A stretch of 64,000 nt of DNA from Lachnospiraceae bacterium AF51-6-b8A (GTDB lineage: Bacteria; Bacillota; Clostridia; Lachnospirales; Lachnospiraceae). Shown here in pieces: positions 1 through 64,000 of the stretch (its first letter is position 1; each line of letters opens with the position of its first letter). The stretch is from contig JAQCZH010000002.1 in NCBI GenBank assembly GCA_027682585.1, positions 186,001 to 250,000 of the forward strand. Direction: 5' to 3'. The position numbers were made by a program, and so were the translations under genes. The notes under the pieces are model-generated. The model saw only the letters and a program-made list of their open reading frames with translations. It did not search any database and was not told the DNA's origin.

Positions 1-1
1 T

Positions 2-772
2 ACCCTATATATAAAAACTTTTTCCCCCCTTCCCCGCAGGGGCTCTGATGCCATCATGCATCGCTTGGGGCTGAAACTGCTAAGTCAGGGGCTGCGCCAG
101 ATCCATGGTCTTACATATTCTTCGCAGGCGCTGGAATACCGCGGCGGCCATGATGATTTGACTGGCAAGTCTTCCAAACACATCATCCTTGGCCCCCATG
201 GCAAGCCCCGTCTGGCAGACCACCCCGAGATTCACTTCAGCCTGACCAACTGCCCCGGCCTGGTCGCCTGTGCCATCGGCGACGGCGAAATCGGCATTGA
301 CGCGGAGCTTCCCCGTGATACCAGTCCTGCTCTCTTGTCCAAAGTCTTAACACAAGAGGAACAGAAAAAACTGGATTATTTCTCAGCTACGACTGAACTT
401 TCTCGCAGCAGCGCAAACGGAACCCCTTTCCATGACTCAAAAACTCCAAATCAGGCCCTTTCTTCCTCTGATCAACAAATCTTCTCCCGTCTCTGGACCT
501 GCAAAGAGGCTCTGGCCAAGTGTACCGGTCTGGGTCTCAATACAGACATTTACCGCGTCACTTTCCGATTTTCTGACCGTTCTGTACTCCCTGCTGCCGC
601 GGAGTGCTCTTCTCCCTTTCGTGCTCTCTTGCCGCTTCGCTTTCAGAACAAGGACTATTATCTGACCCAAAACTGTCTTCCCAGCGGTCATATCATCAGC
701 ATCTGTTCTGCGAAGACGATTGACCGTGTAGAGATCCGGGCAGCCGCCCAGGAGGCTATGCTCCGCAATTGA
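2..772 (+). CDS. 4'-phosphopantetheinyl transferase, Sfp type (5' end beyond the window)
   Basis: Transfers the phosphopantetheine arm of CoA to a serine of a carrier protein, here possibly the AcpP encoded near 60.6 kb. The two family signatures are visible: IGIDAE near the middle and WTCKEALAKCTG further on, which supply the metal ligands and the catalytic Glu/Lys. The first ATG in the window is at 56, but the frame is open to the left edge. The residues around it match an internal part of Sfp proteins, which have some 40 residues before this point, so I read the gene as truncated by the window. A convergent terminator follows. Family call is firm; the carrier-protein partner is inferred. 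Confidence 0.82.
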   Translation, partial: TLYIKTFSPLPRRGSDAIMHRLGLKLLSQGLRQIHGLTYSSQALEYRGGHDDLTGKSSKHIILGPHGKPRLADHPEIHFSLTNCPGLVACAIGDGEIGIDAELPRDTSPALLSKVLTQEEQKKLDYFSATTELSRSSANGTPFHDSKTPNQALSSSDQQIFSRLWTCKEALAKCTGLGLNTDIYRVTFRFSDRSVLPAAAECSSPFRALLPLRFQNKDYYLTQNCLPSGHIISICSAKTIDRVEIRAAAQEAMLRN

Positions 773-802
773 CTGCATACAGTGAGACTCCCGCGAAAAG
801 GC

Positions 803-867
803 AACAACAAAAAATCACTGCTCTGCCATCTATCTTCTGATGACATAAGCAGTGATTTTTTGTTATT
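803..867. terminator. Bidirectional terminator between convergent genes
   Basis: A 20-bp arm (AAAAAATCACTGCT core, 803-822) is repeated inverted at 848-867 with one mismatch. A-rich and T-rich outer ends give a U tract in both directions. It lies between the plus-strand transferase and minus-strand asnB. Confidence 0.75.
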
Positions 868-885
868 GCATTTCCGCGCACCGAC

Positions 886-2769
886 TCAGGCGCTCTTCTC
901 GGGCTGCCAGTCAATAAAGTAAGCCTTGTACCAGGTCAGAAAAGAAAAAATGGTCCAAACCTTGCGGCGGCCGTTGACCTTCTTGGCGTAAGTGTCGTCC
1001 AGAAGCTTTAAGATGGCATCCTGATCGAAGAATTCCCTGACAAAGTCCATGGCAAAAAGCTCCCGGACCTGCTTGTAGTAGGTCTCTGTCTCCAGCCATG
1101 CCTTAATGGGGGTTGGGAATCCCATCTTCTTACGGTTGAACCACGCCCTGGGCAGGTGACGGGCAGCCGCCTGACGGAAGGCGAACTTGGAAGTCTTGCC
1201 CTTAATCAGATATGGGGTAGGCACCTTCTCAGCCACCTCAGCCAGCTTACGATCCAAAAGGGGTACGCGAAGCTCCAGAGAGTGTGCCATAGACATCTTA
1301 TCTGCCTTTAAGAGAATATCCTTGGTCATGAAGTGGTGAATGTCGTTGTACTGCATCTGCTTGACATTGGACAGGCCCTCGGAACGGTCAAAGATGGGAT
1401 CCAGAATCTCTCTGACCGACTTGGACTTGCGATAGGGGGCAGTCAAAAGGGCGTCAGCCTCTGACTCCTCCATGATCTTGGCCTGACCCACGAAGAAATT
1501 ACGGGGTTCATCCAGACTTCGCACGATTTCCAGCTTCCCACGGAAATTCTTCTTACTCTTCTTTAAGGCGCGCAGAAGTCCCCTGCGAAGAGGCTTTGGC
1601 AGGTGCTTTAAGACACTGGCCAGAGCGATCACCGCCTCTACCTTGGTGTAGGGGCCATAGTCCTGATAACCAGCGAAGAGCTCGTCGGCGCCCTCTCCTG
1701 ACATCACCACTCTCAGCTCCCGGCTGGCGAGCTCAGATAAGAAATAGAGGGGAACACAGGAGGGATTGGCATCGGGTTCATCCAGGTACCACTGGATCCT
1801 GGGAAATGCCGCAAAGGCCTCATCCGCGGATACGACCCGGGAACTGTGATTGATATGAAGGTGATCCGCCAGCTTCTCTGCGTACATGGCCTCATTATAG
1901 GTCTTGTCAAACCCGACTGAGTAGGTCTTATCCGGCCGTAAAACCGATGCGACGAAGGAAGAGTCCACACCGGAGGAAAGGAAGGATCCCACCTCTACGT
2001 CCGCAATTCGGTGGGCGCTAACTGACTCAACCACAGCGTCATCAATCTGATCAACGATCTCGTCCAAAGACTCCTTTCCCTCCCGAAAGTTCATATCCCA
2101 GAATTTGCTGATCTTCATTTTACCGTCTTTGAGGGTGAAACAATGACCCTCAGGGAGTTTATAGACCCCCTCAAAGAAAGTCTCGGTGTCCATACCGGAG
2201 TACTGGAAGAAGAGGAAAGGTTTTAGAGCTCTCTTATTTAACCTGCGCTCAAAAGCCGGATAGGGAAGAAAGGACTTGATCTCCGACCCGTAGAGAAAGT
2301 CTCCATTCTCAAGAAGACTATAGTAGAAGGGCTTGATTCCAAAGTGATCTCTTGCGCCAAATACATCCCCGGTCTTTGTGTCATAGATGACGAAGGAGAA
2401 CATGCCACGCAGCTTCTTGACTACATCACTCCCCCATTCCTCATAGCCATGGAGGATAACCTCCGTATCCGCCTTGGTGGAGAAGGTGTGCCCTGCCTCA
2501 ATCAGAGTCTTTCTAAGAGCGGGGAAATTATAGATCTCCCCGTTGAAGGTAATGACCTTGTCCCGCTGCTCATTGTAAATGGGCTGGCTTCCCCCTTCCA
2601 GATCAATAATGGACAGGCGGCGAAAGCCAAGGGCTGCTGTATCATCAATAAACTGGCCGGCACTGTTGGGACCGCGATGAACAATCATGTCCATCATATC
2701 CGTCAGGACCTTCTTTCTCTGCTCAGGATCAACCAGAGACCGACCTACATATCCGGCAATACCACACAT
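886..2769 (-). CDS. asnB: Asparagine synthetase (glutamine-hydrolysing)
   Basis: Makes asparagine from aspartate, glutamine and ATP in the cytoplasm. The true start is the ATG at 2769, which gives the N-terminus MCGIAGYVG with the obligatory Cys2 glutaminase nucleophile. It is preceded by AGGAGAGGTGA; an in-frame ATG 13 codons upstream would bury the cysteine and was rejected. The class II glutaminase domain covers about residues 2-190 (RGPN, NGEIYN, GARDHFGIKP). The synthetase domain carries the pyrophosphate loop SSGVDSS and ends near residue 620. The length of 627 residues is usual. It is monocistronic, with its own promoter upstream and a terminator downstream. Confidence 0.95.
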   Translation of the reverse strand: MCGIAGYVGRSLVDPEQRKKVLTDMMDMIVHRGPNSAGQFIDDTAALGFRRLSIIDLEGGSQPIYNEQRDKVITFNGEIYNFPALRKTLIEAGHTFSTKADTEVILHGYEEWGSDVVKKLRGMFSFVIYDTKTGDVFGARDHFGIKPFYYSLLENGDFLYGSEIKSFLPYPAFERRLNKRALKPFLFFQYSGMDTETFFEGVYKLPEGHCFTLKDGKMKISKFWDMNFREGKESLDEIVDQIDDAVVESVSAHRIADVEVGSFLSSGVDSSFVASVLRPDKTYSVGFDKTYNEAMYAEKLADHLHINHSSRVVSADEAFAAFPRIQWYLDEPDANPSCVPLYFLSELASRELRVVMSGEGADELFAGYQDYGPYTKVEAVIALASVLKHLPKPLRRGLLRALKKSKKNFRGKLEIVRSLDEPRNFFVGQAKIMEESEADALLTAPYRKSKSVREILDPIFDRSEGLSNVKQMQYNDIHHFMTKDILLKADKMSMAHSLELRVPLLDRKLAEVAEKVPTPYLIKGKTSKFAFRQAAARHLPRAWFNRKKMGFPTPIKAWLETETYYKQVRELFAMDFVREFFDQDAILKLLDDTYAKKVNGRRKVWTIFSFLTWYKAYFIDWQPEKSA

Positions 2770-2828
2770 AGCAATCACCTCTCCTCGCCAGAGCTCCGGC
2801 GAAATCATTCAAAAAACAAATCTGCTCT

Positions 2829-2856
2829 ATTATACATGATTCTTTTCATTTGACAG
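2829..2856 (-). promoter_or_regulatory. Probable asnB promoter
   Basis: On the minus strand a perfect -10 TATAAT (2829-2834) lies 16 bp from a -35-like CTGTCA (2851-2856), about 60 bp before the asnB start. Confidence 0.55.
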
Positions 2857-2959
2857 CTAACTTCTCTGTCTGTCCCCAGACTGTATATAATGGAATACAT
2901 GCTTCACAAGTACTCCATTATCATAAACAGGAAAACTGCGCTTCCTGAGCATTTTCTCG

Positions 2960-3916
2960 TCATAAATTGTGGGAATGCATTGATATCTTTGGATTGATAT
3001 GATTCCCAGCCCACCTTTCCAGCTTCCGGTAAACAGGATAATTCGACCGATGCGCATCAAAAAAACGCTTCAGGTCCTCATTCAGTGCCGACATCTCCTC
3101 TGTCGCGCCAAGAGCATGATCCGAGGCGCAAATTTTACCAAGACCGGACGCGCACATCAGTTGATAAAACAGGTAATACCTTCTTCTGTACTTCTTAGAA
3201 CGAAAATCTCGGTCTGACTTTGGCAGGATCCTATGTCCTGCATTTTCAATTGCCCGATATCCCTCAATATTGGCATCAATGATCCGATTCAGCCAGACCC
3301 GGCTCCCCCTGATCTTCTTTAGATTTCCGCTGCAGGCATAGCAGGCAAAAGCGATGGGAACAACCAGCGCCGCATGACACAGCAGGTAGTCTTCCATATC
3401 CGGCTGACAGGTCACTCCGATCCTTGTACCTGAAAAAATCTCCCGGATCAGCTTCACATTGATATTCCCTGTCTTCCGTCGGCCTATGACCATCTTTCGC
3501 AGAGACAGAGAAACCACATGATCTCTCTCCCTGCGTCCCGCCGCCATAGAAAAGGCAAACAGAAGATGCCTGCCCCTCAGCTTCCTTCGGCACTCTCCGG
3601 TCTTGAGATTATTTCCGATCAGGACAATATTCTCAGATTGATTTTTCGCCAGAGCAGAAATTACGCTGTCCAGCTGAGTATACCGCACAGCGACAAAGAT
3701 AAGGTCATAGATATCTTCGTTCCCCAGTTCTCGGATCACCGGAATCCGATAGAATCTGCTCCTATGCGAAAGCGCCGACCGAATGACCAGCCCCCTCTCT
3801 TCCAGAGTATCTGCCCAGGCTCCTCTTGCCAGCAGGGTGACATCCTTACCGGCAGCATACAGATCCGCGGCAAGATTTGAGCCTATGACACCTGCCCCAT
3901 ACACCAGAATTCTCAT
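2960..3916 (-). CDS. Ketopantoate reductase family (PanE/ApbA-like) oxidoreductase
   Basis: The N-terminus MRILVYGAGVIGSNLAADL is the NAD(P)-binding Rossmann glycine motif of the 2-dehydropantoate 2-reductase family. The 318-residue length and the helical C-terminal half fit that family. Clostridia often carry several paralogues whose substrates are unknown, and no other pantothenate gene is nearby, so a role in CoA synthesis is not established. A GGGTGA site precedes the ATG. It starts 16 bp after the stop of the CapA-like gene and is probably co-transcribed with it. Confidence 0.8.
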   Translation of the reverse strand: MRILVYGAGVIGSNLAADLYAAGKDVTLLARGAWADTLEERGLVIRSALSHRSRFYRIPVIRELGNEDIYDLIFVAVRYTQLDSVISALAKNQSENIVLIGNNLKTGECRRKLRGRHLLFAFSMAAGRRERDHVVSLSLRKMVIGRRKTGNINVKLIREIFSGTRIGVTCQPDMEDYLLCHAALVVPIAFACYACSGNLKKIRGSRVWLNRIIDANIEGYRAIENAGHRILPKSDRDFRSKKYRRRYYLFYQLMCASGLGKICASDHALGATEEMSALNEDLKRFFDAHRSNYPVYRKLERWAGNHINPKISMHSHNL

Positions 3917-3932
3917 ACATCACCCTTATCTT

Positions 3933-5294
3933 CTAACGTCCCCTCCAGACAGAACCCTCTTCATTGGCAGACACTGTTTTCTGAACCGCCTCATAAGCTG
4001 CCTTGATCTTCTCTCTTGTGGCATCATCGACCTGATCCTGCCTGGAGCCTCCCTCCAGATAATCCTTACAGAGCAACGTCCTCACATCGTAGAGTTTGCC
4101 TGCAGACTTGTTCTTCCCCGTCGTCTTTTGGGCACTCTTTTCTGGCCCGGACTTTTCGCTGGTTACAGCACTTGCCTTCTCATCTGCGGCAGGATTCTTC
4201 TCCGTCCTCTGTACCCAGACCGGATGTGAGACCACATCTTCGATCAGAACCTGACCGGAGGCATCCCTCTCCAGCACTGTCTCAATAATTGTCCCTCGCT
4301 GGCTCTTATCATTGCCCATGATTTCTTTCACCTGGTTGGAGAGCAGATTCCCCATAGAGTATATGATGAACTTATCCTTTCCATCTTTAGTCACTTTCTC
4401 CGTGGGTTGGACGACATGCGGATGTCCGCCGAAGACCAGGTCAGCTCCCCAGTCGATCATCTTATGATAGAGATTCTGATCCGCCTTAGAGACCTTCTCT
4501 GAGAATTCCCTGCCGTCATGGGGCATCACAATCACAAGATCCGCCTGCTGCCTGGCTGTCTGAATCTTCTCCCTGACATAGTCCTCATCCAGCATCTGCA
4601 TATACTGCTTCCTCTGCGCGGATGTGACCCCCTTACCGGCTCCATTATTGTTGTCATATCCGTAAGAGAATCCCAGGATGGCGATTCTGACTCCCTTCAC
4701 CTCTTTGATCAGAATGCTGTCCTTGTCATCTCTAATGCCAATCGTAGAAATACCCGCATCTTCGAAGGCCTGCTTCGTATCCAGAGCACCGTGAATTCCC
4801 TGGTCTAATATGTGATTGTTCGCTAAATCCATCACATCAAAGCCAGCATCTCTAATGGCCGAAACAACCTGACCGGGAGCATTGAAGCTGGAATATCCTT
4901 TGACTTTGGCCTGTTCTGTCACCGCTCCTTCAAAATCGCCAATGGCAAGATCAGCCGAAGAAATCAGGGGCTTAACAGACTCGTAATTGGAACGGAAGTC
5001 ATATCCGTCTTTGGTCTTTGCCCCCTGAAGCAAGGCATCATGATAGATGATATCCCCGCTTGCAGTGATTCGAATCTTCCCGTCATCTGCCGGCTGCCCC
5101 GGTGCTTCCCGGCCGGAAATCCCCGGATCCGGATGTGTGACCAGAAACTGCCCCAGAATTGACCGGACATAAAAGAACATAAAAAGAAGGATGACCGCCA
5201 GTGTCAGCAAGAGAAGAATCAGGTTCTTCCCCATGCGAAGTCCCCTGCCAAACCCTCGCCCGCTCCTCTCTTCTGACTCTTGATATTCTCTCAT
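3933..5294 (-). CDS. CapA-family membrane-anchored metallophosphatase-like protein
   Basis: Poly-gamma-glutamate capsule (CapA) domain protein of 453 residues. A short basic N-terminus precedes one membrane segment at about residues 23-45, so the bulk should lie outside the membrane. The CapA domain begins with ITASGDIIYHD and continues with DLAIGDFEGAVT, DLANNHILDQG and GGHPHVVQP, the Asp/Asn/His residues expected of the calcineurin-like fold. The usual HWGxEY motif appears as PHDGREF. After about residue 360 there is a Lys/Ala/Ser-rich linker and a C-terminal tail. No capB or capC is nearby, so polyglutamate synthesis should not be assumed. AGGAGATGTT precedes the ATG. Confidence 0.82.
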   Translation of the reverse strand: MREYQESEERSGRGFGRGLRMGKNLILLLLTLAVILLFMFFYVRSILGQFLVTHPDPGISGREAPGQPADDGKIRITASGDIIYHDALLQGAKTKDGYDFRSNYESVKPLISSADLAIGDFEGAVTEQAKVKGYSSFNAPGQVVSAIRDAGFDVMDLANNHILDQGIHGALDTKQAFEDAGISTIGIRDDKDSILIKEVKGVRIAILGFSYGYDNNNGAGKGVTSAQRKQYMQMLDEDYVREKIQTARQQADLVIVMPHDGREFSEKVSKADQNLYHKMIDWGADLVFGGHPHVVQPTEKVTKDGKDKFIIYSMGNLLSNQVKEIMGNDKSQRGTIIETVLERDASGQVLIEDVVSHPVWVQRTEKNPAADEKASAVTSEKSGPEKSAQKTTGKNKSAGKLYDVRTLLCKDYLEGGSRQDQVDDATREKIKAAYEAVQKTVSANEEGSVWRGR

Positions 5295-5433
5295 AACATC
5301 TCCTGACTGCTTTCCTATCCCATTGGCCAGTCACGCTAGGACTTCTGCTGTAACTCGCCATATGCTTCTGTCATGATATGGCCGTCAAATGTCTGCTGAT
5401 AAATCATTTTGTGCTTTGCATTTCCATAATCCT

Positions 5434-5462
5434 ATTATAGTTTTCTTATCCGTGAAAGTCGA
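5434..5462 (-). promoter_or_regulatory. Probable promoter of the CapA-like/PanE-like pair
   Basis: On the minus strand TATAAT (5434-5439) is preceded by TCGACT (5457-5462) with a 17-bp spacer, about 140 bp before the CapA-like start. The 5295-5578 gap holds nothing else I can support. Confidence 0.5.
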
Positions 5463-5578
5463 AGCCGGCACATGTCCTGGCACTTCGCATCTATATAAAC
5501 ATCCTCTGCACCTTTTATCCCCGCCCCTTTTTATCTTATATCAGTTCCCATCTGTTTGCATTGCTGCAGGGCAGCTTC

Positions 5579-7840
5579 TCAAATTCCGGCGTCCTCCTCG
5601 CCTGTCTTGTCTTCTTCCTCTTCCTCATTCCCCAGTCTCACCCCATGCACCTTGCGCTCCTCATCGATAATATTCTGTATGACAGACTGGCTGTCCCTCT
5701 TTCGATTCTCCTCTCCCATGACCGAACTGTCCGCATACTGCTCGAAAATATCCTGCTTTCTTTCCAGCAGATCCCGGATGCGCTCATCCACCGTATGCTC
5801 GCACAGGAGATGGCGGACAAGGACATTGCGCACCTGCCCCATGCGATAGACCCGCCCTATGGCCTGCTCCTGAAGAGAGGGTTTAATCTGAGGCTCACAG
5901 AAGATAACCACGCTGGCAGTCTGTATATTGAGCCCGATGCCGCCTGCCTGTATCTGACAGGCCAGGACACTTCCAGCCCCGGCACTATAAAATCGGTCGA
6001 TGATATTCTGCCGTGCTTCGGCATTTACCGAACCTGTGATCAGCGGCAGACATCTGTCGCCCATTAGCTCCTGCACCTTGGCTAAGGTATCCAGAAAAAA
6101 AGAGAAAACCAGAATCTTTCGTCCCTCTTCCTCCGCTTCATGACAGATCTCAAGAAGACGGCTTCCTTTGGCGGACTGATCTGCCTGCTTCAGCTGCCAG
6201 CCTACCCGGCGCATGCCAGAGAAACTTCCCTGTGGATCCATAAGAACCTTCAGATAAGCATCCCTGTCTTCCTTTCCCATCGGACACCACGCATCCTCCT
6301 CGATCAGGTCCGGCAACTCCTGCAGAACATCTTCACGTTTGCGGCGCAGATAAGCTGGAGCAATCATCTCCCGAAAGGCAGGCGCATCACACATGTAACT
6401 GCATTTCTGCGCCTCATAACCCAGCTGCGGATTCAGCCATAGCAAAAGACTGCAGAACTCATCCACATGATTCTCCAGAGGTGTTCCTGTCATAAAGATA
6501 AGACGGTCTGTCAAGTTCGAGAGTTTTCTTGTATAAATACTCCGCTTGGCCCTGGCATTCTTTACATAGTGAGCCTCATCCACCACCATCATATCAATGA
6601 CGAACTTCTCAGGAAGCATATCCCACAGTTCATCCGTTGTCTCGTAGTTCGTGACAGCGACTCCCCCCTCCTTGATCCAGACGCTTCCGGCCTCATCCCG
6701 GCTCCTGCCATGAATGACAAGAGGCGTAAGGCAGCTGTACTTAAGGATTTCCCGCTCCCAATTGATCAGAAGGCCGGCAGGGCAGACAACCAGAAAATAC
6801 CCCAGACTTCTTCGCGCCTCATCCTTATGCATTGAGGCCACTATCTTTTTTCTCTTCATATCACTCTCAAGAGATGCCATGGCAGCAATCGCCTGCAAGG
6901 TTTTCCCCAGACCCATCTCATCCCCGAGAAAAGCCTTTTTCTGGTGAAGCATATAGCGGGCACCAAACTCCTGATAGGAACGAAGTGTTGTCTCTTTCTT
7001 CAGCAGGCTGGTATCCAGCACCTGACTTTGAACCTCCGCTGCCAGCTGTTCCGGGAATGTGCTATCACCCGTTTTAATCTGAAAACCCGTGTCTGCTTTC
7101 TCTAAAGCAGCGTAATAGGAGGCTGCATTTTTCCGATAATCCTCAAGGATGATCTCCGCCCGTGCCTGGGAGACGGTGACAAGCTCCTCCTGCAGGCGCT
7201 TGCAGTGGTCACGGTAACCATCATTAAGGAGCTTATTCAGGAGTTCATATCCTTGAACCGTAGACTCCCTCTTGGTCCGTGAAGCGAAGATCCAGCGTAT
7301 GCCTCCCCTGATTCGGATGGCTGACAGACATTGTTCCAGAGGCTCGTGCGTATTGGCGTAAAGGCTCTTAGCCTCCCGAACCGTCCCCGCCAGATGAATG
7401 CGCATATAAAGAGACTGGATCAAATCCAGTTCCTCCTGATCTGACGTATCTGCATAAAGACGCACTGTGTTGACCTCAGCCATGCCGGTAAGGAAGCTGT
7501 CCACTGCCTGGCGAATCCTCCGGCTGTTGTCCTCCCCAATCCCTGAGATACGTTCCAGTTCGAATCCCGCACAGCGGGAGATCTGGCCGACATTCGTAAT
7601 GCCTGCCTTGCGCAGAGCTGACACCCGGATATTCTTATCCACATCCGACAGGCGATCGATGGGAATAGACTCCAATGCCTTCTCGGCCTGAGCAAGACGC
7701 AATTTCTCCAGACGGCGCTTCAATTCCTCAATCTGCATCTGATCCAGATCCTGAATTTGCTTCAGGCTCTGGTCCAGTTCCCTGACCTCTGAAAGAATAA
7801 ACTTCATCTGCCCGAAATTGGGACTTGCAATTCTTGCCAT
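5579..7840 (-). CDS. SNF2-family DEAD-like ATPase/helicase
   Basis: A 753-residue DNA translocase of the SNF2/Rad54 class. The N-terminal third is coiled-coil-like and includes a helix-hairpin-helix-like stretch (ISRCAGFELERISGIGED) that may bind DNA. The motor follows: Walker A DEMGLGKTLQAIAAM, Walker B VVDEAHYVKNA, motif III MTGTPLENH, and the C-terminal helicase half with ASVVIFCEPQIKPSLQEQA and AIGRVYRMGQ. I chose the second of two adjacent ATGs after AAGAGGAA; an in-frame ATG at 7921 has no ribosome site. The last 20 residues are very acidic. No methylase or nuclease partner is adjacent, so its job is unknown. DNA-repair or chromosome-maintenance roles are possible. Confidence 0.88.
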   Translation of the reverse strand: MARIASPNFGQMKFILSEVRELDQSLKQIQDLDQMQIEELKRRLEKLRLAQAEKALESIPIDRLSDVDKNIRVSALRKAGITNVGQISRCAGFELERISGIGEDNSRRIRQAVDSFLTGMAEVNTVRLYADTSDQEELDLIQSLYMRIHLAGTVREAKSLYANTHEPLEQCLSAIRIRGGIRWIFASRTKRESTVQGYELLNKLLNDGYRDHCKRLQEELVTVSQARAEIILEDYRKNAASYYAALEKADTGFQIKTGDSTFPEQLAAEVQSQVLDTSLLKKETTLRSYQEFGARYMLHQKKAFLGDEMGLGKTLQAIAAMASLESDMKRKKIVASMHKDEARRSLGYFLVVCPAGLLINWEREILKYSCLTPLVIHGRSRDEAGSVWIKEGGVAVTNYETTDELWDMLPEKFVIDMMVVDEAHYVKNARAKRSIYTRKLSNLTDRLIFMTGTPLENHVDEFCSLLLWLNPQLGYEAQKCSYMCDAPAFREMIAPAYLRRKREDVLQELPDLIEEDAWCPMGKEDRDAYLKVLMDPQGSFSGMRRVGWQLKQADQSAKGSRLLEICHEAEEEGRKILVFSFFLDTLAKVQELMGDRCLPLITGSVNAEARQNIIDRFYSAGAGSVLACQIQAGGIGLNIQTASVVIFCEPQIKPSLQEQAIGRVYRMGQVRNVLVRHLLCEHTVDERIRDLLERKQDIFEQYADSSVMGEENRKRDSQSVIQNIIDEERKVHGVRLGNEEEEEDKTGEEDAGI

Positions 7841-7956
7841 CATTTCCTCTTGCGATTCCCGCCAATCCAGCGATCCTGTTTCACAGGATACACAATATCT
7901 GATTGCCACAAGAAAGGCCATTATGAATTAGGTGTCCCGCAACAAATTGCGGTAAA

Positions 7957-7992
7957 AGAAAAAATTCCGCCGGACGAAACCGCCCGACGGAA
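7957..7992 (-). terminator. Rho-independent terminator
   Basis: Minus strand: arms TTCCGTCGGG and TCCGGCGGAA pair with G-U wobbles around an 8-nt loop, followed by a T run. It ends transcription of the gene at 8043-8624, before the SNF2 gene. Confidence 0.75.
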
Positions 7993-8042
7993 CTGCATCT
8001 GCCACTCCATATTCAGTCAAAGGCTTCCCTTCTGCCTGTGCC

Positions 8043-8624
8043 TTACAGGACATCATTATTGATCAGGACACTATAATAGGAGCCTTTATTGAAGAGTCCC
8101 TTATCCTTGACTCCCCAGGCCACTGCAGAAGCCGCCAGCCGATCTTTCTTCCTTCTCTTCATGCCGCGGCTGGTCAGGACAATCCCCGCAGAATAAAGTT
8201 CTGCGCTTAAATATTCGTATACCAGATCCGCTTTCCCCTGACTGACTAACCTGGTCAAATACTCCGGATTGGTATCCCACCAGTCATCCGGACTGGAATC
8301 GGAACATTTCGCATACATCTCGCCCCCACTGAGTGATTCCGCACAGACAGAGCGAATCTTGTTCAGCGTCTCCTCATCAATCACCCCGTCTCTGATGGAA
8401 TAGGCATAATAGGCACAGATCAAGCCATCATCCTCCATCTCCTTGAGCAGATATAAGTTTGAAACGCCTCGCTTATTGTACTTTTTCCACTTTCCCGCAA
8501 TAGACGCAAAGATGCGGTCGGTATAGGAGCCTGCGGTGCCATTCTCCAGAGCCTGCTGAAGGGCCTGCAGATCAACCTCCTTCTTCTGCCAGTCATCCAC
8601 GAGATTATAATATGTGTCTGCCAT
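8043..8624 (-). CDS. Conserved hypothetical protein, possibly cytoplasmic
   Basis: Encodes 193 residues with no signal peptide or membrane segment. I do not recognise the family. The N-terminal half is helical and charged (MADTYYNLVDDWQKKEVDLQ), the middle carries YYAYSIRDGVIDEETLNK, and the C-terminus is basic around RGMKRRKKDRLAAS. The start at 8624 is favoured because GGAGGAGAAAATA lies just upstream; an ATG five codons earlier is also possible. It is followed by a strong terminator and lies 79 bp after the membrane protein at 8704-9183, so the two may be one transcript. No function is assigned. Confidence 0.6.
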   Translation of the reverse strand: MADTYYNLVDDWQKKEVDLQALQQALENGTAGSYTDRIFASIAGKWKKYNKRGVSNLYLLKEMEDDGLICAYYAYSIRDGVIDEETLNKIRSVCAESLSGGEMYAKCSDSSPDDWWDTNPEYLTRLVSQGKADLVYEYLSAELYSAGIVLTSRGMKRRKKDRLAASAVAWGVKDKGLFNKGSYYSVLINNDVL

Positions 8625-8703
8625 TATTTTCTCCTCCATAATACGTTTCTCCCCTGCTTTTTCTGCCCTATGTCTGCTGCCTTTTAAGCAGACCCCTCAC
8701 TCC

Positions 8704-9183
8704 TTAGGACCCGCTTTCTGCAAGAGGAAGTTCCTCCTGGTAAATCTGCTGGGTCTGCGCATTAAAAACCAGTTTGAAATCCCTTCCCAAATAGACCTCA
8801 ACCGGGCAATCCCTCCGTTCTGCCTTCTTCACCCAGCCCGTCACATCATCCCGAATTTTAACCTGGAAGTCCAGCAAGAATTTTCCTTCCGGCAGAAGGA
8901 TGGCAGGCGTCAGAATCTTATGATTGAAAATTACCGGAAACTCTTTTCCCGTCTCGGCATCGCGTAATCTCACCTGAATAAACTCACCGAGGGCATCTTC
9001 GACTTCAAGATAGAGTCTGGATACGCCCTCCTGATGCTCAATAGATTGTATCTGCTGAAAGGCCGCCCTCTTCCTCTTCTGCACAAAGTGAAGACGGATC
9101 ATACTGATACAGAAGGCAATCCACAGAACAAGAACAATAATCCAGGGCTTCTCTGCAATAAAATTGATAATCATATGATACAT
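8704..9183 (-). CDS. Hypothetical protein with one N-terminal membrane segment
   Basis: Encodes 159 residues. A hydrophobic stretch at about residues 11-30 (PWIIVLVLWIAFCISMIRL) is followed by a positively charged KRKRAAF stop, predicting a bitopic protein with a cytoplasmic C-terminal part. The remainder looks beta-rich (VSRLYLEVEDALGEF, VRLRDAETGKEFPVI, KFLLDFQVKIRDD). AGGAGGGAACC precedes the ATG. No family was recognised. It may be co-transcribed with the hypothetical gene 79 bp downstream. Confidence 0.6.
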   Translation of the reverse strand: MYHMIINFIAEKPWIIVLVLWIAFCISMIRLHFVQKRKRAAFQQIQSIEHQEGVSRLYLEVEDALGEFIQVRLRDAETGKEFPVIFNHKILTPAILLPEGKFLLDFQVKIRDDVTGWVKKAERRDCPVEVYLGRDFKLVFNAQTQQIYQEELPLAESGS

Positions 9184-9307
9184 GAACGGTTCCCTCCTGT
9201 CTCCCTTTCATTGAAAAATATGGATGAAAAATGCTTTCACTTTCAAGGGAATGCCCTACAAGCATTCTTTTAGCATACATAGCAAGAGCTTGCGCCGGTC
9301 ACGTCCT

Positions 9308-10135
9308 TCACAGCAGGTGCAGGTACTGCTCCACCGGAATCCCCCGGTATTTGTCAGCATTCTGAACATTCTCCGCAATCATTCGGCTGATCACTTGCAT
9401 TGTCTTATGCGCCGCCTGCTTTAAGTTCTCCTTCTGCATGGATTTCCCGATCAGAATCGAAAAGAAAATATCTCCTGTTCCCGGAAAACGCACATCTATC
9501 TCCTCATAGGGCAAACAGAAATATTCTTTCTGCTCAACATCATAACCCAGGCAACACATCCCCTCATTCATGGGGACAGAAGTAATAAGGACTGAGTCCG
9601 CTCCCAGCCTGCGCACGGATTCTACCAGTTCCTCTCCCTCTTCTTCCGAAATTCCTTCTGCCTGATACGAAATTCCAGTCAAAAGACAGGCCTCTGTATA
9701 GTTCGGTTTCACAAGGTCGGCTCCATCAATCAGACGCCTGCGATTTACAATAGCACTCTCTGAAATACCATGATAGAGACTGCCGTTATCCCCCATGATT
9801 GGATCCACAAAAACAGGTGTCCCCCTGGTCTTCTGCCTGGCGCAGAAGGCGGCAAGAATTTCCGCCTCCTCATCTGAGGCAATAAATCCAGTCGATATTG
9901 CCCCAAAGCTGAATCCCAATTCTTCCCAAACCGCCAATGTATTCTCAATATAATTCCTGGTGTCGAGAATCTCAAACCTTCCATAGTCCAGTGTATTTGA
10001 CACCAAAGCTGTCGGCAGCGTAAAGAGTTCAAAACCCATATGGGAGAGGATGGGAATCATGGCAGACAGGGCAACCTTGCCATAACCAGCCAGATCATTG
10101 ATCAGAAGAATCTGGTTCTTACTCTGATGATACAT
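9308..10135 (-). CDS. Pyridoxamine kinase (PdxY-like, PfkB/ribokinase superfamily)
   Basis: Phosphorylates pyridoxal, pyridoxamine or pyridoxine to the 5'-phosphate in B6 salvage. Family signatures: INDLAGYGKVALSAMIPIL at the N-terminus, GAISTGF, the conserved VFVDPIMGDNGSLY, DLVKPNYTEACLLTG, and the anion-hole motif FPGTGDIFFSIL with the catalytic Asp. The start at 10135 gives the short N-terminus usual in clostridial homologues. An ATG at 10162 and a TTG at 10168 are alternatives, since no ribosome site is decisive. The 275-residue length fits. It appears to be monocistronic. Confidence 0.88.
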   Translation of the reverse strand: MYHQSKNQILLINDLAGYGKVALSAMIPILSHMGFELFTLPTALVSNTLDYGRFEILDTRNYIENTLAVWEELGFSFGAISTGFIASDEEAEILAAFCARQKTRGTPVFVDPIMGDNGSLYHGISESAIVNRRRLIDGADLVKPNYTEACLLTGISYQAEGISEEEGEELVESVRRLGADSVLITSVPMNEGMCCLGYDVEQKEYFCLPYEEIDVRFPGTGDIFFSILIGKSMQKENLKQAAHKTMQVISRMIAENVQNADKYRGIPVEQYLHLL

Positions 10136-10238
10136 ACTTGTTCTTTCTTCAGGATTTTTCATCTGCAATCACAAACTTTTTATCAATTATCTTCGGACAT
10201 TTCATATACAGAACCTTCACTCTGCCATGTTACACTTA

Positions 10239-11525
10239 TTATCTCTGATAGACCGGCGGCTCTGTCCTCGCCGCCCTGGCGAACTCCGCTCTCCTTAAGG
10301 TCACAAAATCCATATAAGTCACTCGGTGAAGCAGGTCACGGCAGGCATTGTAAATGGAGCCGAAATAGTCCCTGCATCCCTCCTCCGGTACATCAACAAT
10401 TACCAGATAGGACTGAGTCCCCTCTTCATCCGCCTTGAGTAAAAGGTCAATCATGGAAATTTCAGGATGTTTTTTGCCAAAGGCAACCAGACGCCTGCGA
10501 ATGGCCTCCACTTCTTCGCTCTCTGCGGGGTAACCCAGAAGGATCTTCTCATCCTTTTGGACTGTCCTGGACGCAACCCTGGCCTCTCCGAACTCGCCCT
10601 GATAGCCGGAAGAATTCACGATATTTGCAATGGTTTTTGGATCGACAACAAAAAATTTAGGACCGTAAGGATTCACGACGATGCTTTCTCCCTCCTCGAG
10701 CATATCCACCAGCTGAGGAAAATGCATGACCATGGTTTCTCTCTTCCAGTCATCACCGCATCGCCCGGCCATTTCTCTTAAAGCCATCCAATCGGTATAA
10801 ACCGGCAGGGCCGAACTTCCGTCATTCAAGCTGACCCGATAGACCCCAAAGGTCATCCCTGTTTCAAGCGTAACCTCCATGCCCTGGCCCTTTGGCATAC
10901 TGCCGTCCATGCGCACAGGAAGCAGATAATGACTCCGAATCAGTTCGCGGAAGAAAAGATTCCAAAAATCTTCCTCACGGCTGTGCCGATCAAAAACCTG
11001 GATCAGACCCAGCAGATATGGATTTTCTACCGCCTTGTTCACATCCACCTCGATCTGATAGGGAATATCGGTAATGACGGCATACTTCCAGTCAAGATCC
11101 AGGGCTTTCTTCCCGGAAAAATACAGTCTTGCCGTCCTGGTGTCAGCGCTGACGTCTCCCTTTTTCTCTAAGATCTCTACTTTTTCAATCACCGGATGGG
11201 CAATGTTGCCGTCGCGATACAGAACCGTCACCAGTTCACCTGCCTGAGCCTGGCCAATGAGGTCACCCTCGACATAGAATTTCTCTCCAGCAGCGATTTC
11301 CAATCTCTCCGCCATCAAAGTAAAGCGCTTGCTGCTCTCTTCCCCCGTCGCTGTCTGCGAAAGCAGTTCCTCTGCTCCTCCTCCGGCTGCCCGCGAGAAC
11401 GGTTTCTCCGTTCCTCCTCCGCTTGCCTGCAAGAATTGTCCCTGTGAAGCAGAGGCGTTTCTGTCCTCGTGCGATTGGCCTTTTCCCCCGTGAAAGAGTT
11501 CCTTCTTTAACTTATCAAAAAACAT
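10239..11525 (-). CDS. SseB-family protein
   Basis: A 428-residue soluble protein. The first 70 residues are a low-complexity Gly/Ser/Glu segment. The centre holds an SseB-like domain (FGVYRVSLNDGSSALPVYTDW through SIVVNPYGPKFFVVD, about residues 215-300). The C-terminus matches the SseB C-terminal domain (ILLGYPAESEEVEAIRRRL, YLVIVDVPEEG). SseB means enhanced serine sensitivity; its biochemical role is not known. GAGGACGAACG precedes the ATG. It stands alone between pdxY and a divergent membrane gene. Confidence 0.75.
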   Translation of the reverse strand: MFFDKLKKELFHGGKGQSHEDRNASASQGQFLQASGGGTEKPFSRAAGGGAEELLSQTATGEESSKRFTLMAERLEIAAGEKFYVEGDLIGQAQAGELVTVLYRDGNIAHPVIEKVEILEKKGDVSADTRTARLYFSGKKALDLDWKYAVITDIPYQIEVDVNKAVENPYLLGLIQVFDRHSREEDFWNLFFRELIRSHYLLPVRMDGSMPKGQGMEVTLETGMTFGVYRVSLNDGSSALPVYTDWMALREMAGRCGDDWKRETMVMHFPQLVDMLEEGESIVVNPYGPKFFVVDPKTIANIVNSSGYQGEFGEARVASRTVQKDEKILLGYPAESEEVEAIRRRLVAFGKKHPEISMIDLLLKADEEGTQSYLVIVDVPEEGCRDYFGSIYNACRDLLHRVTYMDFVTLRRAEFARAARTEPPVYQR

Positions 11526-11829
11526 CGTTCGTCCTCACCCATTCTCATATTACAGATACTCACATCACAAATCCGACTGACAGTATACGTACTCTTGCCC
11601 ATAGAGCCCCTTTATTAACCGCATTTATATCGGCAATCATGAATTCACCTCTTGAATACAGGCTCTGCAGGCCTTCCATGTCCATAAATAAACAGAGACT
11701 TCCGTTTCCATTTTACTATATTTTTGATCCGGCAAAGAGACCCTTTTGCACCCTCTTTTTGATCGAAACTCCAATTGCATTCCACCTCTCTACCGCATCT
11801 AAGCCACCACTCAAAATAGAGGTTCTCAC

Positions 11830-11858
11830 TTGCCGCGGACAGAAAAACATATTATTCT
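11830..11858 (+). promoter_or_regulatory. Candidate promoter for the small membrane protein
   Basis: TTGCCG (11830-11835), 17 bp, TATTCT (11853-11858), about 55 bp before the start at 11914. The rest of the 388-bp gap 11526-11913 shows nothing I can name. Confidence 0.35.
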
Positions 11859-11913
11859 TCAATTACCCTTTCGGGTGAGGTCGAGCGGCCGTTCTGCAAA
11901 TTGTGAGGCAAGC

Positions 11914-12291
11914 ATGAAAAAGTATTTTCACCAATATACTCCCATTCTCGTTCTCCTGGGAATCGCCCTCTTCTTCTTTTTGACAGGAAGCGGTTTCGAT
12001 CTGATTTTAAAGGCAGTCTGGAATCATATATCCGGTTTTGAGATGGATGACATGGGGGGCTACACCCTCCTCTTTTCAACGCCATTGATCGCAGTCGGTT
12101 TCTTCTTCAGCCTCCTTCTGCTGGGACTCTCTCTGCTGCTTTTGATTGCGTCTGGCGTCACTTTCTGCGTCATAACTTTTGTGCACCTGTATCGGAACAG
12201 CCACGCATCACGGGCATCTGATGAAGAATTTCTAAAAAATGACAGAGACAGCACTTCGTCTCGTGAAGATCCAACACAGCAAAACCCGTAA
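11914..12291 (+). CDS. Small membrane protein, two predicted transmembrane helices
   Basis: Encodes 125 residues. Two hydrophobic segments are clear: about residues 10-28 (PILVLLGIALFFFLTGSGF) and 55-90 (a long Leu/Ile/Phe-rich stretch ending in FVHLYRN). The C-terminal 30 residues are charged and Ser/Asp-rich, probably cytoplasmic. The ATG at 11914 follows GAGGCAAGC and gives a normal MKKY start; an upstream in-frame ATG at 11830 has no ribosome site. No family was recognised. It is the only plus-strand gene in this part of the window. Confidence 0.6.
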   Translation: MKKYFHQYTPILVLLGIALFFFLTGSGFDLILKAVWNHISGFEMDDMGGYTLLFSTPLIAVGFFFSLLLLGLSLLLLIASGVTFCVITFVHLYRNSHASRASDEEFLKNDRDSTSSREDPTQQNP

Positions 12292-12340
12292 AACATACGG
12301 ACATACCATAGAACACCCGAATCCGTTCAGGCACAGTAAT

Positions 12341-12368
12341 GGAGCGGGTTCCCCAGGGATCCCGCTCC
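12341..12368. terminator. Hairpin between convergent genes
   Basis: GGAGCGGG and CCCGCTCC form a perfect 8-bp stem with a 12-nt loop. No T run follows on either strand, so it may be a weak or factor-assisted terminator for the convergent genes ending at 12291 and 12420. Confidence 0.45.
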
Positions 12369-12419
12369 AACATGTAACATAGAGTCCTCCTTGTAATTTC
12401 TTCCGGAGCAAATCTCCTC

Positions 12420-15056
12420 TCAGACCACCTCTTCCTTCAGCGCGTCGATCAGATTCACTTTCGACACCTTTCTCTCCGCATACCGCATAGTAATCAAGAC
12501 CACGGCAAAGACGACTGCGACAGCGATCAGCATTGCCTGCCAGGGCAGGAAGAAGGATATCTGACGCAGGAACTCATTCTGTACAATCAGCCGATAGAGC
12601 AGATAGGAAATGCCGACGGAACAGGGCAGTCCCAATCCCAGCGCCCGTGCCCCGTAACCGATACATTCATAGGAAAGCATCCGAACCAGTTGTCTGCGGG
12701 ACATGCCAACCGAGCGAAGCATGGCAAGCTCCCGCTGCCGCAGGATAATCCCCGTCGACATGATGTTAAAGACATTGGTGATGGCGATCAGGGAAATCAG
12801 GATGATGAACCCGTAGGCGAATACCTTGATGACCAGAATCGTCGCCTGCGTGGTCTGCGCATTCGCAAGACGGTCATAAACAGAGCCGCGATAGCCAAGC
12901 AGCTTCCCCTCCATCTTCTCCAGTTCTTCTACGGTCTTGCTGTGATCTCTTGTCTGAAAGGCCAGAGTAACGCCCCCACTTCCATTGTCCGTATTCCCCC
13001 TGCCCAGGACAGCTTCCATGGCAGACACCGGATAATATATGCCGTTGATATCCCGCTCAAACCAGAAACCTTTCGTGATCCCCGCTCCGATGGTCAAAGA
13101 CAGAAGATCAGAACGTAGCTCCTCTCCTTCCAGGTTCATCATTCGTCTGCCTGAGATCTGCAGTGGGAATGCCTCTTTTTTCATCAATGGCGGCATCTCC
13201 TCTCCCTTAACATCCTTGAGATAGAAGCGGTTTAAAAGCAGACCCCTGGGAGCGGAAGTATTCATATACTCCTCTTGGGACAGGCCGTTTTCCTTGAGCA
13301 ATTGGGAAAAAGACTTGTCATCTATGAAGTTCAGCTGGCTATTAAATTCATATGGATCTTTTGGTTCATTCGCCTGCCCCTGCTGTCCATTTGCCTGCGG
13401 CTCCTGCCCATTCATCGACTTCTTCTGATAATCCTCACTGAAATTGGCCCGATCCGCACTGAAGCTGCTGATATTCTGCGGGCTCAGCTTAGCCGCAAAT
13501 CCGGTAACTCCCTCAATTTCCCGGTACTGTTTCCAAAGATCTGCCGTCTGCGGCGTCATATGATCCACAGAGTAGAAATAGAACACGTCCGGACCATTTC
13601 CTGCCTCCTGATCCGTCACTTGGATCAAGTAGGCAGAATAGGCAGAAGCCGATACGAAGATCACCACACTGGAAAAGAGGGCCAGAACGCAGGTCCGGCT
13701 CCGTCTGCGATTGCGCCGATAATTCTTCTTAGCCATCATAGCTGCAAAATTATGATGAAACATTTGCCCGGTCTTCAGGTCTTTCGCTTTTAGCTCCATA
13801 TCCCGGCTCTGTCGAATCGCCTCTATCGGCGACAGGGCAACCGCCCGTCGGGCCGGCAGTATAGCGGACACGAGAACTGTGAGCAGACAGATGAGAGCAG
13901 ACAGGGCAATCCCTGCTCCTGACAGGACCATATGAATGCGAACCGGTGTACTCATAACGAAACGAGAAATCAGGTCCTGCAAAAAATGAAGGGTCAGACC
14001 GATTCCAAGGCATCCGATGACAATTCCGGACAGGATACCGACCAGAGACAGAATTCCCGCCTCATAAAAAACAGATGCCCGGATCTGCCTTCTGGTTGCT
14101 CCGATCGACCGAAGCATGCCGTACTTTCGGGTGCGCTCACTCAAAGAGATAGAGAAGGCATGATAAATCAGTGAAAATGATCCAAAAACAACCATTACAA
14201 GAAGAACAATCACAAATCCATAGAGCATGATCCGCCAGCTCTCTTTGCCGATCACCCCATAGAATTGAAGAAGATTCTTGTGTATTTTCGCCTTTTTTAA
14301 CAGATCCGGATGCTCATTCATCCAGGCATGAATCTTCTCCGGCTGACGGATGGTAAGAGCTACCGTATATCTTCCGTCTCCGGCAGCTCTACAGGTCAGG
14401 GCCGTATAACCCGGACAGGAATAGGTTTCCAGATCTGCAGAGGGTCTCTTGTAAAAGCCGACCACCTGGTAGGTCTGCTCATGAAGATCAACCAGCTTTT
14501 CCTCTGCTTCATCCGCATCCTCCCCCTCTTCCCTGTGACCAAGCGCCGCATTGGCCATGGGTCTCTGCCCCTTCACGCTTCTTGTCCCGACCTGCAGGGT
14601 CAGAGCATCCCCCAGCTGATATTTGACGCCTCCCTGCTTCTCCAGGTGCTCCGGCAGCAGGATCTGGTCCGCCTTATCCGGCATCCTTCCCTCTGTCAGG
14701 TGCAGGGCGATCAGATCCTTCAAGTTGTCTTCTGCTGACTGTATGTACAGGTAAGGCTTCTCATCATTGGTCGAATGAATATTGGCCCAGCCAACCTCTG
14801 TGATGCGGCTGTACTGCTTCACTCCATCCAATTGACTCAGACGCTCTGCCTCCTGGGCACTCAAATCTGACCGAATGAGGTCATAACTTCCGTTTTTCTC
14901 TATCTCCACCTCCCGCAGATAGCAAACTCCGCTGACGGCTCCCTCAATCACTGCCGTAAGCAGGGACATGGAAAGAGCGATACCGACAATTGTAGCTGCC
15001 GTTCGCATTCGATTCGCCCGCAGAAATTTCCAGACCAGTTGACGAAAGATTCTCAT
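12420..15056 (-). CDS. FtsX-like ABC transporter permease (MacB/antimicrobial-peptide exporter type)
   Basis: An 878-residue membrane protein with the duplicated FtsX layout. One helix lies near residues 18-38, then an extracytoplasmic domain to about 270. Three helices with the FtsX motif (RTRKYGMLRSIGATRRQI, about residues 310-328) follow. A second helix near 450 leads into a second large external domain, and three final helices carry a repeated motif (RELAMLRSVGMSRRQLV). AAGGAGGTAGG precedes the ATG. It starts 4 bp after the ATP-binding gene, so the two form one exporter. The upstream two-component genes suggest a role in sensing or expelling envelope-active compounds; the substrate is not known. 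Confidence 0.88.
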   Translation of the reverse strand: MRIFRQLVWKFLRANRMRTAATIVGIALSMSLLTAVIEGAVSGVCYLREVEIEKNGSYDLIRSDLSAQEAERLSQLDGVKQYSRITEVGWANIHSTNDEKPYLYIQSAEDNLKDLIALHLTEGRMPDKADQILLPEHLEKQGGVKYQLGDALTLQVGTRSVKGQRPMANAALGHREEGEDADEAEEKLVDLHEQTYQVVGFYKRPSADLETYSCPGYTALTCRAAGDGRYTVALTIRQPEKIHAWMNEHPDLLKKAKIHKNLLQFYGVIGKESWRIMLYGFVIVLLVMVVFGSFSLIYHAFSISLSERTRKYGMLRSIGATRRQIRASVFYEAGILSLVGILSGIVIGCLGIGLTLHFLQDLISRFVMSTPVRIHMVLSGAGIALSALICLLTVLVSAILPARRAVALSPIEAIRQSRDMELKAKDLKTGQMFHHNFAAMMAKKNYRRNRRRSRTCVLALFSSVVIFVSASAYSAYLIQVTDQEAGNGPDVFYFYSVDHMTPQTADLWKQYREIEGVTGFAAKLSPQNISSFSADRANFSEDYQKKSMNGQEPQANGQQGQANEPKDPYEFNSQLNFIDDKSFSQLLKENGLSQEEYMNTSAPRGLLLNRFYLKDVKGEEMPPLMKKEAFPLQISGRRMMNLEGEELRSDLLSLTIGAGITKGFWFERDINGIYYPVSAMEAVLGRGNTDNGSGGVTLAFQTRDHSKTVEELEKMEGKLLGYRGSVYDRLANAQTTQATILVIKVFAYGFIILISLIAITNVFNIMSTGIILRQRELAMLRSVGMSRRQLVRMLSYECIGYGARALGLGLPCSVGISYLLYRLIVQNEFLRQISFFLPWQAMLIAVAVVFAVVLITMRYAERKVSKVNLIDALKEEVV

Positions 15057-15059
15057 GTC

Positions 15060-15743
15060 CTACCTCCTTAATATCTCATCCCTTACAATACGGCCATCTT
15101 CAATCGAGAGCATACGGTCCGCCTGCAGGGCAATATTCTCATCATGGGTAATGACAATTAAGGTCTGCTGAAAACGACGATTCGATTCCCTTAAGAGGGT
15201 AACAATCTCCTGGCTCCTGGTAGAGTCCAGATTTCCGGTGGGTTCATCGGCCAAAACGAGGGCGGGCGAGGTAAGCAGGGCTCTTCCGATGGATACGCGC
15301 TGTTCCTGGCCTCCGGACAGCTGATTTGGCAGGTTGAGGCGTCTTTCTTCCAGACCAAGATTGTGGATCATTTCTTCCAGGGCCTTGGGATCCGGCTTAC
15401 GTCCGTCCATCAGAAGGGGGAGACTGATATTTTCCTCCACATCTAATTCCGGGATCAGATTATAAAACTGGTAGATCAGGCCTACCTGTCTGCGCCGGAA
15501 AATGGCCAGCTGCTCGTCATTTCTGGCATAGACATCCTGTCCGTTGAGAAAAACCTTTCCCCCGGTCGGTCGATCCACACCGCCGAGGATGTGCAAAAGG
15601 GTCGATTTCCCGGATCCGGAAGGGCCAATAATACTGACAAACTGTCCCTTGGCAACAGAGAAGGACACTCCATCCAAGGCCTTCACCTGTTGATTTCCTT
15701 TTCCATAGATCTTGGAAAGATTTTCAACGCGAAGAATCTCCAT
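15060..15743 (-). CDS. ABC transporter ATP-binding protein (LolD/MacB type)
   Basis: Powers the adjacent FtsX-type permease. In order: Walker [11 protein letters not shown]-loop [19 protein letters not shown] signature [15 protein letters not shown], Walker [14 protein letters not shown], and the switch His in VITHDE. The 227-residue length is normal. The ATG at 15743 follows AGGAAAGGAGAAATAT; an upstream ATG at 15791 has no such site. It is transcribed after the histidine kinase gene but separated by 227 bp containing its own promoter and a candidate operator. Confidence 0.93.
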
Positions 15744-15804
15744 ATATTTCTCCTTTCCTGCGATTGCAATCGCTCTGAATCTCTGTATCATGCTTTCTGT
15801 ATTC

Positions 15805-15874
15805 AGTATAGAAACGCAAAATGACAGGTCGGTGACAGAAAACCAACGAATTTTCTGTCACTGATCTGTCATTT
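15805..15874 (-). promoter_or_regulatory. ABC-exporter promoter with paired 11-bp operator repeats
   Basis: On the minus strand -10 TATACT (15805-15810) lies about 60 bp before the exporter start, with only a weak -35 (ACCGAC at 17 bp). Directly upstream are two CTGTCA half-sites spaced exactly 11 bp (plus strand TGACAG at 15822 and 15833). An inverted pair follows (CTGTCA at 15855 and 15866), also 11 bp apart. The whole 15819-15874 block is a 24-bp imperfect inverted repeat. Eleven-bp direct repeats over a poor -35 are typical of OmpR/PhoB-class activators, and such a regulator is encoded at 17047-17742. Confidence 0.65.
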
Positions 15875-15970
15875 CCCCGCAGTTCGCAGGCAACTGTTAG
15901 AAATCTTCCACCGCAGAAGACTGACACAGAAAGGTCTTAACTTGTAAAAGCACAATAAGAGCCTGACTTA

Positions 15971-17050
15971 TCAAATAACCTGCTTATAAAACCGGATCGT
16001 AAACATCGCGCCGCCGCCTTTTTCCTTCGAAATATTTTCAGCCTTAACAGTGCCGTTCTGGGCGAGAATAATCTCCCTGGCCAGGGCCAGTCCGATACCG
16101 ACGCTCTGGGGCGAGGCATTCTTTCCCCGATAAAAGCGGTCGAAAATCCGCGACTGATCCTCTAAAGAGAAGCCCTCCCCCTGATCCTGAATGACGATTC
16201 TGGCCGCAATGGGAGAATCCTCAATGGACACACAGATCTCTTTTCCCTCCGGCGTGTGCTCCATACAATTCTTTAAAATATTGCCGACCGCCTCAAGACT
16301 CCAATCCATATCCCCGATAAAACTGCCATCACCCGCAATGACCAGTTTCTGTCCCTTGAGTTCCATGGGAATGCGAAGGGGCTCTGCTGCCCTTGTAAGC
16401 ATTTCCCTCAGCAGAACAGGCTCTCTCTTGAACTGCACTGTCCCCGAGTCCAATTTGGCCAACTTGAGCATGGCCTCCACCAGATACTCCATGCGCAGGA
16501 GGCAGCGTCTCATCTCATGCATTTGACGGCTGCTGGATTCCATAGCACTTTCATTCTGATCCTGCATGAGATCCATATTCATCTTTCGATTCCCCCTCAT
16601 CAAAAGATCCATATTCAGATTCAGGGCGGTCAGCGGCGTCCTCAACTGATGGGCGATATCCGCCAGAGCCCGGCTCATCTTCTGCTTCTCGATCTTTTTC
16701 TGATCCAGCTCGGTTCGAAGCTGCACCGCCATCTTCTCCAGTTCTCCTGTCAGAATCGCAAAGGCTCCCTCCTCGGAACTATCAATAGACAGACTTGATT
16801 CCCCCCGCAGAGTTCGGTCAACCAGATCACTCAGACCGGCCAGTTCCTTATCGATAGCCCGCGCATAGTGATACCAGACAAAGATCAGGGCAAGATCTCC
16901 CAAAAGCGCCAAAAGTCCAGGGAAGAAACTTCTGCTGACCAGACAGATAACAAGCAGGCTGATGGCGGATATCAGCAGCATCAGGCAGAAAGATTTTCGA
17001 TTGCGTCTCCCCCGAAGGGCAAACGGGAACTCTCTTACTTCTCTCATCAT
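15971..17050 (-). CDS. Sensor histidine kinase
   Basis: A 359-residue membrane kinase. Two closely spaced helices at about residues 22-65 leave almost no external loop, so it is an intramembrane-sensing type or senses through the transporter. A HAMP-like linker follows, then the phospho-acceptor box DIAHQLRTPL (His about residue 136). The HATPase domain has NILKNCMEHTPEG, DQGEGF and GIGLALAREI. The ATG overlaps the stop of the response-regulator gene by 4 bp, so the two are translationally coupled. The exporter genes follow, as in Bce-like detoxification modules, although gene order alone does not identify the stimulus. Confidence 0.92.
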   Translation of the reverse strand: MMREVREFPFALRGRRNRKSFCLMLLISAISLLVICLVSRSFFPGLLALLGDLALIFVWYHYARAIDKELAGLSDLVDRTLRGESSLSIDSSEEGAFAILTGELEKMAVQLRTELDQKKIEKQKMSRALADIAHQLRTPLTALNLNMDLLMRGNRKMNMDLMQDQNESAMESSSRQMHEMRRCLLRMEYLVEAMLKLAKLDSGTVQFKREPVLLREMLTRAAEPLRIPMELKGQKLVIAGDGSFIGDMDWSLEAVGNILKNCMEHTPEGKEICVSIEDSPIAARIVIQDQGEGFSLEDQSRIFDRFYRGKNASPQSVGIGLALAREIILAQNGTVKAENISKEKGGGAMFTIRFYKQVI

Positions 17051-17742
17051 TTCCCCCCAGCCGATTCCGTGGAGCCATCCATGCGATATCCCAGTCCCCG
17101 CACCGTTCTGATCATGGTCGGGTTCTGCGGATCACTCTCAATCTTCTCCCGCAACCGTTTGATATAGACCGAAAGCGTATTGTCATTGACATAATCGCCG
17201 GCAAAATCCCAGGCCGCCTCTAAGAGCTGACTGCGCGAGAGAATCCTGCCCCGATTCTCCAGAAAAATACCCAGAAGCCGGTATTCCATGGCCGACAAGC
17301 TAAGCTCCTGCTCTCCCTTGAAGACGCGGCCGCTGTCAAGATCGACGCGAAGATCCTGAACTCGTTCCATATTTGACTGTCTCTTGGCATGACGAAGCGC
17401 ATTTCGGATGCGGGAGACCAGCTCCCGGGGACGGAAGGGCTTGGCAATATAATCCTCTGCACCCAGGTCAAAGCCCGTCACCACGCTGTTCTCATCCCCG
17501 GAGGCAGTCAGAAAAATGACCGGCGTCTGATAGTCTCTCTTGACCACGTTGCAGACGGAATAGCCGCTGCCATCCGGAAGCGTAATATCCAAAAGAACCA
17601 GATCATACGGCCTCTCCTGTAATTTTTGCAACGCCTCCTCCTGCCCCCCGGCAGAAGTCACCTGCATCTCCTGCCCCCGCAAAAAATCTTCCAGAGATTT
17701 TACAATCGCCGGATCATCCTCCACAATCAAGACATGTATCAT
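17047..17742 (-). CDS. OmpR/PhoB-family response regulator
   Basis: A 231-residue DNA-binding regulator. The receiver domain (1-120) has acidic pocket Glu8-Asp9-Asp10, phospho-acceptor Asp52 in LVLLDITLPDG, the conserved Thr in FLTAS and Lys in IAKPF. The C-terminal winged helix (about 130-225) contains LSAMEYRLLGIFLENRGRI and VYIKRLREKIESDP. AGGGGAATGAA precedes the ATG. It is first in the RR-HK-ATPase-permease order. It is the natural candidate to bind the paired CTGTCA repeats before the exporter. Confidence 0.95.
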   Translation of the reverse strand: MIHVLIVEDDPAIVKSLEDFLRGQEMQVTSAGGQEEALQKLQERPYDLVLLDITLPDGSGYSVCNVVKRDYQTPVIFLTASGDENSVVTGFDLGAEDYIAKPFRPRELVSRIRNALRHAKRQSNMERVQDLRVDLDSGRVFKGEQELSLSAMEYRLLGIFLENRGRILSRSQLLEAAWDFAGDYVNDNTLSVYIKRLREKIESDPQNPTMIRTVRGLGYRMDGSTESAGGK

Positions 17743-17862
17743 TTCATTCCCCTGCTTCCCTCATAAATCACTTCATGAAATCGATCCCTCACCGCTCCTC
17801 ATACGTTTTCTCCCATTTTCCAGCCTGGTATGCGTCAAATCTATCTGATTTCCAATCCCCCG

Positions 17863-17915
17863 GACTCATAAATCCAATTTCGTGTAATCAGACTCATAAA
17901 TCCAGTTTCATGTAA
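17863..17915. repeat. 28-bp imperfect tandem duplication at the acetyltransferase 3' end
   Basis: The segments 17863-17887 and 17891-17915 differ at only a few positions (core CTCATAAATCCA..TTTC). The second copy encodes the last codons of the acetyltransferase; the first lies just after its stop. Confidence 0.6.
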
Positions 17916-18469
17916 ATAGAAGTATCCATAGGGCTGTTGTTATAGCTTTCAATCTCATAGAAACCATACTTCTGGTAAAGATGAATCGCACTCTGCAGAA
18001 AGGGAAGAGTGTCTAACAACATATTCTGATACCCGATCTCGCGCGCGTCCTGAATCAGTGTTTTCAGCAAAAATTCACTCAGCTTTCTCCCCCTGAATTC
18101 CGGCCTGATATAAAGACGTTTCATCTCACAGCTGCCATCGTCTATTTTTCGCAGACCGATACAGCCTGCGATTACCCCATCGCAATAAAGCAGATACAGC
18201 CTTCCCTCCGGCATACCGTATTTTTCTTTTAAATGCCCTGTTTCTTCTTCATAATTCTGAAGATCCAGATATTCCTGAAAAGAGGGATCATTTGCAACCA
18301 ACATATTGGTGTACTCTTCAAACAGGACTCTTACTTCTTCCGGTCGGTCATATCCATATACAATCTCTATATTCACGCGATTCGTACCCTTTCCTTCTTC
18401 GTCTGAATCATCTTCCCTGCTCCCCAGCTCTTTATCCCATATCATCAACAGACCATCACTTACTGTCAT
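17894..18469 (-). CDS. GNAT-family N-acetyltransferase
   Basis: An acetyl-CoA-dependent acyltransferase of 191 residues or fewer. The GNAT core is clear: RLYLLYCDGVIAGCIGL, the acetyl-CoA-binding motif MKRLYIRPEFRGRKLSEFL, and the C-terminal AIHLYQKYGFYEIESY. The first 31 residues are acidic and not part of the fold. A GTG at 18376 preceded by GGAAAGG would give a start NIEIVYGYD and may be the real one. The substrate is unknown. It is a single gene downstream of nothing obvious on this strand. Confidence 0.85.
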   Translation of the reverse strand: MTVSDGLLMIWDKELGSREDDSDEEGKGTNRVNIEIVYGYDRPEEVRVLFEEYTNMLVANDPSFQEYLDLQNYEEETGHLKEKYGMPEGRLYLLYCDGVIAGCIGLRKIDDGSCEMKRLYIRPEFRGRKLSEFLLKTLIQDAREIGYQNMLLDTLPFLQSAIHLYQKYGFYEIESYNNSPMDTSIYMKLDL

Positions 18470-18635
18470 CCATTCACTCGACAGATTCTGAAATCAATTT
18501 CTCATCCATAACATCACTCGTATCCTTCTTCAAATGCATCTTAGCACAAAATTGGGGCATCTTGGCATAAGCTGCGAGACAGGTTCATTCTTCCTGTATG
18601 ATCGCATTATCAGGAGAGAAAAAGGAGCAGCTGAC

Positions 18636-18735
18636 ATGAAGGTCCGCGTTGAAATAGGCGAACAACATCCCCCCCTATGCGATCATCTACACAGATCGCA
18701 TGACAGACGACATACAGAAGATGATTGATCTGCCA
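18636..18735 (+). pseudogene. Decayed N-terminal fragment of a LytTR-type regulator
   Basis: After AGGAGCAGCTGAC an ATG begins MKVRVEIGEQH and then loses frame inside a run of seven C (18669-18675). One base fewer gives YAIIYTDRMTDDIQKMIDL, the opening seen in short LytTR DNA-binding regulators of Clostridia. The homology stops where the downstream terminator begins, so only the first 30 or so residues remain. This is read from the sequence pattern alone; the family call is moderate. Confidence 0.45.
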
Positions 18736-18737
18736 CG

Positions 18738-18781
18738 AAAAAAGACCGCTTGTGGCTTCTTTAAAGCTGCCACAAGCGGTC
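18738..18781 (-). terminator. Rho-independent terminator
   Basis: Perfect 13-bp stem GACCGCTTGTGGC / GCCACAAGCGGTC (18744-18756 and 18769-18781) followed on the minus strand by TTTTTTC. It terminates the membrane-protein gene at 18846-19811. Confidence 0.85.
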
Positions 18782-18845
18782 CTTTCACGCGCAAAAGTAT
18801 TGAAACCTTCCTTATGCTGCCAAATCAACGCATCAACAGGCGGGA

Positions 18846-19811
18846 TCAAAAGGTGTCCTTACCTCCCATCTGTTCGAAGCTGCTGGCATTCCTGTCACTC
18901 TTAACAATATTAACAATCGCCGGAATCGCGCCAAGCGCGGAGAAGAGGTAGACCAGTCCCAGATCCATCCAGTAACTTTTGAGATTGATATATCCTTCCT
19001 TCATGAAATCCGTAAAGTAACGGAAAGCAGTCAGGATATCCACCTCTCCATCGGTCCATTTTGAGAAGGAAATTGCCCAGTCCAGCCGATTGGCCGCATA
19101 GACCATAAGCGCAATCACCGCAAGGCTGATGACAATCCCCTTCCTGCTGATTCGGTTCCCAAGCAGGCGATAGCCTTTCAATACGCAGAATCCCATTATC
19201 ATTCCAGACAGCACGGACACATATCCCAGCTGACCAAGAAACACAATGGCGGCCGCTCCGATCAGTGATCCTAAGAGTGCTCCGATCACGCCCCCCACGA
19301 CTGTCTCTTCCTTCAGCGAATCCCTCTGACTGCGAGTTGTAATCTCACTGGCTTTCGTGGAATAACAGTCCGGGCACAGGAGCAGAAACTGATTCCCCAT
19401 CCGATAATGCTCTGTCATGGTTTCTCTGCCGCAGCTTTCACAGCATTCCCGATAGCCTCTGATTCCGAGTTGTTCTGTGATGTAGTCCAGAGCAGTTCGG
19501 ATATTCTCCACGCTTTTTTCCAGCGTCAGCTTCGCGCGGAGTGGAAATGAAACCGAAAATCCCTTGACCTGCGCCCTGCCATAGAATACCTTGGAACCTT
19601 TTACAATTTCTCTGATATCTTCCTTCCTCGGCTGCATGCCGCCCTGCGACAGGGAAAAGCAGGCCATGTAGCTATAGGCATTGCTTCCATTATAGGGAAC
19701 CAATCGAACGTGATAGCCGTGATATACTCCACATAACTGGCCGCTGGCCTGATCTGCTTTTAGCCCGACCACTTCCTGAAGTCTGTCTGAAATTTTTGTT
19801 CTCGCACTCAT
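18846..19811 (-). CDS. Membrane protein with a zinc-ribbon-like segment
   Basis: Encodes 321 residues. The first half is soluble and ends in two Cys pairs (CESC at about residue 144 and CPDC at about 165) that could hold zinc. Helices follow at about 185-205, 210-228, 235-252 and 285-305, one of them Gly/Ala-rich (GGVIGALLGSLIGAAAIVF). I do not recognise the family. AAGGAAGTGACGA precedes the ATG and a strong terminator follows, so it is a single-gene transcript. Confidence 0.65.
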   Translation of the reverse strand: MSARTKISDRLQEVVGLKADQASGQLCGVYHGYHVRLVPYNGSNAYSYMACFSLSQGGMQPRKEDIREIVKGSKVFYGRAQVKGFSVSFPLRAKLTLEKSVENIRTALDYITEQLGIRGYRECCESCGRETMTEHYRMGNQFLLLCPDCYSTKASEITTRSQRDSLKEETVVGGVIGALLGSLIGAAAIVFLGQLGYVSVLSGMIMGFCVLKGYRLLGNRISRKGIVISLAVIALMVYAANRLDWAISFSKWTDGEVDILTAFRYFTDFMKEGYINLKSYWMDLGLVYLFSALGAIPAIVNIVKSDRNASSFEQMGGKDTF

Positions 19812-20119
19812 TCGTCACTTCCTTTTCATATTTTCTCATCCAGTACAAAAGAATTCCCGCCGATCAGCCATTCTAATGTTCTGCTCAATCCGATACTACA
19901 AAGATAAATTACAGATTCTTCCGCATTCATCTCTCCATTTCCATCCTTGACCCAGATAAAGAAGGACAAAAGCTAGAAAACTAAATTAAGTATAATATAA
20001 TTCCATCTCCGTGCCTAGATATATTGCAACTCCAGAAACTTCTCTGTCAACTCCAGTACATGCAAAAACCTTCTGTCTCCATCTCTTCAGCGATTTCAGC
20101 CGACCGGCTAAATCAAATC
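19812..20119. other. Intergenic, no gene seen
   Basis: A 308-bp gap between two minus-strand genes. It is moderately AT-rich and contains TATAAT-like words near 20000 on the plus strand with no gene downstream. I can support no feature here. Confidence 0.5.
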
Positions 20120-20989
20120 TCACTTCCAAACCTCATTCACCCAGAAGAGCAATTCCTCCCTCAGGATCTCCCGATCCCTGCGGCACTCTTTGGGATGCTG
20201 CCGCTCCGTCTTGAAGACTAGCTTGTAGATCCCCGGCAAGTCCATCGCAGTCACCGCATGACTGATGTAGTCCAACGCAACATGTCTGACCGAATAGGCA
20301 AAGGCCCTCCTCTCCCGCAGTTCCCGCTCTATCCTGCAGGCACTCTCATAGGAGGGCCAGATCTCGTCATGCTTCGATGAAATCAAAAGAACCGGCCCCT
20401 TGATTCTGTCGACAGGAATGATGGTGTCCGGTCTGACTTCCTTGTCCCGGTTAAAGTCAATGATATGAACTTCCCGTTCTCGCAAGAACGCCTTCATCAT
20501 AGAAAATTTCCTGCTCTGATAAGGCGCATAGGGAATATCCCTGCCCTGATAGCTCCAGCAGGAGGTTCCCGACGGCCTCCTGGATTTTCCTGTGCCTGTG
20601 AGTCCTTCGCTCACAAAGTAGGAGGGCACCCTTGCGATCACACAGGAAATCTCCGGAAACATGGACGCTGCCAGAAGTGCCATCTCACTGCCCTTAGACA
20701 TCCCGTCGATGCCAATCTTCTCATAGCCCTGTCCGCGCAGCCATCTGATGGCACTTTCCACATACTCTACCGGAATACGAGACAGTTCCTTTGGTGTATC
20801 CTGTGTTCGAAAGAGGGCAAGAGCAAGGGCTGAAATTCCGTTATTCCGGTAGAATTCCGCTTCTTTTCGCGTCAGACTCAGCCCTCCATTGGAGCCGGAC
20901 ATGACAATCAGTGCCTTCTTATCAGAATCTCTTCCCGGATAGAAGACTCCCTCAAAGCCGTCGCTCTCTACTCTCACGTGAATCGGCAT
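20120..20989 (-). CDS. Acyl-CoA thioester hydrolase/BAAT C-terminal-type alpha/beta hydrolase
   Basis: A 289-residue alpha/beta hydrolase. The nucleophile elbow is GMSKG (Ser about residue 98), the acid lies in SSKHDEIWPS (about 209), and the histidine in DYISHAV. The spacing and the elbow preceded by IGIDG fit the bile-acid-CoA amino-acid N-acyltransferase C-terminal family, whose bacterial members have poorly known substrates. The insert GTGKSRRPSGTSCWSYQGRD forms the cap region. GGAGGCAGGCT precedes the ATG. It stands alone on its strand. Confidence 0.8.
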   Translation of the reverse strand: MPIHVRVESDGFEGVFYPGRDSDKKALIVMSGSNGGLSLTRKEAEFYRNNGISALALALFRTQDTPKELSRIPVEYVESAIRWLRGQGYEKIGIDGMSKGSEMALLAASMFPEISCVIARVPSYFVSEGLTGTGKSRRPSGTSCWSYQGRDIPYAPYQSRKFSMMKAFLREREVHIIDFNRDKEVRPDTIIPVDRIKGPVLLISSKHDEIWPSYESACRIERELRERRAFAYSVRHVALDYISHAVTAMDLPGIYKLVFKTERQHPKECRRDREILREELLFWVNEVWK

Positions 20990-21111
20990 AGCCTGCCTCC
21001 AATCACACCAGACTCTCTAAATGCCTGCGAAGCGCCTGCCGTCTGCTCTTTCTCCATGTCTTCTGTTTTAAAGCACCGCGCCTACCCGAATACTGTCTCT
21101 TTCGTGCCCTG

Positions 21112-22224
21112 TCAAAAGCGATTATAGATATGCTCCGCCGAGCAGAGTACGTCTTTGAGAACAATCTTCCTGCCGTCGTCAAGAATGGCCGTACCGCTCA
21201 TTTTCCCGAAGACCTGATGCTGGTCAGAGCAAATAATCTTCCTGTCAATTTTGGCTCTCCTGTCGATGATCGGGACAAAATCCATCTCAAAGCGCCCGTC
21301 AGAGGACGTGTAGCGCCATTTCTCCAGATAGCGGACCGCATCTCTGCCGCCTCCGCCGCGCCGCTTTCCCTCTTTACCCCTGTCCCGGATCGGGTCCGGT
21401 CCATGGTCGCCTGGAATCAGGAACATGACATCATCCAACTTATGCGCTGCCCCATCCCAAAAGAGAACATTCTCACTCGCCGCTCTCGTATTCCCGAAGC
21501 CATAACCGATGTTAAATCCGAAGCTGTGTCCATCCATATCACAGCTGCAGGTTCCCCAGTACCAGGTGTTCTCGTAAGTCCACACTCCCCGTCCCCAGTC
21601 CAGGGTTCCGAAATCCGTCCTGGGGTTGAATCTGTAAATCCTCCCGTCAAACAAAACCTTGCCGGAAGCACGCATGCAGTTGATTTTCTGATTGTAGTAG
21701 AAGGCGTGTTTCCGATTCCAGGGCGTGGCGATCACCATCGTATCCATGTCCGGCTCATCGAGGAATATATTGCATTTCAGGGACTTTCCATGATAGAAAT
21801 TTCTGAAATTGCAGATCAGATGTCTTCGCCGTCCTCTCCCGGAGGGAAGGTTCGAAATCTCATAGGACAAAAAGAGTCTGTCATCCCGGTAGAGACAGTT
21901 CCCGCAGGAACTTGTCTCCGGCATCTTAAGCCTTCCCATGGGCAGCAGGTTGAAAATAGTCTCCGTGTGCTCAAAGGGCTGGTCCGTAAACTTGAGGAAA
22001 CTGGCCGACTGCAGTCCCATATAGCCATCATCTGACATGGTAAGGGCCAGGCCGAAGTCCTTATTCAGGATCAAATAGTAATCCCACTCCTTGATCCGAA
22101 ATGCCGGCGCCTGGATATCCCCTCTCCGATAGATCTGAAGCTGCCTCCTTGACCAGCCCGGCTCCGCAATGTTTCCATATCTGTCCAAGAGATTCTGACG
22201 CCTGGTAACCTCATGATTTCTCAT
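21112..22224 (-). CDS. DUF2804 family protein
   Basis: A 370-residue soluble protein of unknown function in the DUF2804 family, related in fold to the lipocalin-like AttH proteins. Features seen: EWDYYLILNKDFGLALTMSD near the N-terminus, ATPWNRKHAFYYNQKIN centrally, and the strongly conserved Trp/Gly-rich stretch TLDWGRGVWTYENTWYWGT followed by FGFNIGYGFGNT. AGGGGGGATAAT precedes the ATG. The family is broadly found in Firmicutes, with no proven reaction. Confidence 0.82.
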   Translation of the reverse strand: MRNHEVTRRQNLLDRYGNIAEPGWSRRQLQIYRRGDIQAPAFRIKEWDYYLILNKDFGLALTMSDDGYMGLQSASFLKFTDQPFEHTETIFNLLPMGRLKMPETSSCGNCLYRDDRLFLSYEISNLPSGRGRRRHLICNFRNFYHGKSLKCNIFLDEPDMDTMVIATPWNRKHAFYYNQKINCMRASGKVLFDGRIYRFNPRTDFGTLDWGRGVWTYENTWYWGTCSCDMDGHSFGFNIGYGFGNTRAASENVLFWDGAAHKLDDVMFLIPGDHGPDPIRDRGKEGKRRGGGGRDAVRYLEKWRYTSSDGRFEMDFVPIIDRRAKIDRKIICSDQHQVFGKMSGTAILDDGRKIVLKDVLCSAEHIYNRF

Positions 22225-22377
22225 ATTATCCCCCCTGAAAACGGCAGCTGATCAACATATACCCACAGCACGCGATGCCTCTTAAAAGAGCCCCCAGGTC
22301 AGCAAGGAAACCATTAATCCTTGATCATTCTCTTCCCCAGATGATCGTTCCCATCTTTCATTATGAAAAAGAGCTTT

Positions 22378-23163
22378 CTATAGCTCCAACCCATCCTCAG
22401 GAATTACGATATCCGCGTGATAGGAATGAATATGATCATAGGCCGTCCTGTGCCAGTCATCTGTCACGCTTCCATCCTCATTTTCGAAGAAAGTAGAATT
22501 CATATAGCGGATCAGGACGAATTCGCAGGTCTTCTGGTCAAAACCATTGCCTCTGCTGAAATCAATGACTTTCCCGGTATTTCTGGCAAGGACAGCCTCC
22601 AGAATCGGCAGTGTCAGTTCGTTGACCGGGACTTTCATATCCGGCAGGTCCAAAAATCCTCCCTTATCCTTTGTGTGAACTGTCAGATAACTCAAAGTTC
22701 CATTGGTACCGCACTTGACCCGACGGATCTCTGACAGCTTCACCTGATGCTTGGCTCCGATGAGGATACCATCCTTGATAGAAATCTCTTTCTCTGCCAG
22801 ACTGAATGCAATCTTCATATTGAGACTGTCAAGATTGTCCGGAAAGCTCCGGGGCAATTTGCTCTCCGCATGGGCGATCAGAAGCGATTTGGTCTCCCTC
22901 ACATTATGACATCCGTCGTCAGCAAGCACATCAGTGTGAATCTCTCCGATATCCTTTCCCTCCGAATCGCGAAAAGTCACCAGGTAATCCTGATTTGAAC
23001 TACAGTATGTAAGAAGAAAAATAGAGCCAAGCTCCGCAAACTTAATGTCGAGAGATTTCTTCCCGTTGGCTGACTGATATCTGACTCCCTCTCCATCAAT
23101 ATGCAGCTGATATTTCCTCTGGATATTGTAAGTAATTCCCCTATTTTCAAAAACTCGCTTCAC
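22378..23163 (-). CDS. Hypothetical protein
   Basis: Encodes about 261 residues with no membrane segment. I do not recognise the family. The N-terminal part could be a PH-like beta barrel (YQLHIDGEGVRY, IKFAELGSIFLLTY), and a second similar module may follow (EKEISIKDGILIGAKHQVKLSEIRRVK). I chose the GTG at 23163 because AGGGGAAGAACA lies just upstream; an ATG at 23223 is in frame but without a ribosome site. It sits between DUF2804 and DUF4241 genes of equally unknown function. Confidence 0.55.
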   Translation of the reverse strand: MKRVFENRGITYNIQRKYQLHIDGEGVRYQSANGKKSLDIKFAELGSIFLLTYCSSNQDYLVTFRDSEGKDIGEIHTDVLADDGCHNVRETKSLLIAHAESKLPRSFPDNLDSLNMKIAFSLAEKEISIKDGILIGAKHQVKLSEIRRVKCGTNGTLSYLTVHTKDKGGFLDLPDMKVPVNELTLPILEAVLARNTGKVIDFSRGNGFDQKTCEFVLIRYMNSTFFENEDGSVTDDWHRTAYDHIHSYHADIVIPEDGLEL

Positions 23164-23297
23164 TGTTCTTCCCCTTCCCGGCCACGGTTTGCCTTTTTCT
23201 GTCAGACATAAGCCTCTTGGCATCCATAACCGGTCCGCTCTTGCTTATATCCCTCTAAAATACATCATTCTCAGGAGACTGACTCCTTTCTCTCATA

Positions 23298-24905
23298 TTA
23301 TATATTCCCATTTGACCTCAAATCCAGAACAATTTCCCACTCCCGCAATTTTGGAACAATATTGCTGTCCAGAAGCGACTGAATCAGCCTTTCCACCTCT
23401 TCCTGCTTCAGGTGATCCTTCCCATAGATCAAAGTTCCATCGTTTTTCTCTTTACTGCCTGTACCCACTTCAAAATGATACTCTTCTGAGCCATTATCAA
23501 AACAGATCTGCACAAAATGACACATGCGATCGTTATCCTCTGCTGAAATTGGCGTCGACGGCTTCAGAATCATAAAATCTGCATCGCCGCCTCGTATGGC
23601 GCCTAACTGCTCTTTGATCTTCGTCATTGTAACTGCTGTCTGCTCTTCCCCATCTACCTCCAGTGTCCAACCCTCGTAATTTTCCTCCGAAGAATCCTCT
23701 GTTTTGGCATCAGCAAAGTCTTCTTCAACATCAATAAAATGAATATAGACCCCGGTCACTTTTCCCGCCGCATCATAGCCGAAATAAACGGGATAAACAC
23801 CGTCACCCCAGCCGGAGGCAAAAACCGGCAGATCGCAGTCTGTTCCCGGGACCTTCCAGTTAAACCAATCCCCCGTTTTACTCTGGTACTTCGGATATTG
23901 CTTATAACTCTCCTCCAAAAGGTCACAGAAGAGATCATTAAAAGGATCGATGCTATGATCCCTGTCCCATCGCTCTTTCCAGTAACGATTGAATGCTCTC
24001 TGCGTCGCCACGTCCGCAATACAGGCCAGGCCGCAGTCAACGCCGAAGCCAAAGAATCCCTCCTCTTGACCTCCGTCATTCTCTGACGTAAGCTTTTCAT
24101 CTCCTGTCATCGCAAGCTCATAACGGGCCGGCTTCTTTCCACTGACTTCGACCTTTGCACAAGCATATCGAATTCCGCTGCCATCACTGTTACATACGGC
24201 GACCCTGACAGGATAGATCCCCGACGGAATCGTCTGTAGATATGGCTTGGCCTCATCAAGGTCGATGCAGGGATCGCAGGCGATGATCCGACCGGTCTCA
24301 AACCGCACCATGCCCAGATCCAGGACATCCATATCCGCTTCCCCGATCCTTTTCTTTCTAAAGTAAGACTCCAGGTCGGTTTTGCAGTCAAACCTGCTCT
24401 TGAGCCGCCCCCATTGGTTCAGCCACTCATTTCCTGAATTCTCTTCTATTGTTTCCGGCGCTTCATTCCCCTTCATCTCATCCCCTTTGACATCATGATA
24501 CGATGCACCCGCTTGTGATATATCGCTTGCCGAGAACACTTCCCCCGCAGAACAAGCCCTCTTTGCCAGAGTTTTGAGACGTCTTTTCCGATAGACCAAA
24601 CCCATAGTAAGAGGGATCACAAAAAAGGGAAGATACAGCATCACGCCAAACAGGGCAAGGATCTTATATTGTCTTGTCCCATGACTGTTCACAGCAAGTT
24701 GATTCGCCGCCTCTGCCATACGGTCAAAAATAATTCCGCCAGTCCAGAGATACACTGCAACGAACTCCGCCGCAAGAAGGACGATGAAAATAGCCACGGT
24801 TTCCCTTGCAACACAACTACAGATTTTCCTTCTTTCTTCAAGGGACAGCTTCTTTGCTTCAGGCACCTCTTTAAACCATTTTTCAGTGCGTTCTTCTTCC
24901 GTCAT
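23298..24905 (-). CDS. Membrane-anchored DUF4241 protein
   Basis: A 535-residue protein. Two hydrophobic segments at about residues 32-55 and 83-105 precede a cytoplasmic or external linker. A DUF4241 domain follows (about residues 190-400) with YPVRVAVCNSDGSGIRYACA, the hallmark VDCGLACIAD and SGWGDGVYPVYFGYD. The last 130 residues are an extra beta-rich region with no name. DUF4241 proteins are usually soluble, so the membrane anchor is unusual. GAGGAGCT precedes the ATG. Confidence 0.72.
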   Translation of the reverse strand: MTEEERTEKWFKEVPEAKKLSLEERRKICSCVARETVAIFIVLLAAEFVAVYLWTGGIIFDRMAEAANQLAVNSHGTRQYKILALFGVMLYLPFFVIPLTMGLVYRKRRLKTLAKRACSAGEVFSASDISQAGASYHDVKGDEMKGNEAPETIEENSGNEWLNQWGRLKSRFDCKTDLESYFRKKRIGEADMDVLDLGMVRFETGRIIACDPCIDLDEAKPYLQTIPSGIYPVRVAVCNSDGSGIRYACAKVEVSGKKPARYELAMTGDEKLTSENDGGQEEGFFGFGVDCGLACIADVATQRAFNRYWKERWDRDHSIDPFNDLFCDLLEESYKQYPKYQSKTGDWFNWKVPGTDCDLPVFASGWGDGVYPVYFGYDAAGKVTGVYIHFIDVEEDFADAKTEDSSEENYEGWTLEVDGEEQTAVTMTKIKEQLGAIRGGDADFMILKPSTPISAEDNDRMCHFVQICFDNGSEEYHFEVGTGSKEKNDGTLIYGKDHLKQEEVERLIQSLLDSNIVPKLREWEIVLDLRSNGNI

Positions 24906-25104
24906 AGCTCCTCTATCCCCCTGTCACGCTCTTCCATGCCCGCATGATACGACGATTGCTTCTTGCTTTCAGATATTTGCCGGATGATCCCCGCCAACTC
25001 TCTTTCTCTATCATCATTTCGAAAAGCAATCTATAAGCACGATCCACTCTCTATACTGGCTCTTTTGCTATTTGTCTAAAAGCCAATCGATTTTCTAAAA
25101 AATA

Positions 25105-25596
25105 TTATTTTTTCTTCAAATCAATGTCTATCCTCTGATCCTTCCTGTCATATCGAATCGAAATGTCAAAGCCACCCGCATCTCCATTCCAGGCAGATGC
25201 GGCCTGCGTCAAACCATATTTCTTTTGATAGGAATCTATGATCTCCTTTGCTTCCTTCTCATCGGCCTTCACATTCACCATGGCAGATTTTATGTTGTTG
25301 TCCTTATCACAAAATACATCATAGGATGTCACCTTCATATCCTCACCGACAATATCCCTCACCTCACCGACTTCCTGCGGCAGTTTAAAAGCAATCAGCG
25401 CGCTTCTCTTCGTGAGCTTAATGTCACCGCTGCCATCCTGCATCTCTACCCTTTCCGGTTTTGGATTTAGCTCCATCTGATAAATGGTAAACATGGACAA
25501 TGCCAGCAGGATCACCGTCGGAATCAGCAGGATTCTTCTGCCTTCTCTTGTTGCCAAGAGTCTGAAAAACCATTTGTACTTTGTAACGTTACTCAT
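25105..25596 (-). CDS. Hypothetical protein with one transmembrane segment
   Basis: Encodes 163 residues. One helix at about residues 22-40 (ILLIPTVILLALSMFTIYQM) anchors a mostly hydrophilic C-terminal domain of about 120 residues rich in Lys and Asp (VNVKADEKEAKEIIDSYQKK). The basic N-terminus suggests that the C-terminal domain is outside. AGAGGAGGTTTTTTAC gives an excellent ribosome site. No family was recognised. Confidence 0.62.
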   Translation of the reverse strand: MSNVTKYKWFFRLLATREGRRILLIPTVILLALSMFTIYQMELNPKPERVEMQDGSGDIKLTKRSALIAFKLPQEVGEVRDIVGEDMKVTSYDVFCDKDNNIKSAMVNVKADEKEAKEIIDSYQKKYGLTQAASAWNGDAGGFDISIRYDRKDQRIDIDLKKK

Positions 25597-25762
25597 GTAA
25601 AAAACCTCCTCTATAACAGGTTACGATACCGGATAGAACATTTCTGATACCCTTGCGGTATTCATTCACTGGAATCATCTGTAACATAAAGTCACTTCTT
25701 TTCCATGTGACTATTATGCCATAATTTTCTCCCGCACAGAATCCGAATGATCGTGGATCGGT

Positions 25763-25791
25763 ATTATGATATTGTGTAATAATATTCGCAA
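25763..25791 (-). promoter_or_regulatory. Probable promoter of the gene at 25105-25596
   Basis: Minus strand TTGCGA (25786-25791), 17-bp spacer, CATAAT (25763-25768). The remaining part of the 387-bp gap 25597-25983 contains a short open frame without a ribosome site and nothing else supportable. Confidence 0.45.
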
Positions 25792-25983
25792 AAATTGAAC
25801 AGTGGGAAATCCATCGAGGCTCACCCAGAATGACTTCGCCAAAACATTCATTCACAAAGGAGAACTCTCAATGCCCAAAAACAAGATGTCGCAAAGTCTT
25901 ACTGCTTTACGATTTGTTTTTATAAAATTTTGATATCTTCTTCTGAATTTAACAAGGTGATTTTATGCTGTCCCTGATATAAA

Positions 25984-26691
25984 CTAGGACGTTTTTTCTA
26001 TCCCCGGCACAACCGGGCTACGATTTTCGACTTCATAGACTTCACTCAACAATATTGAAATAGTGCCTTCTTGATAGAAATCGCGAATTGACACTTTAAT
26101 ATTAGGCGCTGCATATTCTATATCGGCACCGGCATCCTTCAAAACCTGCAGAATGCTCTTCAAATCCTCATGAAGCTCTTTGGTAAAAATACGATTGTCA
26201 CTCTCTTTATGTTCTTTATAATTATAGGCAGGAAGAATCTGTCTTGCCTGCAAAACGAACCGACTCAACCCGGAATTTCCATAGGAATCCAGGGCGTTGA
26301 CATCTGCACCGGCAACTATCATCCTTTTCAGAAGGTGCAGGGATTCCATTGCTTCTTCTTCCGTGGAATGCACAACAAATCCACTTAAGCTGTCATTGGT
26401 GTTCCACCTGCTCAGCATAACCGCACAGTTAATTGCATCATGTATGACAGGCGCTCTCCACTGATTACAACATGACTCATCCTCAATAAAATTAACGTCT
26501 GCCCCCATATCCAAAAGATATTCTGCAATAGCAGTATTCCCTGTCTTAAGCGCAATTTGCAAAGGAGATTGTCCGTCATCTTTCTTCGGCGGCTGTTTTG
26601 CTCTACAGTTGACCAACTCAGGTCTATTATCAATGATGTGATGAACCGTTTCCAAATCACGATTTCTTATGGCCCTGAACAGTTTTTTCAT
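25984..26691 (-). CDS. Ankyrin-repeat protein
   Basis: A 235-residue protein-interaction scaffold. Repeats are recognisable at GQSPLQIALKTGNTAIAEYLLDMGADVN (about 40-67), LLKRMIVAGADVNALDSYGNSGLSRF (about 125-150) and LKSILQVLKDAGADIEYA (about 188-205), the last two degenerate. The ATG at 26691 follows GGGGTGATGAG and gives MKKLFRAIRNRD; the longer frame from 26760 lacks a ribosome site. There is no signal peptide. It marks the left margin of the accessory region. The partner is unknown. Confidence 0.78.
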   Translation of the reverse strand: MKKLFRAIRNRDLETVHHIIDNRPELVNCRAKQPPKKDDGQSPLQIALKTGNTAIAEYLLDMGADVNFIEDESCCNQWRAPVIHDAINCAVMLSRWNTNDSLSGFVVHSTEEEAMESLHLLKRMIVAGADVNALDSYGNSGLSRFVLQARQILPAYNYKEHKESDNRIFTKELHEDLKSILQVLKDAGADIEYAAPNIKVSIRDFYQEGTISILLSEVYEVENRSPVVPGIEKTS

Positions 26692-26786
26692 CTCATCACC
26701 CCGATAAACGATTGATACTTCTTCCTTCTTTTTACGATATGGGCTTTTCGATGGTATCAATCAATGTTCGCAAAAGCCGCCTGTGA

Positions 26787-26876
26787 AGGCTTCTTCGAAC
26801 ATCTAAAAAACGAGATGTTCTATAACCGCAGTTGGGAAGGCTGTCTAAAAAATGTCCGCTCCCCCAGTTCACAAAT
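26787..26876 (+). mobile_element. IS3-family remnant (internal OrfB piece fused to the element end)
   Basis: Reads FFEHLKNEMFYNRSW, the region around the third catalytic residue of IS3 OrfB, then jumps to CTGTCTAAAAAATGTCCGC, the end shared with the larger remnant at 33942-34525. Everything between is deleted. Confidence 0.7.
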
Positions 26877-26954
26877 AGCGATTGCGTCATTATCACGCCA
26901 ACCAAGTATGCATCCCTGATATTGATTCAGTCCCACCACTAAAGCTTTCTTAAT
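26872..26954 (-). pseudogene. Remnant of a caspase-like (metacaspase) gene
   Basis: Just after hicB, with AAAAGGGGAAGTT before an ATT (possibly a mutated ATG), the minus strand reads KKALVVGLNQYQGC then ILGWRDNDAIAI. This resembles the start of bacterial caspase-family proteases (KALVVGIN.Y, then G..NDA..). It is cut off by the IS3 remnant after about 30 residues. The match is short, so confidence is modest. Confidence 0.4.
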
Positions 26955-26965
26955 AACTTCCCCTT

Positions 26966-27328
26966 TTAAACCTTTTCTACCGCATCGTTCTTTGACAGAA
27001 GGTATACACAGTACTGATTCATACTAACCCCTTCTTCTTTGGAGTGCTCAGCCAATCTCCTGTGAAGACTTTTGGGAATACGGAGTTTGAATTGCCCCGA
27101 ATACTCTGCCATATCCACTGGCTCCGCAATCCGTGTGCCATTCTCCATGGCCGCAGCAAGCCATTCCCTCTTTGCGTCCTCAGCATTTTCTGCAACGCTC
27201 TCCATGGAATCTCCATTTGTAATACATCCAGGAAGATCCGGATAACGTGCTACATAGCCGCCTTCATCCGGATCCGGAAGGATTTCCAAACGGTATGGAA
27301 GGCTCATATAATATTCAATCGTTTTCAT
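26966..27328 (-). CDS. HicB-family antitoxin, apparently without HicA
   Basis: A 120-residue protein. The N-terminal HicB fold is clear: YVARYPDLPGCITNGDSMESVAEN with the Asp/Gly pattern. The C-terminal part is a ribbon-helix-helix DNA-binding domain (FKLRIPKSLHRRLAEHSKEEGVSMNQYCVYLL). HicB normally neutralises the HicA mRNA interferase and represses the pair. I see no HicA on either side, so it is an orphan or a stand-alone regulator. GGAGGAATCAGCAC precedes the ATG. Confidence 0.85.
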   Translation of the reverse strand: MKTIEYYMSLPYRLEILPDPDEGGYVARYPDLPGCITNGDSMESVAENAEDAKREWLAAAMENGTRIAEPVDMAEYSGQFKLRIPKSLHRRLAEHSKEEGVSMNQYCVYLLSKNDAVEKV

Positions 27329-27734
27329 GTGCTGATTCCTCCACTACTTTCAGTAATTTATCCCATCTGGACACTTGCATCTCCTGTTTTTATTATGACT
27401 GGTGTCGTATTTGGTGTCAATCCTGATCGATTTCTGATACATTCCCATGAATTCTGCCACACAATCTGCTTCCAACATTTGTCTCGACAATATTTGCATT
27501 CAACTTCAGTGGTGGAAACTCCAGATGCGTTCCAAAGCTGACAGACCCCTGTATTGAAGTGCTACAGCGCTGACTGTAAGTTGTCCCCGCTCTATTGTGT
27601 TGATGATCTCTTTCTCCAGTCGCCAAATCGACAAGTAGGTCTCCGTAAGAAAATTGCCACTTTCTACAGCGGGATCTAACTTCATACCGTCTTTGATACA
27701 ATGCCATCGTGCACACTTCCGGTCAGGAGTGTGT
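27329..27734 (-). other. Intergenic stretch with an unassigned gene remnant
   Basis: The minus strand is open across about 27530-27720, reading CARWHCIKDGMKLD and then LEKEIINTIERGQLT, without a start or ribosome site. It looks like a coding remnant but I cannot name it. Confidence 0.3.
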
Positions 27735-27830
27735 AAAAAGGCTTTTCGTTTGTTGGGTGCTGGAAAATTCGCTTAATTTAAGCCTGTTTTTAGATTTTTT
27801 ACCCATATCAATCCCGGTTCCAATTGTCCA
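27735..27830. repeat. Repeat B, copy 1
   Basis: Imperfect copy of 36931-37023; both contain TTTAAGC, TTTTTAGATTTTTT and ACCC in the same order. Each copy lies just 3' of a minus-strand gene. Confidence 0.6.
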
Positions 27831-27835
27831 CCTAA

Positions 27836-28447
27836 TTATTTCTTTTTATCTTTAGGGAGATAATCCTTAATATCATTTACAAAGAAAGCCAAAATATCCC
27901 CTTGTTTTAGTCCACTCTTTTTTTGTCCCATGTCTTTTCTAATTTCAAAAATAATCTCTTCAAGCAAAAAAAGATTATCCGTTGGATTATTATTTTGCTC
28001 TTGACATATTTTACAAAAAGCAAGCCACTTTCTAATTACCTTGCTCGAACCCCATAGTGTTAATTTTTTAGAAAAACTAAATATATCAGCTAACATTTCC
28101 TTGTCATTATATTCTTTGTTTTCCTTAATATTTTCTTGTATTTTATACACCATTTCAATAAATTCTGAATATGGTTCTTCCTTTTTCCCATACAAGTATC
28201 TTTTTATATTTTGTCGATACTCTATTACTTTAGATACTATCGAACTAATCACAACGCCCAAAATTGATACACTACCAGTTATCAATGCCACGATAACAAC
28301 GGCGTCCATATTACTCAACCTATTAATAAAACTTTCTACATAGCCTATGAATACTCCTAACAGCCAAACAACAATATATCCTATTATTGCTAACGTTAAT
28401 AAGCCTAGAATTATATCTTTAATAGAACTCAATTTGTTTTTATTCAA
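27836..28447 (-). CDS. Membrane protein of unknown function
   Basis: Encodes 203 residues in visibly AT-richer DNA than the flanking core genes. Two helices at about residues 12-35 and 48-72 are followed by a basic, helical cytoplasmic domain (IEYRQNIKRYLYGKKEE onwards). The start is a TTG at 28447 directly after AAAGGAGACGATGAG, with no ATG nearby. I do not recognise the family. Its position in the accessory region and its shape allow a phage-defence or immunity role, but nothing shows this. Confidence 0.6.
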   Translation of the reverse strand: MNKNKLSSIKDIILGLLTLAIIGYIVVWLLGVFIGYVESFINRLSNMDAVVIVALITGSVSILGVVISSIVSKVIEYRQNIKRYLYGKKEEPYSEFIEMVYKIQENIKENKEYNDKEMLADIFSFSKKLTLWGSSKVIRKWLAFCKICQEQNNNPTDNLFLLEEIIFEIRKDMGQKKSGLKQGDILAFFVNDIKDYLPKDKKK

Positions 28448-28528
28448 CTCATCGTCTCCTTTTGAAGGTTTGTAAATGATGTGATGCCAGATGAACGAAG
28501 CTGGTGAGCCATGATAGAAGAAGAAATA

Positions 28529-29504
28529 TCACCACCAGTATTGCCGATTGTCAAGTAGCTGCCCACGTTTTTCAATGAGACTGCTCCATCCAAGTATCTT
28601 CATGGGGATCCGGTTTGAACACCTTAAATATCGTTTCCTTTGCAGGAGCAGATCATTATAGTTGTAGAAATGGAGATGATTATCGAAGTGCTCCTGATCA
28701 TTTCTGTGACTGCGTTCCACTTTTCCGTTGTGACGGGGCGTCCTTGGCCGGATCCGTTTGTGAGTAATACACAGCCTATTACAGGCAAGATCAAGCGGAT
28801 GAATACGATCCGTCTGTTTGGCGCTCGCATAACAGAACTCACTGCCGTTATCTGTTGGAAGGGTCAAAGGATAGTATCCGAAGTAGCCAATCGCACGCTT
28901 TAAGAATCCACTGTACTGTAGCTGCTCTGTTCTTTATACGGATAGATAAAGCGTTCTCGTGAGGCCCCATCGATCACAGTATACTGGTAAAACTTATCAG
29001 GCATTTGTCTTGTGTAACATGTATAACAAGTAGCTGGAACGTATTTTACATCCATTTGCCATTTGACGCCGAGTTGCGTTGGCGAAAGATAAGGTTTTGG
29101 TGTGTACGGCTTCTTCTTTTCATAGTTAATTTACAATATCCCAGTTTGACGAAGATACGATATAGAGAGCTAGGATGCCTGGCGTACCCTTTTTATGTGC
29201 GTAGTTTACCGTAAAGCTCGCAAACGGAAATGGATGGATTACGGCGGTGATAGTCACGAATCCATTTCAACTCTTCTTCTGTGTGAGCACTGGGATGAGG
29301 TGTTTTGGGGCGATGGGACTTATCCCGCAAAGACTCTTTTGTCCCATTAAATCGCCTGTTCCAACGCATCAGGGACGCTTTGGAAATCTTGTATCTGCGA
29401 CAGACAAAACTGATATCGTGAGAGGATCGATACAATTTAACGGCATAGTATTTGGTTGAAAGCTCATGTGGCAGATACCGTTTCGAGTGCGTTACATTAT
29501 TCAT
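28529..29504 (-). pseudogene. Broken IS481/IS3-type DDE transposase
   Basis: The N-terminal helix-turn-helix (VCRRYKISKASLMRWNRRF) and the catalytic core can be followed through the minus strand. The first Asp is in QMDVKYV, the second in TDNGSEF and the Glu in RHNGKVE. The gene has a TAA after ELYGKLRT near 29193 and at least two frameshifts (near 29085 and 28905), so no functional transposase is made. Confidence 0.82.
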
Positions 29505-29616
29505 GGCGGTTGAAGCTCCTTTCGATGTTTTTGTGGTGATTCATATCTGAAAGGCTCAACCGCTTTTTGTATATCTTATGGTCTCGCATCAATTGTAACC
29601 CTACAATTTGACATAA

Positions 29617-30298
29617 TTATTTATAATTTATCACTTGTAATAATTTTAAATCAGAAATAAAATCATCATATTTTCTAAATACCAACTTTATTATCGGCTT
29701 AGCAAACATAAAAATTATTACTAATATCAATGCTATTATTATCAATATAAGTAACAAAAACGCTGCTTGAATTCGTATATCTTCAGGTTGCGTCAAATGA
29801 TCTAAAAAGATAGTAAGGAATGAAGTGGCAATAATCACTAATGGATTTACTATAAATTTACTAATATCATAAAATGGAATAATCCGCTTTTTCAAATTAA
29901 TTAGTTCATTAATAATTATTTGTATTTTCTCAACATCGTCAAAACAAATATTCTCTCTTATAAATAATCTCCTAAGTGACTTTAATCTTTCCATATCAAA
30001 AACGCTGATAATTTCTTTGTTATTTATTTTATTTTCCGTTTTTATTTTTAAATATAGATTTGTAATCACAATATATATTATTTCAAATAAAATTACACAG
30101 GCAATCCATATATTTTGCTTTTTTATATCATTTCTAAAGTTAAAAAACCAAATAATTGTTGCAATTGATAATATAACGCCTAATAAAATTGATAAAATAT
30201 TAATATTCTTTTCATATTTTGGTTTTTTAAAATTATTCCATTTACGTATCTTTGCAATTCTATTTTCATACTCTTTTTTTATTGCAAAAAAAATTCAT
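29617..30298 (-). pseudogene. Membrane protein gene with a homopolymer frameshift
   Basis: An ATG at 30298 with GGAGAAGAGGGTTTTATC upstream reads MNFFCNKKRV then stops. Removing one T from the run of eight (plus-strand A8 at 30286-30293) joins it to a long frame (KKEYENRIAKIRKWNNF onward) ending at 29617. The product would be about 226 residues with four predicted helices. The DNA is strongly AT-rich. The family is not recognised. It may be a pseudogene, a phase-variable gene or a sequencing error in the run. Confidence 0.55.
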
Positions 30299-30581
30299 GA
30301 TAAAACCCTCTTCTCCTAAAACTCATACTTCACTTGAAAAATTTGTGAAAATAAACTATCTAATATTTTTTTAATATATCCATTGATTCCCCAAAACACA
30401 AGGATGATTTGGGAAGAAACTATTTTTGATTGTAGGTCGAGACTTTTCAATGTAAATGCAACACACTGTTGCATTTACTCTGGAAGGTCTCTGTGTTGCA
30501 GTTAGTCTGACAAATGACTTGTCCAAAGCAGGTTTATCAGGTGCAATGGGAACTACCTTATTGAAGAAAGGAGTTCCTATC

Positions 30582-31807
30582 ATGAAAAAGTCCCATCTGA
30601 CACCAAACGATCGTACCCGTATTGAAATCCTGCTCTCAGAGGGATGCTCTATCCGCTATATCGCAGACCGTCTGGACAAGGCTCCGTCCACGATATCAAG
30701 GGAGATTAACAAGCACATTTGTTTCGTTCAACCACGGACTTGCGATTGCATCTACTTCCGAGATTGTCCCCACTCCCATGTCTGCGGTACTTCTTCCTGC
30801 AGAAAATCCTGTCGAACCTGTCAGAAGGCAAAAAAGTATTGTGCCGACTATGTCCAGGCCGAATGCGACCACCTCCTTAAAACCCCTACACATGTATGTA
30901 ATGCCTGCCCAAAAAAGAATCGCTGTCACTACGAGCGCCGTATCTATGACGCAGGAAAAGCACAAGCACAATACCGCGCTTCTCTTGTGAACACCCGCCT
31001 GGGCCTTGACCTTACCGCAAAAGAACTACAACAGATCGACGCCCTTGTCAGCCCCCTGGTACACAAAGGACAGTCTATCTATCACATCGTTCAGTCGCAT
31101 CAAGAGGAACCGTCTATTAGTGAATCCACTCTGCGCCGCTTGATTTCTTCTTCTGAGCTTGATGTCCGCAACATTGACCTCCCCGAAAAGGTCAGACGCA
31201 AGCCAGGAAGAAAAAAGAAAGAGCCTTCCACGCCGCCCATCTCAAAAACCGAGCATCTCTATTCGGATTATCTGGCTTTTATTCAGACGCGCGATTATCC
31301 TGTTGTGCAGATGGACTGTGTCGAGGGCACAAAAGAAGACACTGCCGTCCTTCTTACCTTACATTTCCCTGCCTTCCACATGCAGCTTGTTTATGTTTTG
31401 AAGAAGCAAACCGCACCCTGTGTTGTTGACATGCTGGATGCCATCGAGACTTCCCTTGGCAAAGAATTGTTCACTGCCTGTTCCCCGTTATTCTTACCGA
31501 TAATGGACATGAATTTACGGACATGAAAGGAATGGAGCGCTCTGTGTTTGGTGGGAAGCGTACACGAGCCTTTTTTTGTGAGGCAAATCGCTCGGATCAG
31601 AAGGCAGAATGCGAGACCAACCACAAGCTGACCCGGTGGGTAATCCCCAAGAGAACTTCCCTGCAACATCTCGTACGAGAGGATACTGTCCTTTTGTCCA
31701 ATGCTACTTCTCTTCTCAGAACACTACCCAACATCGATATTCCGGGTTCTGTAAAAACATATGGTCTGTATCTGCGGCCACCATGTTCTGTGTCAGAAGC
31801 GTTCTGA
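30582..31807 (+). pseudogene. IS30-family transposase, frameshifted
   Basis: AAGGAG then ATG gives MKKSHLTPNDRTRIEILL with the IS30 helix-turn-helix (GCSIRYIADRLDKAPSTISREI). A Cys-rich segment follows, then the DDE core begins at VVQMDCVEG. Near 31476-31482 one base is missing (GCCTGTTCCCC). Restoring it joins the frame to FPVILTDNGHEFTDMKGMERS, which carries the second Asp, and to AECETNHKLTRWVIPK with the Glu. A hairpin terminator follows. As it stands the transposase is inactive unless frameshifting occurs. Confidence 0.85.
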
Positions 31808-31838
31808 CTTGAGATGCCAATTTGGCATCTCAAGTTTT
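31807..31838 (+). terminator. Terminator of the IS30 transposase
   Basis: Near-perfect palindrome ACTTGAGATGCCAA / TTGGCATCTCAAGT followed by TTTT. Confidence 0.7.
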
Positions 31839-31997
31839 GCTGTTACCCATGCAAGGCGCTTGCACACATTTCTTATCAAAAAGATATCACATTCCTTTTC
31901 GGCGTAATACCTTTCTGTTAAACCGATACCCCTGAGCCCCAAGCGACACCCCCTCAGCGGGCAATCGTTGGATTGTATCAAATTTTGCGCCTTGTTT

Positions 31998-32606
31998 TCA
32001 TTCCTTTACCTGTTCAAAGACCATATCTGTCAGAGCAAGTGAAAGAATCTCTTCCGGGCGGCTGGACGGCCAGATCCAGTCCTCGACCTTATTCTTCGGA
32101 ACGATCAACGGCATCTGGTCATAGATGAACCGTATCTTTTCTCCCAGAGTCCTTGTCAGGATGACAAAATGCGGAAACCCTTCTTCTATTCGATAAAGAC
32201 CGCAGAGCCATGCCATGTCCATTCCTGTGGACCGGATTGCGAACTTCTGACCAGCCTGTTTCCTGTCGTCATTCCTCAGAGTATGCTCCCATTCAAAATG
32301 CCACGAAGCCGAGATGACACAGCGATGTCTCTTCCAGTCTTCCGGAAGGACGGTTTCTCCGCTGCCGTCTCCAGTCTTGCGTTGATGAGAAGGGATTTTC
32401 CAGTGTAATCCCATTCCATAGGGAAAACCGTCCGCTCCCCCCTTCCGGTTCGTGGAAATGACCAGCACGACATCGGTCGGAAAAACCTCACCCTGGGAAA
32501 TGATTTTTAAAGTTTTCTGCCACGCCTTGATCAGTGGAGAAGCATTCATTTCTTCAACGATACTGTCCATCGTCGGCGTTTTATCAATCCAATACCTGCT
32601 GCACAT
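31998..32606 (-). CDS. SRAP (YedK/HMCES-like) protein with two compensating frameshifts
   Basis: SRAP proteins crosslink to abasic sites in single-stranded DNA through Cys2. Cys2 (MCSRY) and CVISASWHFEWEH are present. However, residues about 70-89 read nonsense, while the next frame over the same bases reads GKSLLINARLETAAEKPSF, the conserved NARxET segment. One frame change near 32400 and an opposite one near 32340 thus replace the catalytic Asn region. The conserved His-Asp-Arg-Met-Pro is also YDQMP. The protein is 202 residues and probably non-functional. It starts 23 bp after the DUF1643 gene. Confidence 0.72.
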   Translation of the reverse strand: MCSRYWIDKTPTMDSIVEEMNASPLIKAWQKTLKIISQGEVFPTDVVLVISTNRKGGADGFPYGMGLHWKIPSHQRKTGDGSGETVLPEDWKRHRCVISASWHFEWEHTLRNDDRKQAGQKFAIRSTGMDMAWLCGLYRIEEGFPHFVILTRTLGEKIRFIYDQMPLIVPKNKVEDWIWPSSRPEEILSLALTDMVFEQVKE

Positions 32607-32628
32607 CCTCTATATTTCTTAATCCATA

Positions 32629-33222
32629 TCATTCGTAAACATTGAACGGTATACAATCTGACGCGTAATCAAACACCGGGAGCCACGAAAGCTCCACATC
32701 CAACTTCATATACAGCGGATGCCGCGGATTCCCCCGCCTTGTCATCTTGCCCCGGTAAAACCACTGCGCGTCAGTTTTTAACTTATCCTGTATGTCAAAA
32801 AGGATCTCGCCCAGATAAAGCCTAGAATCGATAACATCACCCCACGCCGCCCATATAGAGCGGACAGGATAAGCTTCCACCACGGCCTGGAGTATACGCA
32901 GATTCCTTTCAATAAGACGCTTGTCCGGCTCTTCCGGCAGATCCTTCGGATCAGATGAAATCATCGGATACAGGTTTACCATGATCCAGCCGTCATACCC
33001 ATCGTGCTCGACGATCTTTCTGACCTTCCGAATCGTGGGGTCATCTTTTCCGGGAACCGCCGTGCTTGGATTAACACCGAAAACAAGCATATTATCAACA
33101 CCAGGCTGGCCGAGAAGATATCGGACTTTATCATCGCCGAGATAAATCCAGCCCCTGGGAATATCATCACGGGACTCCATCCAGTCTTTTAAGTTATCCA
33201 ACTGTTTTTGTAACATCCTCAT
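32629..33222 (-). CDS. DUF1643 family protein
   Basis: A soluble protein of 197 residues. The DUF1643 core is seen as RYLLGQPGVDNMLVFGVNPSTA, then NLYPMISSDPKDLP and SIWAAWGDVID; NPSTA is the family hallmark. The biochemical function of the family is unknown. The ATG at 33222 follows GAAAGGACTTCGCAA; the frame continues further upstream without a ribosome site. It is probably co-transcribed with the SRAP gene. Confidence 0.82.
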   Translation of the reverse strand: MRMLQKQLDNLKDWMESRDDIPRGWIYLGDDKVRYLLGQPGVDNMLVFGVNPSTAVPGKDDPTIRKVRKIVEHDGYDGWIMVNLYPMISSDPKDLPEEPDKRLIERNLRILQAVVEAYPVRSIWAAWGDVIDSRLYLGEILFDIQDKLKTDAQWFYRGKMTRRGNPRHPLYMKLDVELSWLPVFDYASDCIPFNVYE

Positions 33223-33258
33223 TTGCGAAGTCCTTTCTATATTCGGCCAGAATAACAT

Positions 33259-33766
33259 TTATTCTTTCTTCCAGATCTTCCGGGAGCCGTAGCCTACCTT
33301 CTTGAAATTAGAATTCAGAAAGGTGATCTCCTCCCGGCATGATTTTCGGGAGCCACGTCGGCTCCGGAAATTTTTTCAGAGTCTCAAGTGGTATCTTTCG
33401 AAACTCTGCCGCCGCGTTATATTCATCCGAATACAGATCAACAATCTTAGCAGTACCCTGTATCTGGACGGACTGCAGCTCCCCGAATCCGGGATTGTTC
33501 TCAAATACTACTGCCGACACATTCTTATTATCTTCCAATGCCCGGAACTTCAGGCCGCCCTCTGTGAAAATCCATAAAGCTCCGTCATGCCATATATATT
33601 CAAGCGGCATGCAGCGGGCAAAGTCGCTGCTGCCAGTTGCAAGAGCCTATACTTTATGCGGGAACAGGAAACTTTCCCCGTAAAGCTCGTTCTTGTCCAT
33701 AAGCTTTACTTCAGCGTCCTTCTTCTCCCAGAAAGATTCCGCTTCTTTATACTGATCTTCTGTCAT
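33259..33766 (-). pseudogene. Broken pyridoxamine-5'-phosphate-oxidase-like (flavin-binding) gene
   Basis: The frame starts MTEDQYKEAESFWEKKDAE and hits TAG at 33647-33649, exactly where homologues have the Cys of KVCALATG. It then continues in the same frame as ALATGSSDFARCMPLEYIWHDGA, WIFTEGGLKF and FRKIPLETLKKFPEP. Near 33325 a second lesion shifts the frame, after which EITFLNSNFKKVGYGSRKIW finishes at the TAA 33259-33261. The parent family is small FMN-binding split-barrel proteins. Confidence 0.75.
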
Positions 33767-33941
33767 GGCTACCCCTTTGACACATACAGCCGTATTATTC
33801 TTGTTCCGCATAGAGATTCTCTACAACAACGCTATAATGCTTTCTCAAGCCCGCGCGAGATTTTGAAACCAATACATGGAACTGCCTGATATTGGTGGTG
33901 CGAACAAAAACCTGAACACCATGATACCCTTGTAAGAACAG

Positions 33942-34525
33942 ATGAGGTACACCAAGGAGCAGATTATCGTCGCACTGACATTATATAGCGCAATGGGCTC
34001 GGCAAATACGCTCGTACAAACACTGGGATATCCTTCATATCCAATGCTTTATCACTGGATTGAAAAGTATCCGAAGTATTTATCTAAGCCACATGTTCGA
34101 CACAATAAGCAGGCAACAGGTATGTTTATGGATACAGAAAAATTCATCAGCTTCTGAGGCAGAAGGGAACCATCGTTTCTGAAAAGATCGTCTGCAGAAT
34201 CATGAGGGAGGAATCCCTTGTTGTCAAGATACGCAGGAGACGTAAATACAACTCTTATCAGGGTGAACTTAGCATGGTCCCAGAGAATCTCGTCAATCGT
34301 GATTTTCATGCAGATAAACCGAATAAAGCTTCTTCGGACATCTAAAAACGAGATGTTCTATAACCGCAGTTGGTAAGGCAGTTCGATTGCTGAGTAAAAA
34401 TATGAGATCGACAGTTATATTCGCTGGTACTGCACAGATCGAATCAAATCAACACTCGGAGGGCTCAGTCCTCTTCGGTATAGAAAGGAGTTGGGTGTGG
34501 CTGTCTAAAAAATGTCCGCACCCCC
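33942..34525 (+). mobile_element. IS3-family element, degraded and internally deleted
   Basis: OrfA-like start MRYTKEQIIVALTLYSAMGS (helix-turn-helix), an OrfB piece KIVCRIMREESLVVKIRRRR, then TTCTTCGGACATCTAAAA (FFGHLK) with a one-base loss, and finally the OrfB tail YIRWYCTDRIKSTLGGLSPL and RYRKELG. The central DDE region is missing. The end CTGTCTAAAAAATGTCCGC (34501-34519) is shared with the fragment at 26787-26876. Confidence 0.8.
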
Positions 34526-34554
34526 ATTTGATGATTTAGACAAACCGGGATTTC

Positions 34555-35397
34555 TTAAGCTTTCGTTATTGGAATCCAAAGTTCCATTTTATAGTCTTTG
34601 TTATCTATATCACCTTCATAGTAATATTCAAAATCAGGGCTTCCCGAATGAACATAACCATATTCAGGGAAGAATACTTCCATAGCATATTTCCACCCAT
34701 TATGAATACACTCCGGAACACTTCCTGTTAATTCCACAATGGCATATTCTGCTTCTTCAACTTCCAGAATGTCTAAACCCATATTTTCTGCTTTATCAGC
34801 ATCTTTAACGATATAACCTGCCATATAATTGATAGTGCCTGGGCTTTCTATATCGTGACAAACACCTACACATTGTCCCTCTCCCAGACTTGCTAATTCA
34901 TCATGACTATATTTTCCATATAGTTTATCCCAAACGCTCGAACATAATGATGAATTGATACTTTGTTCATTTATGCCTGCAACTATAAACGCTTTTTTCT
35001 TTTGAATTGTAATTTTCATACTTCTTCCTCCTCTGACACTTAGTGCTAACTGCACCCGGGAAACTAGTTTGAATGGTTTCCCGTTTCTAACTTCTGAAGG
35101 AGTATATCCATGAATGTTTTTAAAAGCAGTTGTAAAAGAATCAGGTGACTCATAACCATAATTCATAGCAATATCAATAATTTTTTTATCTGTCTCTCTA
35201 AGTAGTATAGCCGCTTCGGATAATCTTCTATTTCTAATATATTCGCTTAGGGTCATATCGGTCAAAATTGAGAATAAACGACTAAACATTGCAAAAGAAT
35301 AACCCGATAAATAAGCAACTTGTTTCTCATCTATTTCATCATTTAAAACCCTTTCAATATAATCGATTGTATCATTGAAAGGTTTAATGAGATTCAT
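34555..35397 (-). CDS. AraC-family regulator with GyrI-like effector domain
   Basis: A 280-residue transcription factor. The N-terminal AraC helix-turn-helix pair covers about residues 10-105 (VAYLSGYSFAMFSRLFSIL and IIDIAMNYGYESPDSFTTAF, ending HGYTPSEVR). A GyrI-like/BmrR small-molecule-binding domain follows (KKKAFIVAGINEQ to MELWIPI, about 125-280), as in regulators of drug or metabolite response. The ATG at 35397 after GGGAGCATCTGC is preferred over 35433. No obvious target operon is adjacent. Confidence 0.87.
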   Translation of the reverse strand: MNLIKPFNDTIDYIERVLNDEIDEKQVAYLSGYSFAMFSRLFSILTDMTLSEYIRNRRLSEAAILLRETDKKIIDIAMNYGYESPDSFTTAFKNIHGYTPSEVRNGKPFKLVSRVQLALSVRGGRSMKITIQKKKAFIVAGINEQSINSSLCSSVWDKLYGKYSHDELASLGEGQCVGVCHDIESPGTINYMAGYIVKDADKAENMGLDILEVEEAEYAIVELTGSVPECIHNGWKYAMEVFFPEYGYVHSGSPDFEYYYEGDIDNKDYKMELWIPITKA

Positions 35398-35643
35398 GCA
35401 GATGCTCCCTTCATTGAAATAATAGCAATTCAATTCTACTCATTTACTGATATCATAATATCCAAAATATTTTTCGCTTTGTAATGTTCAATAGCAAGTT
35501 TGTCCCAAATTGATTCCGTCCAAATGTTTCTCCCTCATCTTCCGGAAAAACTAATGAACATACTCTGTAAAAGCTTATTTTTTCTAATTCTACTCTTTGA
35601 ACAGCCAATCGTCCCTAATTCAGTTCTTTAATATCAGTCATAA

Positions 35644-36570
35644 CTATATCCTTTCATAATTGATGGATAGTTCTCTAAATTCATTATCCCATCTTGCAAT
35701 CTCTTCCAGTGTTTTAGCTAATTCTTTATAGTCTTCTCCAACAGAGCTTATATGAGCTTGTCCAAAAAGAATTGCTAATTTCTCTTTTATTTTTGATCGT
35801 CTCAAATCATGTTTTTCTAAGAATTTACATAAATACAAGTTCCTAACCGATGCCAGTTTAAAACTAAAATATTGATGTAACTTTTTCTGCTCATCATTCA
35901 GTCCATTTTCTGCTACTACTTTCGCATAATTTGAAATAACCCCTTCCTCACCAAATTCATATCGTTTTTTGATAACAAGAGAAGTCTCATGATAAATCTC
36001 TTCATCTGTTGGAAATCTTAATTTTCTAAGGTTTCCCCACATAGAATATGAGCCTCTTTTATATGCTATACTTTCAGCTTTCCAAGCTTTCAGAAATTCT
36101 GCAAAATTTACCTTCAAACAAGCAAAGCCTGCCGGATCGTGAAGATAGATATCATCATCTGCCAAATCATAAACTGACACAAAATGATCTACCCCATGCA
36201 AGCCCTGGCAATTGGGGTTATAAGTTAAATATCCCATATCCAGCGGTCCGACAATGACAGAGCCAAAAGCTAATAATCTCTCTAGCTGCACTTTAATAAC
36301 ATCAGAATTAATTTTACTTGAGTCTTCCAGATAGTAGTCATCATATTCAAATCCAAGAATTCTCAAGCAATTACTAATAGATCGGTCAGGTGATCCATTA
36401 TCGAAAAAAACTAATGGATGCTTTTCATCCTCATAAGCAACATTTGCACCATTTCCCATAACCATTATTGCTTCTAAAAACTCTGGCCGATATTCAAATC
36501 CATAAGAATCAAGCGTCATAGCTAGAGAATTCGTATAACAAATTGCTACTTCACCAAAATATTGATCCAA
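35644..36570 (-). CDS. BtrH N-terminal/DUF4872-like protein (papain-like fold)
   Basis: A 308-residue cytoplasmic protein. The N-terminus ICYTNSLAMTLDSYG with a Cys, the later GLHGVDHFVSVYDLADDDIYLHDPAG with a His and Asp, and the distal helical domain resemble BtrH-like acyltransferase/peptidase-fold proteins near peptide or aminoglycoside biosynthesis genes. The start is probably the TTG at 36570, directly after AAAGGAGGTACAAA; an ATG six codons upstream overlaps the ribosome site. No biosynthetic cluster is seen around it, so the substrate is unknown. Confidence 0.72.
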   Translation of the reverse strand: MDQYFGEVAICYTNSLAMTLDSYGFEYRPEFLEAIMVMGNGANVAYEDEKHPLVFFDNGSPDRSISNCLRILGFEYDDYYLEDSSKINSDVIKVQLERLLAFGSVIVGPLDMGYLTYNPNCQGLHGVDHFVSVYDLADDDIYLHDPAGFACLKVNFAEFLKAWKAESIAYKRGSYSMWGNLRKLRFPTDEEIYHETSLVIKKRYEFGEEGVISNYAKVVAENGLNDEQKKLHQYFSFKLASVRNLYLCKFLEKHDLRRSKIKEKLAILFGQAHISSVGEDYKELAKTLEEIARWDNEFRELSINYERI

Positions 36571-36678
36571 TTTGTACCTCCTTTGCATTTATATCTACAG
36601 CATAGAGGCCAATTAAAATGTGTTCCCTATAGTTCTTGTACAAATATTATAGGGTTTATCTCTGCAAATTCTAATTTG

Positions 36679-36883
36679 TCACCCGCTATTTTTACAAAAG
36701 CCTCCCACCAAAATGATGGAAGGCTTTCTATTATTTCTTACCTTATTGCCCTTTGGGCAAAAAATATCGCTCGTAAAACCCGCTCAATTCGCCGACTCCC
36801 TCTAAGGAACTTTTTGCTCCTACAAAACGCTGAATCGCTGTATTTTCAACAGTTTTAGCAGAAGCATATTTCTTACTCTATTC
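36679..36883. repeat. Repeat A, copy 1, with guaA-like 11-bp core
   Basis: About 200 bp similar to 38455-38704. Both contain a hairpin-forming AAAGCCTCCCACC..GATGGAAGGCTTT, TTATTGCCCTTTGGGCAAAAA, TGTATTTTCAAC and finally TTACTCTATTC (36873-36883), the sequence that covers the guaA stop codon in copy 2. This copy lacks about 45 bp in the middle. It lies upstream of the BtrH-like gene. Confidence 0.7.
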
Positions 36884-36930
36884 CCTCTCTTCTTTTTCTA
36901 CTGTTCACTATATCCAAAACCGTTCAAAAT

Positions 36931-37023
36931 AAAGACTTTTCATTTGTTCTATGCCAGGAAATTCGTTCAGTTTAAGCTCATTTTTAGATTTTTTTACCCG
37001 TCCCAGTCCCAATTCCAGTTTCA
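36931..37023. repeat. Repeat B, copy 2
   Basis: Partner of 27735-27830. It lies directly after the gene at 37058-37762 and next to repeat A copy 1. Confidence 0.6.
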
Positions 37024-37057
37024 CAGTGGATTTTATCGTCAATGATATTTACTATTA

Positions 37058-37762
37058 TTAATCCTTCTTAAACAGTTTCAGCAATATATCCTTAGCATCT
37101 CCTACTTTCCCAGATATTATCGGAGATAAATATTTAAAAGCTTCATCAATTGCCTGTTCTCCCGCCTCGTTTGCAATTTTTGCTCCAATTTTCTTAACCA
37201 ATTCCGTGAAAACTCCTTTAAAGGATGTGTCTTCCATGATGTCTGCATCAACCAACAATTTTACAGTTGCATTCTTTGCTTCAACAGAAATCATCGACTC
37301 TACTAATGCGATGTACGCTGAATAATTTAACTTAACCAACTCCGCGGAAAATGACCCATCTGTTATAAATCCCAGCTCTTTTACCTTAAATCTAAAGTGA
37401 TCAGTTAAAAGAGGATTCTGAATTTCAATTGCTACTTTGTCTCCATCTTTTAAGAATACAGGTTTTTGAAGCAGTTGAATTAACTCTTTATCCAAGTCCT
37501 CTTCTTCAGATGTTCTCATTTTTGCTTCATATAATAGATTTCGAACTCTGGTTCTGCTTATTTTCAAATCTTTTATTAATTGATATAGATTAGGATCTTT
37601 TTGAATAGCTCCAAGCTCTTGTAACTTCATAAAAAGTAATATTTCAAAATCTCGTTTACTCATAGAACCATAAGAAGGCTGTAAATAACTATTTACAAGT
37701 TCTATGAATCGTTGCTTAACATCAAATGCATCGGCTTCTTTTAGTAATGTAATTAAATCCAT
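37058..37762 (-). CDS. Hypothetical protein with an N-terminal helix-turn-helix-like region
   Basis: Encodes 234 residues. The N-terminal half is helical (KRDFEILLFMKLQELGAIQ then LIKDLKISRTRVRNLLYEAK), with a look of a helix-turn-helix where LKISRTRVRNLL is the recognition helix. The C-terminal half has an amphipathic region and ends GDAKDILLKLFKKD. There is no signal peptide or convincing membrane helix. I do not recognise the family. AAGGAGAGAG precedes the ATG. It is bracketed by repeat A3 upstream and repeat B2 downstream, as a cassette would be. Confidence 0.6.
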   Translation of the reverse strand: MDLITLLKEADAFDVKQRFIELVNSYLQPSYGSMSKRDFEILLFMKLQELGAIQKDPNLYQLIKDLKISRTRVRNLLYEAKMRTSEEEDLDKELIQLLQKPVFLKDGDKVAIEIQNPLLTDHFRFKVKELGFITDGSFSAELVKLNYSAYIALVESMISVEAKNATVKLLVDADIMEDTSFKGVFTELVKKIGAKIANEAGEQAIDEAFKYLSPIISGKVGDAKDILLKLFKKD

Positions 37763-37821
37763 ATGATACTCTCTCCTTCATAGATTACTCTTCACTTCTA
37801 AGAATTATAGGTAGCTTCATC

Positions 37822-37917
37822 TTCACCCGCTAGTACTATTTCAACTTTTTAGTATCAAAACAGTATCATTTAGAGGATTTTACTACTTCAAAATCGCTGA
37901 ATCCCTGTATTCCCAAG
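37822..37917. repeat. Repeat A, partial copy 3
   Basis: Shares TCACCCGCT, GTATCAAAACAGTATCA and a CGCTGAATC..TGTATT segment with copies 1 and 2, with the hairpin part deleted. Its end is fused into the hydrolase fragment at 37888-38076. Confidence 0.5.
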
Positions 37918-38076
37918 CATTTTATATGCAGTAACATATTCGCTATTGTTATTCCCACTCAATGATTTATAGTCAAATCCAATGATTTCAAAGCTGTCAT
38001 CAAAAAATTGTTTATAGCGATTAGCTTCTTCTGCATTACCACCCTTACCATGAACATATATAATGGCATTTTTCAT
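37888..38076 (-). pseudogene. 5' fragment of an alpha/beta-hydrolase-like gene
   Basis: AGAGGAAATTTGA then ATG starts MKNAIIYVHGKGGNAEEANR, the oxyanion strand-loop of a small alpha/beta hydrolase. The frame ends after 62 residues at GNTGIQRF, where it runs into repeat A3. The nucleophile elbow, acid and His are all absent, so this is a truncated gene. Confidence 0.65.
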
Positions 38077-38105
38077 TCAAATTTCCTCTGCAAATTCTAA
38101 TTTGA

Positions 38106-38426
38106 TTATTTCTTTTTCTTTGGTTTGGGTGCAGGTAATTCATCATACATTGAATTGAATAAGCCAGTTAAAAAATCTTTGTTGTCAACATCATCTACCA
38201 ACAGCATTTCCTTTGATCCATCATATGGTAACTCGTACTTTGCATTTGGCATATATGCTATTGCAGATTTAACAGGCTTCACTAAAAATCTATCATCATA
38301 AATTCCACCCACAATTTTTCCGCGATAATAAACAATATATTCGCCCATCATTGATCTATATGTTATTTCTCCCAAATCGGATAGTTGTTCTAAAATGAAA
38401 TTTAAATATTCTTTACTTGAAGCCAT
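38106..38426 (-). CDS. TfoX/Sxy N-terminal domain protein
   Basis: A 106-residue protein made of a single TfoX N-terminal domain: SSKEYLNFILEQLSDLGEITYRSMMGEYIVYYRGKIVGG with the conserved Met-Met-Gly/Tyr pattern, followed by LVKPVKSA and a Lys-rich tail. TfoX proteins regulate competence in Proteobacteria; stand-alone N-domains in Firmicutes have no proven role. The ATG at 38426 after GGAGGTGCAGGGT is preferred over 38471. Confidence 0.83.
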   Translation of the reverse strand: MASSKEYLNFILEQLSDLGEITYRSMMGEYIVYYRGKIVGGIYDDRFLVKPVKSAIAYMPNAKYELPYDGSKEMLLVDDVDNKDFLTGLFNSMYDELPAPKPKKKK

Positions 38427-38454
38427 ACCCTGCACCTCCAAAAAATTGAATTTA

Positions 38455-38704
38455 TCACCCACTATTTCCACAAAAGCCTCCCACCAGAATGATGGAAGGC
38501 TTTCTATTATTTCCTACCTTATTGCCCTTTGGGCAAAAAGTATCGCTTGTAAAACTCACTCAATTCGACAACTCCCTTTAGAACCTATTTTTTCTTGCTT
38601 TTCGTATCAAAACAGTATCACTCGAGAGTTTTTTGCTCTTGTAAAACGTCGAAACACTGTATTTTCAACGATTTTATAACAGAATCACATTCGTTACTCT
38701 ATTC
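38455..38704. repeat. Repeat A, copy 2, at the 3' end of guaA
   Basis: The fullest copy. It includes a hairpin (38473-38503) that could terminate guaA transcription, GTATCAAAACAGTATCA near 38606, TGTATTTTCAAC and TTACTCTATTC (38694-38704), which overlaps the guaA stop codon. It is a candidate integration junction (attachment site) of the accessory region. Confidence 0.65.
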
Positions 38705-40243
38705 GAACTCAATCGTTCCCGGCGGCTTGGAGGTGATGTCATAGAATACCCGATTAACGTGGTTTACCTCATTGATGATGCGTGTCGTCACCTCCTTCAG
38801 CACTTCATAGGGAATCTCAACCACATCCGCAGTCATGAAATCCACGGTATTGACGGCGCGAAGGGCGATGGCGTAATCATAGGTTCGCTCATCTCCCATG
38901 ACGCCGACGGACCTCATATTGGTCAGGGCCGCGAAATACTGACCGGCTGTCCTGTTAAGGCCTGCCCGCTCCATCTCCTCCCGGTAGATGGCATCCGCCT
39001 CCTGCACAATCCTGACCTTCTCCTCAGTGATGGCCCCGATGATACGGATGCCAAGGCCGGGACCCGGGAAGGGCTGACGCATGACCAGCTCCTCGGGAAT
39101 GCTGAGATGAAGGCCCACCTTACGAACTTCATCCTTGAAGAGGTCGCGCAATGGTTCGACAATCTCCTTGAAATCGACATACTCCGGCAGACCTCCCACA
39201 TTGTGGTGAGATTTGATGGTCGCGGACTCTCCGCCCAGCCCGGACTCCACCACATCGGGATAAATGGTTCCCTGCACCAGATAATCTACCCGGCCAATCT
39301 TTTTGGCCTCTGCCTCAAAGACACGGATGAACTCCTCGCCGATGATCTTGCGCTTTCTCTCCGGCTCCTCGACGCCAGCCAGTTTCTCGTAGAAACGGTC
39401 CTTGGCGTCGACGCGGACAAAATTGAGCTCATAGGGGCCCTCCGGTCCGAAGACCGCCTCAACCTGATCCCCTTCATCCTTGCGCAAGAGCCCATGGTCG
39501 ACGAAGACACAGGTTAATTGCCGGCCGATCGCCTTGGACAGAAGAACCGCTGCGACAGAGGAGTCGACGCCGCCGGAGAGTCCGCAGAGGACTTTTCCAT
39601 CGCCGATCTTCCTTCGTAAAGACGCAATGGTCTGATCCGCAAAATCATCCATTCGCCAGTCCCCGGAGCATCCGCAGATCCTGAGAACAAAGTTGGCCAG
39701 CATCTGCCTGCCGTATTCGGAGTGAAGCACCTCCGGATGAAACTGGAAGCCATAGAGCTTCTGATCCTCCCTGGCAAATGCCGCGTTGGGGCAGTTGTCC
39801 GTGTGGGCGATGACAGAGAATCCGGGGGCCAGTTTCGTCACATAGTCATTGTGGCTCATCCAGACCACTGACTCTTTCGGCACTTCCGCAAAGAGAAGGT
39901 TCTTCGTCTGGTCCAGAGCCATGTGGGTCTTTCCGAACTCCTTCTCATTGGCCCGCTCTACCTTACCGCCCAGAATATGCATCATGAGCTGAGCGCCATA
40001 GCAGAGTCCGAGAATGGGAATTCCCAACGCAAAGAGTTCCCTGGGGGCGCTGGCCGCATTTTCCTCATAGACACTGTTAGGGCCGCCGGTCAGGATGATC
40101 CCCTTGGGATTCATCTTTTTAATCTGCTCCAGAGGCGTCTTATAAGAATATATCTCGCAGTAGACATTGTTCTCTCGGACACGGCGGGCCACCAGCTGAT
40201 TGTACTGGCCGCCATAGTCGATTACGATAACGCGTTCCGGCAT
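38699..40243 (-). CDS. guaA: GMP synthase (glutamine-hydrolysing)
   Basis: Converts XMP to GMP with glutamine and ATP. The class I glutamine amidotransferase domain (1-200) has the nucleophile Cys in GLCYGAQ and the His/Glu in GFQFHPEV. The ATP-pyrophosphatase domain has [12 protein letters not shown]. The C-terminal dimerisation domain ends GTIEFE. It starts at 40243 after AGAAAGGAAAGAAAT, giving [13 protein letters not shown]; the frame extends upstream without a ribosome site. 514 residues. Its 3' end is a well-known integration hotspot in many bacteria, and the accessory region begins there here. Confidence 0.96.
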
Positions 40244-40510
40244 ATTTCTTTCCTTTCTTGACCTAAGGTGACCAGAGGAATAAACCTCGATCAATTCTGT
40301 AAAAGAGCTCTCGCCTTATCGGCTGAGAATCTCAGATCACTGTAACCCTGTGTTAAACACCCTCTCTGTCCCGATCAAAGGCCAACATCCCCAATATCTT
40401 TTTCTGCCATCTGCCAAGACCAGGATCTCAGGCATTTCTTTCCAACCCGGCCCCGGACACCGGACAGATCAGTCTCTCACCGGTATGCAGTCATCCCGAG
40501 TCACTCTGAA

Positions 40511-41995
40511 CTACCTTCCATCTTCCATTCTCCGATAGGAATTCCTGAGTCCGATGGCATTTCTCCAGAGCCTTGGATAGAACAGAAGGAGCATGGGCCA
40601 GATCTCCAGGCGGCCGGCCAGCATGTCAAACATCAGGATGAATTTGCTGACCGGCTGCATCCATCCAAAATTGGCCGTGGGCCCTACCAGAGACAGACCG
40701 GGACCGATATTATTAAAGGTGGCCGCAACCGAGGTGAAGGCCGTGACCAGATCCGTGTTCTCAATCGCGCAGATCCCCAAAAGAGAAGCCAAAAAGATCA
40801 CGATGTAGACTGCCAGATATATATTGACAGACCGCATGGTATCATGCTCCACCGGATGTCGGTCCATATAGACCTTCTCCACATTCCTGGGATGCAGGTA
40901 GAGGTGCATCTCCTTCTTGATGGACTTAAAGAGAATCCATATGCGGGAGACCTTGATTCCGCCTCCGGTCGATCCGGCACATGCTCCGATGAACATAAGC
41001 AGAACTAAAATCGCCTGTGAGAGCTTGGGCCAGAGGTCAAAGTCTGTTGTGGAATATCCTGTTGTCGTGATAATGGATCCCACCTGGAAGGCCGATTTCG
41101 TCAGAGCATCGAAGAAACCGGCTGTCATAGGAAGAATATTGATTGTGATCACAAGAACCGCCAGCAGGATAATACCCAGATAGACACGCACTTCTTCCAT
41201 AGCCAGAGCCTTCCTGGCCTTCTTATCCGCCAGGAAGTAGTAGAAATTGAAATTGATCCCGAAGAGGATCATAAAAATCGTAATGATCCACTGGGACAGG
41301 ATATTGTAGCTTCCCACAGAGGAATTCAGGATCCCAAAGCCGCCGGTTCCGGCCGTACCCAGAGCCAGACAAATGGCATCAAAGGCAGGCATGCGGGAGA
41401 GAACCAAAAGAATGATCTGCACAAGGGTTAAGACCGCATATATAATGTAGAGCAGTCCCGCGGACTGGCGCATTTTCGGCATGGTCTTGTCCACCTCTGG
41501 TCCCGGGCTCTCCGCCCGCATCAGGTTGATGGGAGAACCGCCCACCATGGGGATGATTGCCAGCATGAAGACCAGGATTCCCATACCGCCTACCCAATGG
41601 GTGAAGCTTCTCCAGAAAAGTGAGGTATGTGACAGGGCTTCCACATCACTCAGAATCGAGGATCCTGTTGTTGTAAATCCGGAAATCGTCTCAAAAAGAG
41701 CATCGGTATAGTTTGGAATCTCCCCTGTAACAACGAAGGGGAGCGCTCCTATCGCGGAGAGGACAAGCCAGCTTAAAGCCGTTGTAATACAACCTTCTTT
41801 CAGGTAGAAGGTATTATTCTCGGGCCTTCTCATCCCCAGAAAACTGCCAGTCAAAATACAGGCAAGAGCTAAGATGACATAGACAAGCCCCTGCGGCTCC
41901 TGATAGATCAGAGCTATCAGGCCGGGCAGAAAGAGAAGAATCCCCTCAATCCGCACGATATGGCTGAGGACATAGCGAACCATTGAACCATTCAT
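40511..41995 (-). CDS. TrkH/KtrB-type potassium uptake membrane subunit
   Basis: Forms the K+ pathway in the membrane with the TrkA-like gating protein encoded just upstream. 494 residues with about ten to eleven helices and four pore loops: SGFTTTGSSIL, GTAGTGGFGIL, TTTGYSTTDF and TFNNIGPGL, the last degenerate as usual. AGGGGGGCAGTTCG precedes the ATG, and the gap to the trkA stop is 12 bp, so the two are one operon. Confidence 0.94.
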   Translation of the reverse strand: MNGSMVRYVLSHIVRIEGILLFLPGLIALIYQEPQGLVYVILALACILTGSFLGMRRPENNTFYLKEGCITTALSWLVLSAIGALPFVVTGEIPNYTDALFETISGFTTTGSSILSDVEALSHTSLFWRSFTHWVGGMGILVFMLAIIPMVGGSPINLMRAESPGPEVDKTMPKMRQSAGLLYIIYAVLTLVQIILLVLSRMPAFDAICLALGTAGTGGFGILNSSVGSYNILSQWIITIFMILFGINFNFYYFLADKKARKALAMEEVRVYLGIILLAVLVITINILPMTAGFFDALTKSAFQVGSIITTTGYSTTDFDLWPKLSQAILVLLMFIGACAGSTGGGIKVSRIWILFKSIKKEMHLYLHPRNVEKVYMDRHPVEHDTMRSVNIYLAVYIVIFLASLLGICAIENTDLVTAFTSVAATFNNIGPGLSLVGPTANFGWMQPVSKFILMFDMLAGRLEIWPMLLLFYPRLWRNAIGLRNSYRRMEDGR

Positions 41996-42007
41996 CGAAC
42001 TGCCCCC

Positions 42008-43408
42008 CTATGCCAGAATATCGCAGATTTCCGTGTAGCCGACATTGGTTGTAATAATCATAACCGTGTCTCCTGCATGGATCATATCATCTCCGGATGG
42101 GAAAATCAGATGTCCCTTATGGTTGATGAAGCAGACCAGAGTATTAGGCTGCAGCTGAAGATCGCGCAGAGGAATATTGGTGATGCGCTTATCGTCATCG
42201 ACCCGGAACTCCAGGGCTTCCACCCGGTTGTCAAAGAGATGATAGAGGGTCTCTATGTTGGATGTGCCGGAAGCCCTCTTGGCCCTGACATAGGCGATAA
42301 TCGCGTCGGAAGTCAGATAGCGGGGACTTAAGACAGATCCCAGATCCAGATCCTCGACCACCGCATCGAAGGTAGTCCGGTTGATCTTCGTGACCACCTT
42401 GGCCCTGGTCTCCTTCTTAGCATGAAGAGTGAGCATGATATTCTCCTCATCCATCCCGGTCAGGGGGACAAATGCCTCCGTGCCCCGTAATTGCTCCTCC
42501 AGAAGAAGATCCTCATCTGTTCCGTCTCCGTGAATGATGACGGCCTCGGGGAGAAGCTCTGTCAGCTCGTTGCAGCGATCCAGATCCTTCTCGATGATCT
42601 TTACCTCAATCCCCATGTTAAGCAGCTGAGAGGTCAGGTAATATGCTGCTCTTCCTCCTCCCACAATCATGCAGTTGCGAATGGGTTTATTCTCGACCCC
42701 CACACTCTTCATGAAGTTCCTGGCACTCTTGGGAGAGGCCACGAAGGTCAGGGTATCCCCTGCTGACATCACGGTATCCCCTCTGGGAATCATCACATCT
42801 CCACGACGCTCGACAGCTCCCAGGACCACATTGCCCAAGTGGTTCTTCCCGAAATTGGCCAGGGACTGACCGTCTAAAGCGGAGCCTGCCGGAATGCGAA
42901 GCTTGATCAGTTCCGCCTGGCCGCGGGCAAAGGAGTTTACCTCCAGGGCACTGGGCAGATAGAGAATGCGCGAGGCCTCCCTGGCCAGTTCCAGATCCGG
43001 GTTGATCACCATGGCAAGCCCCAGGCGCTCACGCAGAAAGGAAATCTCCGCAGAGTACTCGGGCGAGCGGACGCGGGCAATAGAGGCGACATCCGAAGAT
43101 CTCTTGGCGATGGTGCAGCAGAGCAGATTGAGTTCGTCAGATCTGGTCACAGCAATAAAGAGATCCGCCTCCTTGATCCCGGCGTCATCCAGCTTGGCAA
43201 AAGAAGCGCCATTGCCGACAATCCCCATAATATCCAGACGATTGGTCAGTTCCTGCACCTTATTGCGGTTGGAATCAATGACTGTGATCTCGTTGCCCTC
43301 CTTGGAGAGCTGTTCAGCCAAAGTAGACCCCACCTTGCCGGCCCCGACAATAATAATTTTTAAAGCTGCCGCCTTAACGGCAATCTCCTGCATTTGATTT
43401 CGAAACAT
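42008..43408 (-). CDS. trkA: Trk potassium-uptake regulatory subunit, duplicated RCK type
   Basis: A peripheral NAD(H)/ATP-binding gating protein for TrkH. 466 residues in two RCK-N/RCK-C repeats. The first Rossmann motif is IIIVGAGKVGSTLAEQL, the second MIVGGGRAAYYLTSQLL, and each is followed by a TrkA-C domain (about 155-240 and 385-466). The double form is TrkA rather than the single-domain KtrA. It is first of the trkA-trkH pair and lies 60 bp after the shikimate kinase on the same strand. AGGAATAGGTAG precedes the ATG. Confidence 0.94.
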   Translation of the reverse strand: MFRNQMQEIAVKAAALKIIIVGAGKVGSTLAEQLSKEGNEITVIDSNRNKVQELTNRLDIMGIVGNGASFAKLDDAGIKEADLFIAVTRSDELNLLCCTIAKRSSDVASIARVRSPEYSAEISFLRERLGLAMVINPDLELAREASRILYLPSALEVNSFARGQAELIKLRIPAGSALDGQSLANFGKNHLGNVVLGAVERRGDVMIPRGDTVMSAGDTLTFVASPKSARNFMKSVGVENKPIRNCMIVGGGRAAYYLTSQLLNMGIEVKIIEKDLDRCNELTELLPEAVIIHGDGTDEDLLLEEQLRGTEAFVPLTGMDEENIMLTLHAKKETRAKVVTKINRTTFDAVVEDLDLGSVLSPRYLTSDAIIAYVRAKRASGTSNIETLYHLFDNRVEALEFRVDDDKRITNIPLRDLQLQPNTLVCFINHKGHLIFPSGDDMIHAGDTVMIITTNVGYTEICDILA

Positions 43409-43416
43409 GCGACTAC

Positions 43417-43947
43417 CTATTCCTGCCCGCTCTCTTCAGCGGGCATCCGTTTTATTTGCTCGACGACGCATTGAACCGTGGTCTCAATATCCAGATCGTC
43501 CTCGTCAATCACAATATCTGCGTACTTCTCATAGAGACAGGTTCTCTCCTCATAGAGATCTCGAAGAGTCTGACCCGGCCTGTGAACAACCCCTCTTGCC
43601 TCCAGATTCCCCAGACGCGAAGCAATCCTGTCATAAGACAGGCGCAAATAGACAACCAGACCGATTTCTCTCAGATGGGACATAGCGTTCGCGCCATACA
43701 CCGCAGACCCGCCGGTAGCGATAACCGCATTCTCTGCCTCCAGGGAAGCGTTAATACGGTCTTCAACAGCATTAAACCCATCAATCCCTTCCTGGTCGAT
43801 AATTTCTCTCAGGAGTTTTCCTGTCCTCTCCTGTATTACCAGATCACAGTCAATAAAACGCTTCTTGAGCACCTTGGCCAAAATGACGCCAACCGTGCTC
43901 TTCCCACAGCCAGGCATTCCGATGAAGACAATATTGGTCTTAGCCAT
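43417..43947 (-). CDS. aroK: Shikimate kinase
   Basis: Phosphorylates shikimate in the chorismate pathway. 176 residues; Walker A GMPGCGKST, shikimate-binding FIDCDLVIQE, glycine motif ATGGSAVY, and the lid region GRxxxRPGQTL as RGVVHRPGQTL. The ATG overlaps the upp stop (TGATG), so it is translationally coupled to upp; a GTG one codon upstream is less likely. It lies 9 bp before trkA on the transcript. No other aro gene is nearby, so regulation goes with upp. Confidence 0.88.
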   Translation of the reverse strand: MAKTNIVFIGMPGCGKSTVGVILAKVLKKRFIDCDLVIQERTGKLLREIIDQEGIDGFNAVEDRINASLEAENAVIATGGSAVYGANAMSHLREIGLVVYLRLSYDRIASRLGNLEARGVVHRPGQTLRDLYEERTCLYEKYADIVIDEDDLDIETTVQCVVEQIKRMPAEESGQE

Positions 43948-44585
43948 CACTTGGTTCCAAAAATACGGTCACCGGCGTCGCCGAGACCGGGACAGATATA
44001 GGCGTCCTCGTTCAACTCGCGGTCAACACAGCCGACATAGAGCTGCACATCGGGGTGCGCCTCATGCAGGCGCTTGATTCCCTCGGGAGCTGCAAGAATG
44101 CACATGAATTTAATCTTCTTCCCCCCGTGCTGCTTAATAAAATCAATGGCCTCAACCCCGGAACCGCCGGTAGCCAGCATAGGATCGACAACCAGGATCG
44201 TTCTCTGTTCAATCGGCGCCGGCAGCTTGCAGTAATACTCATGAGGCTCGTGGGTCTTTGGGTCTCTGTAAAGACCGATATGACCCACCTTGGCAGTGGG
44301 AACCAGAGTCAGGACCCCGTCAACCATACCGAGTCCGGCCCTTAAGATGGGCACGATGGCCATCTTCTTCCCGGAAATATAGGGAACCATGGCCTTCTCA
44401 AGAGGCGTCTCTACTTCTCTGTCCTCCATGGGAAGATCACGCAGGGCCTCAAATGCCTCCAGCATGGCGATCTCTCCGACCAGAGTGCGGAACTCATTGG
44501 TGCCGGTGTGGATATCGCGAAGCATAGAAATCTTATGCTTGATGAGGGGGTGATCCATGATAATTACATTATCCATATCTGCCAT
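43947..44585 (-). CDS. upp: Uracil phosphoribosyltransferase
   Basis: Salvages uracil with PRPP to give UMP. 212 residues; the PRPP loop is [19 protein letters not shown], and the uracil-binding C-terminal [16 protein letters not shown] is intact. The ATG at 44585 after GGAGGCTTACAAA is preferred over one five codons upstream. It lies divergent from the uracil/xanthine permease, its likely functional partner, and upstream of aroK in the same transcript. Confidence 0.96.
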
Positions 44586-44623
44586 TTTGTAAGCCTCCAA
44601 TTGCCTGATGCATGTTCCAACAA

Positions 44624-44652
44624 ATTTTAAGTTTTAGCGTCCCATAAGTCAA
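44624..44652 (-). promoter_or_regulatory. upp promoter
   Basis: Minus strand TTGACT (44647-44652), 17 bp, TAAAAT (44624-44629), about 40 bp before the upp start. Confidence 0.7.
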
Positions 44653-44812
44653 TCTGTGCTCTGTATCTCCTCCGCAGAATTCTCTACTCCGCATCTCTCC
44701 GCGGGAATTCCTGCACAAATACTGATATTGTCTGTACTGCCTTTTTTGCCCGATCCAATTTTGGCAAAATGTGAATTCGATATCGCTATTTTTCTATATA
44801 GCTATTTTTTGA

Positions 44813-44841
44813 TTGTGACTTCTTATCAAAATGCATATACT
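44813..44841 (+). promoter_or_regulatory. Permease promoter
   Basis: TTGTGA (44813-44818), 17 bp, TATACT (44836-44841), 50 bp before the permease start. No PyrR-type attenuator was seen in the 44586-44891 divergent region. Confidence 0.7.
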
Positions 44842-44891
44842 ATAGAAGATTTGGAATTCTTTCGGACTCAGCCCATGAAAGGGGACACATT

Positions 44892-46277
44892 ATGAATGAA
44901 AAAGGCGCCATCAAGGACGCGAGACAACTGGGCATTCCCAAGATGCTCATTCTTGGACTGCAGCACATGTTTGCCATGTTCGGAGCCACCGTTCTGGTAC
45001 CCATCCTGGTCAACAACTATTTCCAGGGACAGGGGATGAGCGTGCAGGTCACCCTATTCGCCGCCGGAGCAGGGACTCTGCTTTTTCATCTGATCACCAA
45101 GCGCAAGGTTCCCGCTTTCCTGGGCTCCTCTTTCGCTTTCCTGGGCGGTTATGCCGCCGTTGCGGCCCTAAACACCGGCATGTACGCCTCCATGCCCATG
45201 CATGAGAAACTGTCCTATGCCAACGGCGGCGTTGTTGTCGCCGGTCTTCTCTATCTGGTCCTGGCTGCTGTCATCAAGGTCGCAGGCGTCAAGAAGGTCA
45301 TGCGCTTTTTGCCCCCCGTTGTGACAGGCCCGATCATTATCTGCATTGGCTTAAGCCTTGCTCCCTCTGCCATCAGCAACGCCTCTACCAACTGGCTATT
45401 AGCTGTCATCGCTTTTCTGATCGTCGTCTTCTTTGAAATCTGGGGGCGGGGCATGTTCAAGATCATCCCCATCCTCATGGGTGTCGTCATCGCTTACTTC
45501 TTCGCCCTTGCTTTCAATGCCATGGGCATGACCAACGCCGACGGTTCCGCTATCCTGAATTTCACCAGGGTCGCCTCCGCCTCTCCTGTCGCCCTGCAGC
45601 CTTTCTTTCTCTGCAGGTTCGACATCACCGCAATTCTGGTGATGGCCCCCATTGCCATCGCCTCCATGATGGAGCACATCGGTGATATCTCCGCCATTTC
45701 CGCAACCGTCGGCCAGAACTTCATCACTGACCCCGGCTTAAACCGCACCCTGATCGGCGACGGACTGGCCACTGCCTTCTCCGCCATTATCGGAGGTCCC
45801 GCCAACACCACTTACGGTGAGAACACCGGTGTCCTGGAACTCTCCAGGGTACATGATCCCAAGGTTATCCGCCTGGCTGCCCTCTACGCCATTATCCTCT
45901 CCTTCTCCCCTAAGTTCGCTGAGGTCATCACGACCATGCCCGCCGCTATCATCGGAGGCATTTCCTTTATCCTGTATGGGATGATCTCCGCCATTGGTGT
46001 GCGAAATGTCGTCGAGAACCGGGTTGACTTCACCCGCACCAGAAACCTGATCATCGCAGCTGTTATCCTGGTGTCCGGCCTCGGCTTTTCCAGCGGCCTG
46101 ACCTTCCAGGTCGGCGGCGCCCACATCACTCTGACCTCCCTGGCGATTGCCTCCATTCTGGGCATTGTCATGAATGCTATTCTCCCCGGCAATGATTACG
46201 TATTCATGGAGGGCGATATGTCTGAGGTCAAGAATGACATCATGCTGGACGAAGAAAATCGAGCACATATCCGCTGA
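44892..46277 (+). CDS. uraA: Uracil/xanthine permease (NCS2 family)
   Basis: Imports uracil or a related base by proton symport. 461 residues, about 14 membrane segments. NCS2 signatures: LQHMFAMFGATVLVPILV in helix 1, AFLGGYAA, GVEIxxx region as EHIGDISAIS, GLATAFSAIIGGPANTTYGENTG, and IIGGISFILYG. Its head-to-head position with upp points to uracil rather than xanthine, an inference from context. AAAGGGGACACATT precedes the ATG. Confidence 0.9.
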   Translation: MNEKGAIKDARQLGIPKMLILGLQHMFAMFGATVLVPILVNNYFQGQGMSVQVTLFAAGAGTLLFHLITKRKVPAFLGSSFAFLGGYAAVAALNTGMYASMPMHEKLSYANGGVVVAGLLYLVLAAVIKVAGVKKVMRFLPPVVTGPIIICIGLSLAPSAISNASTNWLLAVIAFLIVVFFEIWGRGMFKIIPILMGVVIAYFFALAFNAMGMTNADGSAILNFTRVASASPVALQPFFLCRFDITAILVMAPIAIASMMEHIGDISAISATVGQNFITDPGLNRTLIGDGLATAFSAIIGGPANTTYGENTGVLELSRVHDPKVIRLAALYAIILSFSPKFAEVITTMPAAIIGGISFILYGMISAIGVRNVVENRVDFTRTRNLIIAAVILVSGLGFSSGLTFQVGGAHITLTSLAIASILGIVMNAILPGNDYVFMEGDMSEVKNDIMLDEENRAHIR

Positions 46278-46371
46278 GATACTCTGACGGCAGTACTCCC
46301 CTCTTTTCCTCTGGCGAAAATCTGCCCTATATCATCGGTTCTGATTGAAAAATGCAGCTCACAAGAGTTAA

Positions 46372-46408
46372 GATCCCGCCAATCCGTTTTGATGTGATCG
46401 GCGGGATC
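46372..46408. terminator. Hairpin between convergent genes
   Basis: GATCCCGCC / GGCGGGATC (46372-46380 and 46400-46408), a 9-bp perfect stem with a 19-nt loop and no clear T run, between the permease and the arginase-family gene. Confidence 0.5.
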
Positions 46409-46473
46409 CCGTATATCGATTGATAGCTTCGCACATAAGAACTTCATTTGCGAAGACTTTTAAGTGGATCGGA

Positions 46474-47385
46474 TCACCCTGACTTCGCCAGTTTGGCATT
46501 GAGTTCATTATTCCGCGTCTGCGCCCCGATATCATCGCCAAGACTCTGCTCCAAGACGCTGATTTCTCCGCAGATATCCAGACCCAGAACTCGACGGTTG
46601 GCATAGCAGAAATCCAGCAGTTCCTCCACTTCTGCTGTCCTTGTCACACCCTGGCTCCAATTGCAAAAAGCATCTCCGGGGCAAAGCAAATCCTTATCCA
46701 GAGAAATGTAGAGGGGGAGTGGGCTCTGCTTTCTGCCCGACCGGTTCTTCTCTCTCTCCTTCTTCTCCCCAGAGTCCTGCCGACCTGTCCCGCCCTCAGG
46801 ATCTGCAGCCAAATAGCCTCTCGCATCTTCTTCCACGACCAACTGCCAGGAATCTCTTCTGGCATCAAAGTTCCCCGGGGACTCGGTACTCTCTTTTTGG
46901 GGCTTTCCCTCATCATCCAGGGCCTGCCAGGAACGCAGGAGGATAATGCGGGGATCAATTGGCTCCTTCTGAGCGATTTCTCGAAGAAGGATGTCCTCAA
47001 TTCCGTAGACGTATACCCTTCTCAGCCGAGGCAGGCGGCAAAGGGCTTCTCTGACCCATCCGCCGCAGGAAGTCACCTCACCAAATGACGGCGCCTGCAG
47101 ATCCGGATGGTTATCAAGAAGCAGAAGTTCGAAATCCTCCTCTATCTCTTCCAAATAAAAGAGACTTAGATAATGATAATTGCCAGAGTCCAGGAAATGC
47201 ACCGGTGTCTGATACGCCTCGCTCGCCGCCAATCGCCTTCTGATCTCCCCCTTGGCCTTCTCGTCACAGTAGCAGTTCGTTCCGGCGATATCTGTCATGT
47301 CAAGGAAGTTGACATTTGCTCCCAGATAGAAATCCTGGCTCTCATAAATGCCGGACATGTTCATTACCGTATAATCTGCTGGCAT
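46474..47385 (-). CDS. Arginase/agmatinase-family (ureohydrolase-like) protein
   Basis: A 303-residue binuclear-metal hydrolase fold. Metal-ligand motifs: LLLLDNHPDLQAPSFGE (Asp-x-His-x-Asp), ISLDKDLLCPGDA, and GLDICGE for the last ligand; the substrate is not arginine for certain. A charged insert of about 60 residues (about 180-240, Glu/Lys/Ser-rich) sits between core strands. The ATG at 47385 follows AGAGGAGGGAAACA; a longer frame upstream has no ribosome site. It is convergent with the permease and divergent from the kinase-like gene. Confidence 0.72.
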   Translation of the reverse strand: MPADYTVMNMSGIYESQDFYLGANVNFLDMTDIAGTNCYCDEKAKGEIRRRLAASEAYQTPVHFLDSGNYHYLSLFYLEEIEEDFELLLLDNHPDLQAPSFGEVTSCGGWVREALCRLPRLRRVYVYGIEDILLREIAQKEPIDPRIILLRSWQALDDEGKPQKESTESPGNFDARRDSWQLVVEEDARGYLAADPEGGTGRQDSGEKKEREKNRSGRKQSPLPLYISLDKDLLCPGDAFCNWSQGVTRTAEVEELLDFCYANRRVLGLDICGEISVLEQSLGDDIGAQTRNNELNAKLAKSG

Positions 47386-47499
47386 TGTTTCCCTCCTCTG
47401 ATCTTTAAATAAAATCACCTTCCTGGATTCTTCCTCTGCTCTTCTTCTCAAGCTCTTCTGAACCTCCACGAATTTCTCCTCAAATAAACCGCAGGTTGT

Positions 47500-47527
47500 T
47501 TGACATTGTCCCCAGTCAGATTAAAAT
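47500..47527 (+). promoter_or_regulatory. Promoter of the cytidylate kinase-like gene
   Basis: Perfect -35 TTGACA (47500-47505), 16-bp spacer, TAAAAT (47522-47527), about 37 bp before the start. Confidence 0.65.
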
Positions 47528-47564
47528 AAAAGTACAGAAAACGCATTCTCGAAAGGGGGCATCT

Positions 47565-48167
47565 ATGTATCCTGTAATCACTATTTCCCGTGAATTCGGC
47601 AGTGGCGGACACACCATCGGCAAGAAGGTTGCTGAGAAACTGGGAATCCCTTTTTACGACGGACAGATTGTCACCCGCGTCGCCCAGGACAGCGGCTATG
47701 CTGAGACCATGATTGAGGATCAGGGTGAGTATTCCAATGGCACCAACAACTGGTTTGACGTCTCTGCGGCCAGCGCCATGTATTTTCAAAGTCCTCAGGA
47801 TGAGATCTTCTTGGCTCAGCGCAAGGTGATCCTGGACTATGCAGCCAAGGGTCCCTGTGTTATCGTTGGCCGCTGCTCTGATTACATCCTGCGCAACACC
47901 GACGTTCGTTCTCTCAATGTCTTCATTCACTCCGATATGGAACACCGAATTGAGCGAATCAAAGACCGCTATGAAGTGATTGAGAACGTCAATCCCAAAA
48001 AGCGGCTGGAGAAGAAGGACAAACAGCGCAAGACCTACTATCGCTACTACACAGACCAGATCTGGGGCGATTATCACAACTATGACATTAACTTAAACAG
48101 CGGAACCCTGGGTGAGGACAACTGCGTCAACATCATATGCGATATGGCCAGGGCTATGGACAAGTAA
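47565..48167 (+). CDS. Cytidylate kinase-like family protein
   Basis: A 200-residue P-loop NTPase. The N-terminus ITISREFGSGGHTIGKKVAEKLG is the cytidylate-kinase-like variant of Walker A, VIVGRCSDYILRN is the second conserved strand, and RKTYYRYYTDQIWGD is the lid/helix region typical of this family. It is distinct from true Cmk, and the substrate is not established. The ATG at 47565 after GAAAGGGGGCATCT is chosen over one at 47496. It is a single-gene transcript. Confidence 0.88.
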   Translation: MYPVITISREFGSGGHTIGKKVAEKLGIPFYDGQIVTRVAQDSGYAETMIEDQGEYSNGTNNWFDVSAASAMYFQSPQDEIFLAQRKVILDYAAKGPCVIVGRCSDYILRNTDVRSLNVFIHSDMEHRIERIKDRYEVIENVNPKKRLEKKDKQRKTYYRYYTDQIWGDYHNYDINLNSGTLGEDNCVNIICDMARAMDK

Positions 48168-48229
48168 GGGACTCTGGCACTCCTTATCAGGTGCTGATTT
48201 GTCTTTATTGAAAGATTGTACCGTCCTCT

Positions 48230-49345
48230 TTATTGTTCGATCTCCTTCTCCCAGAACTCCACCGCTTCCGGCAGCCAATTCTGCGCCTGGGTTCCAACAC
48301 CGAGTCCGATCCCGTGAGGAAGGCGGAAGTACTTGTGGTAGAGACAGGGAACCTTCTTATTCTCCAGAGCCTGAGCCATCACATCCGCATGATGACTGGC
48401 CGGGGTCAGCACATCCATAGCGCCGGAGAACATATAGGTGGGAGGGAAATTCTCTGTGATCCACTTTTGCACACATACAGAATCCCGCTTAGCCCGGGAC
48501 TGTCTCCAACCGAAGTAGTAGAGATTGGATCGCTCCGTGAAGTAGAGACCGATCATCCCTTTCCATATGTTCCAATAAGGATGATCCATCCAGTGGTTGA
48601 TATTGGTCCAGGGATATCCCATGATGATGGCACCGGGTTTTGCTGTCCCATAAGCTTTCCAGCCGTATTTCTCCGTTCCGTAGAGTCCCACCAGATTCCC
48701 TCCGGCAGAGAACCCGATCAGGGCATAATTCTCGGGATCCACATCAAATTGATCTGCATGTTCTGTTACATAGGAGATCGCTCGGGCCAGATCCCGTGTC
48801 GGAGCGTAGGAACGGGCGGCAAAGCCGGTTCGATATTCCAGGACGAAACAGGTATAACCCAGCTCATTCAGGCGGGCAGCGACAGCATAGCCTTCCTTGT
48901 CTGTGCACAGATGCGCGTATCCCCCTCCCGGACAGATGATGGCAAACCTGCGTTTATTTTTATTGCTACATTTTCCCTTGCACTTTTTATCTGGAAAGAG
49001 TGGTGCCCCGGCCCTTTCATTTCTTCTGTTTTCAGGCTTTAACTGACTATTCTGCTCCGTCAGACCATGCTTCTTTTGATACTTCCCTGTCTCCCTTGGG
49101 AAAACAGACAGACGCACCTGTCCCAGCTTCTTGTCCCTTGCAATTTCATCCAGAGAAAAAAGAGGAATTTGCTGAAAACGCCCCTGAGCCATAAGTGTCC
49201 GGATGCGCTTTCTTCCCCGGTCCGTATCATTGGCCCGGCGGTTGATCCACTCCATGTGCAGTCCGGACCCCGCCGTCAGGATGGCTGACCCGGCCAGGTA
49301 GGTCAGCAGGAGATTTCTCAGTTTCAATCTGTCTTTGAATTGCAC
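48230..49345 (-). CDS. Alpha/beta hydrolase, acetyl-esterase type
   Basis: A 371-residue esterase with an N-terminal hydrophobic stretch at about residues 11-27. The Axe-like or Aes-like hydrolase fold has the oxyanion PGGGYAH, nucleophile Ser in GFSAGG, acid in SGAMDVLTP and His in LPHGIG, so the catalytic triad is complete. The start is a GTG at 49345 after GAGGAAGTCCG. Residues about 60-125 are a polar, Lys-rich linker. It may be membrane-attached. It lies 26 bp after the PAS regulator on the same strand, so the two may be co-transcribed. Confidence 0.82.
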   Translation of the reverse strand: MQFKDRLKLRNLLLTYLAGSAILTAGSGLHMEWINRRANDTDRGRKRIRTLMAQGRFQQIPLFSLDEIARDKKLGQVRLSVFPRETGKYQKKHGLTEQNSQLKPENRRNERAGAPLFPDKKCKGKCSNKNKRRFAIICPGGGYAHLCTDKEGYAVAARLNELGYTCFVLEYRTGFAARSYAPTRDLARAISYVTEHADQFDVDPENYALIGFSAGGNLVGLYGTEKYGWKAYGTAKPGAIIMGYPWTNINHWMDHPYWNIWKGMIGLYFTERSNLYYFGWRQSRAKRDSVCVQKWITENFPPTYMFSGAMDVLTPASHHADVMAQALENKKVPCLYHKYFRLPHGIGLGVGTQAQNWLPEAVEFWEKEIEQ

Positions 49346-49371
49346 CGGACTTCCTCGATCTTTCTAAGTAT

Positions 49372-51537
49372 TCATACAAAGATATCACCAGCCTCGCTCC
49401 GCTGGGCCAGAAGGCCTGCCAGCGTAGACTCTCCCCAGGAGTAATTGCTCAGATAAGAGCCTGTAAAGAGACTCTTGTTCTCTTCCTCTCCTTTCAGATA
49501 ATTGTAGAGATCGCAGGAAATGCGTTCTGGAACAATCCTCCGCTTGCCATCTACACTCTCTACAATATCGGCAATGCCGTATTCTTCCAGCAGATTCTTC
49601 AGACGCAGAGCTACCTTGCGGTAGCGGGACAGAGTCACCGGTGTGACAAATTCATCCTCCCAGAGAAAAGAGACCGCCTCGTCTGAAGAGATAAATCCCC
49701 CGCGGCGATCCACCAGGAGAGCCAAAAGTTCCTTGGACTTCTTATTGCGAAAGGCGATGGGTTTGCCGTTTACAAAGACGTCGAAATAACCAAAGGTTCG
49801 GACAAAGACCTCTGATTGGATCTCGTCTTCGGCGAAAGACCTTTCCCCGCTCTGCTGACCCGCAGAAGCCGAATTCGCTGTCCGACCACTGCTTCTTTTA
49901 AATTTCCTGCCGCGCTCACTTATATTGTAGAGCATAATATAGCGAGGTTTTCTGCCGTCCTTATCTCTCTGAGAACAAATCGCCTTAATCCGCCGGTCTT
50001 CTCCCCGATTGAAATCAAAATAGGTAAATTCCCCCTCGCCGTCCCGCAGAAGCTGCTCAAAATCCTCCAGAGACGCCTCAGAATAGATAGCCAGATCCTC
50101 CAGAGGGATCCCATCCTGAACCAATTTTATCCAGCGCTCTTTGGTAACACCGAAGAATTCTGCCACATTTTCAGAGGCATAGAGAGGACGTACATAATTA
50201 TTGGGCATCACCTCAAAAGCCGCCACCCCATCTGTAAAGCTCTGGATCAGCCCCTTCATATTCTTGCGCAGGCGCTCATTCTGACTGATCAGGCTGGCTT
50301 CGGCTTCCTCATCGGGGCTGCGGCGGACGCAGAGAAAATGACTGGTTTCATTGAACTTGATAAAAATAGCTTTATAAGGCGGTTTCCCCTCTCGCCTGGC
50401 ATGAAAACTGATCTGAGGCGGCAGTTCCCCGGGAAGAAGCATTTTCTCACGGGACTCTCTGAGCAGGAATCTCCTGACCGGCTCCTGATCCTCCTCCGCA
50501 ACCGTCTGCCTCAGCCAGCGGTCAGCGGCATCTGCGGTCTGCATAGCGATATTCTCGAAATTACTAAAAGCGGAATCGGGGCCGGTGTGCAGGCAGGTCA
50601 CGGTATTCTCGCTCAGATCATACTTGAAGATCTCCTCATAGACATCGGAGAGGGCACGCAGATAACGGATATCCTCCTGCTTTCTTTTGCGGCGGTATTG
50701 CGCCGTGATATCCATACAGACCGACTGAAATTCCTCGCTTCCATCGGGCAGAAGAATCTTGGTGACCCAGCCATAGACCCGGACTCTGCTGCCGTCACGG
50801 GTCAGCAGGGTCATCTCTCCCGCCACCGGGGTATTCAGGCGACGAACCAGATTCAGATAGGAAGAGAAGCGCTTTCTCTCCCTGATGGGAACCGTCAGCA
50901 GGATATCGTTCATATAGGGGGCGGCCTCTTCCCCGGACCTGCTGTCATCCGGATCTATATGCATCATCTCAAGCATGCGGCGATTGATGTAGGTCACCCT
51001 GGGCTGCTTCTCGCAGGTATACTTGAGGAATCCGCATGGTATGGTGTCATTGAGAAAGCGCAGGTCTTCGTTGGCCTGCATGAGATCCGAAATATCTGTG
51101 ACAAAAGCATCTCCCCTGCTCCCGCCCTCATTCTCGCGGATCCGCAGAGTCTCGCGGACATAGCGGATCTGACCCTCCTCTGTGATCAGGCGATAGTCCA
51201 GATGAAGCATTTGGCCGGGCATCTGTCCCGCTCTGACCAGGAATTCCCGGTACTTTGCCAGATCCTCCGGAAAAATGTCTGCCTTTGCAAGTTTTGGCTC
51301 CTGGTCCAGCACAGTCACATTACCGAGAACGGACTTCTTCAGAATCGGCTGACCGGAATATACCCGATCGCGGTGTTTCTGCTCAGAATATCCCCGATCG
51401 GGACTCCCCTGTCCAAAATTATCACCGCCAGTTCCTCTTCCAGAGCCATTTTCATTCCCATAAAACAAATAACTTCGGGGACCGCTGATCTCTTTACTCT
51501 TCTGATCACATTGATCTTGTGCCTGTAAATCCGGCAT
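49372..51537 (-). CDS. PAS-domain protein with a C-terminal winged-helix domain
   Basis: A 721-residue regulator with no kinase or receiver domain. The N-terminal 65 residues are low-complexity. PAS-like segments are at about 95-150 (YRLITEEGQIRYVRETLRIRE), about 160-300 (DTIPCGFLKY..TYINRRMLEMMHI and MTLLTRDGSRVRVYG with QSVCMDITAQ) and about 445-560 (FEVMPNNYVRPLYASENV and DGRKPRYIMLYNISERG). The last 150 residues are a SARP/OmpR-like winged helix (FGYFDVFVNGKPIAFRNKKSKELLALLVDRRGG). It is a DNA-binding sensor of an unknown signal. GGGAGATAGGA precedes the ATG. Confidence 0.78.
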   Translation of the reverse strand: MPDLQAQDQCDQKSKEISGPRSYLFYGNENGSGRGTGGDNFGQGSPDRGYSEQKHRDRVYSGQPILKKSVLGNVTVLDQEPKLAKADIFPEDLAKYREFLVRAGQMPGQMLHLDYRLITEEGQIRYVRETLRIRENEGGSRGDAFVTDISDLMQANEDLRFLNDTIPCGFLKYTCEKQPRVTYINRRMLEMMHIDPDDSRSGEEAAPYMNDILLTVPIRERKRFSSYLNLVRRLNTPVAGEMTLLTRDGSRVRVYGWVTKILLPDGSEEFQSVCMDITAQYRRKRKQEDIRYLRALSDVYEEIFKYDLSENTVTCLHTGPDSAFSNFENIAMQTADAADRWLRQTVAEEDQEPVRRFLLRESREKMLLPGELPPQISFHARREGKPPYKAIFIKFNETSHFLCVRRSPDEEAEASLISQNERLRKNMKGLIQSFTDGVAAFEVMPNNYVRPLYASENVAEFFGVTKERWIKLVQDGIPLEDLAIYSEASLEDFEQLLRDGEGEFTYFDFNRGEDRRIKAICSQRDKDGRKPRYIMLYNISERGRKFKRSSGRTANSASAGQQSGERSFAEDEIQSEVFVRTFGYFDVFVNGKPIAFRNKKSKELLALLVDRRGGFISSDEAVSFLWEDEFVTPVTLSRYRKVALRLKNLLEEYGIADIVESVDGKRRIVPERISCDLYNYLKGEEENKSLFTGSYLSNYSWGESTLAGLLAQRSEAGDIFV

Positions 51538-51655
51538 TCCTATCTCCCATTCGAACCATCTGTGCTCTCCCTTACTTTAACACAAAAGTTCATGAGATGA
51601 CTGCTGTATCGACTGGATAGCAGTTGACCCGGAATCCAAAATCAGGTTCACAGGG

Positions 51656-52471
51656 TCATTCATGATCACTGCGCTGTATTTTCGCCTGCTGTCCAATCCT
51701 GCGAAAATGCTGATAGCGATGATTTAATAAATCCGGATCCGCTTCCAGTTCCCTTATCTCCTCCAGAAGAGCCCGCTTCATGCGGGCATAGAACTTGTCG
51801 CTTCCCAGTTCCCGTTCCAGGATGATGCGGTCTGCGACGCCGAAATCCCTGGCATCCTCTGCGGTCAGGCGGAGATTGGCGGCCGCCTGATCAGCCCGCT
51901 TAGCGTCCTTCCAGAGAATGGAGGCGCAACCCTCAGGGGAGATGGCGGAGTAGTAACCGTTCTGCATCATCCAGACCCGATCAGCCAGGCCTAAGCCGAG
52001 TGCTCCGCCGGAACCGCCCTCCCCGATCAGCACAGAGATGATAGGCACAGACAGGGTGGACATCTCCATCATATTCTCAGCGATTGCCAGACCCTGTCCA
52101 CGTTCTTCCGCACCAATTCCGCAGAAGGCGCCCGCCGTATCGATCAGGCAAATAACCGGCCGGCCGAACTTCTCCGCCTGTTTCATGAGACGAAGAGCCT
52201 TGCGGTAGCCCTCGGGCTGAGGAGCGCCGAAATTGCGAAGCTTGTGTTCCTTTAGGGTATGACCCTTCTCAATGGCAATCACCGTCACCGGCTGGTTATC
52301 CAGGAAGCCGATGCCGCCGACGATGGCAGGATCATCGGCATATCTGCGGTCGCCGTGCAGTTCCATGAAATTATCAAAAAGTCCCCGAATATAGTCCAGG
52401 CCTGTGGGACGTCTGGCATCTCTGGCCTGTCGCACGCGATCATATGGAGTCAAAATCTCTTTCCTTGCCAT
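51656..52471 (-). CDS. accA: Acetyl-CoA carboxylase carboxyltransferase subunit alpha
   Basis: The last gene of the fatty-acid operon. With AccD it transfers the carboxyl group from biotin to acetyl-CoA, giving malonyl-CoA. 271 residues: RPTGLDYIRGLFDNFMELHGD, AGAFCGIGAEERGQ and IGEGGSGGALGLGLADRVWM with the oxyanion glycines, and AISPEGCASILWKD. The ATG at 52471 after AGGAAGAGAGAAAAA is chosen; the frame upstream is a structured spacer. Confidence 0.94.
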   Translation of the reverse strand: MARKEILTPYDRVRQARDARRPTGLDYIRGLFDNFMELHGDRRYADDPAIVGGIGFLDNQPVTVIAIEKGHTLKEHKLRNFGAPQPEGYRKALRLMKQAEKFGRPVICLIDTAGAFCGIGAEERGQGLAIAENMMEMSTLSVPIISVLIGEGGSGGALGLGLADRVWMMQNGYYSAISPEGCASILWKDAKRADQAAANLRLTAEDARDFGVADRIILERELGSDKFYARMKRALLEEIRELEADPDLLNHRYQHFRRIGQQAKIQRSDHE

Positions 52472-52662
52472 TTTTTCTCTCTTCCTGCCCGCTTCACTTC
52501 GTCTTCCTGTTTTCACAGGACAGCGGGGTTCTTTCGCTTCCCGCAGTGCACCGCAGTCACACGCGCACAGGGTTTTTATCTTAGCCTGCTCACTGCGTTC
52601 GCTTCGTTCAGGCAATCACTCCTGCGCGCATCGTTTTCGACCGGCCTTCCTGTGACGCGATC
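52472..52662. repeat. Structured spacer between accD and accA
   Basis: A 191-bp gap in an otherwise tight operon. It is filled with short GC-rich palindromes such as GCGTTCGCTTCG and CTGTTTTCACAGGAC and resembles interspersed repeats. The style recalls the GCGCTTCGCGC motif of the 57103-57926 tandem repeat, though it is not a copy of it. Confidence 0.45.
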
Positions 52663-53541
52663 TCATTTTCCCTCGGCCAATTCCTCTGTCCCTGCTCTGT
52701 AGCCATGTATCGCAAGGATCTGCGCCAGTCCCTCTCTCTGCTCTCTTCGATCCATAATGGCGTCACAGAAACCGTGTTCCAAGAGGAAGTCCGCCCGCTG
52801 AAAGCCCTGGGGCAGACGTTTTCTGGTGGTCTGCTCGATAACCCGGGCTCCGGCAAAACCAACCAGGGCATCCGGCTCGGCGAGGATCACATCTCCCTCC
52901 ATGGCAAAAGAAGCGGTCACACCTCCTGTGGTGGGATCGGTGAGAATCGTAATGTAGAGAAGACCCGCGTCAGAATGCCATTTGACTGCGGCCGAAGTCT
53001 TGGCCATCTGCATGAGTGAGAGAAGCCCCTCCTGCATACGAGCTCCGCCGGAAGCCGTAAATCCGATGACCGGCAGATGCTGGCGGACCGCATATTCGAA
53101 GAGGCGGGTGATCTTCTCACCCACAATCGATCCCATAGACCCCATCATGAAGTAGGAATCCATAGCAAAGACCGCCGCGGAAATCCCCTTGATCCTGCCA
53201 ATCCCTGTAACGACCGCTTCTGCCTCTCCTGTGGCTGTTCTCACCTTCTCCAGTTTTTCGTCATACCCCTCAAAGCCAAGGGGATTCTCCGAGATCAGAT
53301 TCCCGTAGAGTTCCCAAAAGCTGTCCTTGTCTAAGAGCAGGCGAAGACGGGTTCTGGCTCTGAGACGAAAGTGATGACCACAGGGACAGACCTGTTCATT
53401 CTCCTGCAGAACAGAGACCGGTATCTCCTTGTGACAGTTCGGGCATTTTCGGACTGGTTCTGAGGCGTCACCCTGTGCCTCATAGGCTGTTCTTCCTCCA
53501 AACTCCAGTGTATTTTGGGGTTTTCTAAAATGCAGAGCCAT
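52663..53541 (-). CDS. accD: Acetyl-CoA carboxylase carboxyltransferase subunit beta
   Basis: Partner of AccA. 292 residues with the N-terminal zinc ribbon [15 protein letters not shown] and VCPCGHHFR (four Cys). The carboxyltransferase core has [20 protein letters not shown] and [16 protein letters not shown], and [19 protein letters not shown] near the end. The start is at 53541, with AAAGGGAATC somewhat distant upstream. 114 bp separate it from accC. Confidence 0.95.
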
Positions 53542-53655
53542 ACTTTGTACGATTCCCTTTCATTGGCCAAAAACCTTGCCTGCGCTGTACTTCTTAAAAG
53601 AGATCCTTTACATTGTCTTTCCGGCGTTTCAACCTGATGCATCAATCTCGCCGAC

Positions 53656-54963
53656 CTACTTATTTCCCAAGAAGGTCAGATCATAATTCCCTGAAGTAAA
53701 GCGCTCATCCTCGACAATCTTGAGCTGCTCATCCACGTTGGTTGGAATCCCATCAATCACCAGTTCACAGAGGGCCGCCCTCATCTTGCGCAGAGCCTCC
53801 TCCCGGCTTCCCGCATAGACAACCAGTTTGCCCATGAGGGAGTCGTAGTAGGGAGACATGGTCATTCCCTGAATCAGGCAAGTATCAAAACGAACATTGA
53901 GTCCTCCGGGCACATGCAGCATATTCAGCTGTCCGATCCCCCTGGCATTGATACGGCATTCCATGGATGAACCCGTCAAACGTACCTGCTCCTGGTCAAA
54001 ATCCAGCGGGATGCCTGCCGCAATGCGGATCTGCCACTTGACGATGTCAACAGCGGTCAGCATCTCGGTCACGCAGTGCTCTACCTGCAGACGCAGATTC
54101 ATCTCCATGAACCAGAAGCTGCCCTTTGTGTCATAGAGGAACTCCATGGTGCCGGCACCTACATAACCGATCTTCTTGGCCGCCCTGGTGACCAGCCTGA
54201 TCATCTTTACCCTCTGCTTATCAGAGACAGCCGGGGATGGGGTCTCCTCCAGAAGCTTCTGGTTGCGGCGCTGCAGGGAGCAGTCTCTCTCTCCCAGACA
54301 GACCACATGCCCCTGCTCATCAGCTAAGATCTGCAGCTCAATATGACGGGCCGGGAAAATATATTTCTCCAAATAGAGGGCCCCGTCGCCGAAAGCTGTG
54401 ACCGCTTCTTGGGTGGCCTCAGGGAAGGCGCGAGTCAGTTCCTCGTCACTTCGGATCAGGCGAATGCCTCTTCCACCGCCTCCGGAACAGGCCTTAAGCA
54501 TCACCGGATAGCCGATCTTATTGGCCAAAGTGATGGCCTCGGCCAGAGTCGGCACTGCCTCGGTCCCGGGGATAACCGGAAGGCCGGCAACATCCACCAA
54601 CTCTTTTAAAATGGCCTTGTCGGCGAACTTCTCCATGGATTCCGGATCCGGGCCGATAAAGACAATGCCGTTTTCCCGGCAAAGTCCGGCGAAATGGGCA
54701 TTTTCTGAGAGGAAGCCATATCCCGGATGTATGGCCTGGGCTCCGGTCATAAGGGCAGCCGAAATGATCTGGCTCTCATTCAGGTAGGACTCCGTCGCTT
54801 CGGGCCCGCCGATGCAGACCGCCTGGTCTGCCAGAGCCGCGTGGAAGGCCTCCCGGTCTGCCGTAGAGTAGACCGCAACCGTTGCGATGCCCATCTCCTT
54901 GCAGGCGCGGATGATTCGCACCGCGATCTCACCGCGGTTGGCAATCAGGATCTTCGAAAACAT
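53656..54963 (-). CDS. accC: Biotin carboxylase
   Basis: Carboxylates the biotin of AccB with ATP and bicarbonate. 435 residues. Biotin-carboxylase N-domain MFSKILIANRGEIAVRII, ATP-grasp glycine loop SGGGGRGIRLI, FLYDTKGSFWFMEMNLRLQVEH with catalytic metal/Arg residues, and the C-domain with MECRINA. The ATG at 54963 overlaps the fabZ stop (TGATG) and follows AGGAGGCGTCTG; a longer upstream frame overlaps fabZ and is not used. Confidence 0.96.
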   Translation of the reverse strand: MFSKILIANRGEIAVRIIRACKEMGIATVAVYSTADREAFHAALADQAVCIGGPEATESYLNESQIISAALMTGAQAIHPGYGFLSENAHFAGLCRENGIVFIGPDPESMEKFADKAILKELVDVAGLPVIPGTEAVPTLAEAITLANKIGYPVMLKACSGGGGRGIRLIRSDEELTRAFPEATQEAVTAFGDGALYLEKYIFPARHIELQILADEQGHVVCLGERDCSLQRRNQKLLEETPSPAVSDKQRVKMIRLVTRAAKKIGYVGAGTMEFLYDTKGSFWFMEMNLRLQVEHCVTEMLTAVDIVKWQIRIAAGIPLDFDQEQVRLTGSSMECRINARGIGQLNMLHVPGGLNVRFDTCLIQGMTMSPYYDSLMGKLVVYAGSREEALRKMRAALCELVIDGIPTNVDEQLKIVEDERFTSGNYDLTFLGNK

Positions 54964-55382
54964 CAGACGCCTCCTGTGATGGCAAAAGAAAAATCTGCGG
55001 AAACGCAGAGGCGGTCTTCCACCTTGATGGTTCCGCTGCAGAAGTAGAACATTCCTCTGGATCTGGTGACATGGCATCTGGCCGTGACTCGATCACCGGG
55101 CCTGACCGGAGCGCGGAACCTGACATTGTTCAGTCCCGTGTAAACCGGCAGTTTGCCTTCTTTTAGGCCCTCTTTCATGAGAACACAGGCCGACTGGGCC
55201 AGGATCTCGCAGAGAATCACACCGGGGACAATGGGATTTCCCGGGAAATGCCCCTTTAAGAAAAACTCATCCCCGGTCACATGGTAATGGGCGACGGATT
55301 CCCCGTCGATCAGCTCCGCATCATCCAGCAGAAGCATATGGTCCCTGTGAGGGATCATCTCCATAATTTCTTGACGATTCAT
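54963..55382 (-). CDS. fabZ: 3-hydroxyacyl-ACP dehydratase
   Basis: Dehydrates beta-hydroxyacyl-ACP in each elongation round. 139 residues with the hot-dog fold. MIPHRDHMLLLDDAELIDG opens the domain, and LKGHFPGNPIVPGVILCE holds the catalytic His and supporting Glu. The ATG at 55382 is spaced well after GGAGTGATT; a GTG two codons earlier overlaps the accB stop. Its position between accB and accC is the usual clostridial order. Confidence 0.95.
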   Translation of the reverse strand: MNRQEIMEMIPHRDHMLLLDDAELIDGESVAHYHVTGDEFFLKGHFPGNPIVPGVILCEILAQSACVLMKEGLKEGKLPVYTGLNNVRFRAPVRPGDRVTARCHVTRSRGMFYFCSGTIKVEDRLCVSADFSFAITGGV

Positions 55383-55384
55383 AA

Positions 55385-55831
55385 TCACTCCATGACAAAA
55401 AGCGCTGTTCCATACTCAACCAGCTGTCCATTGGAGGCGCAGATTTGTTTGATCACCCCGTCCTCCTCTGCGGTCACCTCGTTGAGCAGTTTCATAGCTT
55501 CGACGATGCAGAGTGTCTGTCCCTTTTTGACATGATCTCCGACGGCAACGAAGGGCTTGCCGTTCTCCTCCGCTGCCGCATAGAAAATCCCTACCAGAGG
55601 CGAAGTGATCGTCTTGCCTGCGGATGCAGCCGCATCCGCTCCCTCTTTCTTCTGCATTTTTCCTGTATCACAAGCTGCCGGGTCACCGGCAGTGCCAACC
55701 GAAGGAAGGACGGAAACAAGCTCGCTGCCGCGCTCTAATCGAACTTTTGTCTCATCATTGGTGATCTCAAGACCGGTCAGATCCAATTCCTTCATCAGAC
55801 CGGCATACTTTCTGATTTCCTTCTCATTCAT
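55385..55831 (-). CDS. accB: Biotin carboxyl carrier protein of acetyl-CoA carboxylase
   Basis: 148 residues with an N-terminal helical segment, a Ser/Ala/Lys linker at about 45-72, and a biotinyl domain with the attachment site CIVEAMKLLNEV (Lys about residue 114). AGAAAGGTGAAATAAG precedes the ATG, which lies one base after the fabF stop. It is biotinylated by a ligase not in this window. Confidence 0.96.
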   Translation of the reverse strand: MNEKEIRKYAGLMKELDLTGLEITNDETKVRLERGSELVSVLPSVGTAGDPAACDTGKMQKKEGADAAASAGKTITSPLVGIFYAAAEENGKPFVAVGDHVKKGQTLCIVEAMKLLNEVTAEEDGVIKQICASNGQLVEYGTALFVME

Positions 55832-55832
55832 C

Positions 55833-57074
55833 TTATTTCACCTTTCTGAATGCCAGGCAGACATTATGGCCTCCAAAACCAAGAGAGTTGGATAAAGCCA
55901 GGGTCAGATTCTCCTGCAAAGCCTGGCCTGCGACATAATTGAGATCACAGTTCTCGTCCTGCTCCATCAGGTTAATAGTAGGAGGAACGATTCCCTCCTC
56001 CAGGGCAAAGAGAGAGGCCAATGCCTCCACAGCACCGGCGGCCCCCAGCATGTGACCCGTCATGGATTTGGTAGAGGAGACCCAGGGCTTTCTGGCATTT
56101 GCGTCGCCAAATGCCGCGTGAACCGCCTTGCACTCCACCAGATCATTCATAGGGGTTCCGGTTCCGTGCGCGTTGAGATAGACATGATCTGCCTCCGTAT
56201 AACCCGCCTCTCGCATAGCATCCTCCATTGCCTTGGCAGCGCCGCGGGCATTGGGCTCCGGGGAAGTGATATGGTAGGCGTCACAGGTGGTTCCATATCC
56301 ACAGATCTCACCGTAGATTCTTGCTCCGCGGGCTCTGGCGTGTTCATATTCCTCAAGCACCAGTGATACCGCACCCTCTCCTATGACAAAACCATTGCGC
56401 CGCTTATCAAAAGGCAGAGAGGCTGCATTGGGATCCGTGGAAGTGGACAGAGCCTTCATATTGGCAAAACCAGCAACAGATGACGGACAGACAGCCGCCT
56501 CGGTTCCACCTGTAATGACAGCATCGGCATAGCCATGACGAATCAGGCGCATGGCCTCTCCGATCGCGTTAGAGGCTGAAGCACAGGCAGTCACTGCCGG
56601 CATGGCCGTCCCTCTGCAGTCGTGGCGGATTGCAATCATACCGGCGGCCATATTGCAGATCATCATAGGAACAAAGAGGGCGGAGACACGCCTGGGGCCT
56701 CGCTCCATAAGATTTCTGTGCTCCCTCTCGAAGGTCTCGATGCCGCCGATTCCGGTTCCGAAGAGAACAGAGAACCTGTCAGGATTGACCTTGCCCTCGA
56801 TTGCGGAATCCTCTGCCGCTTGCTGGGCCGCGGCCACGGCGAACTGGGTGAAGCGATCCGTTCTTAAGATCTCCTGCTTCTCTAAGTACCGTCCGGGGTC
56901 AAAATCCTTAACCTCTGCGGCCAGAGTCGCCTTGAAGCCTTCCGGGTCGAACTGGGTGATCCTGGCAATACCGTTCTTACCTGCCTTCATGGCCTCCCAG
57001 GTCTCGCTGACACTGTTTCCCAGAGGGGTGATGGCCCCCATCCCGGTTACTGCCACTCTTCTATCTTCGCTCAT
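55833..57074 (-). CDS. fabF: 3-oxoacyl-ACP synthase II
   Basis: Condenses acyl-ACP with malonyl-ACP. 413 residues; catalytic Cys in TACASASNA, His in NAHGTGTPMND and in STKSMTGHMLGAAGA. It starts at 57074 with MSEDRRVAVTGMGAITPLG, after GGAGGAAGCA. The frame stays open upstream for about 280 codons through the tandem repeat, but none of that belongs to the enzyme family. Without FabH in this operon, initiation must come from elsewhere. Confidence 0.95.
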   Translation of the reverse strand: MSEDRRVAVTGMGAITPLGNSVSETWEAMKAGKNGIARITQFDPEGFKATLAAEVKDFDPGRYLEKQEILRTDRFTQFAVAAAQQAAEDSAIEGKVNPDRFSVLFGTGIGGIETFEREHRNLMERGPRRVSALFVPMMICNMAAGMIAIRHDCRGTAMPAVTACASASNAIGEAMRLIRHGYADAVITGGTEAAVCPSSVAGFANMKALSTSTDPNAASLPFDKRRNGFVIGEGAVSLVLEEYEHARARGARIYGEICGYGTTCDAYHITSPEPNARGAAKAMEDAMREAGYTEADHVYLNAHGTGTPMNDLVECKAVHAAFGDANARKPWVSSTKSMTGHMLGAAGAVEALASLFALEEGIVPPTINLMEQDENCDLNYVAGQALQENLTLALSNSLGFGGHNVCLAFRKVK

Positions 57075-57102
57075 TGCTTCCTCCAAAATATCTTCAACTG
57101 AT

Positions 57103-57926
57103 CTGTCTCCGTGATGATCACAGATTGCTCCGCGCTTCGCGCTCTCGCAATCCTCCCTACATTCGCATTCCCGCCCTGCTTCGCATGGCTTCATGCTCAT
57201 GTAGGGCACGTCTCGAATCATGAGCGCCTGAACACGCAAGCGTGTCATGCGCAGGGAAATTTCAACGATTCTGTCTCCGTGATGATCACGGATTGCTCCG
57301 CGCTTCGCGCTCTCGCAATCCTCCCTACATTCGCATTCCCGCCCTGCTTCGCATGGCTTCATGCTCATGTAGGGCACGTCTCGAATCATGAGCGCCTGAA
57401 CACGCAAGCGTGTCATGCGCAGGGAAATTTCAACGATTCTGTCTCCGTGATGATCACGGATTGCTCCGCGCTTCGCGCTCTCGCAATCCTCCCTACATTC
57501 GCATTCCCGCCCTGCTTCGCATGGCTTCATGCTCATGTAGGGCACGTCTCGAATCATGAGCGCCTGAACACGCAAGCGTGTCATGCGCAGGGAAATTTCA
57601 ACGATTCTGTCTCCGTGATGATCACGGATTGCTCCGCGCTTCGCGCTCTCGCAATCCTCCCTACATTCGCATTCCCGCCCTGCTTCGCATGGCTTCATGC
57701 TCATGTAGGGCACGTCTCGAATCATGAGCGCCTGAACACGCAAGCGTGTCATGCGCAGGGAAATTTCAACGATTCTGTCTCCGTGATGATCACGGATTGC
57801 TCCGCGCTTCGCGCTCTCGCAATCCTCCCTACATTCGCATTCCCGCCCTGCTTCGCATGGCTTCATGCTCATGTAGGGCACGTCTCGAATCATGAGCGCC
57901 TGAACACGCAAGCGTGTCATGCGCTC
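57103..57926. repeat. 168-bp tandem repeat, about 4.9 copies, between fabG and fabF
   Basis: Unit starts are at 57103, 57271, 57439, 57607 and 57775, exactly 168 bp apart and nearly identical. The last unit stops at about 57926 and the first differs at a few bases. Each unit has palindromes (CCGTGATGATCACGG, ACACGCTTGCGTGT, GCGCGAAGCGC). As 168 is 56 codons, the array is open on both strands. In frame with fabF it would encode five 56-residue units with MSMKPCEAGRECECREDC, four Cys each. No ribosome site supports translation. Nothing else lies in the 873-bp gap. Confidence 0.93.
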
Positions 57927-57947
57927 ATGATTCTTTCCGCTTGATCA

Positions 57948-58676
57948 TCACATCCCGATCCCGCCATCAACACGCAGTACTTCTCCTGTGACATAGGGGG
58001 CTTTAAGCAAATAGGACACGGCGTCCGCCACATCCTGAGGCCTTCCCATCCGCCCCATGGGAATCATCTGTACCATAGGATTCTCTTTCTGATCCCGTGT
58101 CATATCTGTGGCGATGAAACCCGGGGCAACTGCATTACAGCGAATCCCTTTCGCAGCCAGCTCCTTGGCCACCGTCTTGGTCAGACCGATCAGTCCCGCC
58201 TTAGAGGCCGCATAGTTGGCCTGACCGGGATTTCCCATCAGACCCGTGACAGAACTGATATTGACAATGGCCCCTTCTCTCTGGCGCAGGAAAAGACCGG
58301 ATGCATGCCGGATCATGTTAAAAGCGCCCTTGAGATTGGTATCCACAACCGCGTCGAAATCCTCTTCCTTCATACAAAGAATCAATCCGTCTCTCGTAAT
58401 CCCCGCATTATTTACCAGAATCTGAAAGCCTTCGAAGTCCTCTCTGACCCTGCTTACCAGTTCTTTGGCAGCAGCGAAGTCCGCCACATCACACGGATAA
58501 GCTCTGGCCTTTACGCCGTAGTTTTCATGGCAGAAATTACAAACCGCCTGGGCCTTGTCGGCATTTCCTGCATAAACGGCCGCGATATTGGCCCCTTCCG
58601 AGGCCAGTCTTTTGGCAATGGCCTCTCCCAGTCCTCTGGAAGCTCCTGTCACAAGAGCCGTCTTCTCCTTGATCAT
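57948..58676 (-). CDS. fabG: 3-oxoacyl-ACP reductase
   Basis: NADPH-dependent short-chain dehydrogenase of the elongation cycle. 242 residues; cofactor motif TGASRGLGEAIA, NNAGITRDGL, catalytic Ser in NISSVTGLMGNPGQ and YAASKAG with Tyr/Lys. GGAGGAGAATGC precedes the ATG, which overlaps the fabD stop by 4 bp (ATGA). Confidence 0.96.
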   Translation of the reverse strand: MIKEKTALVTGASRGLGEAIAKRLASEGANIAAVYAGNADKAQAVCNFCHENYGVKARAYPCDVADFAAAKELVSRVREDFEGFQILVNNAGITRDGLILCMKEEDFDAVVDTNLKGAFNMIRHASGLFLRQREGAIVNISSVTGLMGNPGQANYAASKAGLIGLTKTVAKELAAKGIRCNAVAPGFIATDMTRDQKENPMVQMIPMGRMGRPQDVADAVSYLLKAPYVTGEVLRVDGGIGM

Positions 58677-59572
58677 GCATTCTCCTCCAGCATCTCCCGA
58701 TAGGAAACCGCCTTGACATCAGCGGAAATTCTATGAATCATGTTGGTCAGCGTTCTTCCAGGGCCAATCTCCACGAAGGTGTCAACACCCGATTCCATCA
58801 TATTGCGAACCAGCTGCTCCCAGCGAACAGGATTGCAGAGCTGGGACGAGAGAAGCTCGGTAAAGTTCTCCCCGTAGGGTTGAGCTGTCACATCCGAATA
58901 GAGGGGTATGGCCCCAATCGGACTCTTCTCCAATTCCTCATCAATTGCACTGGCGAAAGGCTCCCTGGCTCCCTCCATAAAAGGAGAGTGGAAAGCGCCT
59001 GCCACCTTAAGAGGCACAGCCCTTCCGCCATTCTCCCGAACCTCTGCCATAAATTTCCTCATCTGATCCGCCTGGCCCGCAACAGAAATCTGACCTGGAC
59101 AGTTATAGTTAACAGGATAGACCTGGCCGAAATGTCCTGCCAACTCTTCCACTTTCTCGGAGGACAGCTTCAGAACAGCCACCATAGAGGTCCTGACCCT
59201 GTCGGCGCAAGCCTGCATGAGTTCCCCACGCCTCATAACCAGCCGAAATCCCGCCTGGATAGAGTAATACCCGGCAAATGCCGCAGCGGCAACCTCTCCC
59301 AACGAAAAGCCGGCGACGCAGTCGGCCTGCAGGCCTCTCTCGGCAAGGGCCTCGGCCGCCGCTAACTCCATGGCATAGAGACAGGGCTGCGTATTGCTGG
59401 TAACCCTCAAATCCTCGGCGTTTCCCCCGAAGCACATAGCCGAGGTACCGGGCCGGATTTCATCACAGACAGCGAAGATATTTTCTGCCGCTTCGGAAGT
59501 CTGCGCAAGATCTGCCCCCATACCGGGGTACTGATCCCCCTGTCCGGAAAAGACAAATGCTACTTTAGCCAT
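58673..59572 (-). CDS. fabD: Malonyl-CoA:ACP transacylase
   Basis: Loads malonyl on the ACP. 299 residues; FVFSGQGDQYPGMG at the N-terminus, nucleophile Ser in GFSLGE, catalytic His in AGAFHSPFM, and ending VEIGPGRTL. AAGGAGCAAGCGC precedes the ATG, which lies inside the last codons of fabK (13-bp overlap). Confidence 0.96.
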   Translation of the reverse strand: MAKVAFVFSGQGDQYPGMGADLAQTSEAAENIFAVCDEIRPGTSAMCFGGNAEDLRVTSNTQPCLYAMELAAAEALAERGLQADCVAGFSLGEVAAAAFAGYYSIQAGFRLVMRRGELMQACADRVRTSMVAVLKLSSEKVEELAGHFGQVYPVNYNCPGQISVAGQADQMRKFMAEVRENGGRAVPLKVAGAFHSPFMEGAREPFASAIDEELEKSPIGAIPLYSDVTAQPYGENFTELLSSQLCNPVRWEQLVRNMMESGVDTFVEIGPGRTLTNMIHRISADVKAVSYREMLEENA

Positions 59573-60504
59573 GCGCTTGCTCCTTCCAGAACTTTCTCTG
59601 CGCCAGTTACCACATCGGTAATGATGTCGGCTGCCGGCTCTTCCCTCTTGACCATGGCTGCGATTTGTCCGCAGAGAAAGGATCCCTCATCGAGGTTGCC
59701 GTCCTGTACAGCCTTGCGCAGGGCGCCGGTACCCAGCGCTTCAAGCTGATCCTCAGGCAGATCGGAGAACTCTTTTTGGGCATATTCCCGGGCGAACCTG
59801 GTGCGAAGGCTCCTGACGGGATGCCCCAGCTTCTTTCCTGTCACCATAGTACACAGGTCATTGGCCTTTAAGACTTGCTCCTTGTAGACAGAAGAAATGG
59901 TGCATTCTTCCGCAGAGAGAAAACGAGTCCCCATCTGTACGCCGCAGGCTCCCAGCATGAGAGCGGCCGCGAAGCCCCGGCCATCGGCAATACCACCGGC
60001 TGCCAGAACAGGCAGGTCTGTGGCGTCCACGATCTGCGGAACCAATACCATCGTTGTCAATTCACCCACATGACCGCCGGACTCTCCCCCCTCAGCGATG
60101 AGAGCCGCGGCCCCGATGCGGGTCATAAGCCTGGCCATAGCCACAGAAGCGACGACGGGGACGACCTTAATGTCTGCTTCCTTCCAGGCCTTCATATACC
60201 TGGAGGGGTTGCCGGCGCCGGTGGTAACAACAGGTACTTCCTCCTCGATGACGAGCGCGGCAATGTCTGCCGCAAAGGGGCTCATCAGCATGATGTTGAC
60301 GCCAAAAGGCTTATTCGTCAGTTCCCTGGCAATTTGAATTTGCTCGCGGACATAGTCTGCCGGAGCATTCCCCGCTGCAATGATGCCCAACCCACCGCCA
60401 TTGGAGACAGCGGCGGCCAGCTTTCCATCTGCAATCCAGGCCATACCGCCCTGAAAGACGGGGTACTCGATGCCAAGAATCTGACAAATCTTAGACTGCT
60501 TCAT
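59560..60504 (-). CDS. fabK: Enoyl-ACP reductase, FMN-dependent type
   Basis: Reduces the enoyl double bond with FMN/NAD(P)H. 314 residues of the 2-nitropropane-dioxygenase/FabK fold: IEYPVFQGGMAWIADGKLA, GGLGIIAAGN, EGGESGGHVGE and PVLAAGGIADGRG. It starts at 60504 (MKQSKICQILG), after AAGGGTTGAG. It is the only enoyl reductase in the window, and FabK enzymes are not triclosan-sensitive. It follows acpP by 4 bp. Confidence 0.95.
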   Translation of the reverse strand: MKQSKICQILGIEYPVFQGGMAWIADGKLAAAVSNGGGLGIIAAGNAPADYVREQIQIARELTNKPFGVNIMLMSPFAADIAALVIEEEVPVVTTGAGNPSRYMKAWKEADIKVVPVVASVAMARLMTRIGAAALIAEGGESGGHVGELTTMVLVPQIVDATDLPVLAAGGIADGRGFAAALMLGACGVQMGTRFLSAEECTISSVYKEQVLKANDLCTMVTGKKLGHPVRSLRTRFAREYAQKEFSDLPEDQLEALGTGALRKAVQDGNLDEGSFLCGQIAAMVKREEPAADIITDVVTGAEKVLEGASAWLK

Positions 60505-60508
60505 GAAC

Positions 60509-60730
60509 TCAACCCTTCTTGGACTGGATGAACTTATCAAGATCGGCGATCGTTGCAACCGGTTCTTCCAGATCAATCTCAACGCCGAGTTCATCCTCAA
60601 GACTCATAAGCAGATCAACCGTATCCAGCGAGTCAATCCCCAGATCTGCAAAAGTACTCTCCGGTTTGATGGTAGACGGATCCACACCGATGCGGTCGGC
60701 AACTACTTTAGCAATAACGTCAAAATACAT
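60509..60730 (-). CDS. acpP: Acyl carrier protein
   Basis: 73-residue acidic helical bundle. The phosphopantetheine serine lies in LGIDSLDTVDLLMSLE. The ATG at 60730 after GGAGGATTTGAAC begins MYFDVIAKVVADRIGVD; the longer upstream frame is not used. It is the first gene of the operon. The Sfp-like transferase at the left edge could be one of its activators; a dedicated AcpS is not in the window. Confidence 0.95.
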   Translation of the reverse strand: MYFDVIAKVVADRIGVDPSTIKPESTFADLGIDSLDTVDLLMSLEDELGVEIDLEEPVATIADLDKFIQSKKG

Positions 60731-60919
60731 GTTCAAATCCTCCATATGAAATCTGTTTTCGGTAAGATGACCACTAAGTTCCTGACAGCTCATTTCCATA
60801 TCAGCCGGGAAAGAGACGATCCTCTCGATGCAGGGTATTCCTCGCATTTTCACCAAACAGCCCCATCAGCGGTCAGTCTTTATCTTAGATATTCCCTGTT
60901 CCCCTCGTGCCCCTTTTCT

Positions 60920-60940
60920 GTTCCAAAAGCGTTCCAAAAG
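60920..60940. repeat. Two adjacent GTTCCAAAAG words before acpP
   Basis: TTCCAAAAGC and GTTCCAAAAG repeat in tandem in the acpP leader, about 190 bp upstream of the start and downstream of the putative promoter. It could be a repressor or attenuator site. No FapR or FabT box is recognised. Confidence 0.35.
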
Positions 60941-61054
60941 TAGGGCTATTCTGTGAAATTTGAACAGCTTTTTGATCTTGTAACATTCCATTTACTCCCT
61001 CTCTTTCTTCCAAATATCCTGTCTTACAAGTCGCAGTTAGAGAAAAAGGGTTGT

Positions 61055-61082
61055 ATTTTAACCCAGTCTGGAAAAAGCGCAA
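61055..61082 (-). promoter_or_regulatory. Candidate fatty-acid operon promoter
   Basis: Minus strand TTGCGC (61077-61082), 16 bp, TAAAAT (61055-61060), with GGGTT..AACCC flanking the -10. A leader of about 320 bp would precede acpP. The 60731-61142 gap holds this, the tandem word above and a terminator. Confidence 0.4.
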
Positions 61083-61086
61083 CAAA

Positions 61087-61124
61087 AAAAGAGTGTCCCG
61101 GCATTTCTGCTTGGACACTCTTTT
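61087..61124 (-). terminator. Terminator of the surface-protein gene
   Basis: AAAAGAGTGTCC / GGACACTCTTTT (61087-61098 and 61113-61124) with T runs on either outer side; probably works both ways. Confidence 0.8.
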
Positions 61125-61142
61125 ATATTGTACCTTCCTGTC

Positions 61143-62357
61143 TTATTTCATTCTTCTTTTCTTTCCGAACAAGATACTGATACCTGTCAGACTCAGAAGC
61201 AGAATACTTCCGTAAATCAGAAGGTTTCCCAGGTCACTTGTCTTAGGTGCCTTGGAGGTCTGCCCTGTCTTTACCTTAACAACTGTATTTGGCTTATCCA
61301 GAGTCTTGGACTGCTCTGGTGTTTCGGGCTGCTCCGGTGTCTTGGACCGCTCCGGTGTTTTGGGCTGCTCCGGATTCTTAGGCTGCTCCGGTGTCTTCGA
61401 ATTGATCTCCGTATTGGTGATTAGAATCTTATAACCAAGCTCACTGGAGTAACTGGTTTTGTAACCCTCTACGGGATCCTCTTCCACCTTATAATCGATC
61501 TCATGACCATCCACAGGATCATATCTGCGCAGACCGCCATCAAATACATATTTCCAGTTGTTCGCCCTGCTCAGTGTTGCAGTCTGTTTCACCCGGCCAT
61601 CCGCCAGCAACCGAATGGTCGCGGAAGCGCCCTCTTTTCCGACCCATTTCTTGATTACTTCAAAACCGACTTCCTCATTATTGGTATTGGTAATCACAAA
61701 ACCTGACTTGGCATCCCCTGTAATCTTTGTATCATAGGTAGCCCCTTCATTTTCGTTATCTTCCAGTTGGTAGTAGGCTTCCTTCAGCTTGTAGGCAATC
61801 TCATGACCATCCTTCTCATCGTACTTAGGCACATTTTCAAAGACATGAGTCCAGCCATTATCCCTGGTCAGGTCTACACTGCCTGCCTGCTTATCGTCTC
61901 CCATCAATATAACATGAACTAATCGAGCCTCTTTCCCAATCCATTTCTTGGTCACATGAACCGAAAAGGTCTCGACATTGGTATTCTTAATCTGAAAGCC
62001 GTCTTTGCTGTTCCCCAAAACGATACTCTTATAGCCGGGGACCGGCTCCTCTTCCACAGTGTATCTGATATACCCCGTATCATCCGTTTCAGGGATATCT
62101 TTAAAGCTGCTTTTCCATGAGTTCGCCTCATTCAGGACAAGTCTTCTGCCGGTATCCTTTCCATCGCCAAGAAGCTTAACTGTAACAGAATCTTTCTTGG
62201 GTCCCACCCAGATCTTTTGAACATCTACAGCAGTCTTGTTCACAACTTTTCTCGGAGTATTCTCCTTGGCATACACCCTTGCACCTGAAGACGGGAAGAT
62301 ACTCCCAATTGCCAAAAGCAGACACAATAAGCCCCCTATAAGCTTGCCTATTTTCAT
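61143..62357 (-). CDS. Cna_B-repeat cell-wall protein with sorting signal
   Basis: 404 residues. A signal peptide (about 1-30, cleavage near VYAKE) is followed by three Cna_B-type beta repeats at about 43-130, 133-222 and 225-312, each ending with an ITNT-like strand (QIKNTN, VITNTN, LITNTE). A Pro/Glu/Thr stalk of KTPEQP-type repeats lies at about 316-352. A sorting region follows with APKTSD, a hydrophobic helix and a KKRRMK tail. APKTSD is a degenerate LPxTG form, so a matching sortase is needed and is not seen here. Such modules are typical of pilin-like or adhesin proteins. AAGGGGGAAAA precedes the ATG. Confidence 0.88.
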   Translation of the reverse strand: MKIGKLIGGLLCLLLAIGSIFPSSGARVYAKENTPRKVVNKTAVDVQKIWVGPKKDSVTVKLLGDGKDTGRRLVLNEANSWKSSFKDIPETDDTGYIRYTVEEEPVPGYKSIVLGNSKDGFQIKNTNVETFSVHVTKKWIGKEARLVHVILMGDDKQAGSVDLTRDNGWTHVFENVPKYDEKDGHEIAYKLKEAYYQLEDNENEGATYDTKITGDAKSGFVITNTNNEEVGFEVIKKWVGKEGASATIRLLADGRVKQTATLSRANNWKYVFDGGLRRYDPVDGHEIDYKVEEDPVEGYKTSYSSELGYKILITNTEINSKTPEQPKNPEQPKTPERSKTPEQPETPEQSKTLDKPNTVVKVKTGQTSKAPKTSDLGNLLIYGSILLLSLTGISILFGKKRRMK

Positions 62358-62399
62358 TTTTCCCCCTTCCCTTTCCTATGAGATATTTCTCATATCTGC

Positions 62400-62483
62400 A
62401 GGGTCACTGTCCTGACCCAGCCAAAAGGATTAACCTTTTAGGGACAGAGAAAATAACAAAAACTTGGAAAGGAGGTAATTCTC
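62400..62483. other. Junction between core DNA and an integrated element (approximate)
   Basis: Between the surface-protein start and the serine recombinase the composition changes. A short palindrome AAAAGGATTAACCTTTT lies at about 62423-62439. The exact end of the element cannot be placed from one side. Confidence 0.35.
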
Positions 62484-64000
62484 ATGTCAAATACGAAAAG
62501 AACAGGACAAACAGCCCTTTATGAGCGTTTAAGTAGAGATGATGAAATGCAGGGAGAAAGCAATTCCATCACCAATCAAAAACAGCTACTTGAAAGTTAT
62601 GCGAAAAGAAACGGCTTTGTAAATATCTATCACTATACCGATGATGGAGTAAGCGGAACAACCTTTGATAGAGAGGGATTTCAGAAAATGATAAAAGCAG
62701 TAGAAGAAAACAAAGTATCTACTGTGATAGTAAAAGATATGAGTAGGTTTGGCAGAGATTACCTTAAAGTAGGCTTTTACACCGAAATACTTTTCAAAGA
62801 AAAGGGAGTAAGGTTTATCGCCATCAATAACGGAATAGATAGCGAAAAACAAGCAGAAAGCGACTTTACCCCATTTCTAAATATTATGAATGAATGGTAT
62901 GCAAGAGATACCTCAAGAAAAATACAATCCATCTTTAGAGCAAGAATGGAAGAGGGTAAAAGAGTATCACCAAGCGTTCCATACGGCTATTATAGAAATC
63001 CTAAGAACAAACAGGAGTTACTTGTCGATAAAGAGAGTGCAAAGGTCGTAAAACGCATTTACAGGCTTGTAATAGAGGGATATGGAGTAACACATATAGC
63101 AGACATATTAACCAAAGATAAAGTCCTTATTCCGTCAGCCTATGCCCAAATACATTACCCCGAAAATAACCATAGCTCAAAGAAAAGAGGAATAGAAGAC
63201 CCGTATTTTTGGACACCGACCACAGTAGGTTATATCTTAGAAAAAAGAGAATATATGGGTCATACTGTACTTGGTAAAACAATATGCCTTGATTACAAAA
63301 CTAAGAAACGCAGAAAGGCAAAAGAAGATGAACTCATTATCTTCAAAAACACCCATAAAGCCATCATTGACGAAGAAACATGGAATAACGCTCAAAGGTT
63401 AAGAAAAACAGTGAGAAGAAGTCCAAAGTACGGAACAACCTCACACCCCTTTACAGGACTTTTAATCTGTGCAGATTGTGGAGGTAAATTAAGTTACAGA
63501 GAGCCGGCAGAATATAAAGAAAAGAAATATGATTGTGATTATTGCTTTGTATGTCAACATTACAGACACAGAAAAGGCTCTTGCAGTATGCACTACATCA
63601 AGGTAAAAACAGTGAATGAAATTCTCCTAAAATCAATCAAAGAAATCACAGATTTTGCAAAAGAAGAAAAGCAAGAATTTCTAAAAGTGATGAACAAATT
63701 ATCCGATGAAAAAAGGGAAGAAAAGTATCAAGATGATAAAACGAAATTAGAAAAATTATCTTCAAGAAATGAAGAACTAACAACCCTTATTACAAAGCTA
63801 TATGAAGACCATGCACTTGGAAAAATTCCCGCAAAACACTTTGATAGATTATTTAATATCTATGACACGGAGCAACAAGAATTAGAAAAGCAAATACAGT
63901 ATTTTGAAGATGAAATAGAAAGCTATCATCAGAGAAAAGTTGACACCGATAAATTCCTAAAGATGATAGAAAAATATACCGATATTGAAGAACTGACAGT
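62484..64000 (+). CDS. Large serine recombinase, TnpX-like (3' end beyond the window)
   Basis: At least 505 residues, running off the right edge. The resolvase catalytic domain (about 10-150) has the nucleophile in ALYERLSRDDE (Ser17) and VKDMSRFGRD. The recombinase domain continues with VPYGYYRNPKN, then a zinc ribbon CADCGGKLSYR plus CFVCQHYRHRKGSC, and a C-terminal coiled coil (EEKYQDDKTKLEKLSSRNEEL). AAAGGAGGTAATTCTC precedes the ATG. This class moves Tn4451/Tn1549-like elements. Composition is clearly AT-richer than the genes before it. Confidence 0.93.
   Translation, partial: MSNTKRTGQTALYERLSRDDEMQGESNSITNQKQLLESYAKRNGFVNIYHYTDDGVSGTTFDREGFQKMIKAVEENKVSTVIVKDMSRFGRDYLKVGFYTEILFKEKGVRFIAINNGIDSEKQAESDFTPFLNIMNEWYARDTSRKIQSIFRARMEEGKRVSPSVPYGYYRNPKNKQELLVDKESAKVVKRIYRLVIEGYGVTHIADILTKDKVLIPSAYAQIHYPENNHSSKKRGIEDPYFWTPTTVGYILEKREYMGHTVLGKTICLDYKTKKRRKAKEDELIIFKNTHKAIIDEETWNNAQRLRKTVRRSPKYGTTSHPFTGLLICADCGGKLSYREPAEYKEKKYDCDYCFVCQHYRHRKGSCSMHYIKVKTVNEILLKSIKEITDFAKEEKQEFLKVMNKLSDEKREEKYQDDKTKLEKLSSRNEELTTLITKLYEDHALGKIPAKHFDRLFNIYDTEQQELEKQIQYFEDEIESYHQRKVDTDKFLKMIEKYTDIEELT

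Follow-up and report, generated by a model that had tools for sequence, protein, structure and literature searches.

A probable tandem accretion of decayed integrative elements at the 3' end of guaA in Lachnospiraceae bacterium AF51-6-b8A

The guaA locus of Lachnospiraceae bacterium AF51-6-b8A raises the question of how a row of genes punctuated by two kinds of repeat came to stand behind the GMP synthase gene, and whether these genes can still move. The locus lies in a stretch of 64,000 nucleotides (contig JAQCZH010000002.1, positions 186,001 to 250,000 of the forward strand), which we call the window. An earlier note on its sequence had read the alternation of repeats A and B as the successive insertion at guaA of cassette-like units that carry no integrase. 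We interpret the region, with a probability of about 0.88, as a tandem accretion of decayed integrative and mobilizable elements (IMEs), CIME-type remnants (cis-mobilizable elements) stacked behind guaA. Each of these small, degraded elements would have settled at one and the same site and left its end sequences there; bacteria are known to gather genes by this route, here in a little-studied group.

The repeats themselves are real. Positions 36666-36804 and 38442-38580 (repeat A) agree at 88% over 139 nt, as against a mean of 40.3% and a maximum of 45.3% for the best ungapped match of the 139-mer to a 5-kb target in 200 mononucleotide shuffles, which preserve single-base composition only. Further blocks follow, for example 36853-36883 and 38674-38704 (81%), both ending in TTACTCTATTC. 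The shared 11-bp end claimed for the two copies therefore exists; the letters given for it, GAATAGAGTAA, are however shifted outward into the arm and have only GAATA in common with GAGTNNGAATA, the 11-bp core that the other genomes share and that lies mostly within guaA. The partial third copy of A is also genuine (37878-37924, 70%), and on its upstream side, on the minus strand, it meets an exact GAGTGGGAATA at 37950-37960 that had been overlooked. Repeat B (36931-37020 and 27737-27825) matches in two blocks at 77–78%, downstream of the genes at 37058 and 27836 as described, with the end and core of its second copy gone. Read on the minus strand, the order is guaA-A-tfoX-hydrolase fragment-A-37058-B-A-BtrH-AraC-...-27836-B, in agreement with the A-gene-B-A-genes-B pattern proposed; transposase-like ORFs and other genes lie between the AraC/GyrI-like gene and the 27836 gene (Table 1).

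Table 1. Features of the array behind guaA (window positions)
Feature	Position	Strand	Basis
guaA (GMP synthase), integration target at 3' end	38699..40294	-	ORF list; 98% protein identity to Shuttleworthella satelles guaA
Core 1, GAGTTCGAATA, guaA 3' end, left core of unit 1	38700..38710	-	equivalent place in other genomes
Repeat A copy 2, left arm of unit 1	38442..38704	-	repeat comparison
TfoX_N-domain protein, unit 1 cargo	38106..38426	-	Pfam PF04993, E 3.5e-8
Alpha/beta hydrolase gene, 5' part, running into core 2	37888..38076	-	tblastn; itself without Pfam match
Core 2, exact GAGTGGGAATA	37950..37960	-	core scan
Repeat A copy 3, shortened (without hairpin part), left arm of unit 2	37835..37949	-	repeat comparison
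234-aa protein of unknown kind, sole cargo of unit 2	37058..37762	-	no Pfam or PADLOC match
Repeat B copy 1, right arm of unit 2, extends to core 3	36890..37020	-	repeat comparison
Core 3, GAGAGGGAATA, at B-core-A junction	36879..36889	-	core scan
Repeat A copy 1, left arm of unit 3, internal deletion of ~50 bp	36666..36883	-	repeat comparison
BtrH_N-like protein, unit 3 cargo	35644..36588	-	Pfam PF14399, E 1.4e-5, below curated cut-off; conserved in S. satelles
AraC-type regulator with GyrI-like domain, unit 3 cargo	34555..35433	-	Pfam PF06445, PF12833, PF14526
24-bp motif, marks where unit 3 lost the element core	34526..34549	-	motif scan
203-aa protein of unknown kind beside B copy 2, probable right-hand unit 3 cargo	27836..28447	-	ORF list; no Pfam or PADLOC match
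Repeat B copy 2, right arm of unit 3, truncated before core	27737..27825	-	repeat comparison

The three cores delimit three units: tfoX with the hydrolase fragment, the 37058 gene, and the stretch from BtrH and AraC to the second B. Unit 2, at 1.07 kb, holds a single gene flanked on both sides by a core and an arm (arm A copy 3 and B), unit 1 is without a right arm and unit 3 without a right core. The protein collection has 110 homologues of the protein encoded at 37058, those named belonging to Veillonella and Hydrogenimonas; a search of 392 genomes of the order gave a single homologue (G838), at a locus without a match to A or B. PADLOC gave no defence match for the five window proteins tried. 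For the truncated hydrolase, tblastn gave three matches, two of them to records annotated as alpha/beta hydrolase. Two of the three stop at query residues 37 and 38, the point at which core 2 starts, and the third (Selenomonas) continues to 50. Such an end would fit a site-specific deletion between a core-like stretch within the gene and the unit boundary, or an insertion at this secondary site.

How much weight can an 11-bp core bear? Between 24000 and 42000, on both strands, ten sites match GAGTGGGAATA with at most two mismatches; zero or one mismatch occurs only at cores 2 and 3, and core 1, with two, does no better than seven other nearby places. The core alone is thus weak evidence, and we rely on core plus arm. 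Whether or not a locus has repeat A, its guaA may close with this stretch or one like it. The absence of the 11-bp core from the guaA of relatives had been named as a possible refutation; since the core is mostly guaA coding sequence, this comparison does not discriminate. For Tn6254, an element at the guaA 3' end of Lactobacillus hokkaidonensis, PMC4377027 prints a direct repeat, GAGTGGGAATA, with the very letters of core 2. G820 has a second, shorter GMP synthase-like gene (C1:698484-699401, query residues 200–514) whose end also reads GAGTGGGAGTA. Two loci (L032 and L034) each have two guaA-like 3' ends.

The arms were found beside integrases when these were searched for, as had been suggested: A on the elements of G003 and G718 and B on that of G816, all at guaA. 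The G003 element reads guaA-core-A-membrane-protease-like gene (by eye)-HTH regulator-xis-like HTH-int-further genes-MobC-relaxase-...-core-A, with int at 3956-5056 and cores at 2071 and 30295. Its integrase has the Pfam domains Arm-DNA-bind_4, Phage_int_SAM_3 and Phage_integrase, a layout that we take to be like that of Tn916; the relaxase matches PF03432 and MobC PF05713, and the protein which we presume to be xis scores below the Pfam cut-off. The G718 element has the same order, an integrase 96% identical and cores at 4612 and 25926; a different gene stands beside its first A, whereas the gene after its second A is related to the cargo gene of G003. Both are thus int- and relaxase-bearing elements (IMEs) at guaA that begin with A. 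In G816 the guaA gene ends in GAATGGGAATAAT; behind it stand an integrase of 50% identity and a MobC match, then a cytosine methylase gene and an AAA/DUF4435 gene, followed by B and GAATGGGAGTAAT, with other genes beyond. Because the G003 and G718 elements begin with A and that of G816 ends in B and a core, we regard A as the left and B as the right arm of guaA elements. The two arms come from different integrase subfamilies, A having been seen at the left end with one and B at the right end with another, more distant (~50% identity); G003 and G718 have a different right arm, and no intact element with A, B and int together was seen among the genomes examined.

Tandem junctions like that of the window occur in G560, where two B-core-A junctions lie 12.6 kb apart downstream of guaA, the first preceded by methylase and specificity genes and the second by a type III restriction system. 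The integrase match of G560 lies upstream of both junctions and has an in-frame TGA. Even at E ≤ 1, the G003 relaxase had no match in the G816 and G560 stretches examined, so the term IME is less sure for these two. Directly after guaA in G560 (C1:130001-136000), in opposite orientation, lies a further tyrosine integrase, ~40% identical to that of G003, and genes farther on resemble phage structural genes by eye; a prophage may therefore share the guaA site in this genome.

The statement that the units are without an integrase was upheld, as nothing of the G003 type was matched in the window. More widely, nine G003-element proteins gave no window match at E ≤ 1e-4 (best E 0.08 at a cut-off of 1), and neither an integrase nor a relaxase of its own was matched there, as an autonomous guaA IME would have. 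Other genomes contain intermediate stages: in tblastn with the G003-element proteins the regulator was split over two frames in G002 and present as fragments in G389 and on contig C3 of G816; a relaxase fragment lay beside a partial A in G246, and G560 had a second MobC fragment. The G816 C3 copy of A is nearly complete, lies away from guaA with no clear core, and is possibly a secondary-site insertion or a relocation.

Unit 3 can be linked to such elements by a 24-bp motif just after the AraC gene. Its window form is found exactly in G001, the sister species; the copies in G003, G718 and G002 differ from it at 3, 4 and 4 positions and all separate the cargo from the regulator gene, which is why we place the cargo between A and the regulator. 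No further site within six mismatches was found in twelve regions, and ten one-strand mononucleotide shuffles (350 kb) gave no match with four or fewer. In the window and in G001 the motif is followed by a sequence that recurs in the window at 26839-26869, probably an insertion-sequence end. Unit 3, with its arms and this boundary motif, looks like an element minus its core block. Units 1 and 2, where no element sequence beyond arms and cores was found, would likewise descend from an ICE or IME. Beside unit 3, short repeats at 26786-26869 and 34325-34529 (92–95% alike) bracket ~7.5 kb with SRAP and DUF1643 genes and transposase-like ORFs; they are probably insertion-sequence scars, one adjoining the end of the unit.

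We propose that a tyrosine integrase would recombine the core GAGTNNGAATA at the guaA stop with an identical core between the arms of an element, each insertion leaving core-A at the left, with the guaA end restored, and B-core at the right. A later element could then enter at any core and create a B-core-A junction. The cargo would sit between arm A and the regulator-xis-int-mob block, or beside B, and loss of that block by deletion, probably also by IS insertion, would leave A and cargo, with or without B. The common arms and cores, the arms on int-bearing guaA elements, the tandem junctions and the decay series across genomes are directly evidenced; that integrases of the G003-type family did the recombining, and in which order insertions and losses followed one another, we infer. 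If correct, the array is a readable record of integrative elements decaying into cargo-only units at one hotspot. Arms A and B, the core and the cargo pocket between arm A and the regulator, occupied by differing genes in differing elements, are diagnostic for such units, and the arms allow their detection in genomes with no integrase nearby.

Repeat A is rare. Among the best 80 of 584 guaA loci it occurs in three, those of Shuttleworthella satelles (L001), Catonella morbi (L018) and Eggerthia catenaformis (L068). In whole genomes at E ≤ 1e-8 it was found in at least 4 of 397 (family of G001), at least 5 of 391 (class), at least 1 of 398 (phylum) and at least 1 of 43 (family of G003, this being G003 itself), with G001 counted in the first three sets; these are lower bounds because the query copy of A varied between searches and only the first candidates per genome were scored. 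S. satelles, the sister species, is a close relative (guaA 95.2% identical in DNA; other segments 88.8, 88.7 and 78.1%) whose A-BtrH-AraC segment is 97.3% identical to that of the window over 2.4 kb. Between guaA and that A, it has different DNA, with a Schlafen AlbA_2-domain gene instead of tfoX and 37058, so the two differ at the guaA-proximal end of the array. This comparison, the G560 junctions and the int-bearing elements with arms support the successive insertion at guaA that had been suggested.

Besides the window, ten genomes have A. It begins at the guaA stop in four (G003, G389, G718, G820) and lies ~2.1 kb downstream in two (G001, G002). In G560 the first A is ~48 kb downstream, after a prophage-like stretch (by eye) and an element with a broken int, where we infer continuity across 18 kb. 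Two genomes speak against our reading, A lying away from guaA in G816 (A on contig C3, guaA on C1) and in G304, where it is on a short contig and none was found in 6 kb of guaA 3' flank; the G246 contig with guaA breaks off 73 bp after the stop codon of that gene.

Several papers describe integration at the 3' end of guaA (PMC4701971, PMC5357655, PMC5704250, PMC4844618, PMC4377027, PMC13418153). Among the best 80 of 584 guaA loci, G003 integrase matches at E ≤ 1e-8 lie downstream of guaA in 25 and upstream in none, counting partial matches and the source of the query (L068), although more sequence was searched upstream (654 kb) than downstream (400 kb). Where at least 3 kb of downstream sequence was available among these 80, 21 of 45 loci had a match.

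CIMEs and the tandem accretion of ICEs, IMEs and CIMEs are described in PMC5704250 and PMC5357655, which refer to Pavlovic 2004 and Bellanger 2011; PMC5357655 also mentions decayed elements in accretion, with data not shown. Our use of the label CIME goes partly beyond these descriptions. Like CIMEs as described there, the window units have lost integration and transfer genes and are stacked at one target gene; att sites remain, though not every unit has both. The hosts here include Lachnospiraceae and an Erysipelotrichia-type genome, with guaA as target, whereas nine of ten streptococcal tandems reported in PMC5357655 are at rpsI, rpmG or rplL. Streptococcal IMEs with Tyr_3 integrases, which sit in guaA or rplL (PMC5357655), and the guaA-located ICE_SmiB6_guaA (PMC4701971) resemble the elements described here in a tyrosine integrase and the guaA 3' end, and differ from the window units, which are without int. 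Tn5801-like elements likewise use the guaA 3' end, with 11-bp direct repeats whose letters are not in the text of the passage (PMC4844618); they and Tn6254 are described as ICEs or putative ICEs and resemble the window in site and in having direct repeats. The process and the target are thus already known; what is new is the detail of arms, hosts and cargo pocket. In the open-licence literature, the array was not found in print, nor was anything on a Shuttleworthia mobile genetic element with an integrase.

The main question then is whether the A-cargo-B units are still functional, as non-autonomous cassettes moved in trans by integrases of guaA IMEs or ICEs. Mobilisation of the window units in trans may occur, and the compact unit 2, the 12.6-kb A-to-B unit between the two G560 junctions and the frequency of G003-integrase relatives behind guaA would suit it. 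The units, however, are worn (copy 3 of A is shortened, unit 1 is without a right arm and unit 3 without a right core), element debris lies in unit 3 and at several loci with A in other genomes, and the G003 integrase is unmatched in G001 and G246 at E ≤ 1e-10, so that we consider such cassettes a minority possibility. The cassette reading of the earlier note holds for the successive insertion of the units, which nevertheless resemble decayed IMEs rather than purpose-built cassettes. A bolder version, in which guaA in oral and gut Firmicutes would host an integron-like economy of short units kept as working cassettes, entering and leaving by the integrases of passing guaA IMEs, ICEs and prophages, is less likely still; were it true, distant hosts would exchange accessory genes, among them restriction systems and acetyltransferases, in units as small as one gene of 1.07 kb. 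With the arms known, it can be put to a direct test whether a foreign guaA integrase moves units that have none of their own.

Spread of A and B by homologous recombination or duplication instead of site-specific insertion appears very improbable. Copies of A without a core do exist (both in S. satelles, the L101 piece and the second piece in G820), and some reshuffling between A copies is therefore likely, but the junctions coincide with the 11-bp core, and in other genomes, int-bearing elements included, cores stand at the outer edge of both arms. That the units are integron-like gene cassettes or elements like the staphylococcal cassette chromosome is hardly credible, for all the cassette look of A-gene-B and the match of the AraC gene to Pfam Cass2 (integron-associated effector binding protein): the integrase that accompanies arm A is of the Arm-DNA-bind_4/Phage_int_SAM_3/Phage_integrase type, the target is guaA and not rlmH as for SCC, and attC-type folded sites, expected of integrons, were not found, A giving only a weak consensus fold (-2.5 kcal/mol; 1 of 10 pairs changed on both sides) with no covariation support and 36500-38800 no Rfam match at E ≤ 1.

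A structured RNA in A was rejected on the same fold and Rfam results. Its hairpin is plausible by eye as a terminator, yet a consensus scan found no terminator-like site in 36500-38800. A leader peptide (frame from TTG, MSEFYKRYFLPKGQ in the window) was rejected as well: in G816 and G246 the frame soon meets a stop codon, in S. satelles it is shifted, and the shorter A copies do not have it. A phage or plasmid origin was also rejected, DNA-level matches being confined to the tfoX stretch (one Streptococcus phage record and one Enterococcus plasmid). In viral contigs an 18-base pattern gave seven matches, all isolated and short, the hairpin pattern and the Eggerthia integrase none, and the 37058 protein six pattern stretches with no relative among them. 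Elsewhere in the window, 57093-57924 holds five copies of a 168-bp tandem repeat, 99% alike and in frame, on the N-terminal side of an ORF (55833-57920) that by eye resembles a beta-ketoacyl-ACP synthase.
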